Source: a bacterium (GTDB lineage: Bacteria; JAHJDO01). From it: DNA of 47,906 nt. This document shows, one piece after another, positions 1-47,906 of this stretch (positions are counted from its first letter, which is position 1; every line of letters starts with the position of its first letter). Where the stretch lies: NCBI GenBank assembly GCA_030652805.1, contig JAUSPT010000043.1, forward strand, positions 1 through 47,906. Reading direction: 5' to 3'. A model generated the notes under the pieces. That model saw nothing but the letters and a program-made list of their open reading frames with translations, was not told where the DNA came from and did not search any database. Both the position numbers and the translations under genes were made by a program.

Positions 1-1263
1 CACTTTGCCGATGGTAAAATCCCTGATGGTAAACTTATAGAATTAACGATAAGAGAGCGATGCTTCAAACCTGAATTTTCTGAGTTTAAGGGAAGGCTCT
101 TCATACAAACAATGGGTATGGTAGTTGAACATGCGGCAGATCCCGGCGCATTTTCTCTGTATCGGCCGCTTACTATACGCAAGAATTCGGGAACGGGTAT
201 TATTGTCCGAAAGACACTTAGCGTGCCAAGCAATATAGTTTGTTGTTCGCTATTAAGCAGCCAGATCAGTTACACCAGCAAAAACAAAGATAATTCCACA
301 TTGATATCAGCATTGGGGATAAGTAAGGATGGAGGCAGGACATGGACGCCCGCTAAGGATAGCTCTTATGACTATTTCATGGATGAAGAAAACGGTATGT
401 TACTCAGACGCTTTAGTAAAGTAGTAAGTGATGCTGACCGTGGAGACGCCTTAGGTTTCAGCACCTATGAACATTTTCAGCAGATATCCCGGAACGAGGG
501 AAAAACATGGAGCGAACCGGAACGTATTGAAGCCACTGGTTCCAGGATGCTTAAGCTACAGAATGGAAAACTGTTTGGGATTACTGGAGAAAATCAAGGA
601 GAACCCGGTTTTTATTATGCTGTTGCAAGAGCATGGCTCGGCACATGGCGGCATGATCTGAGCGGTATAGATTGGAAACCGGGAGGAACTGTGAAGGCTG
701 AACCCAGACAGAGCGTTGAAGGATTTGATGAACCTCATGCGTGTCAGTTTCCGGATGGCAGGATATTTATTATCGGTCGTCAGTCTTCTATATTGCCTAC
801 TCATGATAGCCCTGGATTTACTTCCGTAAAGTTATTTGCTATCTCTGAGGACAACGGACGAACATGGAGCAAAGTAAAACCATTAACTTACGAAGATGGA
901 ACTTACGTTTACTCTTCTACTAGTTTTTCCGATACTTTCTGTTCATCTAAAAATGGGAAAGTGTATGTAATCATAAATATTAACGATGAACCAAGCCACG
1001 GCTGCGATCCTCGAACTACACTGCAAATAGCCGAACTTGACACCAGTACATGCTGCGTGGAAAAAGATATGATTGCCATTATAGATACTAAACACAAAGA
1101 ACATTACAGCAAAGTGCGTTTTTCCAATTGGAGTATGATAGAGGATCGAGATACAAAAAATCTGCTGCTCTTCATGAAACTTGATATGTCTGAAGATTGC
1201 CCAATTCGGAATGGATATGATCTTAATTGCTACCGCTATGAGATAGAACTGCCGCAGTGTTAA
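1..1263 (+). CDS. Beta-helix/sialidase-like (BNR) fusion protein, 5'-truncated by window edge
   Basis: The reading frame is open from base 1, so the gene begins outside the window; the internal ATG at 112 is not its start. The visible protein is the end of a parallel beta-helix start module (about residues 1-45) followed by a complete BNR/Asp-box beta-propeller. Asp boxes (S-x-D-x-G-x-T-W type) are SKDGGRTW, SRNEGKTW and SEDNGRTW. Motifs shared with the other sialidase-like proteins here are LSGIDWKPGG, DEPHACQFPDGR and CDPR..LQIAELDT. It is a near-copy of the gene at 15754-17601. The copies differ by scattered substitutions and a 12-nt indel near 530, where this copy is shorter. The fold assignment is firm. 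True sialidase activity is not: no clear FRIP motif is visible and no sialic acid catabolic genes are nearby. Confidence 0.85.
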   Translation, partial: HFADGKIPDGKLIELTIRERCFKPEFSEFKGRLFIQTMGMVVEHAADPGAFSLYRPLTIRKNSGTGIIVRKTLSVPSNIVCCSLLSSQISYTSKNKDNSTLISALGISKDGGRTWTPAKDSSYDYFMDEENGMLLRRFSKVVSDADRGDALGFSTYEHFQQISRNEGKTWSEPERIEATGSRMLKLQNGKLFGITGENQGEPGFYYAVARAWLGTWRHDLSGIDWKPGGTVKAEPRQSVEGFDEPHACQFPDGRIFIIGRQSSILPTHDSPGFTSVKLFAISEDNGRTWSKVKPLTYEDGTYVYSSTSFSDTFCSSKNGKVYVIININDEPSHGCDPRTTLQIAELDTSTCCVEKDMIAIIDTKHKEHYSKVRFSNWSMIEDRDTKNLLLFMKLDMSEDCPIRNGYDLNCYRYEIELPQC

Positions 1264-1315
1264 GGAATCGCATTTGACAAAAGAATTTGGAAGGGGTAGG
1301 TTGGATAAAAAAGAT
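1..1315 (+). repeat. Direct repeat, arm 1 (partner 16327-17652)
   Basis: Base 1 aligns with base 16327, and high nucleotide identity continues to about 1315 here and 17652 there, past the stop codon into the downstream spacer. The arms lie in the same orientation about 16 kb apart. The left boundary lies outside the window. Long same-strand arms of this kind are substrates for deletion or amplification of everything between them. Confidence 0.85.
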
Positions 1316-1459
1316 CAGGGACAAATCAAACGGGAATGTATTGTAACAGGGTCAATCCCAGCAAAAAAGAAAGGAGGTAAGATAAGATGGGATAATAGAA
1401 AGCGAAGAAATGATTAAAAAGCAAGTTTTAGTAGGTAAACTATAAAAAGGAGATTAAAA

Positions 1460-2185
1460 ATGAAGATTCTTAAAGCAGTAAAAGTAGGTTTTTTAGGTGG
1501 TTTGTGTGCATGTGTGATGATGTTTTCAATTCCAGACGTTTTTGCCGCTGATGTGGAATCAGAAACAGGGTTGGTTGCATATTGGAAATTCGACGAAGGT
1601 TCCGGAGCCCGTCTCGCAGATAGCAGTGGAAATTTTAACAGAGGAACCTCGTTGGGAGCTTCCTGGGTTGATGGAAAATTCGGCAAGGCTTTGCACTTTA
1701 ACGGTAAGGATGATTATGTTGACTGCAGGAATACAGCAAGTTTTGCCCCAGAGAGTAATATTACTGTTTCTTTATGGGGAAAAAGAGACAGCAGAATTAG
1801 TTGGGCAGATGCATTTATTACAAAAGCGCATGGCGGATGGACTGCTTCTTACGCTATTAGAGAAAGCCGTTTTATAATAAATTTCGTAACGCAGGGTGAA
1901 AAAACAGTATATTTTGGTGATCAACCTTTTGGAGTATGGACCCATTATGCTTTTACTTATGACGGGTCAAAGATGAGAGGGTATATTAATGGTGTTGAAG
2001 TCGCTAAATCCCCTGTATCAGTAACTGATACCATTAAATATTCTTCTGCTCCCCTTATAATCGGAGCGCATGGGTCTACTGGAGCTGGTTCTTTGAACGG
2101 CGCAATCGACGAAGTCAGGATTTACAATAAGGCATTAAGCGCTGAGCAAATTAAAGAACTTTATCAAAAAAGTGACATATTATAA
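1460..2185 (+). CDS. Secreted LamG-domain protein
   Basis: A 241-residue protein. An N-terminal signal peptide (positive start, hydrophobic core to about residue 25, FAA-type cleavage region) is followed by one LamG/concanavalin-like jelly roll, about residues 35-235. LamG-3-type motifs are GLVAYWKFDEGSG, a DYVDCRN strand, WTHYAFTYDGS and the C-terminal GAIDEVRIYNKALS. AAGGAG lies 7 nt before the ATG. It carries no catalytic domain, so it probably binds glycan or another surface ligand outside the cell. The first 63 nt are nearly the same as those of the LamG gene at 12517 (8 differences), whereas the mature proteins differ much more. An upstream spacer (1264-1459) has no gene. Confidence 0.88.
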   Translation: MKILKAVKVGFLGGLCACVMMFSIPDVFAADVESETGLVAYWKFDEGSGARLADSSGNFNRGTSLGASWVDGKFGKALHFNGKDDYVDCRNTASFAPESNITVSLWGKRDSRISWADAFITKAHGGWTASYAIRESRFIINFVTQGEKTVYFGDQPFGVWTHYAFTYDGSKMRGYINGVEVAKSPVSVTDTIKYSSAPLIIGAHGSTGAGSLNGAIDEVRIYNKALSAEQIKELYQKSDIL

Positions 2186-2213
2186 GACTATCACAGGTTC
2201 AGGTATAGGATGA

Positions 2214-2243
2214 GGGGACAGACATCAAAGATGCCCTGTCCCC
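2214..2243. repeat. Short inverted repeat (GGGGACAG/CTGTCCCC)
   Basis: Arms of 8 nt at 2214-2221 and 2236-2243 are perfectly complementary with a 14-nt loop. It lies between the LamG gene and the next CDS. There is no T-run after it, so it looks like a dispersed palindromic element and not a canonical terminator. The core GACAG/CTGTC resembles the palindromes at 43576 and 46087. Confidence 0.6.
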
Positions 2244-2276
2244 GATATGAGCAAACTAATTGAAAGGGTATGGAAA

Positions 2277-5042
2277 ATGGAAATTATTAAGATAATGAAG
2301 TTAAGTCTTTTAAGCATCCTGTATATGGCTGTAATTCTAATGAATCCAGTAAATGCACAAGCAGGCAAGAACCTTCTCACAAATTCTGGTTTTGAAGAAA
2401 AGGGGAAAGACTGGAAAAAAGATGGTGGGAGAGGACAAATTTACAAATGGGACGATAAAGTTAAAGAGAGCGATAAATATTCGGTGTCAGTTACACGAGA
2501 ACAAGGTGCAAAGAGTGTTGCTCGGTGGTTTAGGTTTGTCTCTGTTAAAAGAGGTGAAGAATATCAACTTTCTTTTTCTTATAAAGTAAGCGATAAATTT
2601 TCTGGAGAAGCAGATGTGCTGGTTGATGGATGTAGAGTTAATGAAGAATCATGTTTGATAAGATTACCATTTCCAGGTGAAGCCATTAGCTGGCAAAAGC
2701 AGAATTTTGTTTTCTCTCCAGAGAAGACAGGCAAGATTTGTATTTCTTTACAGAATCGCGGAGAAGGAACTATATGGTATGACAATATCGTTTTGGAGAA
2801 GGCCAAACCATATGAGATGACAAATCTGATTCTCAATGCTGGTTTTGAAAAGGCCACCAAGAATGGGCTTCCAGCAGGAGGTTGGTGGACATATCCTTCA
2901 TACATTGACCCGAAAAAGGCAAAGGTATATGTGGATACCAAGAATGCACATTCAGGGAAAGCTTCGGTTAAGATAGAGGTTAATGATAAACAATATGTGT
3001 GTTTTGTATCATCTCCCCATCCTGTAAATCCTGGAGATACATTATCTGTTAGCGCTTTTTATCGAACTAACCTAAGACCCTTCGAGCTTGATGCTGAAGC
3101 GCTTAAAAAAGAAGCGCAGCTTTCACATCCGAGAAGGAAAGGAGATCTTGTAAAACTAACTATTGGTTACCGGGATGTGTTAGGCCATTCATCTTATGGA
3201 GGCAGTAACGTAAAACAGATGGATATGAAACCGGTTACCAATGATTGGGAAAAGTTAGAAGGAACATGTACAGTCCCCGACAATGTGATACACGTAGAAG
3301 CTCAATTGGTTCTGAACGAATGTCTCGGAGAACTGTTGTTTGATGATTTGGTAATAAAGAAAATAAATCGATATTCTTTAAATCTTTCACCATATAGAGA
3401 AGAAGTTTGGCTGGGGGAGAATAGACTTTCTCTTGTCATGGAAAATTATACAAACGCAAGAGAAGAGTTGCAGTTAGAACTTTCACTTGATGGGAAATTG
3501 GTCGACAGTAAGTCATTCACTTCCACCGGGAATAAAGAGGAAACATTAGATATAGGATACAAGGTAGAGACTGTAGGTAAACACAAAGTAAAAGTTTCCC
3601 TTATAAACAAGAAAAATAATGATGCCCTTTTTACGGGAGAAAAACAGATTTCTGTTGCTAAAGTTTTAGAAACAACTTTAGTTTATCCAACATATGTATG
3701 GCCAGAAGAAAAAATAAAGGAAGTTACAGAGAGAATAAAAGTTAATTTGTCAGCAAAAGAATTCAAAAAATACATGTTGAAGATAAGAGTAACGAAAAAT
3801 AGTCAAAAAATTAAAGAAGATATCATCCATATTGATAAGAATGAAGTTGCTTATAAGTGTCCGGTAAGTAGCTTTCAAAACGGTGATTATGAGATGGAAA
3901 TAAGTCTTCTGGATAAAAATAATAAACATCTGTTTAGTGAAAAAGAAATTTTTCATATAATGGATCACAAGAAACCTATAATAAAGATTAAGAATGGGGT
4001 AATTTTGATTGATGATAAACCATTTTTCCCAATTGGCATGTATCAGGGCGCTTACTACGACGAATATTCTAAAGCCGGATTTAATTTTCTTCACCGTTAT
4101 GGATTTGAAGGTAGTTTTGACAATGAGGATAACCTCTTGTCAGATAAGGCAGCAATGAAACAATTGGATACCACATGGAAATGTGGTCTTTTCACCTTGA
4201 TGAGCACTCCAAGAGTCAAATTGTCCAAAGGGGACTTTGAAGGACTCAGGACTCGATTTAATGCCCTCAAGAGCCATCCTTCAATTATTGGTTATTATGA
4301 AGAAGAACATATGATACACGGAATTAGTTCCTACGAAAAAATAAAGAAATGGCATGATCTAATCAGAGAAATTGATCCCCATCGTCCAATTGCTATGGCT
4401 GATTGGTATTATGGAGATAAAAAGAAAGGATTTCCATACGAATTTTTAGATATTGCTATTGATTATTGGTATCCATTTCCACTCCGTGAGGGACAAACAG
4501 AGATTGTTCTTCCAGAATGGTTTATTACAGAGGTAAAAAAGGATAAAGCGATAATATGGTTAGCGCCACAATGCCATTGGGGATTCGGAGAGCCGCCGAA
4601 GGGTGCAAAACGGCAGCGATGGCCGCTTCCTGAGGAGTATAAAATACAGGCATATTTGTCCATTATCCATGGCGCTAAAGGACTATTTTACTTCGGTGGC
4701 CACATCTTCAAGGAGCGCGAAGCCGGCAATTGGGAATACCTCAAGAAGCTGGTTAGTGAACTCAGGGATATATCTCCGGTTTTCCTGGCTCCTACATCTA
4801 AGTCAAAAGTAGAAGTTACGGGGAGCGATAAGATTTCTACGCTCCTTAAAGAATATCAAGATTCCTATTACCTGATTACAGCTAATCGTGATGTCCCAAT
4901 TGCTCATGTAACTTTTAACCTTCCGTTTATACCGGTTAAGATTAAAGTAAAAGATGAAGATAGGGAGATAATACCTCATGGGAAGAGTTTTAAGGATACT
5001 TTTGGAAAGTATGCTGTTCACGTTTATGAAATAAAAAAATAA
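2277..5042 (+). CDS. Secreted multidomain glycoside-hydrolase-like protein (CBM jelly rolls + TIM barrel)
   Basis: I place the start at ATG 2277 (921 aa), 8 nt after GAAAGGG, not at 2247: this gives a compact signal peptide that aligns with the paralogue at 8352 (both run into NPVN.QA). After the leader come two CBM4/9-like jelly rolls, each opening with an N-x-GFE motif (about residues 35-180 and 185-365), a beta-sandwich region, then a TIM-barrel-like domain (about 570-820) starting at DDKPFFPIGMY. An acidic YYEEEH cluster near residue 675 sits where related barrels carry an acid/base Glu. A C-terminal beta-sandwich follows. The exact GH family is not recognised. An 81-nt stretch (4780-4860) is identical to the paralogue, and 4561-4620 is unusually G+C rich (36/60). 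Confidence 0.8.
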   Translation: MEIIKIMKLSLLSILYMAVILMNPVNAQAGKNLLTNSGFEEKGKDWKKDGGRGQIYKWDDKVKESDKYSVSVTREQGAKSVARWFRFVSVKRGEEYQLSFSYKVSDKFSGEADVLVDGCRVNEESCLIRLPFPGEAISWQKQNFVFSPEKTGKICISLQNRGEGTIWYDNIVLEKAKPYEMTNLILNAGFEKATKNGLPAGGWWTYPSYIDPKKAKVYVDTKNAHSGKASVKIEVNDKQYVCFVSSPHPVNPGDTLSVSAFYRTNLRPFELDAEALKKEAQLSHPRRKGDLVKLTIGYRDVLGHSSYGGSNVKQMDMKPVTNDWEKLEGTCTVPDNVIHVEAQLVLNECLGELLFDDLVIKKINRYSLNLSPYREEVWLGENRLSLVMENYTNAREELQLELSLDGKLVDSKSFTSTGNKEETLDIGYKVETVGKHKVKVSLINKKNNDALFTGEKQISVAKVLETTLVYPTYVWPEEKIKEVTERIKVNLSAKEFKKYMLKIRVTKNSQKIKEDIIHIDKNEVAYKCPVSSFQNGDYEMEISLLDKNNKHLFSEKEIFHIMDHKKPIIKIKNGVILIDDKPFFPIGMYQGAYYDEYSKAGFNFLHRYGFEGSFDNEDNLLSDKAAMKQLDTTWKCGLFTLMSTPRVKLSKGDFEGLRTRFNALKSHPSIIGYYEEEHMIHGISSYEKIKKWHDLIREIDPHRPIAMADWYYGDKKKGFPYEFLDIAIDYWYPFPLREGQTEIVLPEWFITEVKKDKAIIWLAPQCHWGFGEPPKGAKRQRWPLPEEYKIQAYLSIIHGAKGLFYFGGHIFKEREAGNWEYLKKLVSELRDISPVFLAPTSKSKVEVTGSDKISTLLKEYQDSYYLITANRDVPIAHVTFNLPFIPVKIKVKDEDREIIPHGKSFKDTFGKYAVHVYEIKK
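4780..4860 (+). repeat. 81-nt identical tract shared with 10849-10929
   Basis: By reading, 81 consecutive bases are identical to 10849-10929, while the flanking codons of the two paralogous genes differ at many positions. The tract encodes the conserved stretch from FLAPTSK to KEYQ. This pattern suggests recent gene conversion or recombination between the two copies. Confidence 0.9.
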
Positions 5043-5055
5043 CATAGGAGAAAAA

Positions 5056-6351
5056 ATGGTTAACAAAATTAGTGTAACTCGGGAGCTTGAACAAAGGGTA
5101 GAAGGTCAAACTGGATGGGTTCACGCGCAGTCTTATGCTTCACTAAAGGACAATAGTTTAGTTCGAGGTGTGGAAAGAAAGGATGCAGCAGTAATGCTCA
5201 GATCTGAAGATAACGGAAAAACATGGAAAGATACTCAGGTAGTTATCCCAAAGGAAAAGCTCCCTAATAAAAGAATCAGGGAAGGCGACATTAGTGCGTT
5301 TTATTTAGATTCAGATAATGGAATATTAGTACGATTTGTCCATGACCGTATTGTGAGTGACCAATCCTGTTATGAAGAATATGTTGAGGACTTTGCTAAT
5401 GCCGGGAGCGAGAAAGGCCCTAAGACGAGTCGTCTTTTTTATGATATTTCTCGCGATGGCGGCAAAACTTGGGAAAAGAGGCAGCAATTAATTGAGAAAG
5501 GCGATGAATACAATTCTGAACATTGGGCAAAAGATGTTCTGTATGGAAAAAGTTCTCTTGTTCTGGAAGGAAGGCGTCTTCATAAACTGGCTGATGGGAC
5601 TATTGTTGCGCCATGTTATCTCTGGCCAACAGACGAACAGATGAAGAAAATATTTCAGAAAGAAAACAGACCCCAGGAAATTTGGTATTTTAAAGGTTAT
5701 GTATATACAGTATGTTTATTGGGTAGATGGCGTAAGGATCTAAGTGGTATTGACTGGAAAAGTGGTGGTCATATGCTGCTTCCCGGAGGTTATACTTCTG
5801 CCGGAGTATGTGGGTCTGATGAGCCAACAATAGCATATCTGGATGATGGAAGAATGTTTTGTGTTGTTCGGACATCTGCTTCACCTCGACATAATTTCAG
5901 AGAAACGAATATACCAGTACTACCTTATTGTGGAGTTTCAAAAGATAAGGGGATAACATGGCAGGATATTCGTCCATTGACCTATAGCGATGATTCATCT
6001 CTGTATTCTCCGTCAGCATATTCTGAATTCATCAAGTCATCGAAGAATGGCAAATGGTACTGGATAGCGAATATTCTTCCTGAACCGACGTATGGCCAAT
6101 GTGACCCACGAGATATACTTCAAATTGCTGAACTCGATACAAAAACACTCGGTATTAAAAAAGAGACAATGGCAATTGTTGAAAACAGAGCGCCGGGTGA
6201 CCCTGAACTTGTAAGATTTTCAAATTTCAGGGTTTATGAAGAACGGGAAACAAAAGATTTTATATTATTAATGACAAAGTCATACAGTGAACTAGAAAAA
6301 GATTATTTTAAATTACCCAGACCAAGTTACTGTTATAGGATACATTTTTAG
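5056..6351 (+). CDS. Sialidase-like BNR/Asp-box protein
   Basis: A 431-residue six-bladed propeller-type protein with Asp boxes SEDNGKTW (about 54-61), SRDGGKTW (about 133) and SKDKGITW (about 296). Family-wide motifs in this locus are LSGIDWKSGG, SDEPTIAYLDDGR, CDPRDILQIAELDT and VRFSN. AGGAG at 5046-5050 precedes ATG 5056. It starts 13 nt after the glycoside-hydrolase-like gene, so the two are probably co-transcribed and co-functional. No signal peptide is visible, unlike the preceding gene, so it may act in the cytoplasm on imported oligosaccharides or leave by another route. Sialic acid as substrate is not supported by context; related uronic-acid or other glycoside activity is possible. 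Confidence 0.82.
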   Translation: MVNKISVTRELEQRVEGQTGWVHAQSYASLKDNSLVRGVERKDAAVMLRSEDNGKTWKDTQVVIPKEKLPNKRIREGDISAFYLDSDNGILVRFVHDRIVSDQSCYEEYVEDFANAGSEKGPKTSRLFYDISRDGGKTWEKRQQLIEKGDEYNSEHWAKDVLYGKSSLVLEGRRLHKLADGTIVAPCYLWPTDEQMKKIFQKENRPQEIWYFKGYVYTVCLLGRWRKDLSGIDWKSGGHMLLPGGYTSAGVCGSDEPTIAYLDDGRMFCVVRTSASPRHNFRETNIPVLPYCGVSKDKGITWQDIRPLTYSDDSSLYSPSAYSEFIKSSKNGKWYWIANILPEPTYGQCDPRDILQIAELDTKTLGIKKETMAIVENRAPGDPELVRFSNFRVYEERETKDFILLMTKSYSELEKDYFKLPRPSYCYRIHF

Positions 6352-6373
6352 TTCCCTGGTCAGAACAATTAAC

Positions 6374-6386
6374 AAAAACGGTTTTA
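6374..6386. promoter_or_regulatory. Candidate LacI-family operator 1
   Basis: AAAACGGTTTT at 6375-6385 is a near-perfect palindrome with a central CG, the usual layout of LacI-family operators. It lies just upstream of the -35 box of the regulator gene. A related sequence occurs at 6454-6465. Assignment is by pattern only. Confidence 0.4.
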
Positions 6387-6390
6387 TCTA

Positions 6391-6419
6391 TTGACAAAAA
6401 TTCATAGATTTGATATCGT
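6391..6419 (+). promoter_or_regulatory. Promoter of the LacI-family regulator
   Basis: TTGACA at 6391-6396 and TATCGT at 6414-6419 are separated by 17 nt. It is flanked by two palindromic candidate operators, which suggests autoregulation. Confidence 0.5.
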
Positions 6420-6452
6420 AATCTTTGAAGAGAAGCTATAGTAATTTTGTTA

Positions 6453-6466
6453 TAAAAGCGGTTTTG
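6453..6466. promoter_or_regulatory. Candidate LacI-family operator 2
   Basis: AAAAGCGGTTTT at 6454-6465 has complementary A4/T4 arms around a GCGG centre. It lies a few bases before the LacI start codon, where a bound repressor would block transcription. It resembles the site at 6375. Confidence 0.4.
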
Positions 6467-6472
6467 TAAAAT

Positions 6473-7510
6473 ATGATAACTATTTACGATGTAGCAAAAA
6501 AGGCAGGAGTTTGTCATGGTACAGTATCCCGCTGTCTTAACAATAAAGGCTATGTAAAAAAAGAAACTCGCCGTCGTATAGAAAGAGCAGCAAAGAAGCT
6601 GAAGTATACTCCCAATTATACTGCGCAAGTTTTAATAACAAAAAAGACTCAGATAATAGGTGTGCTAATTCCTGACATTTCCAATCCTTTCTACCCGCCT
6701 GTTACTAAGGGTGTTTACGACACAGTAAAAAAGAGTGGTTATCATATCATTTTAGGCAACAGCTACAATGAGTTAGAAGAAGAGAACAGCATACTAAAAA
6801 GTTTCCTATTTAGGGGGGTAGATGGAATAATATTTATATGCACAGAGAAAAAAGAGGAAGAAAGCACCTCTCAAATTCTTGAGGAATTTATAAAAAGAGA
6901 CATTCCTATTGTGTTAATTCAACGAGACGGCGTTAATCTCTCCGTAGACCGTATTTTTATCAACAATATAAAAGGCGCATATGAAGCTACTCTTCATCTC
7001 ATAGATATAGGTCATAATCGCATAGGTTTTATTAGTGGTGCAACCAAGTCAATAAGTTCTAGAGAACGAAAAGAGGGATATAGGAAGGCTTTGCTTAAAC
7101 ATAATTTATTAATAGATAGAAATCTTGTTTTAGAGAAAGGATTGGGCAAAGAAGGTGGTTACGAGGGGATGAAGCAGTTTCTAAAAATGGAACACCCTCC
7201 AACAGCTGTTTTTGCTGTTAATGATGTAATAGCCATGGGTGCAATGATGGCTATAAAAGAAAGAGGGAAAAAAATACCTGAAGATATAGCTTTAGTAGGG
7301 TTTGATGATATATACCCATCAGCCATTTTAAATCCGTCTCTTACCACAGTAAGTCAGCCTAAGTATGAGCAGGGTCGGCTTGCTGCCCAGCTATTAGTAA
7401 GGCGTATGACAGGAGATAAAGATTGTTTCCCGGAAAATATTACCCTTGATACTAGGTTGGTAATTCGAGAATCTACTTTGAGAAAAAAATATGCAAAGAT
7501 CAAAAATTAA
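6473..7510 (+). CDS. LacI-family transcriptional regulator
   Basis: A 345-residue protein with the standard LacI layout. The N-terminal helix-turn-helix (residues 3-25, TIYDVAKKAGVCHGTVSRCLN) and hinge region (about 45-60) are followed by a periplasmic-binding-protein-like effector domain that opens at about residue 60 (IIGVLIPDISNPFYP) and ends with a VGFDD..PS..L.P.LTTV motif typical of the family. It should bind a sugar or oligosaccharide released from the locus substrate and control the neighbouring genes. It lies between two gene pairs encoding glycan-active proteins. Palindromes on both sides of its promoter suggest that it represses itself. The effector cannot be read from the sequence. 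Confidence 0.93.
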   Translation: MITIYDVAKKAGVCHGTVSRCLNNKGYVKKETRRRIERAAKKLKYTPNYTAQVLITKKTQIIGVLIPDISNPFYPPVTKGVYDTVKKSGYHIILGNSYNELEEENSILKSFLFRGVDGIIFICTEKKEEESTSQILEEFIKRDIPIVLIQRDGVNLSVDRIFINNIKGAYEATLHLIDIGHNRIGFISGATKSISSRERKEGYRKALLKHNLLIDRNLVLEKGLGKEGGYEGMKQFLKMEHPPTAVFAVNDVIAMGAMMAIKERGKKIPEDIALVGFDDIYPSAILNPSLTTVSQPKYEQGRLAAQLLVRRMTGDKDCFPENITLDTRLVIRESTLRKKYAKIKN

Positions 7511-7537
7511 AATGGAAAATGAGAAAGGAGAAAAACT

Positions 7538-8281
7538 ATGTTAGATAAAATAAGAAAGACATGGGGAAGGGCTGCATTTACGCTTATTGAGCTTTTGGTT
7601 GTAATAGCAATCATTGCTCTGCTTGCAAGTTTGCTTTTACCGGCACTTACGAAGGCAAGAGATATGGCTAGAAGTGTAAAATGCATGAGCAATTTAAAAC
7701 AGTGCGGATTGGCTTTTCAGATGTATGCGGACGATTGGGACGGATATCTTTGCGCAAATTCTGGCGAGGTACATGGCGGTAGCGGTAGTGAAGACACGTG
7801 GAGTTATTATCTGACAGGACAAGCTGCGGGTTGTACTGCTGAATATGTTAAGACGGGTGTAGTTCTTTGTCCTTCGTATAAGCCGCGACAATATGATAAT
7901 AGTGATGATAATCGGCGGCTTAAGACTTATGCAAGTTTTAGTCGTAATAGTTTTCATAAATTGGATAAGATTCCCACCATGCTGAGTAAATCTGGCGCTC
8001 AACCATCCATGTCTGAGATTATACTTCTTGTGGATTCAATGGATTCGCGCCCCGCAGAGCTTAAGCAAATTTTTAATGGATATGCAAATGATGCAGCTGC
8101 CTGTGTGCATTGCAGGCATAACAAGAGAGCTAATTGTCTCTTTGCCGATGGGCATGTGGACTCTTTAAGCAAAGATGATCTCATCGCCAATTTTGCCAAA
8201 TGCGCCTTTTACCGCAGTCCCGACGATTACGGCGATAACATAATGCCTCCTGTAGCAGCTTATATTATTGAGGCTGATTGA
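7538..8281 (+). CDS. Type II secretion/prepilin-like protein with H-X9-DG motif
   Basis: A 247-residue protein. The N terminus is a class III (prepilin) signal: short basic leader, then [20 protein letters not shown] (residues 12-31), presumably cut by prepilin peptidase between Ala and Phe. A globular domain ends with the H-X9-DG signature ([12 protein letters not shown]), as in the DUF1559-like prepilins that are expanded in Planctomycetes and Lentisphaerota. AAAGGAG lies 7 nt before the ATG. It follows the LacI regulator by 27 nt and precedes a glycoside-hydrolase-like gene. In those phyla such pseudopilins are often beside carbohydrate-active genes; a role in surface display or glycan capture is plausible but unproven. 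Confidence 0.9.
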
Positions 8282-8351
8282 GAAATAAGTATGCAGGTAA
8301 TCGAGGTAGGAAAAGAGAATAAATTAAAAAAACAGAAGAGAAGACGAAAAA

Positions 8352-11111
8352 ATGAGTGCGCTTCTTAGAGCGGTAAAGATAGGTTTTTTAAGTATTTTTT
8401 GTGCAGGTGTGGTTTTGACAAATCCAGTTAATGTTCAAGCAGAAAAAAACCTTCTCTCTAATCCCGGGTTTGAGGAAGATAAAAATTCAGATAACTTGCC
8501 TGATGATTGGAATAGAGATGTTGGTGGTGGTAAAAAACAACCGGCAGGAACGTTCAAATGGGACTCTACGGTCAAAGAAAACGGCCAGTATTCGGTGATG
8601 GTGAGAAAACTGGCAGGTAAAGATCTGGTTGCCCGCTGGTTTCGGTATGTCCTGATAGAAGAGGGGCAGGAGTATCAGGTTTCTTTTTCCTACAAGACCG
8701 ATGACAACTTCTCCGGCAAAGCCGATGTCATGGTGCACGGGTGTGGGGTGAATTACCGCTCGTACTGGCTTTCAACCCCGTCGACTGAATGGAAGAAAGG
8801 TCAACTCCGTTTTAGCCCGGCAAAATCAGGGAAGATAGCCCTATATCTCCAGAATAGTGGGACAGGCACGATTTGGTATGACAATGTCACACTGAAAGAG
8901 CTGCCGCCCCAGGAGATGGTAAACCTCATCCGCAATCCTAGCTGCGAAAAGGCGAAACCAGACGGTATCCCGGCTGAAGGCTGGTGGATATACCCTGGGG
9001 ATCTTGACCCAAAAAAGGCGAAAGTATATGTAGATACTATAAAAGCGCATTTCGGAAATGCTTCAGCTAAGATAGAAATTTATAGCAGACAGAGCGTATG
9101 CCTAGTATCGCCATCTCACCCGGTGAATCCGGGCGACAAGCTTTACATTAGCTGTTTCTATAAGAGCAAGCTTAAGCCTTTCATACTTGACGACTCTGCT
9201 CGGAAGAAGGAGTCGCGGCTTGAACATATACGAAAGAAGGAACACGTTGTTAATTTCTACCTTTATCACCGAAACGCACTGGGTCATGGTCACAAGCCTG
9301 AACGTATGTTAGGAAAGCTGATCACTGATGGATGGGAGAAGCTGGAAGGCACGTTCCTTGTTCCGGCAGGGGCAGTGCACACTGCAGCTCAGTTTACCAT
9401 GTCCGAAGTTATTGGAGAAGCATGGTTTGATGACCTGGTTATCAAAAAACTAAATGCGTATTCAGCCAACCTTTCTCCCTACGAGGAACGTGTTTCCATA
9501 GGAAAGAACCGTCTGGAGTTTGTCCTCGAAAATTACACCAAATCAAAAGACAGTTTGAATCTGGAACTCTTTGTCGATAATCAGCCGGCTGTCACAACGA
9601 CGTTTAACCCGAGCGGGAATCAGAAAGAAAAGATCGGGATTGAATATGAGCTTAAAGGGCCGGGCAAATACAAGGTTAAGCTTTCCCTATCTCTCGAAAA
9701 GGACAAGAAGGTTCTCTTTGCCGGCGAGAAGGAAGTTATCGTTTCACAAGTGTTGACAACTTCCATCATCCAGCCTTCGTATGTCTGGTCAGGAAAGAAC
9801 GTCAAGGAAGTTACGGAAAAAATCCTTGTTGACCTTCGTGATGCTGATGCCAAAGAAAGCGTGATTATTGTGGAGGTGGAGAAGGATGGGAATCTGCTCA
9901 AAAAAGACCGGCTTACTCCTGTCCAGCCTCAGACGACATACGCCTTTCCAGTCACTGGCCTCAAGCCGGGGAAATATCTTATGCGAATAAGTCTTCTCGA
10001 CAAAGCCGGCGAAGTGTTGTCATGCAAGGAAGAGATGTTTCATCTCATGGACCGGCCCAGGCCAAAAATAGAAGTTAAAGACAGCCAGTTATTTATTGAG
10101 GGAAAGCCTTTCTTTCCCATCGGGATGTTCGGCATGTCAAGGACAAAGTACTATAAAGAATATGCTGAGGCAGGGTTCAATTTTATCCACCACTACGGCT
10201 TCGAGGGGAGTCAATCGGTTCCGGCCGCATCCGTGAGAGAATGTATGGCTGTCATGGATTGGGCGCGGAAGGTTGGTGTCTGGTGTCTCGTAAATACGGG
10301 GAGTCAAGAGGTGATCAAGCGTGACTGGGACATGATCAGAGACAGGCTTTTAACTTTTCGGGACCATCCGGCAGCCTTCTGCTACATGGAAGAAGAGCAG
10401 ATGGCACGAGGGTTTCACACACCGGAGACTTTGAAAAAATGGTACGATTTGATCAGGGAAATCGATCCTGACCGTCCCATCCTGCTGGGGGATACGCTTC
10501 GCATTCAGCCGAGAAGATTCGTGCCGGAACTTATGGATATCGGCGTTTGGTGGTGGTATCCCTTCCCACTTCAGGGGAAACAGACAGAAGTAATTATTCC
10601 GGACTGGCTTGTGGATAATGTCGCTTTGACCGACAAACCGATCTGGGTCGCGCCGCAATCCTACAAGGGTGAAGCAGAAAACAAGCGTTTTCCAACGCCT
10701 GAAGAATACCGAATTCAGGCATACCTTTCCGTTATACACGGTGCAAAAGGGCTTATGTATTTTGGCGCCCATCTCTTTTATGATCCTGAAGCAAGTCACT
10801 GGGAATATTTAAAAAAGTTAGTTAGTGAACTCAGAGATATGTCACCGATTTTCCTGGCTCCTACATCTAAGTCAAAAGTAGAAGTTACGGGGAGCGATAA
10901 GATTTCTACGCTCCTTAAAGAATATCAAGGTTCATATTACTTGCTTAGTGCTAATCGTGATATGCCCACAGCTAATGTAACTTTTAGTTTGCCCTTTAAG
11001 CCAAAGAAAATAAGCGTGAAGAATGAAAACCGCGAAATAACACCAAAAGGGGAAATTTTTAAAGATACTTTTGGAAAATATGCTGTTCATGTTTATGAGA
11101 TACATAATTAA
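8352..11111 (+). CDS. Secreted multidomain glycoside-hydrolase-like protein, paralogue of 2277-5042
   Basis: A 919-residue protein with the same architecture as the gene at 2277: signal peptide ending near NPVNVQA, two CBM4/9-like modules (NLLSNPGFEE, NLIRNPSCEK), beta-sandwich, TIM-barrel-like domain from GKPFFPIGMF, acidic CYMEEEQ cluster and C-terminal sandwich. The ends are AT-rich, like the rest of the locus (23/60 G+C at 8401-8460; 21/60 at 10981-11040), whereas the centre is much richer (34/60 at 10261-10320). So the gene looks like a mosaic: a body of foreign composition with local ends. The RBS is weak. The 81-nt tract 10849-10929 is identical to the paralogue. Substrate unknown. Confidence 0.8.
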   Translation: MSALLRAVKIGFLSIFCAGVVLTNPVNVQAEKNLLSNPGFEEDKNSDNLPDDWNRDVGGGKKQPAGTFKWDSTVKENGQYSVMVRKLAGKDLVARWFRYVLIEEGQEYQVSFSYKTDDNFSGKADVMVHGCGVNYRSYWLSTPSTEWKKGQLRFSPAKSGKIALYLQNSGTGTIWYDNVTLKELPPQEMVNLIRNPSCEKAKPDGIPAEGWWIYPGDLDPKKAKVYVDTIKAHFGNASAKIEIYSRQSVCLVSPSHPVNPGDKLYISCFYKSKLKPFILDDSARKKESRLEHIRKKEHVVNFYLYHRNALGHGHKPERMLGKLITDGWEKLEGTFLVPAGAVHTAAQFTMSEVIGEAWFDDLVIKKLNAYSANLSPYEERVSIGKNRLEFVLENYTKSKDSLNLELFVDNQPAVTTTFNPSGNQKEKIGIEYELKGPGKYKVKLSLSLEKDKKVLFAGEKEVIVSQVLTTSIIQPSYVWSGKNVKEVTEKILVDLRDADAKESVIIVEVEKDGNLLKKDRLTPVQPQTTYAFPVTGLKPGKYLMRISLLDKAGEVLSCKEEMFHLMDRPRPKIEVKDSQLFIEGKPFFPIGMFGMSRTKYYKEYAEAGFNFIHHYGFEGSQSVPAASVRECMAVMDWARKVGVWCLVNTGSQEVIKRDWDMIRDRLLTFRDHPAAFCYMEEEQMARGFHTPETLKKWYDLIREIDPDRPILLGDTLRIQPRRFVPELMDIGVWWWYPFPLQGKQTEVIIPDWLVDNVALTDKPIWVAPQSYKGEAENKRFPTPEEYRIQAYLSVIHGAKGLMYFGAHLFYDPEASHWEYLKKLVSELRDMSPIFLAPTSKSKVEVTGSDKISTLLKEYQGSYYLLSANRDMPTANVTFSLPFKPKKISVKNENREITPKGEIFKDTFGKYAVHVYEIHN
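10849..10929 (+). repeat. 81-nt identical tract shared with 4780-4860
   Basis: Identical by reading to 4780-4860. It lies close to the 3' change from the G+C-rich body of this gene to its AT-rich end, as expected if it marks a recombination endpoint. Confidence 0.9.
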
Positions 11112-11129
11112 TTTTTAAGGAGAATGACA

Positions 11130-12419
11130 ATGACAAAGGAAATTAAAGTATTAGCAAAAAAACAGATTTTTTTTGAGGCGGAACCAAAGCAGTCAATCTG
11201 GTTTTGGCCATCTTATGCTGAACCAGAAGGGAAAAGAATGATTGGCGCTCTTACCTTAAAAAGGCATGGTCCAGTTAAAGACAGTATCTTTACAGAAAAA
11301 CATTACTATGAAGAGTTAATACAAATCGTTTCTTCAAATGATAATGGAGCATCCTGGGAGAAAGGGGAGATATTATGGGATGATCGTAGTGGTTATAATG
11401 GCGCTAAGGAGTTTTATATACCAATATATATTCTTGATCCAAATAATGGATTATTGCTTGAACTTAGAGGTATTAGTTTAGTTAATAGTTGCGAGGGCAC
11501 ACATCAATTTATGGGTGCAATGAATCTTGGTGCACGCACTTATAGAATGTTTTATCGTTTTTCTGCTGATGGAGCTCGTTCATGGTCACGATTAAAGCAG
11601 GTTATACATACCGGCAGTGAGTTTGATTCTGAAAATTGGTTGCCTGGTATTACTTATGGCTTTAATAGTGCTAGTTATGGCATGCCCCGATTTGCTGTTA
11701 ATGGTGATGGTGAGATAGTCTTACCAATTAATAAATTTACTACTTTTGATAATAAACGAGATACTAAATATACTGATCATGGCGTGAGTATCATTGCTGG
11801 TTTTTTACGTGGAAAATGGAAAGAAGATCTAAGTGATATTGAGTGGAGAGCTAGTGAAGAATACATGGACGCCCCGGATCGGCCAAGCGGTCCATGCGAG
11901 GCTGATATAATAAGTCTTGGCGGCAATACTCTTTTTTCAACATTCCGTTCAAAGGGAAGCAAAAAAATAAGTGTGCCTGTGCCATCCGTAAGAATGTGTT
12001 CTTTTTCGAAAGACGGAGGTAAAACATGGGGTAAGTTAATACCGTTAATTTATGATGATGGTGAAACTGTGTGGGCAGCAGCCAGTCCTTCTGAATTTAT
12101 ACAATCTCCGAATACTGGAAAAATTTACTGGGTAGCAAATATCCAGAATGAGCCGGTTTATTCAGCTTATCCAAGAAGTCCTCTGTCAATTGCAGAATTT
12201 GATCCTGAAAAACAGTGTTTAATTCGAGCTACAGTTAGTCATTTTTGGAAGAAACCAGAAGAAATGGATCCTTCGGACAGGCGTTACAGTAATTTTGGAT
12301 GCTATCTTGATCGTGAAACCGGAGAATTCGTTTTTACGATGTCTGAACAATGGAAAATTAGCCGTGAGGACTACACTGCTGACGCAATAGGAATTCGGAT
12401 TAAACTTCAGGAAGATTAA
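11130..12419 (+). CDS. Sialidase-like BNR/Asp-box protein, second stand-alone copy
   Basis: A 429-residue protein. I choose ATG 11130 over ATG 11124 because AAGGAG ends at 11122, which leaves 1 nt for the first and 7 nt for the second. Asp boxes are SNDNGASW, SADGARSW (variant) and SKDGGKTW. The family motif LSDIEWRASEE replaces LSGIDWK, and PRSPLSIAEFD replaces CDPR..LQIAELD, so this is the most divergent of the four sialidase-like sequences here. No signal peptide is visible. It repeats the pairing seen at 2277/5056: a large secreted TIM-barrel protein followed closely by a leaderless BNR protein. Confidence 0.8.
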   Translation: MTKEIKVLAKKQIFFEAEPKQSIWFWPSYAEPEGKRMIGALTLKRHGPVKDSIFTEKHYYEELIQIVSSNDNGASWEKGEILWDDRSGYNGAKEFYIPIYILDPNNGLLLELRGISLVNSCEGTHQFMGAMNLGARTYRMFYRFSADGARSWSRLKQVIHTGSEFDSENWLPGITYGFNSASYGMPRFAVNGDGEIVLPINKFTTFDNKRDTKYTDHGVSIIAGFLRGKWKEDLSDIEWRASEEYMDAPDRPSGPCEADIISLGGNTLFSTFRSKGSKKISVPVPSVRMCSFSKDGGKTWGKLIPLIYDDGETVWAAASPSEFIQSPNTGKIYWVANIQNEPVYSAYPRSPLSIAEFDPEKQCLIRATVSHFWKKPEEMDPSDRRYSNFGCYLDRETGEFVFTMSEQWKISREDYTADAIGIRIKLQED

Positions 12420-12431
12420 TGATAGGCAGAT

Positions 12432-12476
12432 GGGAAATCATTCAAAGACACTTTTAACCAATATGAGGAATTGAAA
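12432..12476 (+). pseudogene. Relic of the C-terminal end of a third glycoside-hydrolase-like copy
   Basis: In one frame the spacer reads GKSFKDTF-NQYEEL, which matches the last residues of the protein at 2277 (HGKSFKDTFGKYAVHVYEI). Stop codons lie just upstream in the same frame, and no coding body precedes it. It is best read as the 3' scar of a deleted paralogue between the second BNR gene and the LamG gene. Confidence 0.5.
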
Positions 12477-12516
12477 ATTTTAACAACAGGAAACCATAAT
12501 AACAGGGGGATTAAAA

Positions 12517-15321
12517 ATGAAGATTCTTAGAGTAGTAAAGTTAGGTTTTTTATGTATTTTTTGTGCATGTGTGATGATGGTGATTACAGTCAGCGGTCAA
12601 ACTGCAGAAAAAGGACTTGTTGCATACTATCCCTTTGATGAAGGGTCGGGTAATGTTCTCAATGACAGAAGCGGGAATAACAATCATGGCAAGATTGTGG
12701 GCGAAGCTAAGTGGGTTAAGGGCTCTTTTGGTTCAACAATACAATTTGACGGTAAAAATGGCTACGTGGACTGTGGTAATGATAATGGCCTCAGCATCGG
12801 GAAGACTGGATCAGTCTTGCTCTGGTTCAAACCGGAGAATGTTTGTCAGGGAGGATTAATATGTTGGACTAAAGGTCAAGAAAAGCCGGATCAGCGTCTG
12901 GTTATTTCACTCAACACATATATCCGCAACAAGGGGCAGGGCACGATGAAGTATGAAGAACTGGGGGTGTATACATCCGATGCTAAGAACTCCTACGCTC
13001 CTCATGAAGGAAGCTACTGCGAAGCCTACTTCCCACCTCCCGACAAGTGGTTGCACTTTGCCGTGACCTTCAACGGCCATTCCGTGACTATCTACAGGGA
13101 CGGGGTTCTGGTACACAGCAGTTTTCAGGCGCTCACTCCAAACACCATGGACGTGCCTCTATGGATTGGCAAATGCATCGGAATGGGAGGAGCGAGTGAT
13201 TACTTCAAGGGCTTGATTGACGAGGTGCGGGTTTACAATCGTTCTTTGTCAGAGCAGGAAGTATATCAAATATATATGCAGACAGGTAAAGGTCGTGATA
13301 AGGATATTGGTAATTTTAATTCAATTGGTATCAAACCGATTGTAAATCCTAAGTCAGGAACAATCTTTGCTGATTTAAATTATCGCGGTCTTGTCCAAAC
13401 ACCAAAAGATATGACGATCAAGGCAGAACTTTTTAATAAACAAAAAAAAGTTGTGTCTGTCGGCAAGGTGCGCATGTTGCCTGCCTGGGGCAGAGCAGAA
13501 GCAATTTTTAATGTACAGAGTCTGAAAGAGGGTGATTATACAATACAAGTTGCTGCTAATAAAGGTGAATCAGCTGAAGCAGAAGTGACCTGGCCGGGAC
13601 GGGCAAAAGGGTGGTCAAAGATCAAGGTTCTTAATAATCTATGCTGGGAGTTATTAAACGAATCTCCCGGTAATAATTCCAAGAAGGAATATAGTTTCAC
13701 CAATCCCAGACGTGGATGGGCATATTTTATTACAGAGGTTGAAGGTAATCTGACATTATCTATCGCTAACGCAAAACCTTCCACAATTCATACTCCAAAC
13801 AAAGTGGTAAATCAGGAAGCAATGCGCTGGCTGGAAAAAGGTGACCACTTGATTACTGTCAGTGGCAATGGCACGCTGAAGAAACTCATTGTGCGCTCGG
13901 TTCCAACGCTCACGTTTGGGCACTATCCTCTTGTTGGACCCGGCACGGCCATCGCCGGCGATTATCACCACAAGTTCCTGCAGCAGCATGTTCTGCCGCA
14001 TGTCAACACGATCTTGAGTGGAGGAGGCACGCCTTATACGAAGAACTGGGTTCAAGAGAATGGAGGACGCTGGATCCAAATAGTCTATAAACCCAAATTT
14101 GGTTTGATCGCTGAGGATATCTACGACGATATCGTTAAAACGCAGGGTATGAATGACCCTGACATCCACGCTATTATCATAGACGAGTTCCCTCCAGGTA
14201 ATAAGATTGCAGGTGGGGTCAGGACCCACTATGACGCATGGATTGAGGCCTGCACAAAAGTCCTTGAAGATCCCAAATATGCTGATCACATGATCATTCC
14301 CTACGGCGCCTATAATATGTACGATTTCGAAAAGACCGCCAAATTAATCAGAACCATCGTTAAACATGATTCGTATTTTGCATGGGAAGTGTACCTTGAC
14401 GAACAGGAGACTGAGGGCAAGGCGTGGTTGTATATTAATAATCGGCTTAGCGAGCAGATGGACGACTGGGAGCGGGCGATTCCCTGCGCCACAGAGCACA
14501 TGATCGTTACCTTGAGTTACCTCATGAGAGAGGATTGGAACCCTGAAGCCGACTTCAAGTCTTTTTTGGACATGCAGTTTCAGCATCTTGCGACGCAGCC
14601 CGCAATGTTCGGCATCGCTGGTATTGAACAATACGTTAGCCATCACTCCAATGAGGAATATATCCGCTGTGTTGCAAAGCTATACAGGCACTACGCATTG
14701 GAGGGACACAGGGGTAGGATGAGTGACGATCCCTACGCCCTCATGCATATCTCAAACTGTGACTTTGCGCAGGGAACAAAGGATTGGAAGACCGAACCGG
14801 CTGAAAAGGATAGTATTGCCGTCAAAACTCAAAGGGGTTACGGATATCTCCAGAATCGAATACCCTACCATCCGTTCACGGACACACACCTTCTCTGGAT
14901 GCGCCGCTCCAAGAACAGACCCAATGTCTTCTCACAGCAGATCCGGAACCTTCAACCTGGACGACTGTACTCGGTTACTGTTGCCACTGGAGACTATCAA
15001 GAATTCCTCAAGGGAAAATCCGCCGAACAAGTCCATGCAGTATCGATTCATGTTGACAACGTTGAACCGTTTGCAGACTGGTACCAGAAGGCGAAATGTC
15101 TCAGAGGTTCCACCCATCTGTATGCTGCCTATGCGCTTCCACCTTTCGGTTATCAAAACCGGTACTATATCAACATCCACAAGTACGTGTTTCGCGCCAG
15201 GGAGACTACCGCTACGTTGAGCATCAGCGACTGGAAGAATAACGAAAATCCATGCGGGCCAATCGGACAGGAATTGATATTTAACTTCATTCAGGTGCAA
15301 CCATACATGGAGGGGAGGTAA
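12517..15321 (+). CDS. Secreted LamG protein with TIM-barrel-like C-terminal region
   Basis: A 934-residue protein. The signal peptide nearly matches the one at 1460. One LamG domain follows (about residues 30-255; GLVAYYPFDEGSG, WLHFAVTFNGH, GLIDEVRVYNRSLS), then a short beta-sandwich linker, a region with TIM-barrel character (about 460-720) containing the acidic motif IIIDEFPPG, and a C-terminal jelly-roll-like part. The catalytic family is not recognised. Base composition switches several times: 34/60 G+C at 13021-13080, 19/60 at 13321-13380, 30/60 at 14941-15000. This suggests assembly from segments of different origin. The start has the local GATTAAAA-ATG leader context. It probably binds and cleaves an extracellular glycan. 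Confidence 0.8.
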   Translation: MKILRVVKLGFLCIFCACVMMVITVSGQTAEKGLVAYYPFDEGSGNVLNDRSGNNNHGKIVGEAKWVKGSFGSTIQFDGKNGYVDCGNDNGLSIGKTGSVLLWFKPENVCQGGLICWTKGQEKPDQRLVISLNTYIRNKGQGTMKYEELGVYTSDAKNSYAPHEGSYCEAYFPPPDKWLHFAVTFNGHSVTIYRDGVLVHSSFQALTPNTMDVPLWIGKCIGMGGASDYFKGLIDEVRVYNRSLSEQEVYQIYMQTGKGRDKDIGNFNSIGIKPIVNPKSGTIFADLNYRGLVQTPKDMTIKAELFNKQKKVVSVGKVRMLPAWGRAEAIFNVQSLKEGDYTIQVAANKGESAEAEVTWPGRAKGWSKIKVLNNLCWELLNESPGNNSKKEYSFTNPRRGWAYFITEVEGNLTLSIANAKPSTIHTPNKVVNQEAMRWLEKGDHLITVSGNGTLKKLIVRSVPTLTFGHYPLVGPGTAIAGDYHHKFLQQHVLPHVNTILSGGGTPYTKNWVQENGGRWIQIVYKPKFGLIAEDIYDDIVKTQGMNDPDIHAIIIDEFPPGNKIAGGVRTHYDAWIEACTKVLEDPKYADHMIIPYGAYNMYDFEKTAKLIRTIVKHDSYFAWEVYLDEQETEGKAWLYINNRLSEQMDDWERAIPCATEHMIVTLSYLMREDWNPEADFKSFLDMQFQHLATQPAMFGIAGIEQYVSHHSNEEYIRCVAKLYRHYALEGHRGRMSDDPYALMHISNCDFAQGTKDWKTEPAEKDSIAVKTQRGYGYLQNRIPYHPFTDTHLLWMRRSKNRPNVFSQQIRNLQPGRLYSVTVATGDYQEFLKGKSAEQVHAVSIHVDNVEPFADWYQKAKCLRGSTHLYAAYALPPFGYQNRYYINIHKYVFRARETTATLSISDWKNNENPCGPIGQELIFNFIQVQPYMEGR

Positions 15322-15327
15322 TATCAT

Positions 15328-15683
15328 ATGAATCTTCAATCACACAATTTTCTAAGGAAACTTCTGGAATCGTCGAGCCCGTCCGGGTTTGAGCAGCCAG
15401 CGCAGAAATTGATTCGCTTGCGGCTCGAGAACGTGGTGGATAAAGTTCGCACTGATGTGCATGGCAATGTCATTGCCGTGCAAAACCCGAATGCGCCGTT
15501 GCGTGTGATGCTCGCCGGACATTGATAAGCGAGTGTCCGGCGAATGCGAATTAGGTAAAGGACCAATAATGTTTCGCGGTGCCAACATCAACCCGAAACT
15601 TACGCAGGTTATAGAGCTCGCTGCAAAGCGCAAGAGAATAAGGTTCCAGATTCAGCCTCTGGTTTATCAGCCGCCAGGATTTT
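15328..15683 (+). pseudogene. Broken M42-family aminopeptidase remnant
   Basis: The first 65 codons (SSPSGFEQPAQ, VRTDVHGNVIAV, RVMLAGH) match the N terminus of M42 metallopeptidases, where the final His is the first metal ligand. A stop follows directly. About 20 nt on, in another frame, GECELGKGPIMFRGANINP resumes with a later segment of the same family (GKGP.I.RG.NINP). The central region is therefore missing and the rest is frameshifted, and no catalytic protein can be made. The fragment is G+C rich compared with its surroundings, which suggests it came in with the upstream G+C-rich material. A 10-bp inverted repeat sits at the breakpoint. Confidence 0.75.
15512..15543. repeat. Perfect 10-bp inverted repeat at the M42 breakpoint
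   Basis: TCGCCGGACA (15512-15521) and TGTCCGGCGA (15534-15543) flank a 12-nt loop that contains the stop codon of the broken peptidase. Such a hairpin at a deletion junction could be the cause of the deletion or a small inserted palindrome. No T-run follows. Confidence 0.75.
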
Positions 15684-15753
15684 AAAGTGTTGAAAAATTG
15701 TTAATTTTGAAAATGGTTGTAAACTATAACAACTGTAACATAGGAGAGAGATA

Positions 15754-17601
15754 ATGTTAAAAAAACGGAAATACTTTCCGAACGCACCCGAATCTATGGG
15801 CAAAAAATATTATGTTGCGCAACACCATCCTAAAGCGGAGGATACAAATCCGGGCACGGAAAATCTTCCTTTCAAGACCATCTCTAAGGCTGCTTCTGTC
15901 GTTGATATGTACGATACAGTCATTATCGGCGCCGGGACATATCGGGAACAGGTACCACTTGTGCGGCACGGACATCTATATATCCCTGAAAGTCTGATCA
16001 CCTTTAGGGCGGCTGCTCCTGACGCAGAAGTTTATCTGAAGGGCTCAGATGTTTTTGAAGCTAGGTGGCAGAATATTGGCCGTGGTGTCTACAAAGCAAA
16101 ACTGCCGAAATTCCTGTTTGAGCAGGGGACTTACAATCCCTATGAGTTGAGCGGTGTGATAGATGAACCGGGAAAAGTTAGACCTGTTAAAGGAGAAAGA
16201 TTGCAGGAAACACTCGGACAGATTTACATAGATGGCGAAGCTCTTGAACAGCTAGATAGTTTGCAGAGTGTGAAGAACACTCCAGGATCATTTGTTGTTT
16301 CAGCAGACGGTAAAGAAGTATTTGTACACTTTGCCGATGGTAAAATCCCTGATGGTAAACTTATAGAATTAACGATAAGAGAGCGATGCTTCAAACCTGA
16401 ATTTTCTGAGTTTAAGGGAAGGCTCTTCATACAAACAATGGGTATGGTAGTTGAACATGCGGCAAATCCTGGCGCATTTTCTCTGTATCGGCCGCTTACT
16501 ATACGCAAGAATTCGGGAACAGGTATTATTGTCCGAAAGATACTTAGCGTGCCAAGCAATATAGTTTGTTGTACACTGTTAAGCAGCCAGATCAGTTACA
16601 CCAGCAAAAACAAAGCTAATTCCATATTGATATCAGCGCTTGGGATAAGTAAGGACGGTGGCAGGACATGGACGCTCACTAAGGATAGCTCTTATGACTA
16701 TTTCCTGGACGAAGAAAACGGTATGTTACTCAGGAACTTTAGAAAAGTGGTGAGTGATGTTGACCGTGACGACGCCTTAGGTGCAAACACCTATGAATAT
16801 CTTCAGCAGATATCCCGGAACGAGGGAAAAACATGGAGCGAACAGGAACGTGTTGATTTAGGCAATAAAGCAATTGGTTTCAGGATGCTTAAGCTCCAGA
16901 ATGGAAAACTGCTTTGGATTACTGGAGAAAATCAAGGAGAACCCGGTTTTTATTCTGCTATTGCAAGAGCATGGCTCGGCACATGGCGGCATGATCTAAG
17001 CGATATAGATTGGAAACCGGGAGGAACTGTGAAGGCTGAACCCAGACAGAGCGTTGAAGGATTTGATGAACCTCATGCGTGTCAGTTCCCTGATGGCAGG
17101 ATATTTGTTATCGGTCGTCAGTCTTCTACATTGCCTACTCATGATAGCCCCGGATTTACTTCCGTGAAGTTATTTGCTACCTCTGAGGACAACGGGCGAA
17201 CATGGAGCAAAGTAAAACCATTAACTTACGAAGATGGAACTTACGTTTACTCTCCTACTAGTTTTCCCGATACTTTCTGTTCATCCAAAAACGGGAGAGC
17301 GTATGTAATCATAAATATTAACGATAAACCAAGCCACGGCTGCGATCCTAGAATTGCACTGCAAATAGCCGAACTTGACACCAGTACATGCTGTGTGAAA
17401 AAAGATATGATTGCCATTATAGATACTAAACACAAGGAACATTACAGCAAAGTACGTTTTTCCAATTGGAGTATGATAGAGGATCGAGATACAAAAAATC
17501 TGCTGCTCTTCATGAAACTTGATATGTGTACATCCTGTCCGATTCGGTATGGATATGATCTTAATTGCTACCGCTATGAGATAGAACTGCCGCAGTGTTA
17601 A
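15754..17601 (+). CDS. Beta-helix/sialidase-like (BNR) fusion protein, full-length copy
   Basis: A 615-residue protein; ATG 15754 follows GGAGAG. Residues about 17-225 are the start of a right-handed parallel beta-helix protein (YYVAQHHP, NLPFKTISKAA, VIIGAGTYREQVPL). That module stops early, at about EHAANPGAF, and a complete BNR propeller follows (about 240-615; Asp boxes SKDGGRTW, SRNEGKTW, SEDNGRTW; LSDIDWKPGG; CDPR..LQIAELDT). The helix part is too short for a whole beta-helix, so the gene looks like a fusion of a truncated beta-helix gene with a BNR gene. It has no signal peptide. It is a near-copy of the gene at the window start and sits next to a full-length beta-helix gene. Substrate unknown. 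Confidence 0.85.
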   Translation: MLKKRKYFPNAPESMGKKYYVAQHHPKAEDTNPGTENLPFKTISKAASVVDMYDTVIIGAGTYREQVPLVRHGHLYIPESLITFRAAAPDAEVYLKGSDVFEARWQNIGRGVYKAKLPKFLFEQGTYNPYELSGVIDEPGKVRPVKGERLQETLGQIYIDGEALEQLDSLQSVKNTPGSFVVSADGKEVFVHFADGKIPDGKLIELTIRERCFKPEFSEFKGRLFIQTMGMVVEHAANPGAFSLYRPLTIRKNSGTGIIVRKILSVPSNIVCCTLLSSQISYTSKNKANSILISALGISKDGGRTWTLTKDSSYDYFLDEENGMLLRNFRKVVSDVDRDDALGANTYEYLQQISRNEGKTWSEQERVDLGNKAIGFRMLKLQNGKLLWITGENQGEPGFYSAIARAWLGTWRHDLSDIDWKPGGTVKAEPRQSVEGFDEPHACQFPDGRIFVIGRQSSTLPTHDSPGFTSVKLFATSEDNGRTWSKVKPLTYEDGTYVYSPTSFPDTFCSSKNGRAYVIININDKPSHGCDPRIALQIAELDTSTCCVKKDMIAIIDTKHKEHYSKVRFSNWSMIEDRDTKNLLLFMKLDMCTSCPIRYGYDLNCYRYEIELPQC

Positions 17602-17652
17602 GAACGCGCATTTGATAAAAGAATTTGGAAGGTGTAAGCTAGGTAAAAAGAT
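16327..17652 (+). repeat. Direct repeat, arm 2 (partner 1-1315)
   Basis: Same-orientation copy of 1-1315, with scattered substitutions and 12 extra nucleotides in the coding part around 16857-16875. Similarity ends about 50 nt after the stop codon, before the next gene. Confidence 0.85.
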
Positions 17653-17666
17653 AGAAAAACAGATTA

Positions 17667-19802
17667 ATGAATATTCAGCAAACAGCGGATTTCTACGTGG
17701 CTTTGAATGGCAATGACGAGTGGTCTGGCAAGCCGGACTCGCCTGATACACGTGGCTCTGACGGCCCGTTTGCCTCGCTGGCACGGGCTCAAAAAGCAGT
17801 AAGAGAGTTTAAGACAGCCAAACCTGATATATCTCGTCCGATTGTAGTTTATGTCAGAAAGGGGACTTATTATTTGAATAAGCCCTTGTGTTTCAGGGCA
17901 GAAGATTCAGGTACCGCCGAAGCACCGGTAATTTACGCTGCATACCCGAACGAAAAGCCTGTAATTAGCGGAGGGAGGCCAATCACTGGCTGGGAAAAGA
18001 ACGAAAAAGGCTGGTGGCAGACTCATCTGTACGAAGTCGAAAATAGCAATTGGAATTTCACGCAACTTTTCGTAAATAATCAGCGCCGCCACCGTCCGCG
18101 GCTTCCCCGAAGAGGCTATTTTTTCATTGCGGAGGAAGTGCCTGCCACCGAAAAGGCGTGTGGTAAAGGTTACAACCGATTCAAATTCAATAAAGGTGAA
18201 CTTCACGGCGACTGGCACAACCTGACAGATGTCGAAGTGCTCTGCTTTCATATCTGGGAGATGTCCCGGATGCGTCTGGCGAGTGTGGAAGAAAAGGATG
18301 GTATAGCTACATTCACAGGATCTACATGCAGTACTGCGTATTACGCTGCTCTTTTTAAGGGCAATCGGTTTATGATTGAGAATGTGCGCGAGGCTTTGGA
18401 ATATCCCGGCCAGTGGTATCTGGACCGAACAAGTGGAAATCTGACTTATATTTCAATGCCGGAAGAAAATATCGAGCATACCGAAGTGATTGCTCCATAT
18501 CTAAAACAGCTGTTGTTATTGCAGGGCGAAGTAGAGCAATGTAAATGGGTGGAATATATTTGCTTTGAAGGACTGACTTTTGCGCACTCAAACTGGGTTA
18601 CTCCCCAAAAAGGCTACTCATGTCCACAGGCTGAAGTATTACTCGATGCAGCCGTTTATGCTGAAGGTATGCGTCATTGCCGGTTTATCAACTGTACAAT
18701 CACACATATAGGAGAGTATGCAGTTCAATTTGGCAGAGACTGTCAGCACAACCTGCTTGAAGGATGCGATCTTATAGACTTGGGTGCCGGCGGAATTAAG
18801 CTCGGACAGACATATGATGCAGATGATCTCTATAATGGAAAGGACCGGCAAGCATGCTCAAATCATCATATCGTTCGCGATTGCTTAATTTGCCAGGCAG
18901 GACGGATACATCCCGGTGGCGTTGGTATCTGGATCGGGCACTCCGGCTATAACCGGATAGAACATAACGAAATTACGGATTTATATTATTCTGGCATTTC
19001 AGTTGGATGGGTATGGGGTTACCAGCCGAGCCAGACCCACCACAATATTCTTAAATATAATCATATTTATAATATTGGGCAGAATGTTCTTAGCGACATG
19101 GGAGCGTTTTACATGTTAGGTATATCGCCTGGCACGATTATACGCGGCAACCATATTCACGATGTGAATGCCTTTGATTACGGCGGCTGGGGAATCTATT
19201 TCGACCAGGGTGCTTCCGGTATTGAAGCATCTGAGAATGTCTGCTACCGGTGTAATGGACAGGGATTCCACCAGCATTTCGGACGAGAGAATCTTGTCAG
19301 GAACAACATTTTCGCCTTTGGTGGAAAATCTCAAATCGAACGCACTAAGTTAGAAAAACATTGTTCGTTCACCTTCAAGCAAAACATCGTTTATTGGAAG
19401 GGACGAGTGCCTTTGCTCGGAGATAACATAATCCGTCAGGAGGACCCATCAGCGGGGATAGTAATGGAGTGTAATATTTATTTCAATTGCAGCGGCTTAC
19501 CTATTCTATTTAAAGACGAAACAATCGATCAATGGCGACTGAGAGGCTGTGATAAACATTCCGTTATTGCGGATCCGCTTTTTGTTGACCCGGAAAACGG
19601 GGATTTCAACCTCAAACCGGGCTCTCCTGCTAAAAAGATAGGATTTAAATCCATAGATCTCAGCAAGACAGGCTTGCTTACACAAAGGTCAGGTTTCGCA
19701 GGTTCTCAGGCTGTTCCTTCTTTTCCGATTGACCTGAGAGCTGATAAGGTTAAAGATCTGACGAACAAAAAATTTAACGCAGCTGGGATAGAAAAAGATT
19801 AA
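17667..19802 (+). CDS. Right-handed parallel beta-helix protein (GH141-like architecture)
   Basis: A 711-residue protein. Its N-terminal region (DFYVALNGNDEWSG, DGPFASLARAQKAVRE, PIVVYVRKGTYYL, EDSGTAEAPVIYAAYP, ISGGRPITGW, FTQLFVN..R.PRLP) has the pattern of large beta-helix proteins of the kind placed in GH141 and related groups. The centre has many N/H-I-x-N coils typical of the beta-helix (about residues 300-600), and the end is the usual PLFVDPENGDFNLKPGSPA motif. No signal peptide is visible and the RBS is weak. It follows the fusion gene by 65 nt and may share its substrate, since the fusion carries a truncated module of the same type. The family name is inferred from motifs only. Confidence 0.8.
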   Translation: MNIQQTADFYVALNGNDEWSGKPDSPDTRGSDGPFASLARAQKAVREFKTAKPDISRPIVVYVRKGTYYLNKPLCFRAEDSGTAEAPVIYAAYPNEKPVISGGRPITGWEKNEKGWWQTHLYEVENSNWNFTQLFVNNQRRHRPRLPRRGYFFIAEEVPATEKACGKGYNRFKFNKGELHGDWHNLTDVEVLCFHIWEMSRMRLASVEEKDGIATFTGSTCSTAYYAALFKGNRFMIENVREALEYPGQWYLDRTSGNLTYISMPEENIEHTEVIAPYLKQLLLLQGEVEQCKWVEYICFEGLTFAHSNWVTPQKGYSCPQAEVLLDAAVYAEGMRHCRFINCTITHIGEYAVQFGRDCQHNLLEGCDLIDLGAGGIKLGQTYDADDLYNGKDRQACSNHHIVRDCLICQAGRIHPGGVGIWIGHSGYNRIEHNEITDLYYSGISVGWVWGYQPSQTHHNILKYNHIYNIGQNVLSDMGAFYMLGISPGTIIRGNHIHDVNAFDYGGWGIYFDQGASGIEASENVCYRCNGQGFHQHFGRENLVRNNIFAFGGKSQIERTKLEKHCSFTFKQNIVYWKGRVPLLGDNIIRQEDPSAGIVMECNIYFNCSGLPILFKDETIDQWRLRGCDKHSVIADPLFVDPENGDFNLKPGSPAKKIGFKSIDLSKTGLLTQRSGFAGSQAVPSFPIDLRADKVKDLTNKKFNAAGIEKD

Positions 19803-19869
19803 AAGATTTTAAAAATTCTAAATTCTAAACTACAAATCCAAATAAATTCCAAAATCCTAAAAAAAGTAA
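19803..19869. other. AT-rich spacer with tandem-like ATTCTAAA/AAATTCC words
   Basis: This stretch is low complexity, made of variants of ATTCTAAA, ACAAATCC and AAATTCC. It has no reading frame or strong hairpin. It separates the glycan locus from the SRP RNA gene. Confidence 0.5.
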
Positions 19870-19915
19870 TTGCTACTCTATATCAAATACGCTAAAATAA
19901 TTTGAATTATAGAAT
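19870..19915 (+). promoter_or_regulatory. Promoter region of the SRP RNA gene
   Basis: TTGCTA (19870-19875) and TAAAAT (19893-19898) are spaced by 17 nt. A second -10-like box, TAGAAT at 19910-19915, would place the start close to the predicted RNA 5' end at 19925. Which one is used cannot be decided from sequence. Confidence 0.4.
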
Positions 19916-19924
19916 GTTTTAATT

Positions 19925-20218
19925 CTGTCGCACTAGATGGGGAGATAGCGGTGCCCTGATTCCTGAGGTAAACTCGGGATGACCTGCAATCCGCTACAGC
20001 AGGATTGAATTCCTTCTTGAGGTCAATGTGTCTTTTGGAAGGGTGTTGGATAAGTGGCGATGAAGGCTGGATCCCATGCGGCAAAAGTTTGCAAACCCCG
20101 TTAGGCCTGGAAGGGAGCAGCGGTAAGTAAATATTTTTGGGTGTTATGGGAATATCTGGCTGGAGCTGGCTGTTGAATAACTAGCTAAAAGGCAGGATCA
20201 AAGGATGGTGTGCGGCAG
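19925..20218 (+). ncRNA. ffs: Large bacterial signal recognition particle RNA (with Alu domain)
   Basis: About 294 nt. The ends pair (CTGTCGCAC at 19925 with GTGCGGCAG at 20210). The 5' part matches the Alu domain of the Bacillus-type scRNA (GGGGAGATAGCGGTGCCCTG, then CCTGCAATCCGCT, AGCAGGATTGAATTCCTTCT). The universal domain IV is at about 20100-20121: AGGCCTGGAAGGGAGCAGC with a GGAA loop at 20109-20112. The RNA binds Ffh to target membrane proteins. It sits directly upstream of dnaX-ybaB-recR, the same order as in Bacillus. Compared with Bacillus, about 22 extra nucleotides, themselves a hairpin, are inserted in the Alu loop at 19959-19982. Boundaries are by terminal pairing, not experiment. 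Confidence 0.92.
19959..19982 (+). repeat. Hairpin insertion inside the SRP RNA Alu domain
   Basis: Where the Bacillus RNA has two bases between CCCTG and CCTGCAAT, this RNA has about 24. The insert folds on itself (ATTCC.GAG with CTCGGGAT, one bulge, GTAAA loop). It resembles a small dispersed palindrome. Confidence 0.65.
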
Positions 20219-20246
20219 AGGTTATCTGTAGTAAGGAGGTTTTTTC

Positions 20247-21917
20247 GTGTCATATTTGGTACTTGCAAGAAAATGGAGACCTAAAAAGTTTTCTGAACTT
20301 GTTGGGCAGGAACATGTAACTAGAACGCTAGCAAATGCTGTAACATCAGGGCATCTGGCACATGCTTATATCTTCAGTGGGCCAAGAGGTATTGGCAAAA
20401 CCTCTACAGCAAGAATACTTGCTAAAGTACTCAATTGTCCGCAAGTAAAAGATGCAGTGCCTTGTAATAAATGCAACCTATGTCTCGAAATTGCGGAAGG
20501 AAATAATATTGATGTTCTTGAAATAGATGGCGCATCTAATAGAGGAATTGATGAGATTAGAAATTTACGTGATAATGTCAGATATACGCCCTCTCAGGGG
20601 AAGTATAAGGTTTATATAATAGATGAAGTTCATATGCTCACAACAGAAGCATTTAATGCATTACTCAAGACATTGGAAGAGCCATCAGAACATGTTAAAT
20701 TTATATTTGCAACAACAGAGCCTCATAAGATTCCTTTAACTATTCTGTCTCGCTGTCAGCACTTCTCATTTAAAAGAATACAAACACAAGACTTAGTAAA
20801 ACATTTAAAACATATGATTAAAGCTGAGAAAATCAAAGTAACCGATGAAGCTCTCTTTTTAATAGCAAAAAACGCAGATGGCAGTATACGGGATGCTCAA
20901 AGTGTACTGGATCAATTGATTTCCTTCTCTCCAGATAAGGAAATTACTGTAAATACGGTAAACAGTCTTTTGGGCTTAGTCAGCCAGGATATATATTTTC
21001 AGTTTGCTGAGAATATATTGCACAAAGATATTGTTAAACTATTAGTACTGGTTGATAAATTAGTAAACGAAGGAAGAGACATAGGACAGGTGGCAAATGG
21101 GCTCATTAACTATTTTCGGAACCTGTTTTTCATTAGTCTTGGAGAGCATGGAGAAAACCTAGTAGATGTCTCTCAGGATACGAAAGAGACATTAGTTCTC
21201 CAGGTAAAACAGTTTCGAAAAGCCCGGTTGTGGCAGATACTTGAGATGATTTCTTCTCTTGAAAAAAACATAAGAACAACAAGAACCCCTAGAGCCTTTC
21301 TTGAAATTGCGATGATTAAGATAGTAAATACTATGTCTCCTGTTATGCTGGGGGAAATTGTAGAAAAGTTAGGAGAATTGGAAAAAAAATTAGAAAAAGG
21401 AACTAATTACTCTGTCGCAGAGCCGGACACAAATACAGAACCAGTTTCCAGTTCCATTCGGCAGCAGAAAACAGTTCAAGCAAAACCAGTTCAACAGGAT
21501 TTAACCATAGATATTGTGAAGCAAAAGTGGCCAGAAATAATCTCAACATTAAAAAAACAAAAAATGATATTGGGAGTCTTTTTATCAGAAGGAGCTCCTA
21601 TAAACCTGGAAATGAGTACATTAGAAATTGGATTTGGACCAAACGCCAGGTTGTTTTTGGAAAAGGTTGAAGCTGAGAGAAAATTTGTTGAAGAGGCATT
21701 ATTAGAGGTATTGGGACATAGTATAACAGTAAGATGTGTCCCCATGGAAAAGGACAACCATACGTCTAAAAACAACGAGGAAAAGCAGCAAGCTGAAGAG
21801 CAGAATGGAAAATTGCTAAACAATCCCGCAGTTAAAACTGTAATGAAAAAGTTTGAAGCTAAAGTTGTTAAAATTACTAAAAAAAAGATGGAGGGAGAAA
21901 ATGGCAGGAATAGGTAA
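20247..21917 (+). CDS. dnaX: DNA polymerase III subunit tau/gamma
   Basis: A 556-residue clamp-loader ATPase. The GTG start at 20247 is preceded by AAGGAGGT at 20233-20240. The AAA+ core has Walker A GPRGIGKT (45-52), zinc ligands C64, C73, C76 and C79 (the same positions as in E. coli DnaX), Walker B with DEVHML and sensor motif LSRC. Domain III ends near residue 370, followed by a variable charged C-terminal region to 556 that would bind the polymerase in tau. An A8 run at codons 379-381 with an AGGAG just before it and stops in both other frames suggests that a gamma form is made by slippage. It overlaps ybaB by 17 nt and lies in the SRP RNA-dnaX-ybaB-recR block. Confidence 0.96.
   Translation: MSYLVLARKWRPKKFSELVGQEHVTRTLANAVTSGHLAHAYIFSGPRGIGKTSTARILAKVLNCPQVKDAVPCNKCNLCLEIAEGNNIDVLEIDGASNRGIDEIRNLRDNVRYTPSQGKYKVYIIDEVHMLTTEAFNALLKTLEEPSEHVKFIFATTEPHKIPLTILSRCQHFSFKRIQTQDLVKHLKHMIKAEKIKVTDEALFLIAKNADGSIRDAQSVLDQLISFSPDKEITVNTVNSLLGLVSQDIYFQFAENILHKDIVKLLVLVDKLVNEGRDIGQVANGLINYFRNLFFISLGEHGENLVDVSQDTKETLVLQVKQFRKARLWQILEMISSLEKNIRTTRTPRAFLEIAMIKIVNTMSPVMLGEIVEKLGELEKKLEKGTNYSVAEPDTNTEPVSSSIRQQKTVQAKPVQQDLTIDIVKQKWPEIISTLKKQKMILGVFLSEGAPINLEMSTLEIGFGPNARLFLEKVEAERKFVEEALLEVLGHSITVRCVPMEKDNHTSKNNEEKQQAEEQNGKLLNNPAVKTVMKKFEAKVVKITKKKMEGENGRNR
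21371..21422 (+). promoter_or_regulatory. Predicted slippage/frameshift site in dnaX
   Basis: AGGAG (21371-21375), then A8 (21382-21389), then a small perfect hairpin CTCTG-TCG-CAGAG (21410-21422). A -1 shift meets TAA after about 7 codons; a +1 shift meets TAG at once. Either product would end directly after the clamp-loader domains, as gamma does. E. coli uses ribosomal frameshifting on A-AAA-AAG, and Thermus uses transcriptional slippage on an A run. Confidence 0.55.
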
Positions 21918-22215
21918 ATTCCTTAAACAAGCACAGAGAATGCAGAAAGATATGGCTAAAATACAGGCGGAAATGGCAAATAAGACAGTAGAAGCCACTG
22001 CTGGCGGGGGAATGGTTACAGTAACAGCTAATGGAAATCAGGAAATAACTGGGATCAAAATTGAGAAGGAAGTAGTAGATCCAGACGATATAGAGATGCT
22101 TGAAAATCTTGTTATTGCAGCTATTAATGAAGGATTGCGTAAATCCAAAGAGATGGTTACAGGGGAAATGAGTAAATTAACAGGAGGTCTGAATATACCA
22201 GGCCTTACTATATAG
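21901..22215 (+). CDS. ybaB: YbaB/EbfC nucleoid-associated protein
   Basis: A 104-residue protein starting at ATG 21901 (MAGIGKFLKQAQRMQKDM), preceded by GGAGGGAG. An upstream in-frame ATG at 21853 lies inside dnaX and would add 16 residues foreign to the family, so it is rejected. The sequence has the N-terminal helix rich in Q and M and the VTVTANG..EITGIKI sheet of the family. It forms tweezer-like dimers that bind DNA. Its position between dnaX and recR is conserved across many bacteria, and the overlap with dnaX implies translational coupling. Confidence 0.95.
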   Translation: MAGIGKFLKQAQRMQKDMAKIQAEMANKTVEATAGGGMVTVTANGNQEITGIKIEKEVVDPDDIEMLENLVIAAINEGLRKSKEMVTGEMSKLTGGLNIPGLTI

Positions 22216-22226
22216 GGGGGAGGATA

Positions 22227-22820
22227 GTGTATTACACAGAATCTCTTGACAAACTAGTTAAAGAATTAGGCAGGTTGCCTGGCATTGGTCCAAGAAGTGC
22301 TCAAAAGATGGCATTTCATCTGATGAAAATACCTAAAGAGGAAGCTAGGGAACTTGCGCAAGCTATTGTAGATATAAAGGAGAAAACAAGATACTGTTCT
22401 ATATGTAATAATTTTTCAGAAGGAGAACACTGTCAGATTTGCACTAGTCCTGCGAGAGACAAAGAGATAATATGTGTCGTTGAAGAACCAAATGATGTAA
22501 TTGCAATAGAAAAAATAGGAATATATAAAGGGACATATCACGTATTAATGGGCGCTATATCTCCGCTTGACGGAATAGGCCCTGATGACTTAAAAATAAA
22601 AGAACTGCTGAAAAGAATATCCTCAGGTATCAAGGAAGTTATATTAGCAACAAATTCTAATACAGAAGGTGAGGCTACAGCAATGTATCTTGGTAAGATA
22701 ATAAAGCCATTAGGGGTCAAAGTAACCAGAATTGCCAGAGGTATCCCTGTTGGTGGAAATATTGAGTATACAGATCAGGCGACATTAGCTAAAGCTATGG
22801 AAAAACGGGGGGAATTATAA
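22227..22820 (+). CDS. recR: Recombination mediator RecR
   Basis: A 197-residue protein; GTG start at 22227 after GGGGAGG. It has the helix-hairpin-helix LGRLPGIGPRSAQKMAFHL (about 15-33), a four-cysteine zinc finger (CSIC...CQIC, about 58-73), and a Toprim domain with CVVEEPNDV and ATNSNTEGEATAMYL. It works with RecF and RecO to load RecA at gaps. Length is typical (about 200). The stop codon overlaps the next start (TAATG). Confidence 0.97.
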   Translation: MYYTESLDKLVKELGRLPGIGPRSAQKMAFHLMKIPKEEARELAQAIVDIKEKTRYCSICNNFSEGEHCQICTSPARDKEIICVVEEPNDVIAIEKIGIYKGTYHVLMGAISPLDGIGPDDLKIKELLKRISSGIKEVILATNSNTEGEATAMYLGKIIKPLGVKVTRIARGIPVGGNIEYTDQATLAKAMEKRGEL

Positions 22821-23371
22821 TGACACTTAATGCTCTGGATCTTATCATAGTTTTGATTCTAGGAATAGTAACTGTATGGAGTGGAGTTAAAGGTTTTTTC
22901 AAAACTATTATAAATTTGGCCGCTATTATTATTGGGTATATTATTGCCAGCCGCTTTTATGTGTTTTTAGTTGAATTATTCAGAGAAAAGATGGGTGATT
23001 CAGTATTTATAAAAGGGTTATGCTTTATAGTGCTTTTTGTTATTAGCGCTGGAGCTATTCTAGTATTAGGACATTTCTGTAATAAGTTGGTAAAAAAATC
23101 TCCTTTAAGGGCACTTGACCATGTAGGAGGAGCATTATTTGGCTTTATTAAAGGCGCATGCATTGTAGGCGTGTTGCTTGTTTTCTTAGTGGTTCTGCTG
23201 CCTAAGGATAGTAAATTCACAGGAGAGTCTCGTATATTTCCAAAGGCAAAGACAGTATTTTTAGCTATGAAATCTCTCCTGCCGAAATCCCTCAAACAAA
23301 AGACAACTCAGAAATACGAGGAGTTTAAGAATTATTGGAAACAGACAAAAGAAAATATATCCTTTTTATAA
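22820..23371 (+). CDS. CvpA-family membrane protein
   Basis: A 183-residue protein with four hydrophobic segments (about residues 5-25, 28-50, 65-85, 105-128) and the CvpA signature layout: LDLIIVLILGIVTVWSGVKG at the start, then ALDHVGGALFGFIKG before the last segment. In other bacteria CvpA affects colicin V production, envelope homeostasis and biofilm; the molecular role is unclear. The ATG overlaps the recR stop by one base, and its end overlaps nth by 37 nt, so it is part of the recR operon. Confidence 0.88.
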   Translation: MTLNALDLIIVLILGIVTVWSGVKGFFKTIINLAAIIIGYIIASRFYVFLVELFREKMGDSVFIKGLCFIVLFVISAGAILVLGHFCNKLVKKSPLRALDHVGGALFGFIKGACIVGVLLVFLVVLLPKDSKFTGESRIFPKAKTVFLAMKSLLPKSLKQKTTQKYEEFKNYWKQTKENISFL

Positions 23372-23973
23372 TTTCCAGACTGATAAAAGAATATTCTAGC
23401 CCAAAGACTACGCTGTATTACAGAACTCCGCTTCAACTCCTTGTATCAACAATACTCTCTGCGCAATGTACGGATGAAAGGGTAAATAAAGTAACAAAAA
23501 AATTATTTAAAAAGTATAAGTCTGTAAAGGATTATGCTAATGCAGAACTTTCTGAATTAGAAAAAGATATAAGACAAACAGGCTTCTTCAGGAATAAGGC
23601 TAGGAATATAAAAAATGCCTCTAAGATGCTTATAGAAAAATTTGACGAACAGGTTCCAAACACAATGAAAGAGATACTGCTTCTTCCTGGAGTTGCAAGA
23701 AAAACAGCAAATGTAGTGCTAACAAGCGCATATGGAGTAGTTGAAGGCATTGTAGTTGATACTCATGTGAAAAGGTTATCGCAGAGATTGGGTTTAACAA
23801 AGAATGATAATCCTGAAAAGATAGAAAAAGACCTTATGAACATCGTCCCAAAAGATAAATGGGGCGAGTTCTCATTTTTGCTCATATCTCATGGGAGAAA
23901 AATATGTCAGGCAAGAAAACCCATCTGTAATAAATGTATTCTCAATGACCTGTGCCCGTCAAGAGCTGAATAA
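23335..23973 (+). CDS. nth: Endonuclease III (DNA glycosylase/AP lyase)
   Basis: A 212-residue base-excision repair enzyme that removes oxidised pyrimidines. It has the HhH motif LPGVARKTANVVL with the catalytic Lys, the following catalytic Asp in VDTHVKRL, and a C-terminal [4Fe-4S] loop with the C-x6-C-x2-C-x5-C spacing (CQARKPICNKCILNDLC). Length is normal. The start is TTG 23335, inside the end of the cvpA-like gene, with GAGGAG about 11 nt upstream; no in-frame ATG gives a full N terminus. Confidence 0.95.
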   Translation: METDKRKYILFIISRLIKEYSSPKTTLYYRTPLQLLVSTILSAQCTDERVNKVTKKLFKKYKSVKDYANAELSELEKDIRQTGFFRNKARNIKNASKMLIEKFDEQVPNTMKEILLLPGVARKTANVVLTSAYGVVEGIVVDTHVKRLSQRLGLTKNDNPEKIEKDLMNIVPKDKWGEFSFLLISHGRKICQARKPICNKCILNDLCPSRAE

Positions 23974-23981
23974 AATAAATC

Positions 23982-24010
23982 TTGTATATACAAAAGTATT
24001 GCGTTATAAT
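23982..24010 (+). promoter_or_regulatory. Promoter and palindromic operator of the antitoxin gene
   Basis: TTGTAT (23982-23987) and a perfect TATAAT (24005-24010) are 17 nt apart. The -35 box is inside a perfect 12-bp palindrome, TTGTATATACAA (23982-23993), a likely binding site for the ribbon-helix-helix antitoxin encoded just downstream. It also points toward the two downstream cassette genes. Confidence 0.7.
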
Positions 24011-24019
24011 TGATTCGGA

Positions 24020-24067
24020 ATGAGAGAAATTAAATGGAGTCCGTTAAAGAATGAAGAAAAATATTGA
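24020..24067 (+). pseudogene. Toxin remnant (BrnT-like N terminus, 15 codons)
   Basis: ATG 24020 begins the peptide MREIKWSPLKNEEKY and then stops. W-x-x-x-K-N-E is how BrnT-like toxins paired with this type of CopG antitoxin begin. The rest of a toxin (about 75 codons) is missing, and the antitoxin start lies inside this fragment, so a deletion seems to have joined the toxin start to the antitoxin gene. Confidence 0.5.
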
Positions 24068-24302
24068 GTTAACAAGACAGGAAAAAGAAATAGAAGATGC
24101 TTTAATGGCTGGAGAATTTGTTAATGTTGAGAGTAAGGAATTAGAAGAAATATCTCAAGCAATTGCAAGACGGAAAAAGGATGCGGTATTGAACATTCGT
24201 GTTAATAGTCAGGATATAATAAGTATAAAACAAAAAGCAAAAAAACTTGGAATAAAATATCAGACTTTTATTTCTGAAGTTTTGCACAAAGTAGCACTTT
24301 GA
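24051..24302 (+). CDS. CopG-like antitoxin (ribbon-helix-helix), solitary
   Basis: An 83-residue protein. The N-terminal part (LTRQEKEIEDALMAGEFV) and the C-terminal RHH domain (AVLNIRVNSQDIISIKQKAKKLGIKYQTFISEVLHKV, about residues 45-81) match the CopG-type antitoxins whose partner is a small BrnT-like RNase. Here the expected toxin upstream is reduced to 15 codons. It probably still binds the palindrome over its own promoter. It is the last gene before the first integron-type cassette. Confidence 0.8.
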   Translation: MKKNIELTRQEKEIEDALMAGEFVNVESKELEEISQAIARRKKDAVLNIRVNSQDIISIKQKAKKLGIKYQTFISEVLHKVAL

Positions 24303-24358
24303 AAAAGCTGACTTTTATGTACAGTAATATTCAAAATAAAGAGTATTTTAAGATAGTT

Positions 24359-24365
24359 GTTAGGG
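24359..24365 (+). mobile_element. Left boundary of cassette 1 (core site GTTAGGG)
   Basis: Integron cassettes begin with the G/TTRRRY core. GTTAGGG here is the exact reverse complement of the R'' site CCCTAAC of the attC at 24740, as expected when both halves came from one circular cassette. Cassette 1 is therefore about 24360-24792. Confidence 0.7.
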
Positions 24366-24374
24366 GTTGATATA

Positions 24375-24731
24375 GTGGCAGAACAAAAAGCAATCGACAA
24401 ATACAGAGAAGAGTTTAAGAATTCTTCAGATGATGACTTAATAAATGCCATGCACTCATGGGTTCCAAGTTGCGCCCAACATATAGCTGCCGTACAAGAG
24501 CTGGAATCAAGAGGCAGCAGTAGAACTATTGAACAGTTAAGCACAGAAAAAAGCACAAACTTATTCACTAAAATCATTTTTGTGCTTACTGTCATAATAC
24601 TTGTTCTAACATTTCTTCAATTTATTCGCGGGAGAAATCAACTCCATTCTTCTGATACTGTTCCTGTTTATACGCCAGGCAGAGTAAGCAATACCAATAC
24701 AACAAATAATAATAGTAATGTTACAAAATAG
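24375..24731 (+). CDS. Cassette gene 1: small protein with one C-terminal membrane segment
   Basis: 118 residues from GTG 24375, with AGGGG about 8 nt upstream; the alternative TTG at 24357 lies before the cassette boundary and is rejected. The soluble N-terminal part (about 1-60) has a conserved-looking DDDLINAMHSWVPSCAQHIAAVQELESRG stretch, here split: DDDLINAMHSW and QHIAAVQELESRG. A single hydrophobic helix (about 63-84) is followed by a Thr/Asn-rich tail. I do not recognise a function. The start is 16 nt from the cassette edge and the stop is 8 nt from the attC, the compact one-gene layout of integron cassettes. Confidence 0.75.
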   Translation: MAEQKAIDKYREEFKNSSDDDLINAMHSWVPSCAQHIAAVQELESRGSSRTIEQLSTEKSTNLFTKIIFVLTVIILVLTFLQFIRGRNQLHSSDTVPVYTPGRVSNTNTTNNNSNVTK

Positions 24732-24739
24732 GTTTTTAC

Positions 24740-24798
24740 CCCTAACAAATCGCTACAGCGAACGCGGTAACCCGCGTCGCTAAACTTGGGTGTTAGAC
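24740..24798 (+). mobile_element. attC recombination site of cassette 1
   Basis: 59 nt. R'' is CCCTAAC (24740-24746) and R' is GTTAGAC (24792-24798, matching GTTRRRY). The arms CTAACA/TGTTAG pair, and inside them AGCG-A-ACGCGG pairs with CCGCGT-CGCT, leaving one unpaired A. An imperfect hairpin with an extrahelical base is the hallmark that integron integrases use to recognise the strand. Confidence 0.82.
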
Positions 24799-24811
24799 TT
24801 GGAGATAAGAC

Positions 24812-25528
24812 ATGATTGATGCACTTCCATGGACTGTGGTCATACCATACTGCTTCTTCTCGATGTTCATTTTCTACCAGCAACTCCATACGAAGCGCTT
24901 CCGGGGCGCAAGCCAAGTCTTCCTCTCCTTCTTGATCCTCACTGGGTTCATTGGCATGATCACAGGCCTCGTTTTCCTCGTGTACTACGGATTCAAGGTG
25001 GTCTGGTGGGCGCCACTTGCACTCTTCGGACTTGGTCTGGTCTTTCAATTTATCAGCAACATGATCGAAGGACTGATCGGTGCGTTCGCCCTCAGCATGC
25101 TAGGCTTCATTTGTTGGCCGGTATGTGCATTTCTGATGTTTACTTCCGTGCCAGATGTCAACACCCGATACCACGAGAAGGAAACGATTGCCGACTTCGT
25201 CGCAACCATAGAGTCAGCCAACCTTGCTTCACGCGTTGTCAACCGAGGCTCTGCATTCTCTGTTATGAGCGAGTCAGACGTAGATGAATTGATGCGGCAC
25301 TATCGTGTTGCTCTTGCCCACGCTGAGGAAGTCGATATCGACTTCCTCAACCAGAAGTACGACGGATGGGGAGACCATTTTGAGAATGAATTTCTTGCAG
25401 GTCTCCGCCTTGTTGTTGAAGGCAACGGCAAGGCGGATGCAACCATCTCTCTTGCGGGACAGAAGTTGATAGATTCGTGGGGAGACTGGTTCAACCAGAA
25501 TATGAATGAAATTCGAAAACTGAAATAG
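24812..25528 (+). CDS. Cassette gene 2: four-segment membrane protein with soluble C-terminal domain
   Basis: 238 residues; ATG 24812 lies 19 nt after the cassette junction, with GGAG upstream. The N-terminal half has four hydrophobic segments (about residues 8-22, 34-58, 66-85, 90-112). The C-terminal half (about 120-238) is soluble, acidic and helical with many Trp/Asp residues. No family is recognised. It is visibly richer in G+C and uses different codons from the neighbouring core genes, which fits foreign origin. The stop codon overlaps the start of the second attC site. Confidence 0.78.
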   Translation: MIDALPWTVVIPYCFFSMFIFYQQLHTKRFRGASQVFLSFLILTGFIGMITGLVFLVYYGFKVVWWAPLALFGLGLVFQFISNMIEGLIGAFALSMLGFICWPVCAFLMFTSVPDVNTRYHEKETIADFVATIESANLASRVVNRGSAFSVMSESDVDELMRHYRVALAHAEEVDIDFLNQKYDGWGDHFENEFLAGLRLVVEGNGKADATISLAGQKLIDSWGDWFNQNMNEIRKLK

Positions 25529-25609
25529 CCCAACAAGATACATCTACACGTACTTTGAAAAGCCGCGTTTCGCATGTCTTTCCAAAGACGGTTATGCACG
25601 ACGTTATAC
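25528..25609 (+). mobile_element. attC recombination site of cassette 2
   Basis: 82 nt. R'' is GCCCAAC (25528-25534, a perfect RYYYAAC) and R' is GTTATAC (25603-25609, one mismatch to GTTRRRY). The inner arms GT-A-CTTTG.AAAG and CTTTC.CAAAG-AC pair with one extrahelical A and one mismatch. Longer than attC 1 and of a different sequence, so the two cassettes come from different sources. Confidence 0.72.
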
Positions 25610-25647
25610 AAGAAAAATTAATAAGAAATTAAAGAATAATCAACATT

Positions 25648-25726
25648 GTAGGGGCGATTCTATGTAATCGCCCGATTAATAATAAAAATCATACAATAAA
25701 GGGCGAAAACACGGTTTCGCCCCTAC
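25648..25726. mobile_element. 79-bp MITE/REP-like element with terminal inverted repeats
   Basis: The ends are perfect 10-nt inverted repeats, GTAGGGGCGA (25648-25657) and TCGCCCCTAC (25717-25726). Each end also forms its own hairpin with an 8-bp stem: GGGCGATT/AATCGCCC (25652-25673) and GGGCGAAA/TTTCGCCC (25701-25722). It encodes nothing. It lies between the last attC and the promoter of the next operon. Confidence 0.75.
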
Positions 25727-25729
25727 GGC

Positions 25730-25758
25730 TTGTAAGATAAATAAACCTCTGGTATAAT
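25730..25758 (+). promoter_or_regulatory. Promoter of the nucleotidyltransferase-TPM-lemA operon
   Basis: TTGTAA (25730-25735) and TATAAT (25753-25758) with 17-nt spacing, followed by GGGAGG before the ATG at 25794. It begins 4 nt after the MITE-like element. Confidence 0.65.
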
Positions 25759-25793
25759 CAAAAATACTCAAATAAGTAAAGGGAGGCGATGGT

Positions 25794-26546
25794 ATGAAAA
25801 ATCTAAACATTGATGTTTTAAATAACGTTTGCGAAGAAGTTAAAAGCAGTATTGTTCCTTTTTGTGAGAAACTGGTTGAGATACACTCAGATAATATAAG
25901 AGCAATAATTCTCTATGGGAGTGCAACAGGCAAAGAGTTTGTGCCCAAAAAATCTAATATAAACATAATGATAGTCTTTAATAGTCTCGGATTGAATGAG
26001 CTTAAAAAAAGTTTAAAACTTGTTGCGAAAAGCAGAAAAAAAAGAATAACTGCTCCGCTTTTCCTAACTATGCGTCATATTGAAACTTCAACAGATGTTT
26101 TCCCAATAGAATTTCTTGAAATGAAGGAAAACCATCTTCTTGTTTATGGAGAGGACATTCTGGAGGGTCTTAAAATAAATCAGGAAAATATCAGGCTGCA
26201 GTGCGAATCCCAGATAAAGGGTAAACTGATACGCTTAAGACAGTCATATCTTGAGATTGGCCTGAAGCGAAAGGGAATAGAGACGCTTATGATAGATTCT
26301 CTGACCTCATTATTTCCAATATTCAGGAACATACTTCGTCTTAAAGGAGAAACTCTGCCAACTGCAAAAGAAGATGTAATTAAGCTTATGAAAAACAAGT
26401 TCAATATAAATGACCAGATATTTCTTAATATCTTAAGAGATAAAAAGGGTGACGAAAAAATTGGTGAGCAACCTGCTGAGCAAGCATTTGAAACGTATCT
26501 GGAAGAAATAAGAAAACTTGCATTGATAGTGGATGAACTAAAATGA
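25794..26546 (+). CDS. Nucleotidyltransferase-like protein
   Basis: A 250-residue protein with the GS motif of the nucleotidyltransferase fold: LYGSATGKEFVPKKSNINIMIVF (about residues 41-63), given here as GSATGKEF followed by KKSNINIMIVF. In related proteins the second part reads SDIN, and the first Asp is a metal ligand. Here it is Asn, so catalysis is doubtful. The C-terminal part is helical (about 120-250). It starts the operon leading to the TPM and LemA genes, and its stop overlaps the next ATG. Possible roles are regulation or a degenerate enzyme; no substrate can be inferred. Confidence 0.7.
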   Translation: MKNLNIDVLNNVCEEVKSSIVPFCEKLVEIHSDNIRAIILYGSATGKEFVPKKSNINIMIVFNSLGLNELKKSLKLVAKSRKKRITAPLFLTMRHIETSTDVFPIEFLEMKENHLLVYGEDILEGLKINQENIRLQCESQIKGKLIRLRQSYLEIGLKRKGIETLMIDSLTSLFPIFRNILRLKGETLPTAKEDVIKLMKNKFNINDQIFLNILRDKKGDEKIGEQPAEQAFETYLEEIRKLALIVDELK

Positions 26547-27472
26547 GAACCGTTAACTCAAAGGGTAGCAAACTTGCGAAATTCTCAAAGGACGCTTGGC
26601 TTAATAGATTCATCAGAGTTTTAGCCTCGCTCTATTTTATTTTGACAGGCAACCTATATCTTAATTCACAGCTTTTCAAATGGCGCAAAATAAAAAAGCC
26701 TTTTTCAAATTCCCCAACTTTACTATCCACATTGTTTTGTATTTTTCTTTTATTCCATGGGAACATTGTAATCGGAGCAGATAGATATCCTAATTACACC
26801 GGCTATGTAAATGACTTCGCCAATGTTCTGAGCAGTAGTGAGAAGGGCATAATAACTAATTTAATTACTGAACTTGAGAAGAAAACATCTGCGGAAATAG
26901 CAATTGTAACAGTCCCGAACATTGAAGGCTCTGAGATCAATATTTATAAGAACGGTCTTTTTGAAAAGTGGAAGATAGGTAAAAAGGGGAAGGATAACGG
27001 GATATTAATTGTTCTTGCAATGAAGGAGAGAAAGGTCGGTATAGAGGTTGGCTATGGATTGGAGGGAGTTTTGCCTGATGGACTTTGCGGAGAGATTATT
27101 CGCACTCAAATGGTGCCAAACTTTAAAGCAGGTCAGTTTGGAAAGGGGCTTGTAAGCGCTGTTGCTACAATATCAAATCTTGTTGCCAAGGAATATAATG
27201 TTAAGCTATCAGGGCTGAATTCCTTGCCAAAAACTGCGTATGTAGTGCGAAAGCGTTCAGCTTCCAGCTCCATGGTAAGCATAATCTTCGCACTGTTATT
27301 CTTAATGCTTATCTTAGGTTCAAGGACAGGTCTTCTTGGAGTATTGCTTTTTGGATCAATGGCTGGCAGAGGTGGCTATTGGGGAGGAGGTGGTTCTGGC
27401 GGTTTTGGTGGAGGTTTTGGCGGGTTTGGAGGCGGCATGTCCGGCGGCGGAGGCGCAAGCGGAAGCTGGTAA
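26543..27472 (+). CDS. TPM-domain (YgcG/Psb32-like) membrane protein
   Basis: A 309-residue protein with a TPM domain (about residues 80-220): YVNDFANVLSSSEKG, ETSAEIAIVTVP-like strand, DNGILIVLAMKERKVGIEVGYGLEG. A transmembrane segment (about 242-265) and a Gly-rich tail ending SGGGGASGSW follow, the usual form of this family. The N terminus is unusual: about 60 residues precede the expected signal/anchor (LFCIFLLFHGNIVIGA). The ATG at 26543 overlaps the previous stop, so this start is likely, but a later TTG at 26732 cannot be excluded. TPM and LemA proteins are frequently paired; the function of the pair is not settled. Confidence 0.87.
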   Translation: MRTVNSKGSKLAKFSKDAWLNRFIRVLASLYFILTGNLYLNSQLFKWRKIKKPFSNSPTLLSTLFCIFLLFHGNIVIGADRYPNYTGYVNDFANVLSSSEKGIITNLITELEKKTSAEIAIVTVPNIEGSEINIYKNGLFEKWKIGKKGKDNGILIVLAMKERKVGIEVGYGLEGVLPDGLCGEIIRTQMVPNFKAGQFGKGLVSAVATISNLVAKEYNVKLSGLNSLPKTAYVVRKRSASSSMVSIIFALLFLMLILGSRTGLLGVLLFGSMAGRGGYWGGGGSGGFGGGFGGFGGGMSGGGGASGSW

Positions 27473-27508
27473 ATTGCAGTCAAAGACTGCTAAAAAAAGG
27501 AGGGATGT

Positions 27509-28084
27509 ATGAAAAAAGGATGTTTGGTAGGCATAGTAATTGTTGTTGTAATTATTGGGTTTATAGGCTTTTTCATTGGTGGGCTCAATAAGGTTGTAAG
27601 AATGGATGAGAATGTTAAAGCTGCCTGGGCACAGGTTGAAAACCAGTTGCAGAGAAGAAATGATCTAATACCTAATCTGGTAAACACAGTTAAAGGGTAT
27701 GCAAAGCACGAAAAAGAAATTTTCACTTATGTTGCTGATGCCAGAGGAAAGCTTGCAGGAACTATTAAAGGAAATAAATCAATCAAAGAAAAAATTCAAG
27801 CGGCAGGAGAGCTAAATACGGCTATTTCTCGTCTGTTAATGATTGTGGAAAGGTATCCTGACCTTAAGGCAAATGAGAGCTTTGCGAGACTCATGGACGA
27901 GCTTTCAGGAACAGAAAACAGAATTGCTGTTGAGAGAATGAGATATAATAGAGGTGTTCAGGAATTTAATGCGCATATTCGTATGATACCGGGCAGCTTT
28001 TTCGCACGGTTAAAAGGGCTTAGCAAAGCTGAATACTTCGAGGTAGAAGAAAAAGCAAAAGAAGTACCGGTAGTAAAATTTTAA
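27509..28084 (+). CDS. lemA: LemA-family protein
   Basis: A 191-residue protein with an N-terminal membrane anchor (about 6-26) and the LemA core: VKAAWAQVENQLQRRNDLIPNLVNTVKGYA (about 36-65), written here in parts as NQLQRRNDLIPNLV and TVKGYAKHE, followed by antiparallel helices and RYNRGVQEFN near residue 147. AGGAGGG lies before the ATG. It is paired with the upstream TPM gene, as in many genomes. The role is unknown beyond envelope association; the helical domain faces outside the cytoplasm. Confidence 0.93.
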   Translation: MKKGCLVGIVIVVVIIGFIGFFIGGLNKVVRMDENVKAAWAQVENQLQRRNDLIPNLVNTVKGYAKHEKEIFTYVADARGKLAGTIKGNKSIKEKIQAAGELNTAISRLLMIVERYPDLKANESFARLMDELSGTENRIAVERMRYNRGVQEFNAHIRMIPGSFFARLKGLSKAEYFEVEEKAKEVPVVKF

Positions 28085-28644
28085 TGTCTACTTCTGATAT
28101 CAGGCTGATTTCTAATAATGATAGCGTACTTGTTATTGTTGATATACAGGAAAGACTTGTTCCTAAGATATCTGACAAGCGCACTGTTATTGACAATACT
28201 GTTACATTGATAAAATCTGCCGGAATACTTGACATTCCGATTACAGTAACTGAACAATATCCTAAGGGGTTAGGTCCGACAATTCCTGAAATAAAAGATT
28301 TAATAGTTCCATGGCAGCCAATAGAGAAGATATGTTTCAGCTGTTTTGGCAACAGTAATTTTTCAGAAAAGCTGGAAGGACTGGGAAGGAACAATTTAAT
28401 ATTATGCGGAATAGAATCTCACATTTGCATAATGCAAACGGCACTAGACGGACTAAAATCAAACTATTCCGTGTTCTTTGTTAAGGATGCCATATCATCC
28501 AGAACTAAAAATAATAGAGAAACTGGTTTTGAAAGAATGGCTCAGGCTGGTGCAATTCCCGTTTCTACAGAGATGGTAGTGTTTGAGTTATTAAGAGAAG
28601 CAGGTACGGACAAATTTAAACAAATAGTAAGCTTGATAAAGTAG
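28084..28644 (+). CDS. Isochorismatase-family hydrolase
   Basis: A 186-residue cysteine hydrolase of the isochorismatase superfamily. The catalytic triad is visible: Asp20 (VIVDIQERL), Lys82 (IEKICFSCF) and Cys115 (GIESHICIMQTALDGL), with the usual non-proline cis-peptide region before the Cys. Closest in style to the YcaC/nicotinamidase-like hydrolases of unknown substrate. The ATG overlaps the lemA stop (TAATG), so it ends this operon. Confidence 0.88.
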   Translation: MSTSDIRLISNNDSVLVIVDIQERLVPKISDKRTVIDNTVTLIKSAGILDIPITVTEQYPKGLGPTIPEIKDLIVPWQPIEKICFSCFGNSNFSEKLEGLGRNNLILCGIESHICIMQTALDGLKSNYSVFFVKDAISSRTKNNRETGFERMAQAGAIPVSTEMVVFELLREAGTDKFKQIVSLIK

Positions 28645-28654
28645 TGGCTTTGCG

Positions 28655-28683
28655 TTGACATGCTAGACATATATATATAGAAT
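28655..28683 (+). promoter_or_regulatory. Promoter of the arginine operon
   Basis: A consensus TTGACA (28655-28660) and TAGAAT (28678-28683) with 17-nt spacing and an alternating TA run in the spacer. The start would be about 28690, about 23 nt before argC. No clear ARG box is seen. Confidence 0.75.
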
Positions 28684-28712
28684 AAAACTCTCAAAATATT
28701 AAGAGGTTGAAT

Positions 28713-29756
28713 ATGATAAAAGTAGCAATTGTTGGTGCAACTGGCTATACAGGTGTAGAGCTTATACGAATCCTCCTGAATCATCCTGATGTGAAAATTA
28801 CATCCTTGACGAGAAAAGGAGAATCTCTATCAAATATTAGTGAAGCATTCCCTCATATGTATAATCAGATAACGTTGCCATGTAATACCCTAAAAAACCC
28901 GGAACAGGTTGCAGAAAAGGCTGATGTCATTTTTATGGCGCTTCCACACTGTTCTGGCTTAGACCTGACTGACCAATTTCTGAAGCTAGGGAAAACTGTT
29001 ATTAATTTGAGTGCGGATTTTCGCCTTAAAGATGCTGACATATATGAAAAATGGTATGGAACTAAGCATACCCATCCGGAACTGCTCAAGGAAGCAGTAT
29101 ACGGACTTCCTGAGATCTATAAAACTAATATTGCGAAGGCAAAGCTTATAGCTAATCCGGGCTGTTTCCCAACGGGTGCAATCCTTGCTCTTAAGCCGCT
29201 TACTTCAGGCGAACTGGTAAAAACAAACTCTATTATTGTAGATTCAAAGACAGGCCTCTCTGGAGCAGGAAGAGGATTGAGCTTGAAAAGTCTATTTTCA
29301 GAGGTAAATGAAAACATCACTCCTTATAATATAAATACGCATAGACACCTGCCAGAGATGATTCAGGAACTTACAGGGAATAAAGCAAAGACTACACAAA
29401 TTACTTTTACCCCACACTTGATTCCTGTAACACGCGGTATTTTGAGCACAACTTATGTTTCTGTACAGGAGAATAAGGCTCTTGCTAATGTGGTTGATAT
29501 ATATAAAGATTTCTATAAAGAAAGCCCTTTTATTCGGATATTACCTGAAGGCACAGCTCCTCAGACAAAACATGTTTATGGCTCAAATTACTGTGACATA
29601 GGTATCTTTCAAAACAAAGAGGCACATAAAATTATCATTATCTCTGCAATTGATAATCTGGTAAAGGGCGCCAGTGGACAGGCTGTGCAAAACATGAACA
29701 TAGTATGCGGGCTTGAAGAAACCGCAGGTCTGAACTTCATACCAGTGTTTCCATAA
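28713..29756 (+). CDS. argC: N-acetyl-gamma-glutamyl-phosphate reductase
   Basis: A 347-residue NADP-dependent enzyme, third step of arginine synthesis. ATG 28713 has AAGAGG 6 nt upstream; the TTG at 28707 is rejected. It has the nucleotide-binding GATGYTGVEL (8-17), catalytic Cys151 in ANPGCFPTGA, and SGAGRG further on. It begins the arg cluster, with argJ 10 nt downstream. Confidence 0.97.
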   Translation: MIKVAIVGATGYTGVELIRILLNHPDVKITSLTRKGESLSNISEAFPHMYNQITLPCNTLKNPEQVAEKADVIFMALPHCSGLDLTDQFLKLGKTVINLSADFRLKDADIYEKWYGTKHTHPELLKEAVYGLPEIYKTNIAKAKLIANPGCFPTGAILALKPLTSGELVKTNSIIVDSKTGLSGAGRGLSLKSLFSEVNENITPYNINTHRHLPEMIQELTGNKAKTTQITFTPHLIPVTRGILSTTYVSVQENKALANVVDIYKDFYKESPFIRILPEGTAPQTKHVYGSNYCDIGIFQNKEAHKIIIISAIDNLVKGASGQAVQNMNIVCGLEETAGLNFIPVFP

Positions 29757-29766
29757 AGGCAACTCA

Positions 29767-30975
29767 GTGAAGATAATAAAAGGCGGCATTACGGCTCCCC
29801 TAGGGTTTAAAGCGGCAGGGCTACATTGTGGAATAAAATCATCTAAAAAGGACCTTGCTCTTATATTTTCAGACAAATCTGCAGTAACTGCAGGTTTGTT
29901 TACAACAAATCAAATTAAATCTGCTCATGTTTTGCTTGATCTAGGGAAACTACATAGAAAAGAATCTCAGGCAATTATAATTAATAGCGGTAATGCCAAC
30001 GCATGCAATGGTGCTACAGGAAGAGACAATGCTTTAGAAATGTCTGAATACACTGCAAAATACCTGGATATAGATAAGCAAGGTGTACTTGTAGCATCTA
30101 CTGGTATAATTGGGGTGCCTCTCCCTATGAATAAAATTAAAAAAGGCATTAAAGATATCTCTAATAAACTCGTCATAGACGGCTCTAAAGATGCTGCTGA
30201 AGCTATTCTTACAACTGATACCACTATAAAAGAAGTGGCTGTAGATACAGGGATTAAAGGCAGAACAAAGGACAATATAAAAATCGGTGCAATTGCCAAG
30301 GGCTCAGGAATGATTGCTCCTAATATGGCTACATTGCTCGCATTCATAACAACAGATGCCTGCATAGAATATGAAGAATTGTTTGCGTCTTTGAGAGAAT
30401 GCGTGAACACTACATTTAATATGCTGAGTATAGATGGAGATATGAGCCCTAATGACACAGTTATCATTATGGCAAATGGCACCTCAAGAAATAAAAGAAT
30501 TAAATTCAATACACCTGAATATAAGAAATTTACTGATGCACTGAATTATGTATGCACATATCTTACAAAAAAGGTTGCTGCTGATGGTGAAGGAGCAACA
30601 AAACTAGTTGAAGTACAGATTAAAGGCGCAAGAAGCGTAAAGGATGCCAGACGCGCAGCTAAAGCAGTAGCTAATTCCAATTTGGTAAAAACAGCCATTA
30701 ACGGATGCGACCCCAACTGGGGAAGAATCCTCTCCAGTTTAGGTGCGGCACGCATAAAGATTAAGCCCGGGCAAATTGATATTGCAATTAACTCTGAACC
30801 AATAGTTCACAATAGTATAAGCACAAACTTCTCTCAAGAAAAAGTGCATAAGATATTGAAAGAAAAAGAAATTATAATAGCAATCAATTTAAACGTTGGC
30901 GGTCACAGTTCAACCGCGTATACTTGTGACATATCAGAAAAATATGTAAAAATAAATGCGCATTACCACACATGA
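29767..30975 (+). CDS. argJ: Glutamate N-acetyltransferase / amino-acid acetyltransferase
   Basis: A 402-residue protein of the ArgJ (ornithine acetyltransferase) family. It starts at GTG 29767 with AAAGG upstream. The autocleavage site that creates the nucleophilic Thr is in GMIAPNMATLLAF (about residues 180-192, cut between Ala and Thr). It recycles the acetyl group from acetylornithine to glutamate, so no argE is required. Whether it also makes acetylglutamate from acetyl-CoA cannot be read from sequence, but no argA is seen in the window. Confidence 0.96.
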   Translation: MKIIKGGITAPLGFKAAGLHCGIKSSKKDLALIFSDKSAVTAGLFTTNQIKSAHVLLDLGKLHRKESQAIIINSGNANACNGATGRDNALEMSEYTAKYLDIDKQGVLVASTGIIGVPLPMNKIKKGIKDISNKLVIDGSKDAAEAILTTDTTIKEVAVDTGIKGRTKDNIKIGAIAKGSGMIAPNMATLLAFITTDACIEYEELFASLRECVNTTFNMLSIDGDMSPNDTVIIMANGTSRNKRIKFNTPEYKKFTDALNYVCTYLTKKVAADGEGATKLVEVQIKGARSVKDARRAAKAVANSNLVKTAINGCDPNWGRILSSLGAARIKIKPGQIDIAINSEPIVHNSISTNFSQEKVHKILKEKEIIIAINLNVGGHSSTAYTCDISEKYVKINAHYHT

Positions 30976-30990
30976 GGAATTGAATTAATT

Positions 30991-31851
30991 ATGGAAAAAC
31001 TGATTGAAAAAGCAAAGGTGCTCATAGAAGCATTGCCATATATCAAAAAGTTCCACGGAAAAAAAGTAGTGATAAAATATGGCGGAAGCGCAATGGAGCA
31101 TGAAGAGATCAAAAAAGCCATTATGCAGGATATTGTGTTTATGAAGTATGTTGGAATGAACCCGATTATTATTCACGGCGGTGGAAATGCTATAACTGAA
31201 GCACTTAAGAAAACTGGAAAGAAATCTCAATTTGTGGATGGATTGCGTGTTACTGATAAAGAAACAATTCGAGTTGTAGAGCAAGTGCTTGTTGAGGGGG
31301 TAAATAAGGAAATTGTTTCTCTGATTAATGAATTAGGAGGTAATGCTCTTGGCATTAATGGAAAATCTGAATCTCTTATTATGGCAACTAAACTTGAAGG
31401 AAATATGGATCTGGGATTTGTAGGGCAAATTATCAAAATACAGCCGGAAAAATTGAATGAGCTCTGTAATCATGGCATTATTCCTGTAATAGCGCCTCTT
31501 GGACTTGGAGAAAATGGAGAAACCTACAATATAAATGCTGATACTGCTGCATCAGAAATTGCAGCAACACTCAGAGCTGAAAAACTGGTTTTATTAACTG
31601 ATGTTCCTGGCATATTAAAGGATAAATCTGATGTGGAATCAATAATGTCTACACTTAAGGTATCTGAAATCAAGGTTCTTAAAAAGAGAGGTGTAATTAC
31701 AGGAGGCATGATACCAAAAATACATGCATGCGAGAAAGCACTGAACGCAGGTGTTAAAAAATCGCACATCATTGACGGAAGAATCCTGCATTCTTTATTA
31801 TTGGAAATATTTACTGATAAAGGCATAGGAACAGAGCTTATAAAAAATTAA
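30991..31851 (+). CDS. argB: Acetylglutamate kinase
   Basis: A 286-residue amino-acid kinase, second step of arginine synthesis. It has the N-terminal K-x-GG motif VVIKYGGSAM (about 25-34), IIHGGGNAI (about 55-63), and the C-terminal region with LTDVPGIL and GGMIPK. An N-terminal helix (MEKLIEKAKVLIEALPYI) of the kind found in arginine-sensitive hexameric kinases is present, so feedback inhibition by arginine is plausible. It lies 15 nt after argJ. Confidence 0.97.
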   Translation: MEKLIEKAKVLIEALPYIKKFHGKKVVIKYGGSAMEHEEIKKAIMQDIVFMKYVGMNPIIIHGGGNAITEALKKTGKKSQFVDGLRVTDKETIRVVEQVLVEGVNKEIVSLINELGGNALGINGKSESLIMATKLEGNMDLGFVGQIIKIQPEKLNELCNHGIIPVIAPLGLGENGETYNINADTAASEIAATLRAEKLVLLTDVPGILKDKSDVESIMSTLKVSEIKVLKKRGVITGGMIPKIHACEKALNAGVKKSHIIDGRILHSLLLEIFTDKGIGTELIKN

Positions 31852-31867
31852 TTTTCAATTTTAAATT

Positions 31868-33082
31868 ATGGATACTGCTGAAATTATAAAGTTAAGTAAA
31901 AGATACATAATGAACACATATGGTGAGCGTTCCATTGCACTTGTAAAAGGGAAAGGGATGTATGTCTGGGATGCTGACGGGAAAAAGTATCTGGACTTTC
32001 TTTCGGGGATTGCAGTTAATGCATTAGGACATTGCCATCCTGAAATTGTGGAAGCTATTAAAAAACAAGTTTCCACATTGATTCATGTATCAAATCTCTA
32101 TCATATTGCTCAACAGGCAGAACTTGCAGAATTGCTCATTAAACACTCTTTTAAGGGCAAGTGCTTCTTCTGTAATAGCGGAGCAGAAGCAAATGAAGCT
32201 GCTATAAAGCTTGCAAGAAAATCAACAAAACCAGACAAATTCGAAATAATTACAATGACTGGATCCTTTCACGGAAGAACTTTAGCAACTATTACAGCAA
32301 CAGATAATGCAAAGTATCAGAAAGGTATTGGGCCCCTGCCAGGTGGATTTAAACGTGCTGTCTTTAATGATATAGGAAGCATTAAGAAATGTATTAGCGA
32401 TAAAACCTGTGCGATTATGATTGAGCCTGTTCAGGGAGAGAGTGGTATTCATATAGCAAAAAAAGATTTTATAACTGCGTTGAGAAAACTCTGTAACAGG
32501 GAAAGAATTCTTTTAATATTTGATGAGATCCAATGTGGCCTTGGAAGAACAGGAAAACTATTCGCTTATGAGCGCCATAATGTAGAACCGGATATGATAA
32601 CACTGGCAAAGAGTTTAGGAAGCGGACTACCTATTGGAGCATTGATTGCCAAAGACAAAATTACTTCAGGCTTTGGGCCAGGAGATCATGCATCAACATT
32701 TGGCGGCAATCCGCTTTGCTGCGTTGCTGCATTAACAACACTAAAAATAATATTTAAAAATAATTTACCACAACATGCTAGAAAAATGGGGGATTATTTT
32801 AAGAGCAAACTTGAAGCGCTCAAAAAGAAATATTCATTTATCAGGGAAGTTCGTGGTATTGGTTTAATGATTGGAGTAGAGTTGGACTTTGAATGTAAGG
32901 AAATTGTTGAAAAATGCCAAAAAGCAGGGCTTTTGATAAATTGCACTTCAGGTAATGTCCTGCGTTTTCTTCCTCCTCTTATTGTATCTGAAAAAGAGAT
33001 TGATAAAGCTGTGAATATATTGGGACACATATTAGAAAATGTCATTGCGAACGAAGTGAAGCAATCTCGTCTCAGTTTTTAA
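31868..33082 (+). CDS. argD: Acetylornithine aminotransferase
   Basis: A 404-residue class III PLP aminotransferase. Motifs are FCNSGAEANEAAIKLAR, GSFHGRTLATITAT, IFDEIQCGLGRTG and the PLP lysine in ITLAKSLGSGLPIGAL. The last 14 codons, from 33041, are formed by a dispersed repeat (GTCATTGCGAACG...), giving the C-terminal tail NVIANEVKQSRLSF that the family lacks. The stop overlaps the convergent vapC stop by 4 nt. argF, the next step, is about 2.8 kb downstream behind accessory genes. Confidence 0.97.
   Translation: MDTAEIIKLSKRYIMNTYGERSIALVKGKGMYVWDADGKKYLDFLSGIAVNALGHCHPEIVEAIKKQVSTLIHVSNLYHIAQQAELAELLIKHSFKGKCFFCNSGAEANEAAIKLARKSTKPDKFEIITMTGSFHGRTLATITATDNAKYQKGIGPLPGGFKRAVFNDIGSIKKCISDKTCAIMIEPVQGESGIHIAKKDFITALRKLCNRERILLIFDEIQCGLGRTGKLFAYERHNVEPDMITLAKSLGSGLPIGALIAKDKITSGFGPGDHASTFGGNPLCCVAALTTLKIIFKNNLPQHARKMGDYFKSKLEALKKKYSFIREVRGIGLMIGVELDFECKEIVEKCQKAGLLINCTSGNVLRFLPPLIVSEKEIDKAVNILGHILENVIANEVKQSRLSF
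33041..33069. repeat. Dispersed GTCATTGCGA...GCAATCTCG element inside argD
   Basis: 29 nt with ATTGC/GCAAT arms. This word (GTCATTGCGA-n-GAAGCAATCTCG) is known to me as a dispersed repeat in many uncultured bacterial genomes. Here it supplies the last codons and near-stop region of argD. Confidence 0.6.
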
Positions 33083-33477
33083 TTTGTCCATATCTTAACA
33101 TTTTTAAGAACTTTAAAATGCTTATCTATAGTGAAAACTCTGCAATTATTCTTTCCGGCAATTGTTGCTATCAAACAGTCTGATATAGGCACCAAATAAC
33201 CCTCTTTTCTTGCCGTATATGATTTATGTGCTGCTTCTTCCCAATCATCTATGCTTTCGGACAGAATTGGCAAGGTCACAAGGTGAACCCTTAAACTGTC
33301 AAAATCGCTTTGTGTTTTAGCTCCCTGCAGAACTTCCGCTATAATAATTCCTGTTGTAACCACGCAATGCTCCTCTAAAAGTTTTTTGAGGTCCACTGCA
33401 AGGTTAGAGTTTGGCTTTCTATAAGCCTCTATCCAAACCGAAGTATCCACAAGAATATCATTCCTTGAGTTCTGCAT
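33079..33477 (-). CDS. vapC: VapC-type PIN-domain toxin
   Basis: A 132-residue PIN RNase. The acidic residues are Asp11 (LVDTSVWIE), Glu48 (IIAEVLQG), Asp100 (PISDCLIA) and Asp118 (TIDKHF). The ATG overlaps the antitoxin end by 20 nt, as in most VapBC pairs. It likely cleaves a structured RNA such as tRNA or rRNA. It is convergent with argD and overlaps its stop by 4 nt. Confidence 0.9.
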   Translation of the reverse strand: MQNSRNDILVDTSVWIEAYRKPNSNLAVDLKKLLEEHCVVTTGIIIAEVLQGAKTQSDFDSLRVHLVTLPILSESIDDWEEAAHKSYTARKEGYLVPISDCLIATIAGKNNCRVFTIDKHFKVLKNVKIWTN

Positions 33478-33661
33478 TCCTTAGCTCCTTCCAGTTGTCC
33501 TCTATTTTTACTTTACCAAAAAGATCTAAAAGTCCCTTTGTCCCCCTGTCTCTAACAAAGCTCTCTACAGCAATTACAATAGCCCTATTCGTGTTTTTTG
33601 CTTTTGTTAGAATCATAGTTTCCTTAACAATCTCGTCATCTATTCTTATTGTTGTTCTCAT
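33458..33661 (-). CDS. vapB: VapB-type antitoxin
   Basis: A 67-residue protein. The N-terminal ribbon-helix-helix start (MRTTIRIDDEIVKETMILT) is the DNA-binding part of VapB antitoxins of this type, and the C-terminal acidic/hydrophobic tail (about 45-67) would wrap VapC. AGGAGG lies 7 nt before the ATG on the minus strand. Upstream, two copies of a 12-nt word form a probable autoregulatory operator. Confidence 0.85.
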   Translation of the reverse strand: MRTTIRIDDEIVKETMILTKAKNTNRAIVIAVESFVRDRGTKGLLDLFGKVKIEDNWKELRNAELKE

Positions 33662-33679
33662 ACTTATCCTCCTGTCTTA

Positions 33680-33717
33680 AAATATTGTCATCTACACTGT
33701 GTCACAAATATTGTCAT
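33680..33717 (-). promoter_or_regulatory. Candidate VapBC operator (two direct repeats)
   Basis: AAATATTGTCAT occurs at 33680-33691 and again at 33706-33717, 26 nt apart, with a small ACACTGTGT palindrome between. It lies 19-56 nt upstream of vapB on its strand. A minus-strand TTGACA lies just beyond the distal repeat. Confidence 0.5.
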
Positions 33718-33760
33718 TTGTCAAATTTTTTACGAGACGCGAAAAATTTTCTTAATAGTC

Positions 33761-33783
33761 ATTGCCCGACTTGATCGGGCAAT
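33761..33783. repeat. Palindromic repeat ATTGCCCGA-n5-TCGGGCAAT
   Basis: Perfect 9-bp arms with a CTTGA loop, just past the stop of the minus-strand XRE gene. No T-run follows on either strand. It looks like one of the dispersed palindromes typical of such genomes; a terminator function is possible but secondary. Confidence 0.7.
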
Positions 33784-33802
33784 CCAGCGTTTGAAGACAA
33801 TC

Positions 33803-34018
33803 TTAAAACTCTAGTAATTTTGATGGCTTTATTTTGAATGCTTTGGCAAGTTTTTCTATAGTTTCTATTTTGATATTTGGAGGATTTTTCCCTTCTATCT
33901 TTTGCAGATATTTGTAATCAATCTTTGCCAACTGGGCAAGCTCTTCTTGTGTATATTCACATTTTCTGCGAAGCTCTTTTATTTTTCTTCCTAATTTCAG
34001 AGTTATAGACAATTCCAT
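33803..34018 (-). CDS. XRE-family transcriptional regulator
   Basis: A 71-residue single-domain protein: LGRKIKELRRKCEYTQEELAQLAKI, given here as KIKELRRKCEYTQEELA, then the recognition helix region DYKYLQKIEG and the closing helix TIEKLAKAFKIKPSKLLEF. It is divergent from the CsgG-like gene, and an inverted repeat lies between that gene's -35 and -10 boxes, so it may be a local repressor of that gene and of itself. Confidence 0.88.
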   Translation of the reverse strand: MELSITLKLGRKIKELRRKCEYTQEELAQLAKIDYKYLQKIEGKNPPNIKIETIEKLAKAFKIKPSKLLEF

Positions 34019-34048
34019 AACTTATTATGTTATAGTTTTGTTTTTTTA

Positions 34049-34078
34049 TTGACACCTAACTATTGCAAGGTGTATAGT
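34049..34078 (+). promoter_or_regulatory. Promoter of the CsgG-like gene with embedded operator
   Basis: TTGACA (34049-34054) and TATAGT (34073-34078), spacing 18. The inverted repeat ACACCT (34052-34057) / AGGTGT (34068-34073) fills the spacer, placed to block polymerase. The divergent XRE regulator is the natural candidate to bind it. Confidence 0.6.
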
Positions 34079-34121
34079 GCTTACAAATGTGTAAATTAAT
34101 AAAAAAGAAAGGAGAAGGAAA

Positions 34122-35105
34122 ATGATTTATGAAACTGTTGGCTGTTCGGTTCGCAAAAGAAAATCTGTTGTAGCTTTTGGTCTTGTTGCTCTTGCTATGT
34201 TTCTCAACCCAACCGCACCAGCATTTGCCCAGAAATGCACTATTGCTATTGGTAAGATTGAATACAGGGCTGAATTAAGCGAAACGGATAAAGATCGACA
34301 TGCATACGGTCGTAGGGAGCCCGCCGAAAATACCAAGGCGTTTATTGATATGCTAAGCACAGCCCTCTCGAAGACTCGAAAGTTTGATGTGATTGAACGT
34401 GATAGACTTGCAGCGATAATCAAGGAACAGGGATTGGGTGAGTCTGGTTTGCTGGACGAATCCACAGCTCATACATTAGGGGGATTAAAAGGTGTCGATT
34501 ATCTGCTTCTCGGAGCAATTACGCAGTATGGTATTGATAAAAAAGCCATGGGATTTGGTGGGGTCGCGATGGGCGCAGAAACTGCTCGAATGTCGGTAGA
34601 TATAAAGATTATAGAGGTTAAGTCTGGATCAGTTAAGATCGCGGATACAGTTGAAGAAACCCAAAAAGGAGGAAGAGCCCTAAAAGTAGAAGACAAAGTC
34701 GATATGGCTAGCGCAAGCGGGCAAGTACTCTCTGACGTAATGAGAAAAACATCAAACTCTGTTGTCAATGTGATTGTCTCGGCTATATACCCTATAAAGG
34801 TAATAAGCACAACAAAAGGGATTATGCTCAACTATGGTGAAGGTATCCTTATGGAAGGAGACGTTTTAGACGTCTTCTCTCAGGGAGAAAAAGTGACGGA
34901 TCCAGATACTGGAGAAGTGCTTGGTTCGGAAGAAGAAAAGGTTGGAAGAATAAAAGTTATAAAAGCTCTAGCAAAATTCTCCAAAGCTCAAATCCTTGAA
35001 GGTGATGGAAAAATAGAAAAAGGCATGGTTTGCAGAAAGATCCGAGAAAAAGAATTGAAGCAAGAGAAGAAATCTAAACGGAAGCGAAAGAAACTTCATT
35101 TCTAA
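34122..35105 (+). CDS. CsgG/HfaB-like exported protein
   Basis: A 327-residue protein. The signal peptide (about residues 12-36, ending AFAQ) has no lipobox Cys. The CsgG-type domain follows: FIDMLSTALSKTRKFDVIERDRLAAIIKEQ (about 73-102), given here as TRKFDVIERDRLAAIIKEQG, then GVDYLLLGAITQY and a strand-rich region. A C-terminal domain with GIMLNYGEGILMEGDVLDVF and a basic tail follows. Curli CsgG is an outer-membrane channel lipoprotein; without the lipid anchor and curli neighbours this is better seen as a periplasmic relative. AAAGGAG precedes the ATG. Confidence 0.8.
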   Translation: MIYETVGCSVRKRKSVVAFGLVALAMFLNPTAPAFAQKCTIAIGKIEYRAELSETDKDRHAYGRREPAENTKAFIDMLSTALSKTRKFDVIERDRLAAIIKEQGLGESGLLDESTAHTLGGLKGVDYLLLGAITQYGIDKKAMGFGGVAMGAETARMSVDIKIIEVKSGSVKIADTVEETQKGGRALKVEDKVDMASASGQVLSDVMRKTSNSVVNVIVSAIYPIKVISTTKGIMLNYGEGILMEGDVLDVFSQGEKVTDPDTGEVLGSEEEKVGRIKVIKALAKFSKAQILEGDGKIEKGMVCRKIREKELKQEKKSKRKRKKLHF

Positions 35106-35190
35106 CTTTGTGCTAACAAGAGACTAAACACTGACAAAGTAAAAAACATGTGTCACATTAATAGAAATTTAAAATTGTGAGGAGGGTATT

Positions 35191-35379
35191 ATGGCAAAAA
35201 TTTGTATTGAAATTGAAAAATGGTTAAGTTTAAAAGATCATCATGCATTTGCTCAGGTTATTGAGGCATTATATGATTTAAAAAAAGAAGGTGGATATGA
35301 AATTGTTCTAACGGTTGAAAACCAAGAAAAAAATATTGATGAAATTATCGACGAATATCATAGAAAGACGAACAAATAA
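35191..35379 (+). CDS. Small hypothetical protein
   Basis: 62 residues, ATG 35191 preceded by GAGGAGG, a strong RBS that supports it as a real gene. The sequence is mixed alpha/beta and acidic, with no signal or membrane segment. I do not recognise a family. It follows the CsgG-like gene by 85 nt. Confidence 0.6.
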   Translation: MAKICIEIEKWLSLKDHHAFAQVIEALYDLKKEGGYEIVLTVENQEKNIDEIIDEYHRKTNK

Positions 35380-35783
35380 GAAAATCACTCTCAGCCCTTG
35401 GCATGATACTACTTGCTGTTTGCTATCCTTCCAATAATCTCATTTATCTTATAATCTTCTCCCTTTACCAAAATATGAAATTAAAAAGTGAACAGCAACC
35501 TTTTCTCCAAATACCTCAACGACATTTGCCACAATCGTTGACAAAATTCTTGCTCTTACCAAATCTATAGATAACCGCCAGCTAAAGCAGGCGGTTGCGG
35601 TGGAGGGGACAACAGACTGCTTCATCTGTCTGGGGGAATAAGCAACTGTCGGAAAAAGCAAGTAAAAGCAGAAGAATGACAGAGGATTTTCAGGTTAAAG
35701 ATAAAATTAACAAAAAATTTACAAATCTAATCCAGTATGTTATATAATTACAACAGAGAATAAAAAGAGTTGGGGTATTAAAG
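35380..35783. other. Spacer with probable minus-strand gene remains and a palindrome
   Basis: About 400 nt without an intact gene. On the minus strand, peptide-like fragments in two frames (DLVRARILSTIVANVVEVFGE about 35560-35495, then VKGEDYKINEIIGRIANSK about 35470-35411, the frame changing between them) suggest a decayed gene, not identified. A perfect 7-bp inverted repeat AACCGCC/GGCGGTT lies at 35573-35596. Confidence 0.4.
35718..35748 (+). promoter_or_regulatory. Candidate promoter upstream of the 41-aa ORF and argF
   Basis: TTTACA (35718-35723) and a perfect TATAAT (35743-35748), spacing 19 nt, slightly long. It would serve the small ORF at 35784 and argF. Confidence 0.4.
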
Positions 35784-35909
35784 ATGCTTGAAAAGTACTT
35801 TTCTGAATTTGCCGATTATCAGATAGCTCTGGATCGAATGAAAAACAAGGATGACGAGATAATTTCTTCAAAAGAAATGAGAGCAAAACTTGGCATAGAA
35901 AGTGTATAG
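35784..35909 (+). CDS. 41-residue antitoxin-like peptide (possible remnant)
   Basis: MLEKYFSEFADYQ...SSKEMRAKLGIESV resembles the C-terminal end of RelB/RHH-type antitoxins, in which a final E..x.LG.. helix is common, but the DNA-binding N terminus is absent and no toxin follows. The RBS is GGGG at 35772-35775. It may be a real short gene or a fragment, and it ends 22 nt before argF. Confidence 0.4.
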   Translation: MLEKYFSEFADYQIALDRMKNKDDEIISSKEMRAKLGIESV

Positions 35910-35931
35910 ATAGCAGAAAGGATATTTTTAT

Positions 35932-36834
35932 ATGAAAAAAGACTTGATATCAATAAAGGACTTATCAGAACAAGAGATTTATAAAATCTTCAACCTTGCA
36001 GCGCAATTAAAGAAAGAACAAAAGCAGGGTAAAAGCCATAATCATTTACTAGCTGGAAAGACCATAGCCATGCTCTTTGAAAAACCCTCTCTTAGAACAA
36101 GAATGACCTTTGAAGTGGGCATGTATCAGCTTGGAGGCCATACAGTTTATGAGCGCTTGATAGGAGAAAAGATAGGGGACAGAGAATCGGTTCAGGATGT
36201 AGCCAAAAATCTTGAGCGCTGGGTAGATGGCATTGTTGTGCGTACTTTTTCACATCAAAATGTCACTGATCTGGCAAAGTTTACAAATATTCCTGTAATT
36301 AATGCGCTTACTGACCTGTTGCATCCATGTCAGATACTTACTGATATGTTCACTATACTTGAGAAAAAAGGCAGATTAGATGGCATTAAAGTTGCTTATA
36401 TAGGTGATGGGAATAATATCTGCAATTCATGGATATATGGTGCTGAGAAAACAGGTATAGTACTTAAAATCGCATGTCCAGAAGGATATGAGCCTTCCAA
36501 AGAGATGATAACTAAAGAGCTATTTATTACACACAACCCGGAAGATGCAGTCAAGGATTCTGATATTGTTTATACCGATGTGTGGGTAAGCATGGGGCAG
36601 GAATCAGAAAAAGCAGATAGAAAAATTATGTTTCAGGCATTTCAGATAAATAAAAAGCTTCTCTTAAATACAAACCACGATGTGTTAATTATGCACTGCC
36701 TGCCTGCACATAGAGGGGAAGAAATAACAGATGAAGTAATAGACAGTCCTAATGCAATTGTATTCGATGAAGCAGAAAACAGACTGCACATTCAGAAGGC
36801 TATCTTAAATCTCCTTTTGAGAGATGAATTGTAA
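35932..36834 (+). CDS. argF: Ornithine carbamoyltransferase
   Basis: A 300-residue anabolic-type OTCase converting ornithine and carbamoyl phosphate to citrulline. It has the carbamoyl-phosphate loop FEKPSLRTRMTFE (about 47-59; S-x-R-T-R), HPCQ in LLHPCQILTDMFT (about 126), DVWVSMGQE and the HCLP motif in IMHCLPAHRGEE (about 258). Separated from argCJBD by accessory genes, which is unusual since these are contiguous in many bacteria. Confidence 0.97.
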   Translation: MKKDLISIKDLSEQEIYKIFNLAAQLKKEQKQGKSHNHLLAGKTIAMLFEKPSLRTRMTFEVGMYQLGGHTVYERLIGEKIGDRESVQDVAKNLERWVDGIVVRTFSHQNVTDLAKFTNIPVINALTDLLHPCQILTDMFTILEKKGRLDGIKVAYIGDGNNICNSWIYGAEKTGIVLKIACPEGYEPSKEMITKELFITHNPEDAVKDSDIVYTDVWVSMGQESEKADRKIMFQAFQINKKLLLNTNHDVLIMHCLPAHRGEEITDEVIDSPNAIVFDEAENRLHIQKAILNLLLRDEL

Positions 36835-37387
36835 ATCTGTATTAAAATACTCGGTATTCTTGATAGTTGCAGGCATAATACTTTTGCTTGCAAAAACGTT
36901 AGCAGGTCCTATAAAGTGCGCACCAATAGTTCGTAAATTCGCTCAAAAATATAATATGGATCCAGCTCTCATAATGGCAGTTATAGAAACAGAGAGCAAG
37001 TTTAATGCCAAAGCAGTGTCTAAAGCTGGCGCAATAGGTTTAATGCAGATTATGCCAAAAACAGCGAAATCTCTATCACGTGAACTAAACATAAAAAAAT
37101 ACAATAAGAATTCTTTATATAACCCTGAAATTAATATCAGAATCGGTACATACTATTTGAAGAAATTATTGCAGGAATTTAATAATGATATTGACTTATC
37201 TCTGGGAGCTTATAATGGAGGGATAGGGAATATAAAAAAATGGCAAAAACAGAAAAAAGAAATTCCCTTTGAGGAGACCAGAACCTTTATTAAAAAAGTG
37301 AAATCTGCACGCATAAAATATAAGGTGCTCAGTAAATTACATTCTGCTTGCCAATACAAGAAACTTTGTGATAACATCAAAAACTGA
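36824..37387 (+). CDS. Lytic transglycosylase (SLT domain)
   Basis: A 187-residue protein with an N-terminal membrane anchor or signal (about 8-27) and a soluble lytic transglycosylase domain (about 35-160). The catalytic Glu57 is in MAVIETESKFNAKAVSKAGA, followed by IGLMQIMPKTA, NPEINIRIGTYYL and LSLGAYNGG. It cleaves peptidoglycan glycan strands with formation of anhydro ends. Overlaps argF by 11 nt. Confidence 0.93.
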   Translation: MNCKSVLKYSVFLIVAGIILLLAKTLAGPIKCAPIVRKFAQKYNMDPALIMAVIETESKFNAKAVSKAGAIGLMQIMPKTAKSLSRELNIKKYNKNSLYNPEINIRIGTYYLKKLLQEFNNDIDLSLGAYNGGIGNIKKWQKQKKEIPFEETRTFIKKVKSARIKYKVLSKLHSACQYKKLCDNIKN

Positions 37388-37398
37388 AGTTGTAAAAA

Positions 37399-37447
37399 CG
37401 CACATCTTTTGATCTCAGCTAAGGGTGCGCCTTTTCTAAGGCGTTTT
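37399..37447 (+). terminator. Terminator/attenuator-like hairpins before rpsB
   Basis: CGCCTT-TTCT-AAGGCG (37428-37443) followed by TTTT forms a short intrinsic-terminator-like hairpin. Its left arm overlaps the right arm of another possible stem, CGCAC (37399-37403) with GTGCG (37425-37429). The two stems exclude each other, as in an attenuator. It may simply end the argF-transglycosylase transcript. Confidence 0.5.
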
Positions 37448-37496
37448 GGCGGGAAACGATAAGGGTGGAGGGAAAAACCAAAAAAAGGAGAAAGGC

Positions 37497-38414
37497 ATGT
37501 CAACTATTCCAGTCAAAGACCTCTTGGAGGCAGGTGCCCATTTTGGACACCAGACGCATAGATGGAATCCAAAAATGGAAGAATTTATTTTTGGGCAGAA
37601 AAGAGGTCTGCATATCATAAATCTTGAAAGAACTGTTCAAAAGATAGAGAAAGCATATGAATTCTTGGTGAATTTAGCTGCGCAGGGAAAATCCGTTTTA
37701 TTTGTCGGTACAAAGAGGCAGGCTCAAATAGCTATTGTTGAGCAAGCGACAAGATGTGGAATGTATTATGTAAATCAACGATGGCTGGGGGGTACACTTA
37801 CGAATTTTCAGACGATCCGTAAGAGTATAAGTCGATTGCTTGAAATTGAACAAATGGAGGAAAAAGGAGAATTTGACTCGCGACCTAAGAAAGAAGTTAT
37901 CAGATTAAATAAAGAAAAAGATAAGCTTAATAAATATCTTAGGGGAATTAAGGCAATGACTGAATTTCCAGGTGCATTATTTATAGTGGACACACAAAAG
38001 GAAAAGATTGCTGTCCTGGAGGCAAATAAGTTAAGAATTCCTGTAGTTGCAATTGTTGATACGAATTGCGATCCTGATAGAATAGACTATTCTATTCCTG
38101 GTAATGATGATGCTGTTAAGTCAATCGCAATATTTACCACAAGAATGGCTGATGCGATTATTGAAGGGAAGAAGAAAATTCCTGAAGAGAAAAAGGAAAG
38201 AACAGATAAAAAAAAAGAGAAGGCAATAGGAAAAGAGGAAAAGGATATTTTTGAGGAGAAGACTAAAGAAAAGAAAGAAAAAGTGAAACAGGTTAAAAAA
38301 GAATCCAGCAAAGAACAAGAAAGTAGATTAGAAGAAAAAGCAAAGGACTCTGGAGAAAAAAAGGCAACTCAGACAGCTAAGAAAGAAACTGCTAAAAACA
38401 AGGATAATAAATAA
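37497..38414 (+). CDS. rpsB: 30S ribosomal protein S2 with long charged tail
   Basis: A 305-residue protein. I choose ATG 37497 ([27 protein letters not shown], here [19 protein letters not shown]), after AAGGAG at 37485-37490; the longer frame start at 37446 overlaps the hairpin. The S2 core is complete to about residue 222 ([25 protein letters not shown]). Beyond it is an 80-residue Lys/Glu-rich, low-complexity tail, probably disordered, that most S2 proteins lack. Starts the rpsB-tsf-pyrH-frr operon. Confidence 0.96.
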
Positions 38415-38429
38415 AGGAGTTTTTCTATA

Positions 38430-39017
38430 ATGGGAATAAGTGCAGATTTGGTTAAAAAATTAAGGGAAGCGACTGCTATAGGTATTATGGATTGCAAGGC
38501 GGCTTTGATAGAAGCAGGCGGGGATTTGGAAAAGGCTACGAATGTTCTGCGTAAAAAGGGGTTGGCAAGCGCAAAGAAAAGAACCGGACGCCAGGCCATG
38601 GAAGGCATTATTGCCTCCTACATACATCATGGAGATAAAATAGGTGTATTGGTAGAGATTAATTGCGAGACTGATTTTGTTGCTAGAACAGATGAATTTA
38701 AGGACCTAGCCAGGAATATAGCAATGCATGTTGCTGCAACAAATCCTTCTTATATTTCTAAGGAAGACGTGCCTTGTGATGTGATTGAAAAGGAAAGGGA
38801 GATATATGGGGAGCAAAGTAAAGGCAAGCCAGAACGTGCTATTGAAAAAATAGTTAATGGCAAACTAGAGAAATTCTTTTCGCAATTCTGTTTGTTACAG
38901 CAGACATTTATTAAAGATAGTAAAATGTCTGTTAGCGAATATATAGTGTCTAAAGTAGCCAAGCTGGGAGAAAACATCAAGGTTCGTAGATTTACTCGAT
39001 ATCAACTTGGAGGATAA
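38430..39017 (+). CDS. tsf: Elongation factor Ts (short form)
   Basis: A 195-residue nucleotide exchange factor for EF-Tu. The N-terminal UBA-like domain ([23 protein letters not shown]) and the EF-Ts core ([15 protein letters not shown]) are present. The length matches the short, one-subdomain form seen in Thermus and cyanobacteria, not the 280-residue E. coli form. It lies 15 nt after rpsB with GGAG before its ATG. Confidence 0.96.
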
Positions 39018-39025
39018 CCTGTTTT

Positions 39026-39748
39026 ATGAAAAAGCCTGTATATAAACGGATTTTACTCAAATTAAGTGGAGAAGCTCTCAAAGGCAAAAGAGAATTTGGT
39101 ATAGATTTTGAAGAAACAGCTCTTATTGCAGAACAAATTAATGAGATACAGGCCCTTGGTGTAGAAATTGCCGTTGTGATAGGAGGGGGGAATATATTTA
39201 GAGGGGTGCCAGCAAGTAAGAATGGAATAGATAGAGTTACTGCTGATTATATGGGAATGATCGCCACTATGATTAATGCATTAGCACTTCAAGGAGCGTT
39301 AGAGAATATGGGAGTAGTTACCAGAGTACAAACTGCAATAGAAATGCAGAAACTGGCAGAGCCATATATAAGAAGGAAGGCTGTCAGGCACTTAGAGAAG
39401 GGAAGAGTTGTGATTTTCGCAGGGGGGACAGGAAATCCGTATTTCAGCACTGATACTGCAGCTGCCCTGCGTGCAGTAGAAATAGAAGCTGAAATAGTAC
39501 TTAAGGCAACAAAAGTTGATGGAGTGTACAGTTCAGATCCCCTAACTAATAAGAAAGCAAAACGATTTAGTTCAATTAACTATATTGAAGTAATAACAAA
39601 GAGGCTTAAAGTTATGGATAGTACTGCTATTTCTCTTTGTATGGATAATAATCTGCCAATTGTTGTCTTTAATATGGCTCAAAAGGGGAATATTAGAAAA
39701 GTTATAATGGGAGAGAATATAGGAACTTTTGTAAAGGAGGCAAAATAG
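39026..39748 (+). CDS. pyrH: Uridylate kinase
   Basis: A 240-residue amino-acid-kinase-fold enzyme (UMP to UDP). It has [13 protein letters not shown] (8-20), the GGGNIFRG loop (about 53-60), the [21 protein letters not shown] motif, given as [16 protein letters not shown], and [13 protein letters not shown]. Length is typical. Located 8 nt after tsf in the conserved order. Confidence 0.97.
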
Positions 39749-39749
39749 A

Positions 39750-40307
39750 ATGCTAAAGCAAATTATTTCGCAAGCTGAAGACAAAATGAAAAAATCTATT
39801 GAGGCAGTAAAGGTGGAACTGGCTACAATACGAACTGGAAGAGCATCCGCTTCCTTAGTGGAACATATTATGGTTGACTGTTATGGCTCGCCAGCGCCGC
39901 TCAATCAGGTAGCAGGTATTTCTGTTCCAGAGACTCAGCTTATTATTGTCCAGCCGTGGGATAAAAACATAATATCTGATGTAGAAAAAGCAATAATAAA
40001 GGCTAATATTGGACTGACACCTATAAATGACGGCAAAGTGTTGCGTATACCTGTTCCATCTCCTACTGAGGAAAGAAGAAAAGAGCTCATAAAGATTGTA
40101 AAGAAGATAGGTGAAGAAGGAAAGATCTCTATAAGAGGAATACGACGGGATACTATTGCAGAAATTAAAAACCTACAAAAGAATGGACAGGTGCCTGAAG
40201 ACGATGCTTTTAGAGATGAAGAACATATTCAGAAAATCACAGATCAGCACATTGGTCAGATTGATGAAGTTGTAGGCAACAAGGAAAAGGCGTTGATGGC
40301 GATTTGA
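39750..40307 (+). CDS. frr: Ribosome recycling factor
   Basis: A 185-residue protein that splits post-termination ribosomes with EF-G. Characteristic segments are LATIRTGRASASLVEHI, PAPLNQVAGISVPE, IKANIGLTPINDGKVLRI and RRELIK-like PTEERRKELIKIVKK. Length is canonical. Starts 1 nt after the pyrH stop. Confidence 0.97.
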   Translation: MLKQIISQAEDKMKKSIEAVKVELATIRTGRASASLVEHIMVDCYGSPAPLNQVAGISVPETQLIIVQPWDKNIISDVEKAIIKANIGLTPINDGKVLRIPVPSPTEERRKELIKIVKKIGEEGKISIRGIRRDTIAEIKNLQKNGQVPEDDAFRDEEHIQKITDQHIGQIDEVVGNKEKALMAI

Positions 40308-40458
40308 AAAATCTATTCACAACATGAAGAAATTCTCAACACTTTTCTTAATCTTTTCACTGATTTTTACCTATCGTAACCTTGAGCATACCTGGCTTAT
40401 GAATACGATAATTTAAACAGATTAATTAAGATAACACTAAAAAGAGGAGGACTAAGAC

Positions 40459-40641
40459 ATGGCTCATAAAATCTCAGATGAATGTGTTGGTTGCGGCACG
40501 TGTGTTGATGAGTGTGAAGCAGAAGCTATTGAAGAAAATGATGACAAATACTACATTGTTGCTGAGAAATGCACAGAATGCGGTAAATGTGTGGAAGTAT
40601 GCCCTGTAGAAGCAATAGCTAAGGAAGACAGTAACAAGTGA
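40459..40641 (+). CDS. 2[4Fe-4S] ferredoxin
   Basis: 60 residues with two C-x2-C-x2-C-x3-C clusters: CVGCGTCVDEC and CTECGKCVEVCP. The first lacks the usual Pro after the last Cys (Glu instead). A low-potential electron carrier of the clostridial/anaerobe type, suggesting an anaerobic lifestyle. AGAGGAGG upstream. It sits alone between frr and uppS, where many bacteria have no ferredoxin. Confidence 0.93.
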   Translation: MAHKISDECVGCGTCVDECEAEAIEENDDKYYIVAEKCTECGKCVEVCPVEAIAKEDSNK

Positions 40642-40647
40642 GCTGTG

Positions 40648-41388
40648 ATGAGTAAAAAAGAAGAGCTGTTGTCAAAATTAGACCATAAGAAGCTTCCTCA
40701 ACATATTGCTATTATAATGGATGGGAATGGCAGATGGGCAAAGAAGCGCAATTTACCAAGATCTGCAGGACACCTAGCAGGGGTAAAAACTGTTAGGCGC
40801 ATTGTTGAAACTTCCTCAAACATTGGTATAAAATTTCTGACCATGTATGCATTTTCCACTGAAAACTGGAAACGTACAAAAAATGAAGTTAGTACAATTA
40901 TGTCCTTATTTAAGATATATCTCAAAAAAGAAATATCAACCTTTAACAAGAATGATGTAAGGCTTAATGTAATTGGAAATACAGGAGAATTGTCAGATGA
41001 TATTCAGAAAGCTCTGGATGATGCGCTAAAGAAGACATCTGTAAATAAAGGCTTAACGTTTACTTTAGCTATCAATTATGGCAGCAGGCAAGAGATTACG
41101 AATGCAGTAAAAAACATTGTAAATGATGTTGAAAAAGGTATTATAACGAGATATATAAATGAGAATATAATTACTAAATATTTATATACCTCTGATTTAC
41201 CGGACCCGGATCTTTTAATCAGAACAAGCGGAGAAATGAGGATTAGCAATTTTTTGCTCTGGCAATTATCATACGCTGAGATTTGGGTCACAGATACATA
41301 TTGGCCGGATTTTGAGCAAACAGAGTATATAAAAGCGATTTTGGATTATCAAAATAGACAAAGGCGGTTTGGGAAACATAACGGATAA
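40648..41388 (+). CDS. uppS: Undecaprenyl diphosphate synthase
   Basis: A 246-residue cis-prenyltransferase that makes the lipid carrier for peptidoglycan. ATG 40648 is preferred over GTG 40645. Catalytic Asp25 is in IIMDGNGRWAKKR; AFSTENWKR, PDPDLLIRTSGEMRISNFLLW and YWPDF follow. Length is typical. Its end overlaps the upstream candidate start of cdsA. Confidence 0.96.
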   Translation: MSKKEELLSKLDHKKLPQHIAIIMDGNGRWAKKRNLPRSAGHLAGVKTVRRIVETSSNIGIKFLTMYAFSTENWKRTKNEVSTIMSLFKIYLKKEISTFNKNDVRLNVIGNTGELSDDIQKALDDALKKTSVNKGLTFTLAINYGSRQEITNAVKNIVNDVEKGIITRYINENIITKYLYTSDLPDPDLLIRTSGEMRISNFLLWQLSYAEIWVTDTYWPDFEQTEYIKAILDYQNRQRRFGKHNG

Positions 41389-41398
41389 AATAGTAGCT

Positions 41399-42190
41399 AT
41401 GTTACGCAGTCGAATAGCAGTTGCTGTATTTTGCATCCCTATTTTTCTTCTTTTGGCATACAATGGAGGAATAGCATTTACATTGTTTACTGCGACTGTG
41501 TCTGTATTTGCATTTTTAGAATTTACTAATCTAATTAAACACATAAAAAAGGATATTCCTAAACTTATTGGGTCTCTAGGTTGTGTATGTATGGTGTTTT
41601 CGTTTTATGGAGGAGAACAAATATTAGCTGGCATAATTTTATTTGTTGTGTTTCTCATTGTACTGACGTTCCAGCTCCTCAAGAATGACATAGCAGGCTC
41701 AATAATTACTACAGGAATAACGAGTTTTGGAGTAATATATACAGGATGGTTCCTAGCGCATCTTGTTGCTCTTAGAAATTTGCCGTCAGGAAGAGCATAT
41801 ATTTTTACAATGCTGGCTGTTACATGGCTTACAGATTCAGGGGCATATGCAGTTGGAACGTTGTTCGGCAAACATAAATTGCCTCTGAAGGCAAGTCCAA
41901 ACAAATCTTATGAAGGATTAATAGGAGCTTGTATTGGAAGTTTTATTGGAGTTATTATTGCGAAACTAATGTTTATGAAAACACTTACTGTAATTCATAT
42001 GATTGCGCTTGCAATAGTAATGTTCCTGGCTGGTCAGCTGGGGGATCTATCTGAATCATTGATGAAGCGTGATGCAAAAGTAAAGGATACTGATTGTAGC
42101 ATCCCGGGCCATGGCGGGGTTCTGGACAGGTTTGACAGCCTGTTATTTACAGCACCAGCAATGTACTACTATATAAAACTTTTTTTATAA
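41399..42190 (+). CDS. cdsA: Phosphatidate cytidylyltransferase
   Basis: An integral membrane protein of 263 residues from ATG 41399 (MLRSRIAVAVFCIP); an upstream TTG at 41369 would add 10 residues and overlap uppS. About seven hydrophobic segments. The C-terminal CDP-diglyceride synthetase signature is clear: GDLSESLMKRDAKVKDTD followed by PGHGGVLDRFDSLLFTAP. Makes CDP-diacylglycerol for phospholipid synthesis. Confidence 0.95.
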   Translation: MLRSRIAVAVFCIPIFLLLAYNGGIAFTLFTATVSVFAFLEFTNLIKHIKKDIPKLIGSLGCVCMVFSFYGGEQILAGIILFVVFLIVLTFQLLKNDIAGSIITTGITSFGVIYTGWFLAHLVALRNLPSGRAYIFTMLAVTWLTDSGAYAVGTLFGKHKLPLKASPNKSYEGLIGACIGSFIGVIIAKLMFMKTLTVIHMIALAIVMFLAGQLGDLSESLMKRDAKVKDTDCSIPGHGGVLDRFDSLLFTAPAMYYYIKLFL

Positions 42191-42207
42191 ATGGACTATA
42201 TTAAAGA

Positions 42208-43551
42208 ATGAAGAAGATGCCTGTAGATAAACTGCCTCCGCAGAATATAGACGCAGAGATATCTGTGCTGGGAGCTATGCTGATTGAAAAAGAAGCTATT
42301 GGAAAGACACTTGAAATATTAAATAGCAAGGATTTTTATAAAGACGCTCATAAGAAAATATTCTCTGCAATAGTATCTTTGTATGATAAAGACGAAGCTG
42401 TGGATTTAGTCACACTAACTGAACACCTGACAAAGGGAAAAGAATTAAAGGATGCTGGAGGACCAAGCTATATATCAGGATTAGTCAGTAGCGTAGCAAC
42501 AGCTGCTAATGTTGAGCATCATGCGCGAATTGTAAAGCAGAAGGCAACGCTCAGAAATTTAATCAATGTATCTACCCAAATTATTACAAAGAGCTATGAA
42601 GGAGATGAAGAGGTTGATGTAATATTAGACAGTGCAGAGAAACTTATTTTTGATGTAAGCCAGCAGAAAATGAAAGGGGAATTTGTTGCAGTAAAGTCTA
42701 TATTAAAGGATACATTCCAGACTATAGAGAATATAATTGATAAAAAAATTCATGTAACAGGTATTCGTACAGGGTTTGACGAGCTTGATGACAGAACGGC
42801 AGGGCTGCAGAATTCAGACCTTATTATTGTTGCGGGCAGACCCAGCATGGGTAAAACAAGTTTTGCTCTCTCTCTTGCCCATCATATTGGAGTTGAAGAA
42901 AAAATACCTATTGGCATATTGAGCTTGGAAATGTCTAAAGAGCAGCTTGTACAACGCATGTTGTGCTCAGAAGCCAGAGTTGATATGCACAAAATGAGAA
43001 CAGGTTATCTTGGAGAAAAGGACTGGCCAAAGCTTACTAATGCTGCTGGGAGATTGTCTGAATCGCCAATTTATATTGACGATAGTTCTAATCTTTCCGG
43101 GCTGGAAGTGCGTGCAAAAGCGAGGCGTCTTAAGGCAAGCAAGAATATAGGGATTCTCATAATAGACTATTTGCAATTGATGAGCGGCAAATCTGGGTCA
43201 GAGAACAGACAGCAGGAAATATCGGAAATTTCCAGGTCATTAAAAGGATTAGCAAAAGAATTAAATATTCCTGTTGTTGCGCTCTCACAGTTGAGACGTC
43301 TGGCAGAAGGAAGACACAGACCTCAGTTATCAGATCTCAGGGAATCAGGCGCTATAGAGCAGGACGCAGATGTAGTTTTGCTTCTGGTGAGAGAAGAATT
43401 GTATGAAGAAACTGAAGAGAATAAGGGAAGAGCAGAAATAAATATAGGTAAGCAGAGAAATGGGCCAACTGGATCCTTTGAATTGGCTTTTATTAAGGAG
43501 TACGCTAAATTTGAAAATCTTTCTATGAGAGAAGATGAAAAAGAGGAATAG
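42208..43551 (+). CDS. dnaB: Replicative DNA helicase
   Basis: A 447-residue hexameric helicase. N-terminal domain (PPQNIDAEISVLGAML, about residues 10-25); RecA-like domain with Walker A GRPSMGKTSFAL (about 210), Walker B IIDYLQLM, and the LSQLRRLAEGRHRPQLSDLRESGAIEQDAD region, written here as LSQLRR and DLRESGAIEQDAD. No intein. It lies just after cdsA with an 18-nt gap, away from the rplI-dnaB order seen elsewhere. Confidence 0.97.
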   Translation: MKKMPVDKLPPQNIDAEISVLGAMLIEKEAIGKTLEILNSKDFYKDAHKKIFSAIVSLYDKDEAVDLVTLTEHLTKGKELKDAGGPSYISGLVSSVATAANVEHHARIVKQKATLRNLINVSTQIITKSYEGDEEVDVILDSAEKLIFDVSQQKMKGEFVAVKSILKDTFQTIENIIDKKIHVTGIRTGFDELDDRTAGLQNSDLIIVAGRPSMGKTSFALSLAHHIGVEEKIPIGILSLEMSKEQLVQRMLCSEARVDMHKMRTGYLGEKDWPKLTNAAGRLSESPIYIDDSSNLSGLEVRAKARRLKASKNIGILIIDYLQLMSGKSGSENRQQEISEISRSLKGLAKELNIPVVALSQLRRLAEGRHRPQLSDLRESGAIEQDADVVLLLVREELYEETEENKGRAEINIGKQRNGPTGSFELAFIKEYAKFENLSMREDEKEE

Positions 43552-43575
43552 TCAACAGGATTGCAAGCAAGTAGA

Positions 43576-43593
43576 GACAGGTCGCGACCTGTC
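43576..43593. repeat. 18-nt perfect palindrome GACAGGTCGCGACCTGTC
   Basis: Fully self-complementary. It shares GACAGGTC, CTGTCC and a downstream TGTGxAAT word with the element at 46087, and the two bracket the accessory islet between dnaB and eno. Confidence 0.8.
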
Positions 43594-43649
43594 CTATAGT
43601 GTGGAATTGGGGGTGCTGAAGAGTGCTCAACTGAGGACTTAGCTAATAA

Positions 43650-43892
43650 ATGGCCAATGGTTTCCCAAAATTAGTAATGAATAATAAAAACGAGGCAGTG
43701 CTAAATCTTGCAAGCACTGCTAATTTTTTAGGTATATCAACGGCAACGGCTAGAAACTGGGTCAAATGTGGATATTTGCAAACGCTCGGCGAAAAAACAA
43801 AATATTTTTTTCACTTGACTGAAATTGAAAATATAAAATCAAACATAGCTAATGGAAATTTAGAAAAACTGAATAAAAGAGCAAACTTATGA
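43650..43892 (+). CDS. MerR-like helix-turn-helix protein, first gene of an unrecognised operon
   Basis: 80 residues with a HTH of the MerR/excisionase type (LASTANFLGISTATARNWVKCG, about residues 20-41, here in two parts LASTANFLGISTATARNWV and KCGYL). The closing NGNLEKLNKRANL resembles the end of the HTH module at the front of some N-6 DNA methylases, so it could be a truncated methylase N terminus; the tight operon with the next two genes argues for a whole small regulator. It overlaps the next gene by 4 nt (ATGA). The region is very AT-rich compared with dnaB and eno. Confidence 0.65.
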   Translation: MANGFPKLVMNNKNEAVLNLASTANFLGISTATARNWVKCGYLQTLGEKTKYFFHLTEIENIKSNIANGNLEKLNKRANL

Positions 43893-44047
43893 AAAAACAA
43901 ATTACAAAAAAAATTACAAGAGAATGGATCGAACTAACTCTTTGCAATATGGTTGATGAGGTTTTGCAATTGATGAAAAGTGGGAAAAGCAAAGAAGAAG
44001 TTATGAAGAAAATTAAAAAATTTTCTGCTGAAATTTATAACGCATAA
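43889..44047 (+). CDS. 52-residue basic helical protein, middle gene of the operon
   Basis: ATG 43889 overlaps the preceding stop (ATGA), and the stop is 5 nt before the next gene, so translation of the three is probably coupled. The protein is Lys-rich and helical (TREWIELTLCNMVDEVLQLM, then KSKEEVMKKIKKF). No family is recognised. In size and position it could be an antitoxin or adaptor for the PIN-like protein that follows. It is too short for the usual ORF cut-off. Confidence 0.55.
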   Translation: MKKQITKKITREWIELTLCNMVDEVLQLMKSGKSKEEVMKKIKKFSAEIYNA

Positions 44048-44052
44048 TAATT

Positions 44053-44817
44053 ATGACAAAAAATAAATTGAATATTTGCTTAGAAACATCATCGTATTTA
44101 CCATTGATTTGGACGACGCCTTATTCGCAGGATATCATTAAAATAATTCAATATTATAGAAATGACGCTAATTTTTTTATACAGAAAGATTGTATTAAGG
44201 AAGCATTAAAATATATTTATTATGATAAAAATTGGTTTCGTCATGCTTCTGTAAGAATAAAAAAAATAGCTAAAATTTTAAAAGATGAACAGTTAGAAGA
44301 AATGTCATTTCCTAGCACTGCTTTTCAAATTTTACTTGGAGGGAAAATGTGGGCTCAGGGTTTGTATCTGAATTTTGTTAGGCACACAACATTTCTTTAT
44401 TCAGACTTAGTGGATCAAGTAGATTTTTCTGATAAAAGAAAAGGATTATTAAAATTAGCCAGTTTAATAGATGAAAGATTTGAGTATTTGCAAAATTTTA
44501 TAGAAGGACACTTAAATTCAGACGAATTTGAGATTGATTTTCAAAAAATGTTTCCCTATTGGGGAAAATTTTATTTATATCACGAATTGCCACCAAAATT
44601 AACTATTAAAGTTTGGAAAAATAAAGAAGAATTTGTTGAAGGGAAAGCAAGAATTAGAGATGTTTTTCATTACACGAGCATGTTAAATTCCAATATTAAA
44701 TTTGATAAAATGATAGTCGCCAATACTGGCTTTTCTGCCCATATTAAAAAAGAATTAGGGAGACTTGATGTAGAATTGCTATGTGCAGAAAGCAGACAAA
44801 TGGACATTTATGGATAA
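44053..44817 (+). CDS. PIN-like domain protein (putative nuclease/toxin), third gene of the operon
   Basis: 254 residues. The ends look like a PIN fold: a first strand ICLETSS with Glu11 in place of the usual Asp, Glu50 in KEALKYI, Asp203 in RIRDVFHYTSML (compare the D..H...A helix of PIN proteins), then IVANTGF near residue 220 where PIN proteins often have T-D-x-x-F. Between the second and third acidic positions is an insertion of about 150 residues, so it is about twice the usual PIN length. It may be an RNase or an inactive relative. The gene pair upstream (HTH + 52-aa) suggests a toxin-antitoxin or defence role. No named family is claimed. Confidence 0.5.
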   Translation: MTKNKLNICLETSSYLPLIWTTPYSQDIIKIIQYYRNDANFFIQKDCIKEALKYIYYDKNWFRHASVRIKKIAKILKDEQLEEMSFPSTAFQILLGGKMWAQGLYLNFVRHTTFLYSDLVDQVDFSDKRKGLLKLASLIDERFEYLQNFIEGHLNSDEFEIDFQKMFPYWGKFYLYHELPPKLTIKVWKNKEEFVEGKARIRDVFHYTSMLNSNIKFDKMIVANTGFSAHIKKELGRLDVELLCAESRQMDIYG

Positions 44818-44896
44818 TACGAATATATTATTTCGGGCTTATTTGGGTTGATGTTCTGAATGAAATATAATTATGTTAAATTTCTTTACATTGCTA

Positions 44897-44925
44897 TTGA
44901 CAAAAAATTTTACATTGGCTAAAAT
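44897..44925 (+). promoter_or_regulatory. Promoter of the Panacea toxin-antitoxin pair
   Basis: A perfect TTGACA (44897-44902) and TAAAAT (44920-44925), spacing 17, with AAAGGA shortly before the ATG at 44953. It separates this pair transcriptionally from the upstream three-gene operon. Confidence 0.7.
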
Positions 44926-44952
44926 AAAAGTAGTTAACAAAGGAATAAAACT

Positions 44953-45723
44953 ATGCTTTCAAAATTCATCCGACAAATGCGCAAAAAGCACAATCTGACG
45001 CAGGAGTATCTAGCGTCAAAGATTGGCATTTCACGACCGACGTATGTTCAAATAGAACAAGGCGAGCGGGAATTAACTATTTCAGAAGCAGGAAAACTAG
45101 CTTCCATTTTTGACATTTCGTTTGAGAATTTTCTTGCTGGCAACGCTCCGGAATGCAAGGTGGTGTTTGAAGAAAGACCAAAGCAAAAATTATCCGGTGA
45201 TCTTCAAATTCGTGTGACTAGTAAAAATCTTGATAAATTCAAACAAGTTCTTTTGTATGTACTGGGAGAAGTTGGTGGCAAGCCGAATGTTGGTGAAACA
45301 GTGCTTCATAAATTACTTTACTTTATTGATTTTGATTATTACGAAAAATTTGAAGAAAATTTGATGGGTGCAACCTACATTAAAAATCATCACGGACCCA
45401 CTTCCGTGGAATTAAAGGATATTTTTGTGGATATGCAGAAAAAGGGAGAAATTGAAGCGGTAAAGAGTCAGTATTTTAAGTATGAACAAAAAAAGTATTT
45501 ACCGCTAAAACGACCTAATTTAGATAAATTTTCCGCTCGCGAGATAGAGCATATTAACGAAGTGTTGGCTCGTCTTGCCGATAAAAACGCCAAAGAAATA
45601 GAAAATTATTCGCACGAAGATATTCCTTGGAAAACAGCCGAGGAAGGGCAGCAGCTTTCTTATGAAAGCGTGTTTTATCGCGACGAACGCTATTCTGTAA
45701 GAAACTATTACGATGAGATTTAA
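44953..45723 (+). CDS. Panacea (DUF4065)-domain antitoxin with XRE HTH
   Basis: A 256-residue fusion. N-terminal XRE domain (about residues 1-62: FIRQMRKKHNLTQEYLASKI, PTYVQIEQGERELTISEAGK), then a Panacea/SocA-like domain (about 90-215: GETVLHKLLYFIDFDYYEKF, TYIKNHHGPTSVELKDIF). Panacea domains are known as antitoxins that neutralise many unrelated toxins, and HTH-Panacea fusions are one known form. The stop overlaps the next gene by 11 nt. The HTH should also autoregulate the promoter at 44897. Confidence 0.88.
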   Translation: MLSKFIRQMRKKHNLTQEYLASKIGISRPTYVQIEQGERELTISEAGKLASIFDISFENFLAGNAPECKVVFEERPKQKLSGDLQIRVTSKNLDKFKQVLLYVLGEVGGKPNVGETVLHKLLYFIDFDYYEKFEENLMGATYIKNHHGPTSVELKDIFVDMQKKGEIEAVKSQYFKYEQKKYLPLKRPNLDKFSAREIEHINEVLARLADKNAKEIENYSHEDIPWKTAEEGQQLSYESVFYRDERYSVRNYYDEI

Positions 45724-46054
45724 TGAAACGCTGGAATTCACCAAGGAATTTAAACGGCTGGCGAAAAAATATAGATCACTGCCAGATGACTTGGCAGAAT
45801 TCAAGAGAGTGCTCGCAGTCGTGCCCTTGGGAAACAGCAAACATTTTAATGTCATTACAAAAAATGAGCAGTGTGTCATTGTAAAAGCGCGCTTATTTTG
45901 TCGGTATTTAAAAGGTTCTTCTTTGAGAATTATTTACGCTTTTCATTGTCAAAGTGATAAAGTTGATTTTATTGAGCTATATTTTAAGGGTGATAAAGAA
46001 AACGAAGGTCGCGAAAGAATCAAAGAATACTTGATAAAATCCCCTTTTCTTTAG
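45713..46054 (+). CDS. RelE-like toxin paired with the Panacea antitoxin
   Basis: A 113-residue protein resembling RelE/HigB-type ribosome-dependent mRNA interferases: EFTKEFKRLAKKYRSLPDDL (about 8-27), RLFCRYLKGSSLRIIYAF (about 60-78), then IELYFKGDKENEGRERIKEYL. The basic residues in the centre fit the family. The ATG lies inside the antitoxin gene. The ancestral function is translation inhibition; activity is inferred. Confidence 0.82.
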   Translation: MRFNETLEFTKEFKRLAKKYRSLPDDLAEFKRVLAVVPLGNSKHFNVITKNEQCVIVKARLFCRYLKGSSLRIIYAFHCQSDKVDFIELYFKGDKENEGRERIKEYLIKSPFL

Positions 46055-46086
46055 AGAACATTGTTGCTATAATCCCCAAGTGCAAT

Positions 46087-46106
46087 GGACAGGTCTCGAT
46101 CTGTCC
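46087..46106. repeat. Near-palindrome GGACAGGTCTCGATCTGTCC
   Basis: A 20-nt near-palindrome related to 43576-43593. The two flank the AT-rich islet, and this one lies 25 nt before the eno ribosome-binding site. Confidence 0.7.
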
Positions 46107-46130
46107 CTACAATGTGAAATAACTATATAG

Positions 46131-47431
<1,301 letters not shown>

Positions 47432-47432
<1 letters not shown>

Positions 47433-47743
47433 TGCATAATAAAAAACAGAATGCTTCAAAAAACAACCTAAAGAAGATATTACTGATTGTAATAGTTATC
47501 CTGTTTGTATGCCTGGCTATATATGCTTTTACCCCTTGTATAATAGAGCAAAGAAAACTGAATAAACAGATTGCAAATCTTGAAAATGAGATTGAAAGAG
47601 TCCGAGAATCCAATAAGAAACTTGCTAAAGAGATATTCGCTTTAAAGAACGACCCGTTGTACATAGAAAAACTCGCCCGTAAGGAATTAGGATTGATAAG
47701 GTCTGGTGAGGTAATATACAAGCTTAAGCCAGACAAAGAATAA
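47432..47743 (+). CDS. ftsB: FtsB/DivIC-type septum formation initiator
   Basis: A 103-residue single-pass protein: short cytoplasmic basic N terminus, one transmembrane segment (about 15-35), then a coiled coil (about 40-75: RKLNKQIANLENEIERVRES) and the closing motif DPLYIEKLARKELGLIRSGE typical of FtsB/DivIC. It scaffolds the divisome with FtsL and FtsQ. The eno-ftsB order is common in bacteria. Confidence 0.93.
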
Positions 47744-47906
47744 TTCCCATTCTGCGTTACGACTAAGGGAACGGTCAACACATCATTACCCCCCTTGCCA
47801 GAAAAAGACTGATCTAATCTGATCACGACATCAAGGTCAATAGGTGGAATCATAAGCAAGCGCTTGTCCAGATCCGGCACCTTCTCTCTAGCCAACTGCC
47901 ATGGCG
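47744..47906. other. Right window edge, possible partial minus-strand ORF
   Basis: The minus strand is open from the window edge (TTG at 47895, REKVPDLDKRLLMIPPIDLD, then VVIRLDQSFSGKGGNDVL) and could be a partial gene, but in frame it runs on antisense to ftsB and eno to 47362, which real genes rarely do. No family is recognised, and no terminator was seen after ftsB. Confidence 0.25.

Follow-up and report, generated by a model that had tools for sequence, protein, structure and literature searches.

An integron-type two-cassette array in an uncultured cold-seep bacterium, with attI-like receptor sites across its genus

The window, which is the whole stretch of 47,906 nucleotides that was analysed, carries two integron-type gene cassettes at 24360-25603. 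In the main reading, given a probability of about 80%, these form a two-cassette array inserted at a G/TT boundary (the slash marks the point of insertion), and the array is one of many integrase-less cassette sites, often placed behind attI-like receptors that bear promoters. A textbook integron has a single integrase and a single attI, and its array is fed by a single promoter. The two window cassettes alone are a modest finding. They belong to a genus-wide set, and that set is a new variation on the integron theme. The window is contig C43 of genome G000, from an uncultured bacterium of a cold-seep lineage. This genome has 2.0 Mb in 102 contigs and is 95.6% complete. With four congeners (G001 to G004) there were five genomes of the genus in all. 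These are draft MAGs and G001 is only 62% complete.

The original prediction placed two sites with the R''/R' layout of attC in the window and this was read directly from the sequence. Cassette 1 (24360-24792, plus strand) runs from the TT of its left edge to the G of R', its limits being set by complementarity between edge and R''. Its site, attC 1 (24740-24798, plus strand), was assigned by covariance model and fold, with R'' CCCTAAC and R' GTTAGAC (24792-24798). The expected extrahelical A is present in the stem, AGCGA-[A]-CGCGG TAAC CCGCG-TCGCT. The left edge (GTTAGGGG) reads G/TTAGGGG at 24359/24360. The start of attC 1, CCCCTAAC (24739-24746), is the exact reverse complement of this edge over 8 of 8 nt, as a circular intermediate predicts. 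Cassette 2 (24793-25603, plus strand) ends in attC-like site 2 (25528-25609, plus strand), assigned by layout. This has R'' GCCCAAC (25528-25534), CGT[A]CTTTG with CAAAGACG, and R' GTTATAC (25603-25609). The cassette 2 edge GTTAGAC pairs with its own R'' at five of seven positions. The different base composition claimed for cassette 2 was also found, with a G+C content of ~50% inside it compared to ~34% around it and a second drop past its end.

Each cassette encodes one ORF on the plus strand with start and stop codons near the cassette edges, as had been described. ORF1 (24375-24731) has a GTG start 15 nt from the edge and a stop 8 nt before R''. Its product of 118 aa has one membrane helix by eye. 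ORF2 (24812-25528) starts 19 nt past the cassette junction and its stop codon overlaps R'' of site 2. The N-terminal half of the 238 aa product is hydrophobic and the C-terminal half soluble, again by eye. Neither product matched a known family in Pfam, NCBIfam or PADLOC, in agreement with their description as unrecognised. ORF1 had no relative among plasmids or viral contigs, and ORF2 had none among plasmids, viral contigs or genome contigs. Just upstream of the cassettes is a CopG-antitoxin-like gene (24051-24302, plus strand; PF12441, E 2.4e-5, below the cut-off). A reading that begins VPDLDKRLLMIPPID is common to window positions 47362-47895 and L144 3250-3447, at the ends of two contigs, and this repeat likely breaks the assembly.

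The attC covariance model was built from 12 reference attC cores with the variable terminal structure removed. The references came from class 1 integrons on plasmids and from environmental integrons beside profile-confirmed IntI genes. MAFFT alignment of full-length attC sites misaligned the variable terminal structure, so the model made from it was discarded. The core model gives scores of about 15-62 bits to known or presumed integron attC sites, which include members of the training set, and its E-values are rough. Site 1 scored 22.4 bits in the window (E about 0.001, filters off) and the runner-up 10.2 bits. In the whole 2-Mb genome the E-value of site 1 is 0.04, so the model alone is suggestive and not decisive. 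Site 1 was the sole plus strand match in a simple R''/R'/hairpin scan of the 47.9-kb window, and single-stranded DNA folding gave z of about -3.5 on both strands. Of the two sites proposed as attC, site 2 had no match to the model in the window scan. It folds weakly, with z of -0.8 and -1.4 on the two strands. Its layout, the stop codon overlap, the G+C step and sister loci that resume at the same G/TT suggest that it is an attC. Two ordinary small genes with palindromic terminators, giving attC-like hairpins by chance, would account for the missing model match at site 2. This is highly improbable given the exact left edge, the model match at site 1, the G+C step and the sister loci, where other genes meet the same boundary. 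The integron anatomy of cassettes 1 and 2 was confirmed and the observation is real.

The window locus was compared in the relatives. The conserved left flank on the receptor side (24286-24359, plus strand) is 81% identical to G004:C46:1944-2018. The identity ends at G/TT and falls to 45% over the next 40 nt. This flank belongs to neither of the receptor families, A and B, that are described below. The conserved right flank (25604-25730, plus strand) starts at the boundary TT and was aligned with G003:C105 and with two places in G004:C46. The right flanks are alike from G/TT onward and the preceding 60 nt are only 20-33% identical. In G002 nth is followed directly by a nucleotidyltransferase gene and about 23,975-25,730 of the window is absent. 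G003 keeps the nth-CopG arrangement, with a partial CopG homologue at the same place. There the cassettes are replaced by other sequence with an attC-like half-site (seen by eye, with no attC-model match) before the same right flank. G004 has, on another contig, two right-flank copies and one left-flank copy with other genes between them. In the proposed comparison for an empty site, G002 lacks about 24.0-25.73 kb and the precisely empty junction ATAGTTG/TTATAC was not found in the relatives. The contrary case, a fixed operon of the two genes in relatives, was not seen, as G002, G003 and G004 differ at the locus.

Two other features were noted in these flanks. The right flank runs into a palindromic intergenic repeat, GTAGGGGCGA...TCGCCCCTAC (window 25648-25730), of which G003 and G004 have similar GTAGGGACAGG versions. 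An imperfect hairpin, AG-CA-CTTT-GAA-AAAG-CT, is shared by G004:C46 (1156-1189 and 1944-2006) and the window (24299-24330). It follows HicB-, protease- and CopG-like genes and has seemingly compensating changes (CAG/CTG, TAG/CTA). It may be an AT-rich attC of toxin-antitoxin cassettes that has degenerated.

Matches to the attC model were present in all five genomes of the genus and were mostly isolated. The top scores were 42 bits in G002, 38 in G003 and 37 in G004. Matches in G000 were at C48, C32 (two), C49, C43 and C80 with scores from 30 to 21 bits. A 13.9-bit match inside ychF (G000:C45) was taken as noise. No match at E≤0.05 was found in 86 of 115 sampled genomes. Strong attC sites, in part clustered and scoring up to 48 bits, occur in G005, G031, G059, G062 and others, which have no IntI match. 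Integrase-less attC sites are not unique to this genus, because several IntI-less genomes have attC matches, and integrase-less cassettes are common in the sampled lineages.

Cassette content differs between sister species at several host junctions. G000 and G002 have different attC sites with a common R' side at the stop codon of mutS, where G003 and G004 have no attC. Upstream of lipB G000 and G002 have different attC-type ends at one host junction. At the hcp site they are alike up to G/TT with different genes thereafter. These comparisons suggest exchange at G/TT in syntenic places. The cassette cargo includes hcp hydroxylamine reductase, a PHP-domain protein, an alpha/beta-hydrolase-like protein and a PtuA/PtuB (Septu-like) pair. 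Several cassette proteins have no family, and both window proteins are of that kind. The PtuA/PtuB defence pair lies within one cassette of G004:C14 (L155 4140-5967), the left edge of which, GTTATAC, exactly matches its own attC R'', GTATAAC.

No integron integrase was found near the window cassettes. The best loci in G000 with the TIGR02249 profile scored 80 and 73 bits compared to a cut-off of 265, and both were rejected as IntI as they are XerC/XerD-like. The claim that the cassettes lack a nearby integrase held, and none was found across the genome. No intI was found in G001 to G004 at E≤1e-70, the only level reported in that search, at which fragments could be missed. IntI above the TIGR02249 cut-off was present in 53 of 385 sampled genomes and in none of the five of this genus. 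An intI with the integron-specific profile, the mark of a complete integron, was not found in any of the five by these searches. Cassette arrays break assemblies and a plasmid with intI could be unbinned in these draft MAGs.

The flanks that precede the G000 cassettes at C49 and C32 recur elsewhere. They represent two promoter-bearing elements, families A and B, with about 37 copies in the five genomes, most ending at G/TT. In family A a promoter-like TTGCTG or TTGACT is followed by a spacer of 17-18 nt and TATRTT, and the element ends ATATTAATTG/TT. Sequence models found 27 copies in the five genomes and no copy in 380 other genomes at E≤1e-4, making it genus-specific among 385. Family B has a predicted promoter, TTGACA-N17-TATCTT, and then a stretch of about 50 nt that ends TTCAATGATGTAYG/TT. 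Ten copies were found in the genus at E<1e-4 by sequence model. A syntenic family B locus in G002 is alike up to G/TT and then has a different gene. Among inspected copies the distance from the receptor boundary to the start of the first ORF is usually 5-45 nt.

The boundary sequence predicted an exact 7-nt R'' downstream in 14 of 28 testable copies, compared to a mean of 3.3 and a maximum of 10 when the edges were shuffled 5000 times. The other half had no exact match. A same-strand receptor copy lay ≤2.5 kb upstream of 10 of 18 attC matches (0.1 expected, P about 1e-18), the two sets being not fully independent because some copies were found around attC sites. Neither training set contained G003:C143, C120 or C29. 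The right flanks differ between most arrays, and three share G/TTCAGCCAAATATGATC. Not every copy is therefore explained by the spread of a complete attI and subsequent insertion.

Families A and B might instead be host promoter repeats, either a regulon or a MITE, near which cassettes merely persist. Among the divergent host genes that copies of family A adjoin are metH, rpe and a GDSL gene, and part of family A occurs without a cassette in G003:C75. In G003 the divergent promoter half also occurs as native promoter of the GDSL gene, which blurs the outer limits of family A. Host promoter repeats are nevertheless quite improbable as an explanation, since the homology stops at G/TT in most copies and family B adjoins intI in the genome CSMAG_454. 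Family A was also considered as the long attC of a gene-less promoter cassette on account of its partial dyad symmetry. This was rejected as no R'' core is conserved at the outer end.

A pattern for the end of family B was scanned over genome contigs and gave seven matches. Four were on contigs of the congeners CSMAG_1337 and CSMAG_2459, and Candidatus Tenebribacter, Thermococcus and CSMAG_454 had one each. The Thermococcus match falls within a coding sequence and was dismissed as a chance occurrence. The CSMAG genomes are from a cold-seep MAG catalogue (PMC10491686). On contig JAUVJM010000033.1 of CSMAG_454 the family B match sits 169 bp upstream of a divergent IntI of 410 aa, which scores 409 bits with TIGR02249 compared to the cut-off of 265. 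Family B is probably an attI/Pc because it adjoins this genuine integron integrase. Identity to the CSMAG_454 attI is 84% over 130 nt for the best genus copy and 59-74% for the others. This sequence identity makes family B a homologue of the CSMAG_454 attI/Pc. The CSMAG_454 homologue has an adjacent intI, a Pc and G/TT. The genus copies have a predicted promoter and G/TT and no adjacent intI. Family A, with no intI in the genus and no copy outside it among the 385 genomes, has no intI neighbour and is classed as attI-like only.

Further attI-like ends were seen during this comparison. The Candidatus Tenebribacter contig JAVCCD010000351.1 has three tandem attI-like copies within 1.7 kb and one attC match. 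At least one copy is directly followed by a gene, and no intI was noticed among the ORFs inspected. At L244, L146 and L157 the attI end reads ATG ATR TAY G/TT, with a start codon readable into the cassette (MIYV...), and resembles a leader ORF.

It is unlikely that the cassettes are ordinary single insertions at secondary attG sites, with an integrase in trans and no special receptor. The R' sides at the window, mutS and lipB do resemble plain host sequence, and insertion at attG is well established (Loot et al. 2024, doi 10.1038/s41564-023-01548-y, as presented in the citing papers PMC11023631 and PMC12444791). Repeated promoter elements ending at the boundary would however be unexpected for scattered attG sites, and family B appears to be an attI.

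The main reading, with cassettes inserted at G/TT often behind attI-like receptors, suggests the following mechanism. In established integron biology, IntI inserts cassettes between G and TT, acting on the folded bottom strand of attC. Circular cassettes would recombine their folded attC with the G/TT of a receptor copy. They would land right behind its predicted outward promoter and so be expressed, provided that the receptors act as promoters. The receptors would have been dispersed over the chromosomes. The integrase would have come from outside the binned chromosome, from a plasmid or a neighbour, or would have been lost since.

Two fuller accounts of the set were weighed. A possible one, tentative and with the odds somewhat against it, is a distributed integron in which dozens of promoter-carrying attI receptors, with no integrase, would receive cassettes through a plasmid or seep-community integrase. 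Its cassette fill would include the Septu-like defence pair and hcp. The other is that the sites are relics of an ancestral chromosomal integron that lost its integrase long ago, with cassettes and attI copies scattered by rearrangement and now immobile. The absence of intI from the searches of the five genomes fits this, as do several degenerate copies (the boundary of G001:C193 is changed to TTT and the attC in G001:C163 is weak). Relics are rather unlikely, as different cassettes at syntenic sites of sister species and left edges that still exactly match R'' point to fairly recent turnover.

If multiple detached attI/Pc copies exist, each with cassettes of its own, acquired cassettes would repeatedly land beside a promoter and cassette capture would be uncoupled from owning an integrase. 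Integrase sharing between community members would then become directly testable. Scattered sets of this kind would be missed when intI or attC clusters are searched for in the usual way.

The set was compared to known systems. IntegronFinder 2 reports a CALIN at two or more attC sites (PMC9024848). In the window no integrase was found and one of two sites matched the model. The CALIN label fits only formally because site 2 was unconfirmed by the covariance model. As originally applied, the label was right about integrase-less cassettes and too narrow, as it misses the genus-wide attI-like receptor set. Both the CALIN and the single attC class of IntegronFinder (PMC9024848) share with this set attC-bearing cassettes with no integrase nearby, whereas here the cassettes are spread over many loci, mostly one or two at each, and attI-like promoter repeats often precede them. 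The attG insertions, as outlined in the citing papers, are alike in having cassettes outside an integron platform and an integrase in trans. Many receptors here are instead repeated attI-like elements with promoters and not scattered unrelated sites. The Xanthomonas CALINs (PMC12444791) are likewise integrase-less cassette clusters at several chromosomal places. In that genus the ancestral intI locus is known, and the available part of the report describes no repeated attI. As for the intI-attI integron of CSMAG_454, its attI/Pc shares up to 84% identity with family B over 130 nt, but the copies in this genus are detached from intI and occur several times per genome.
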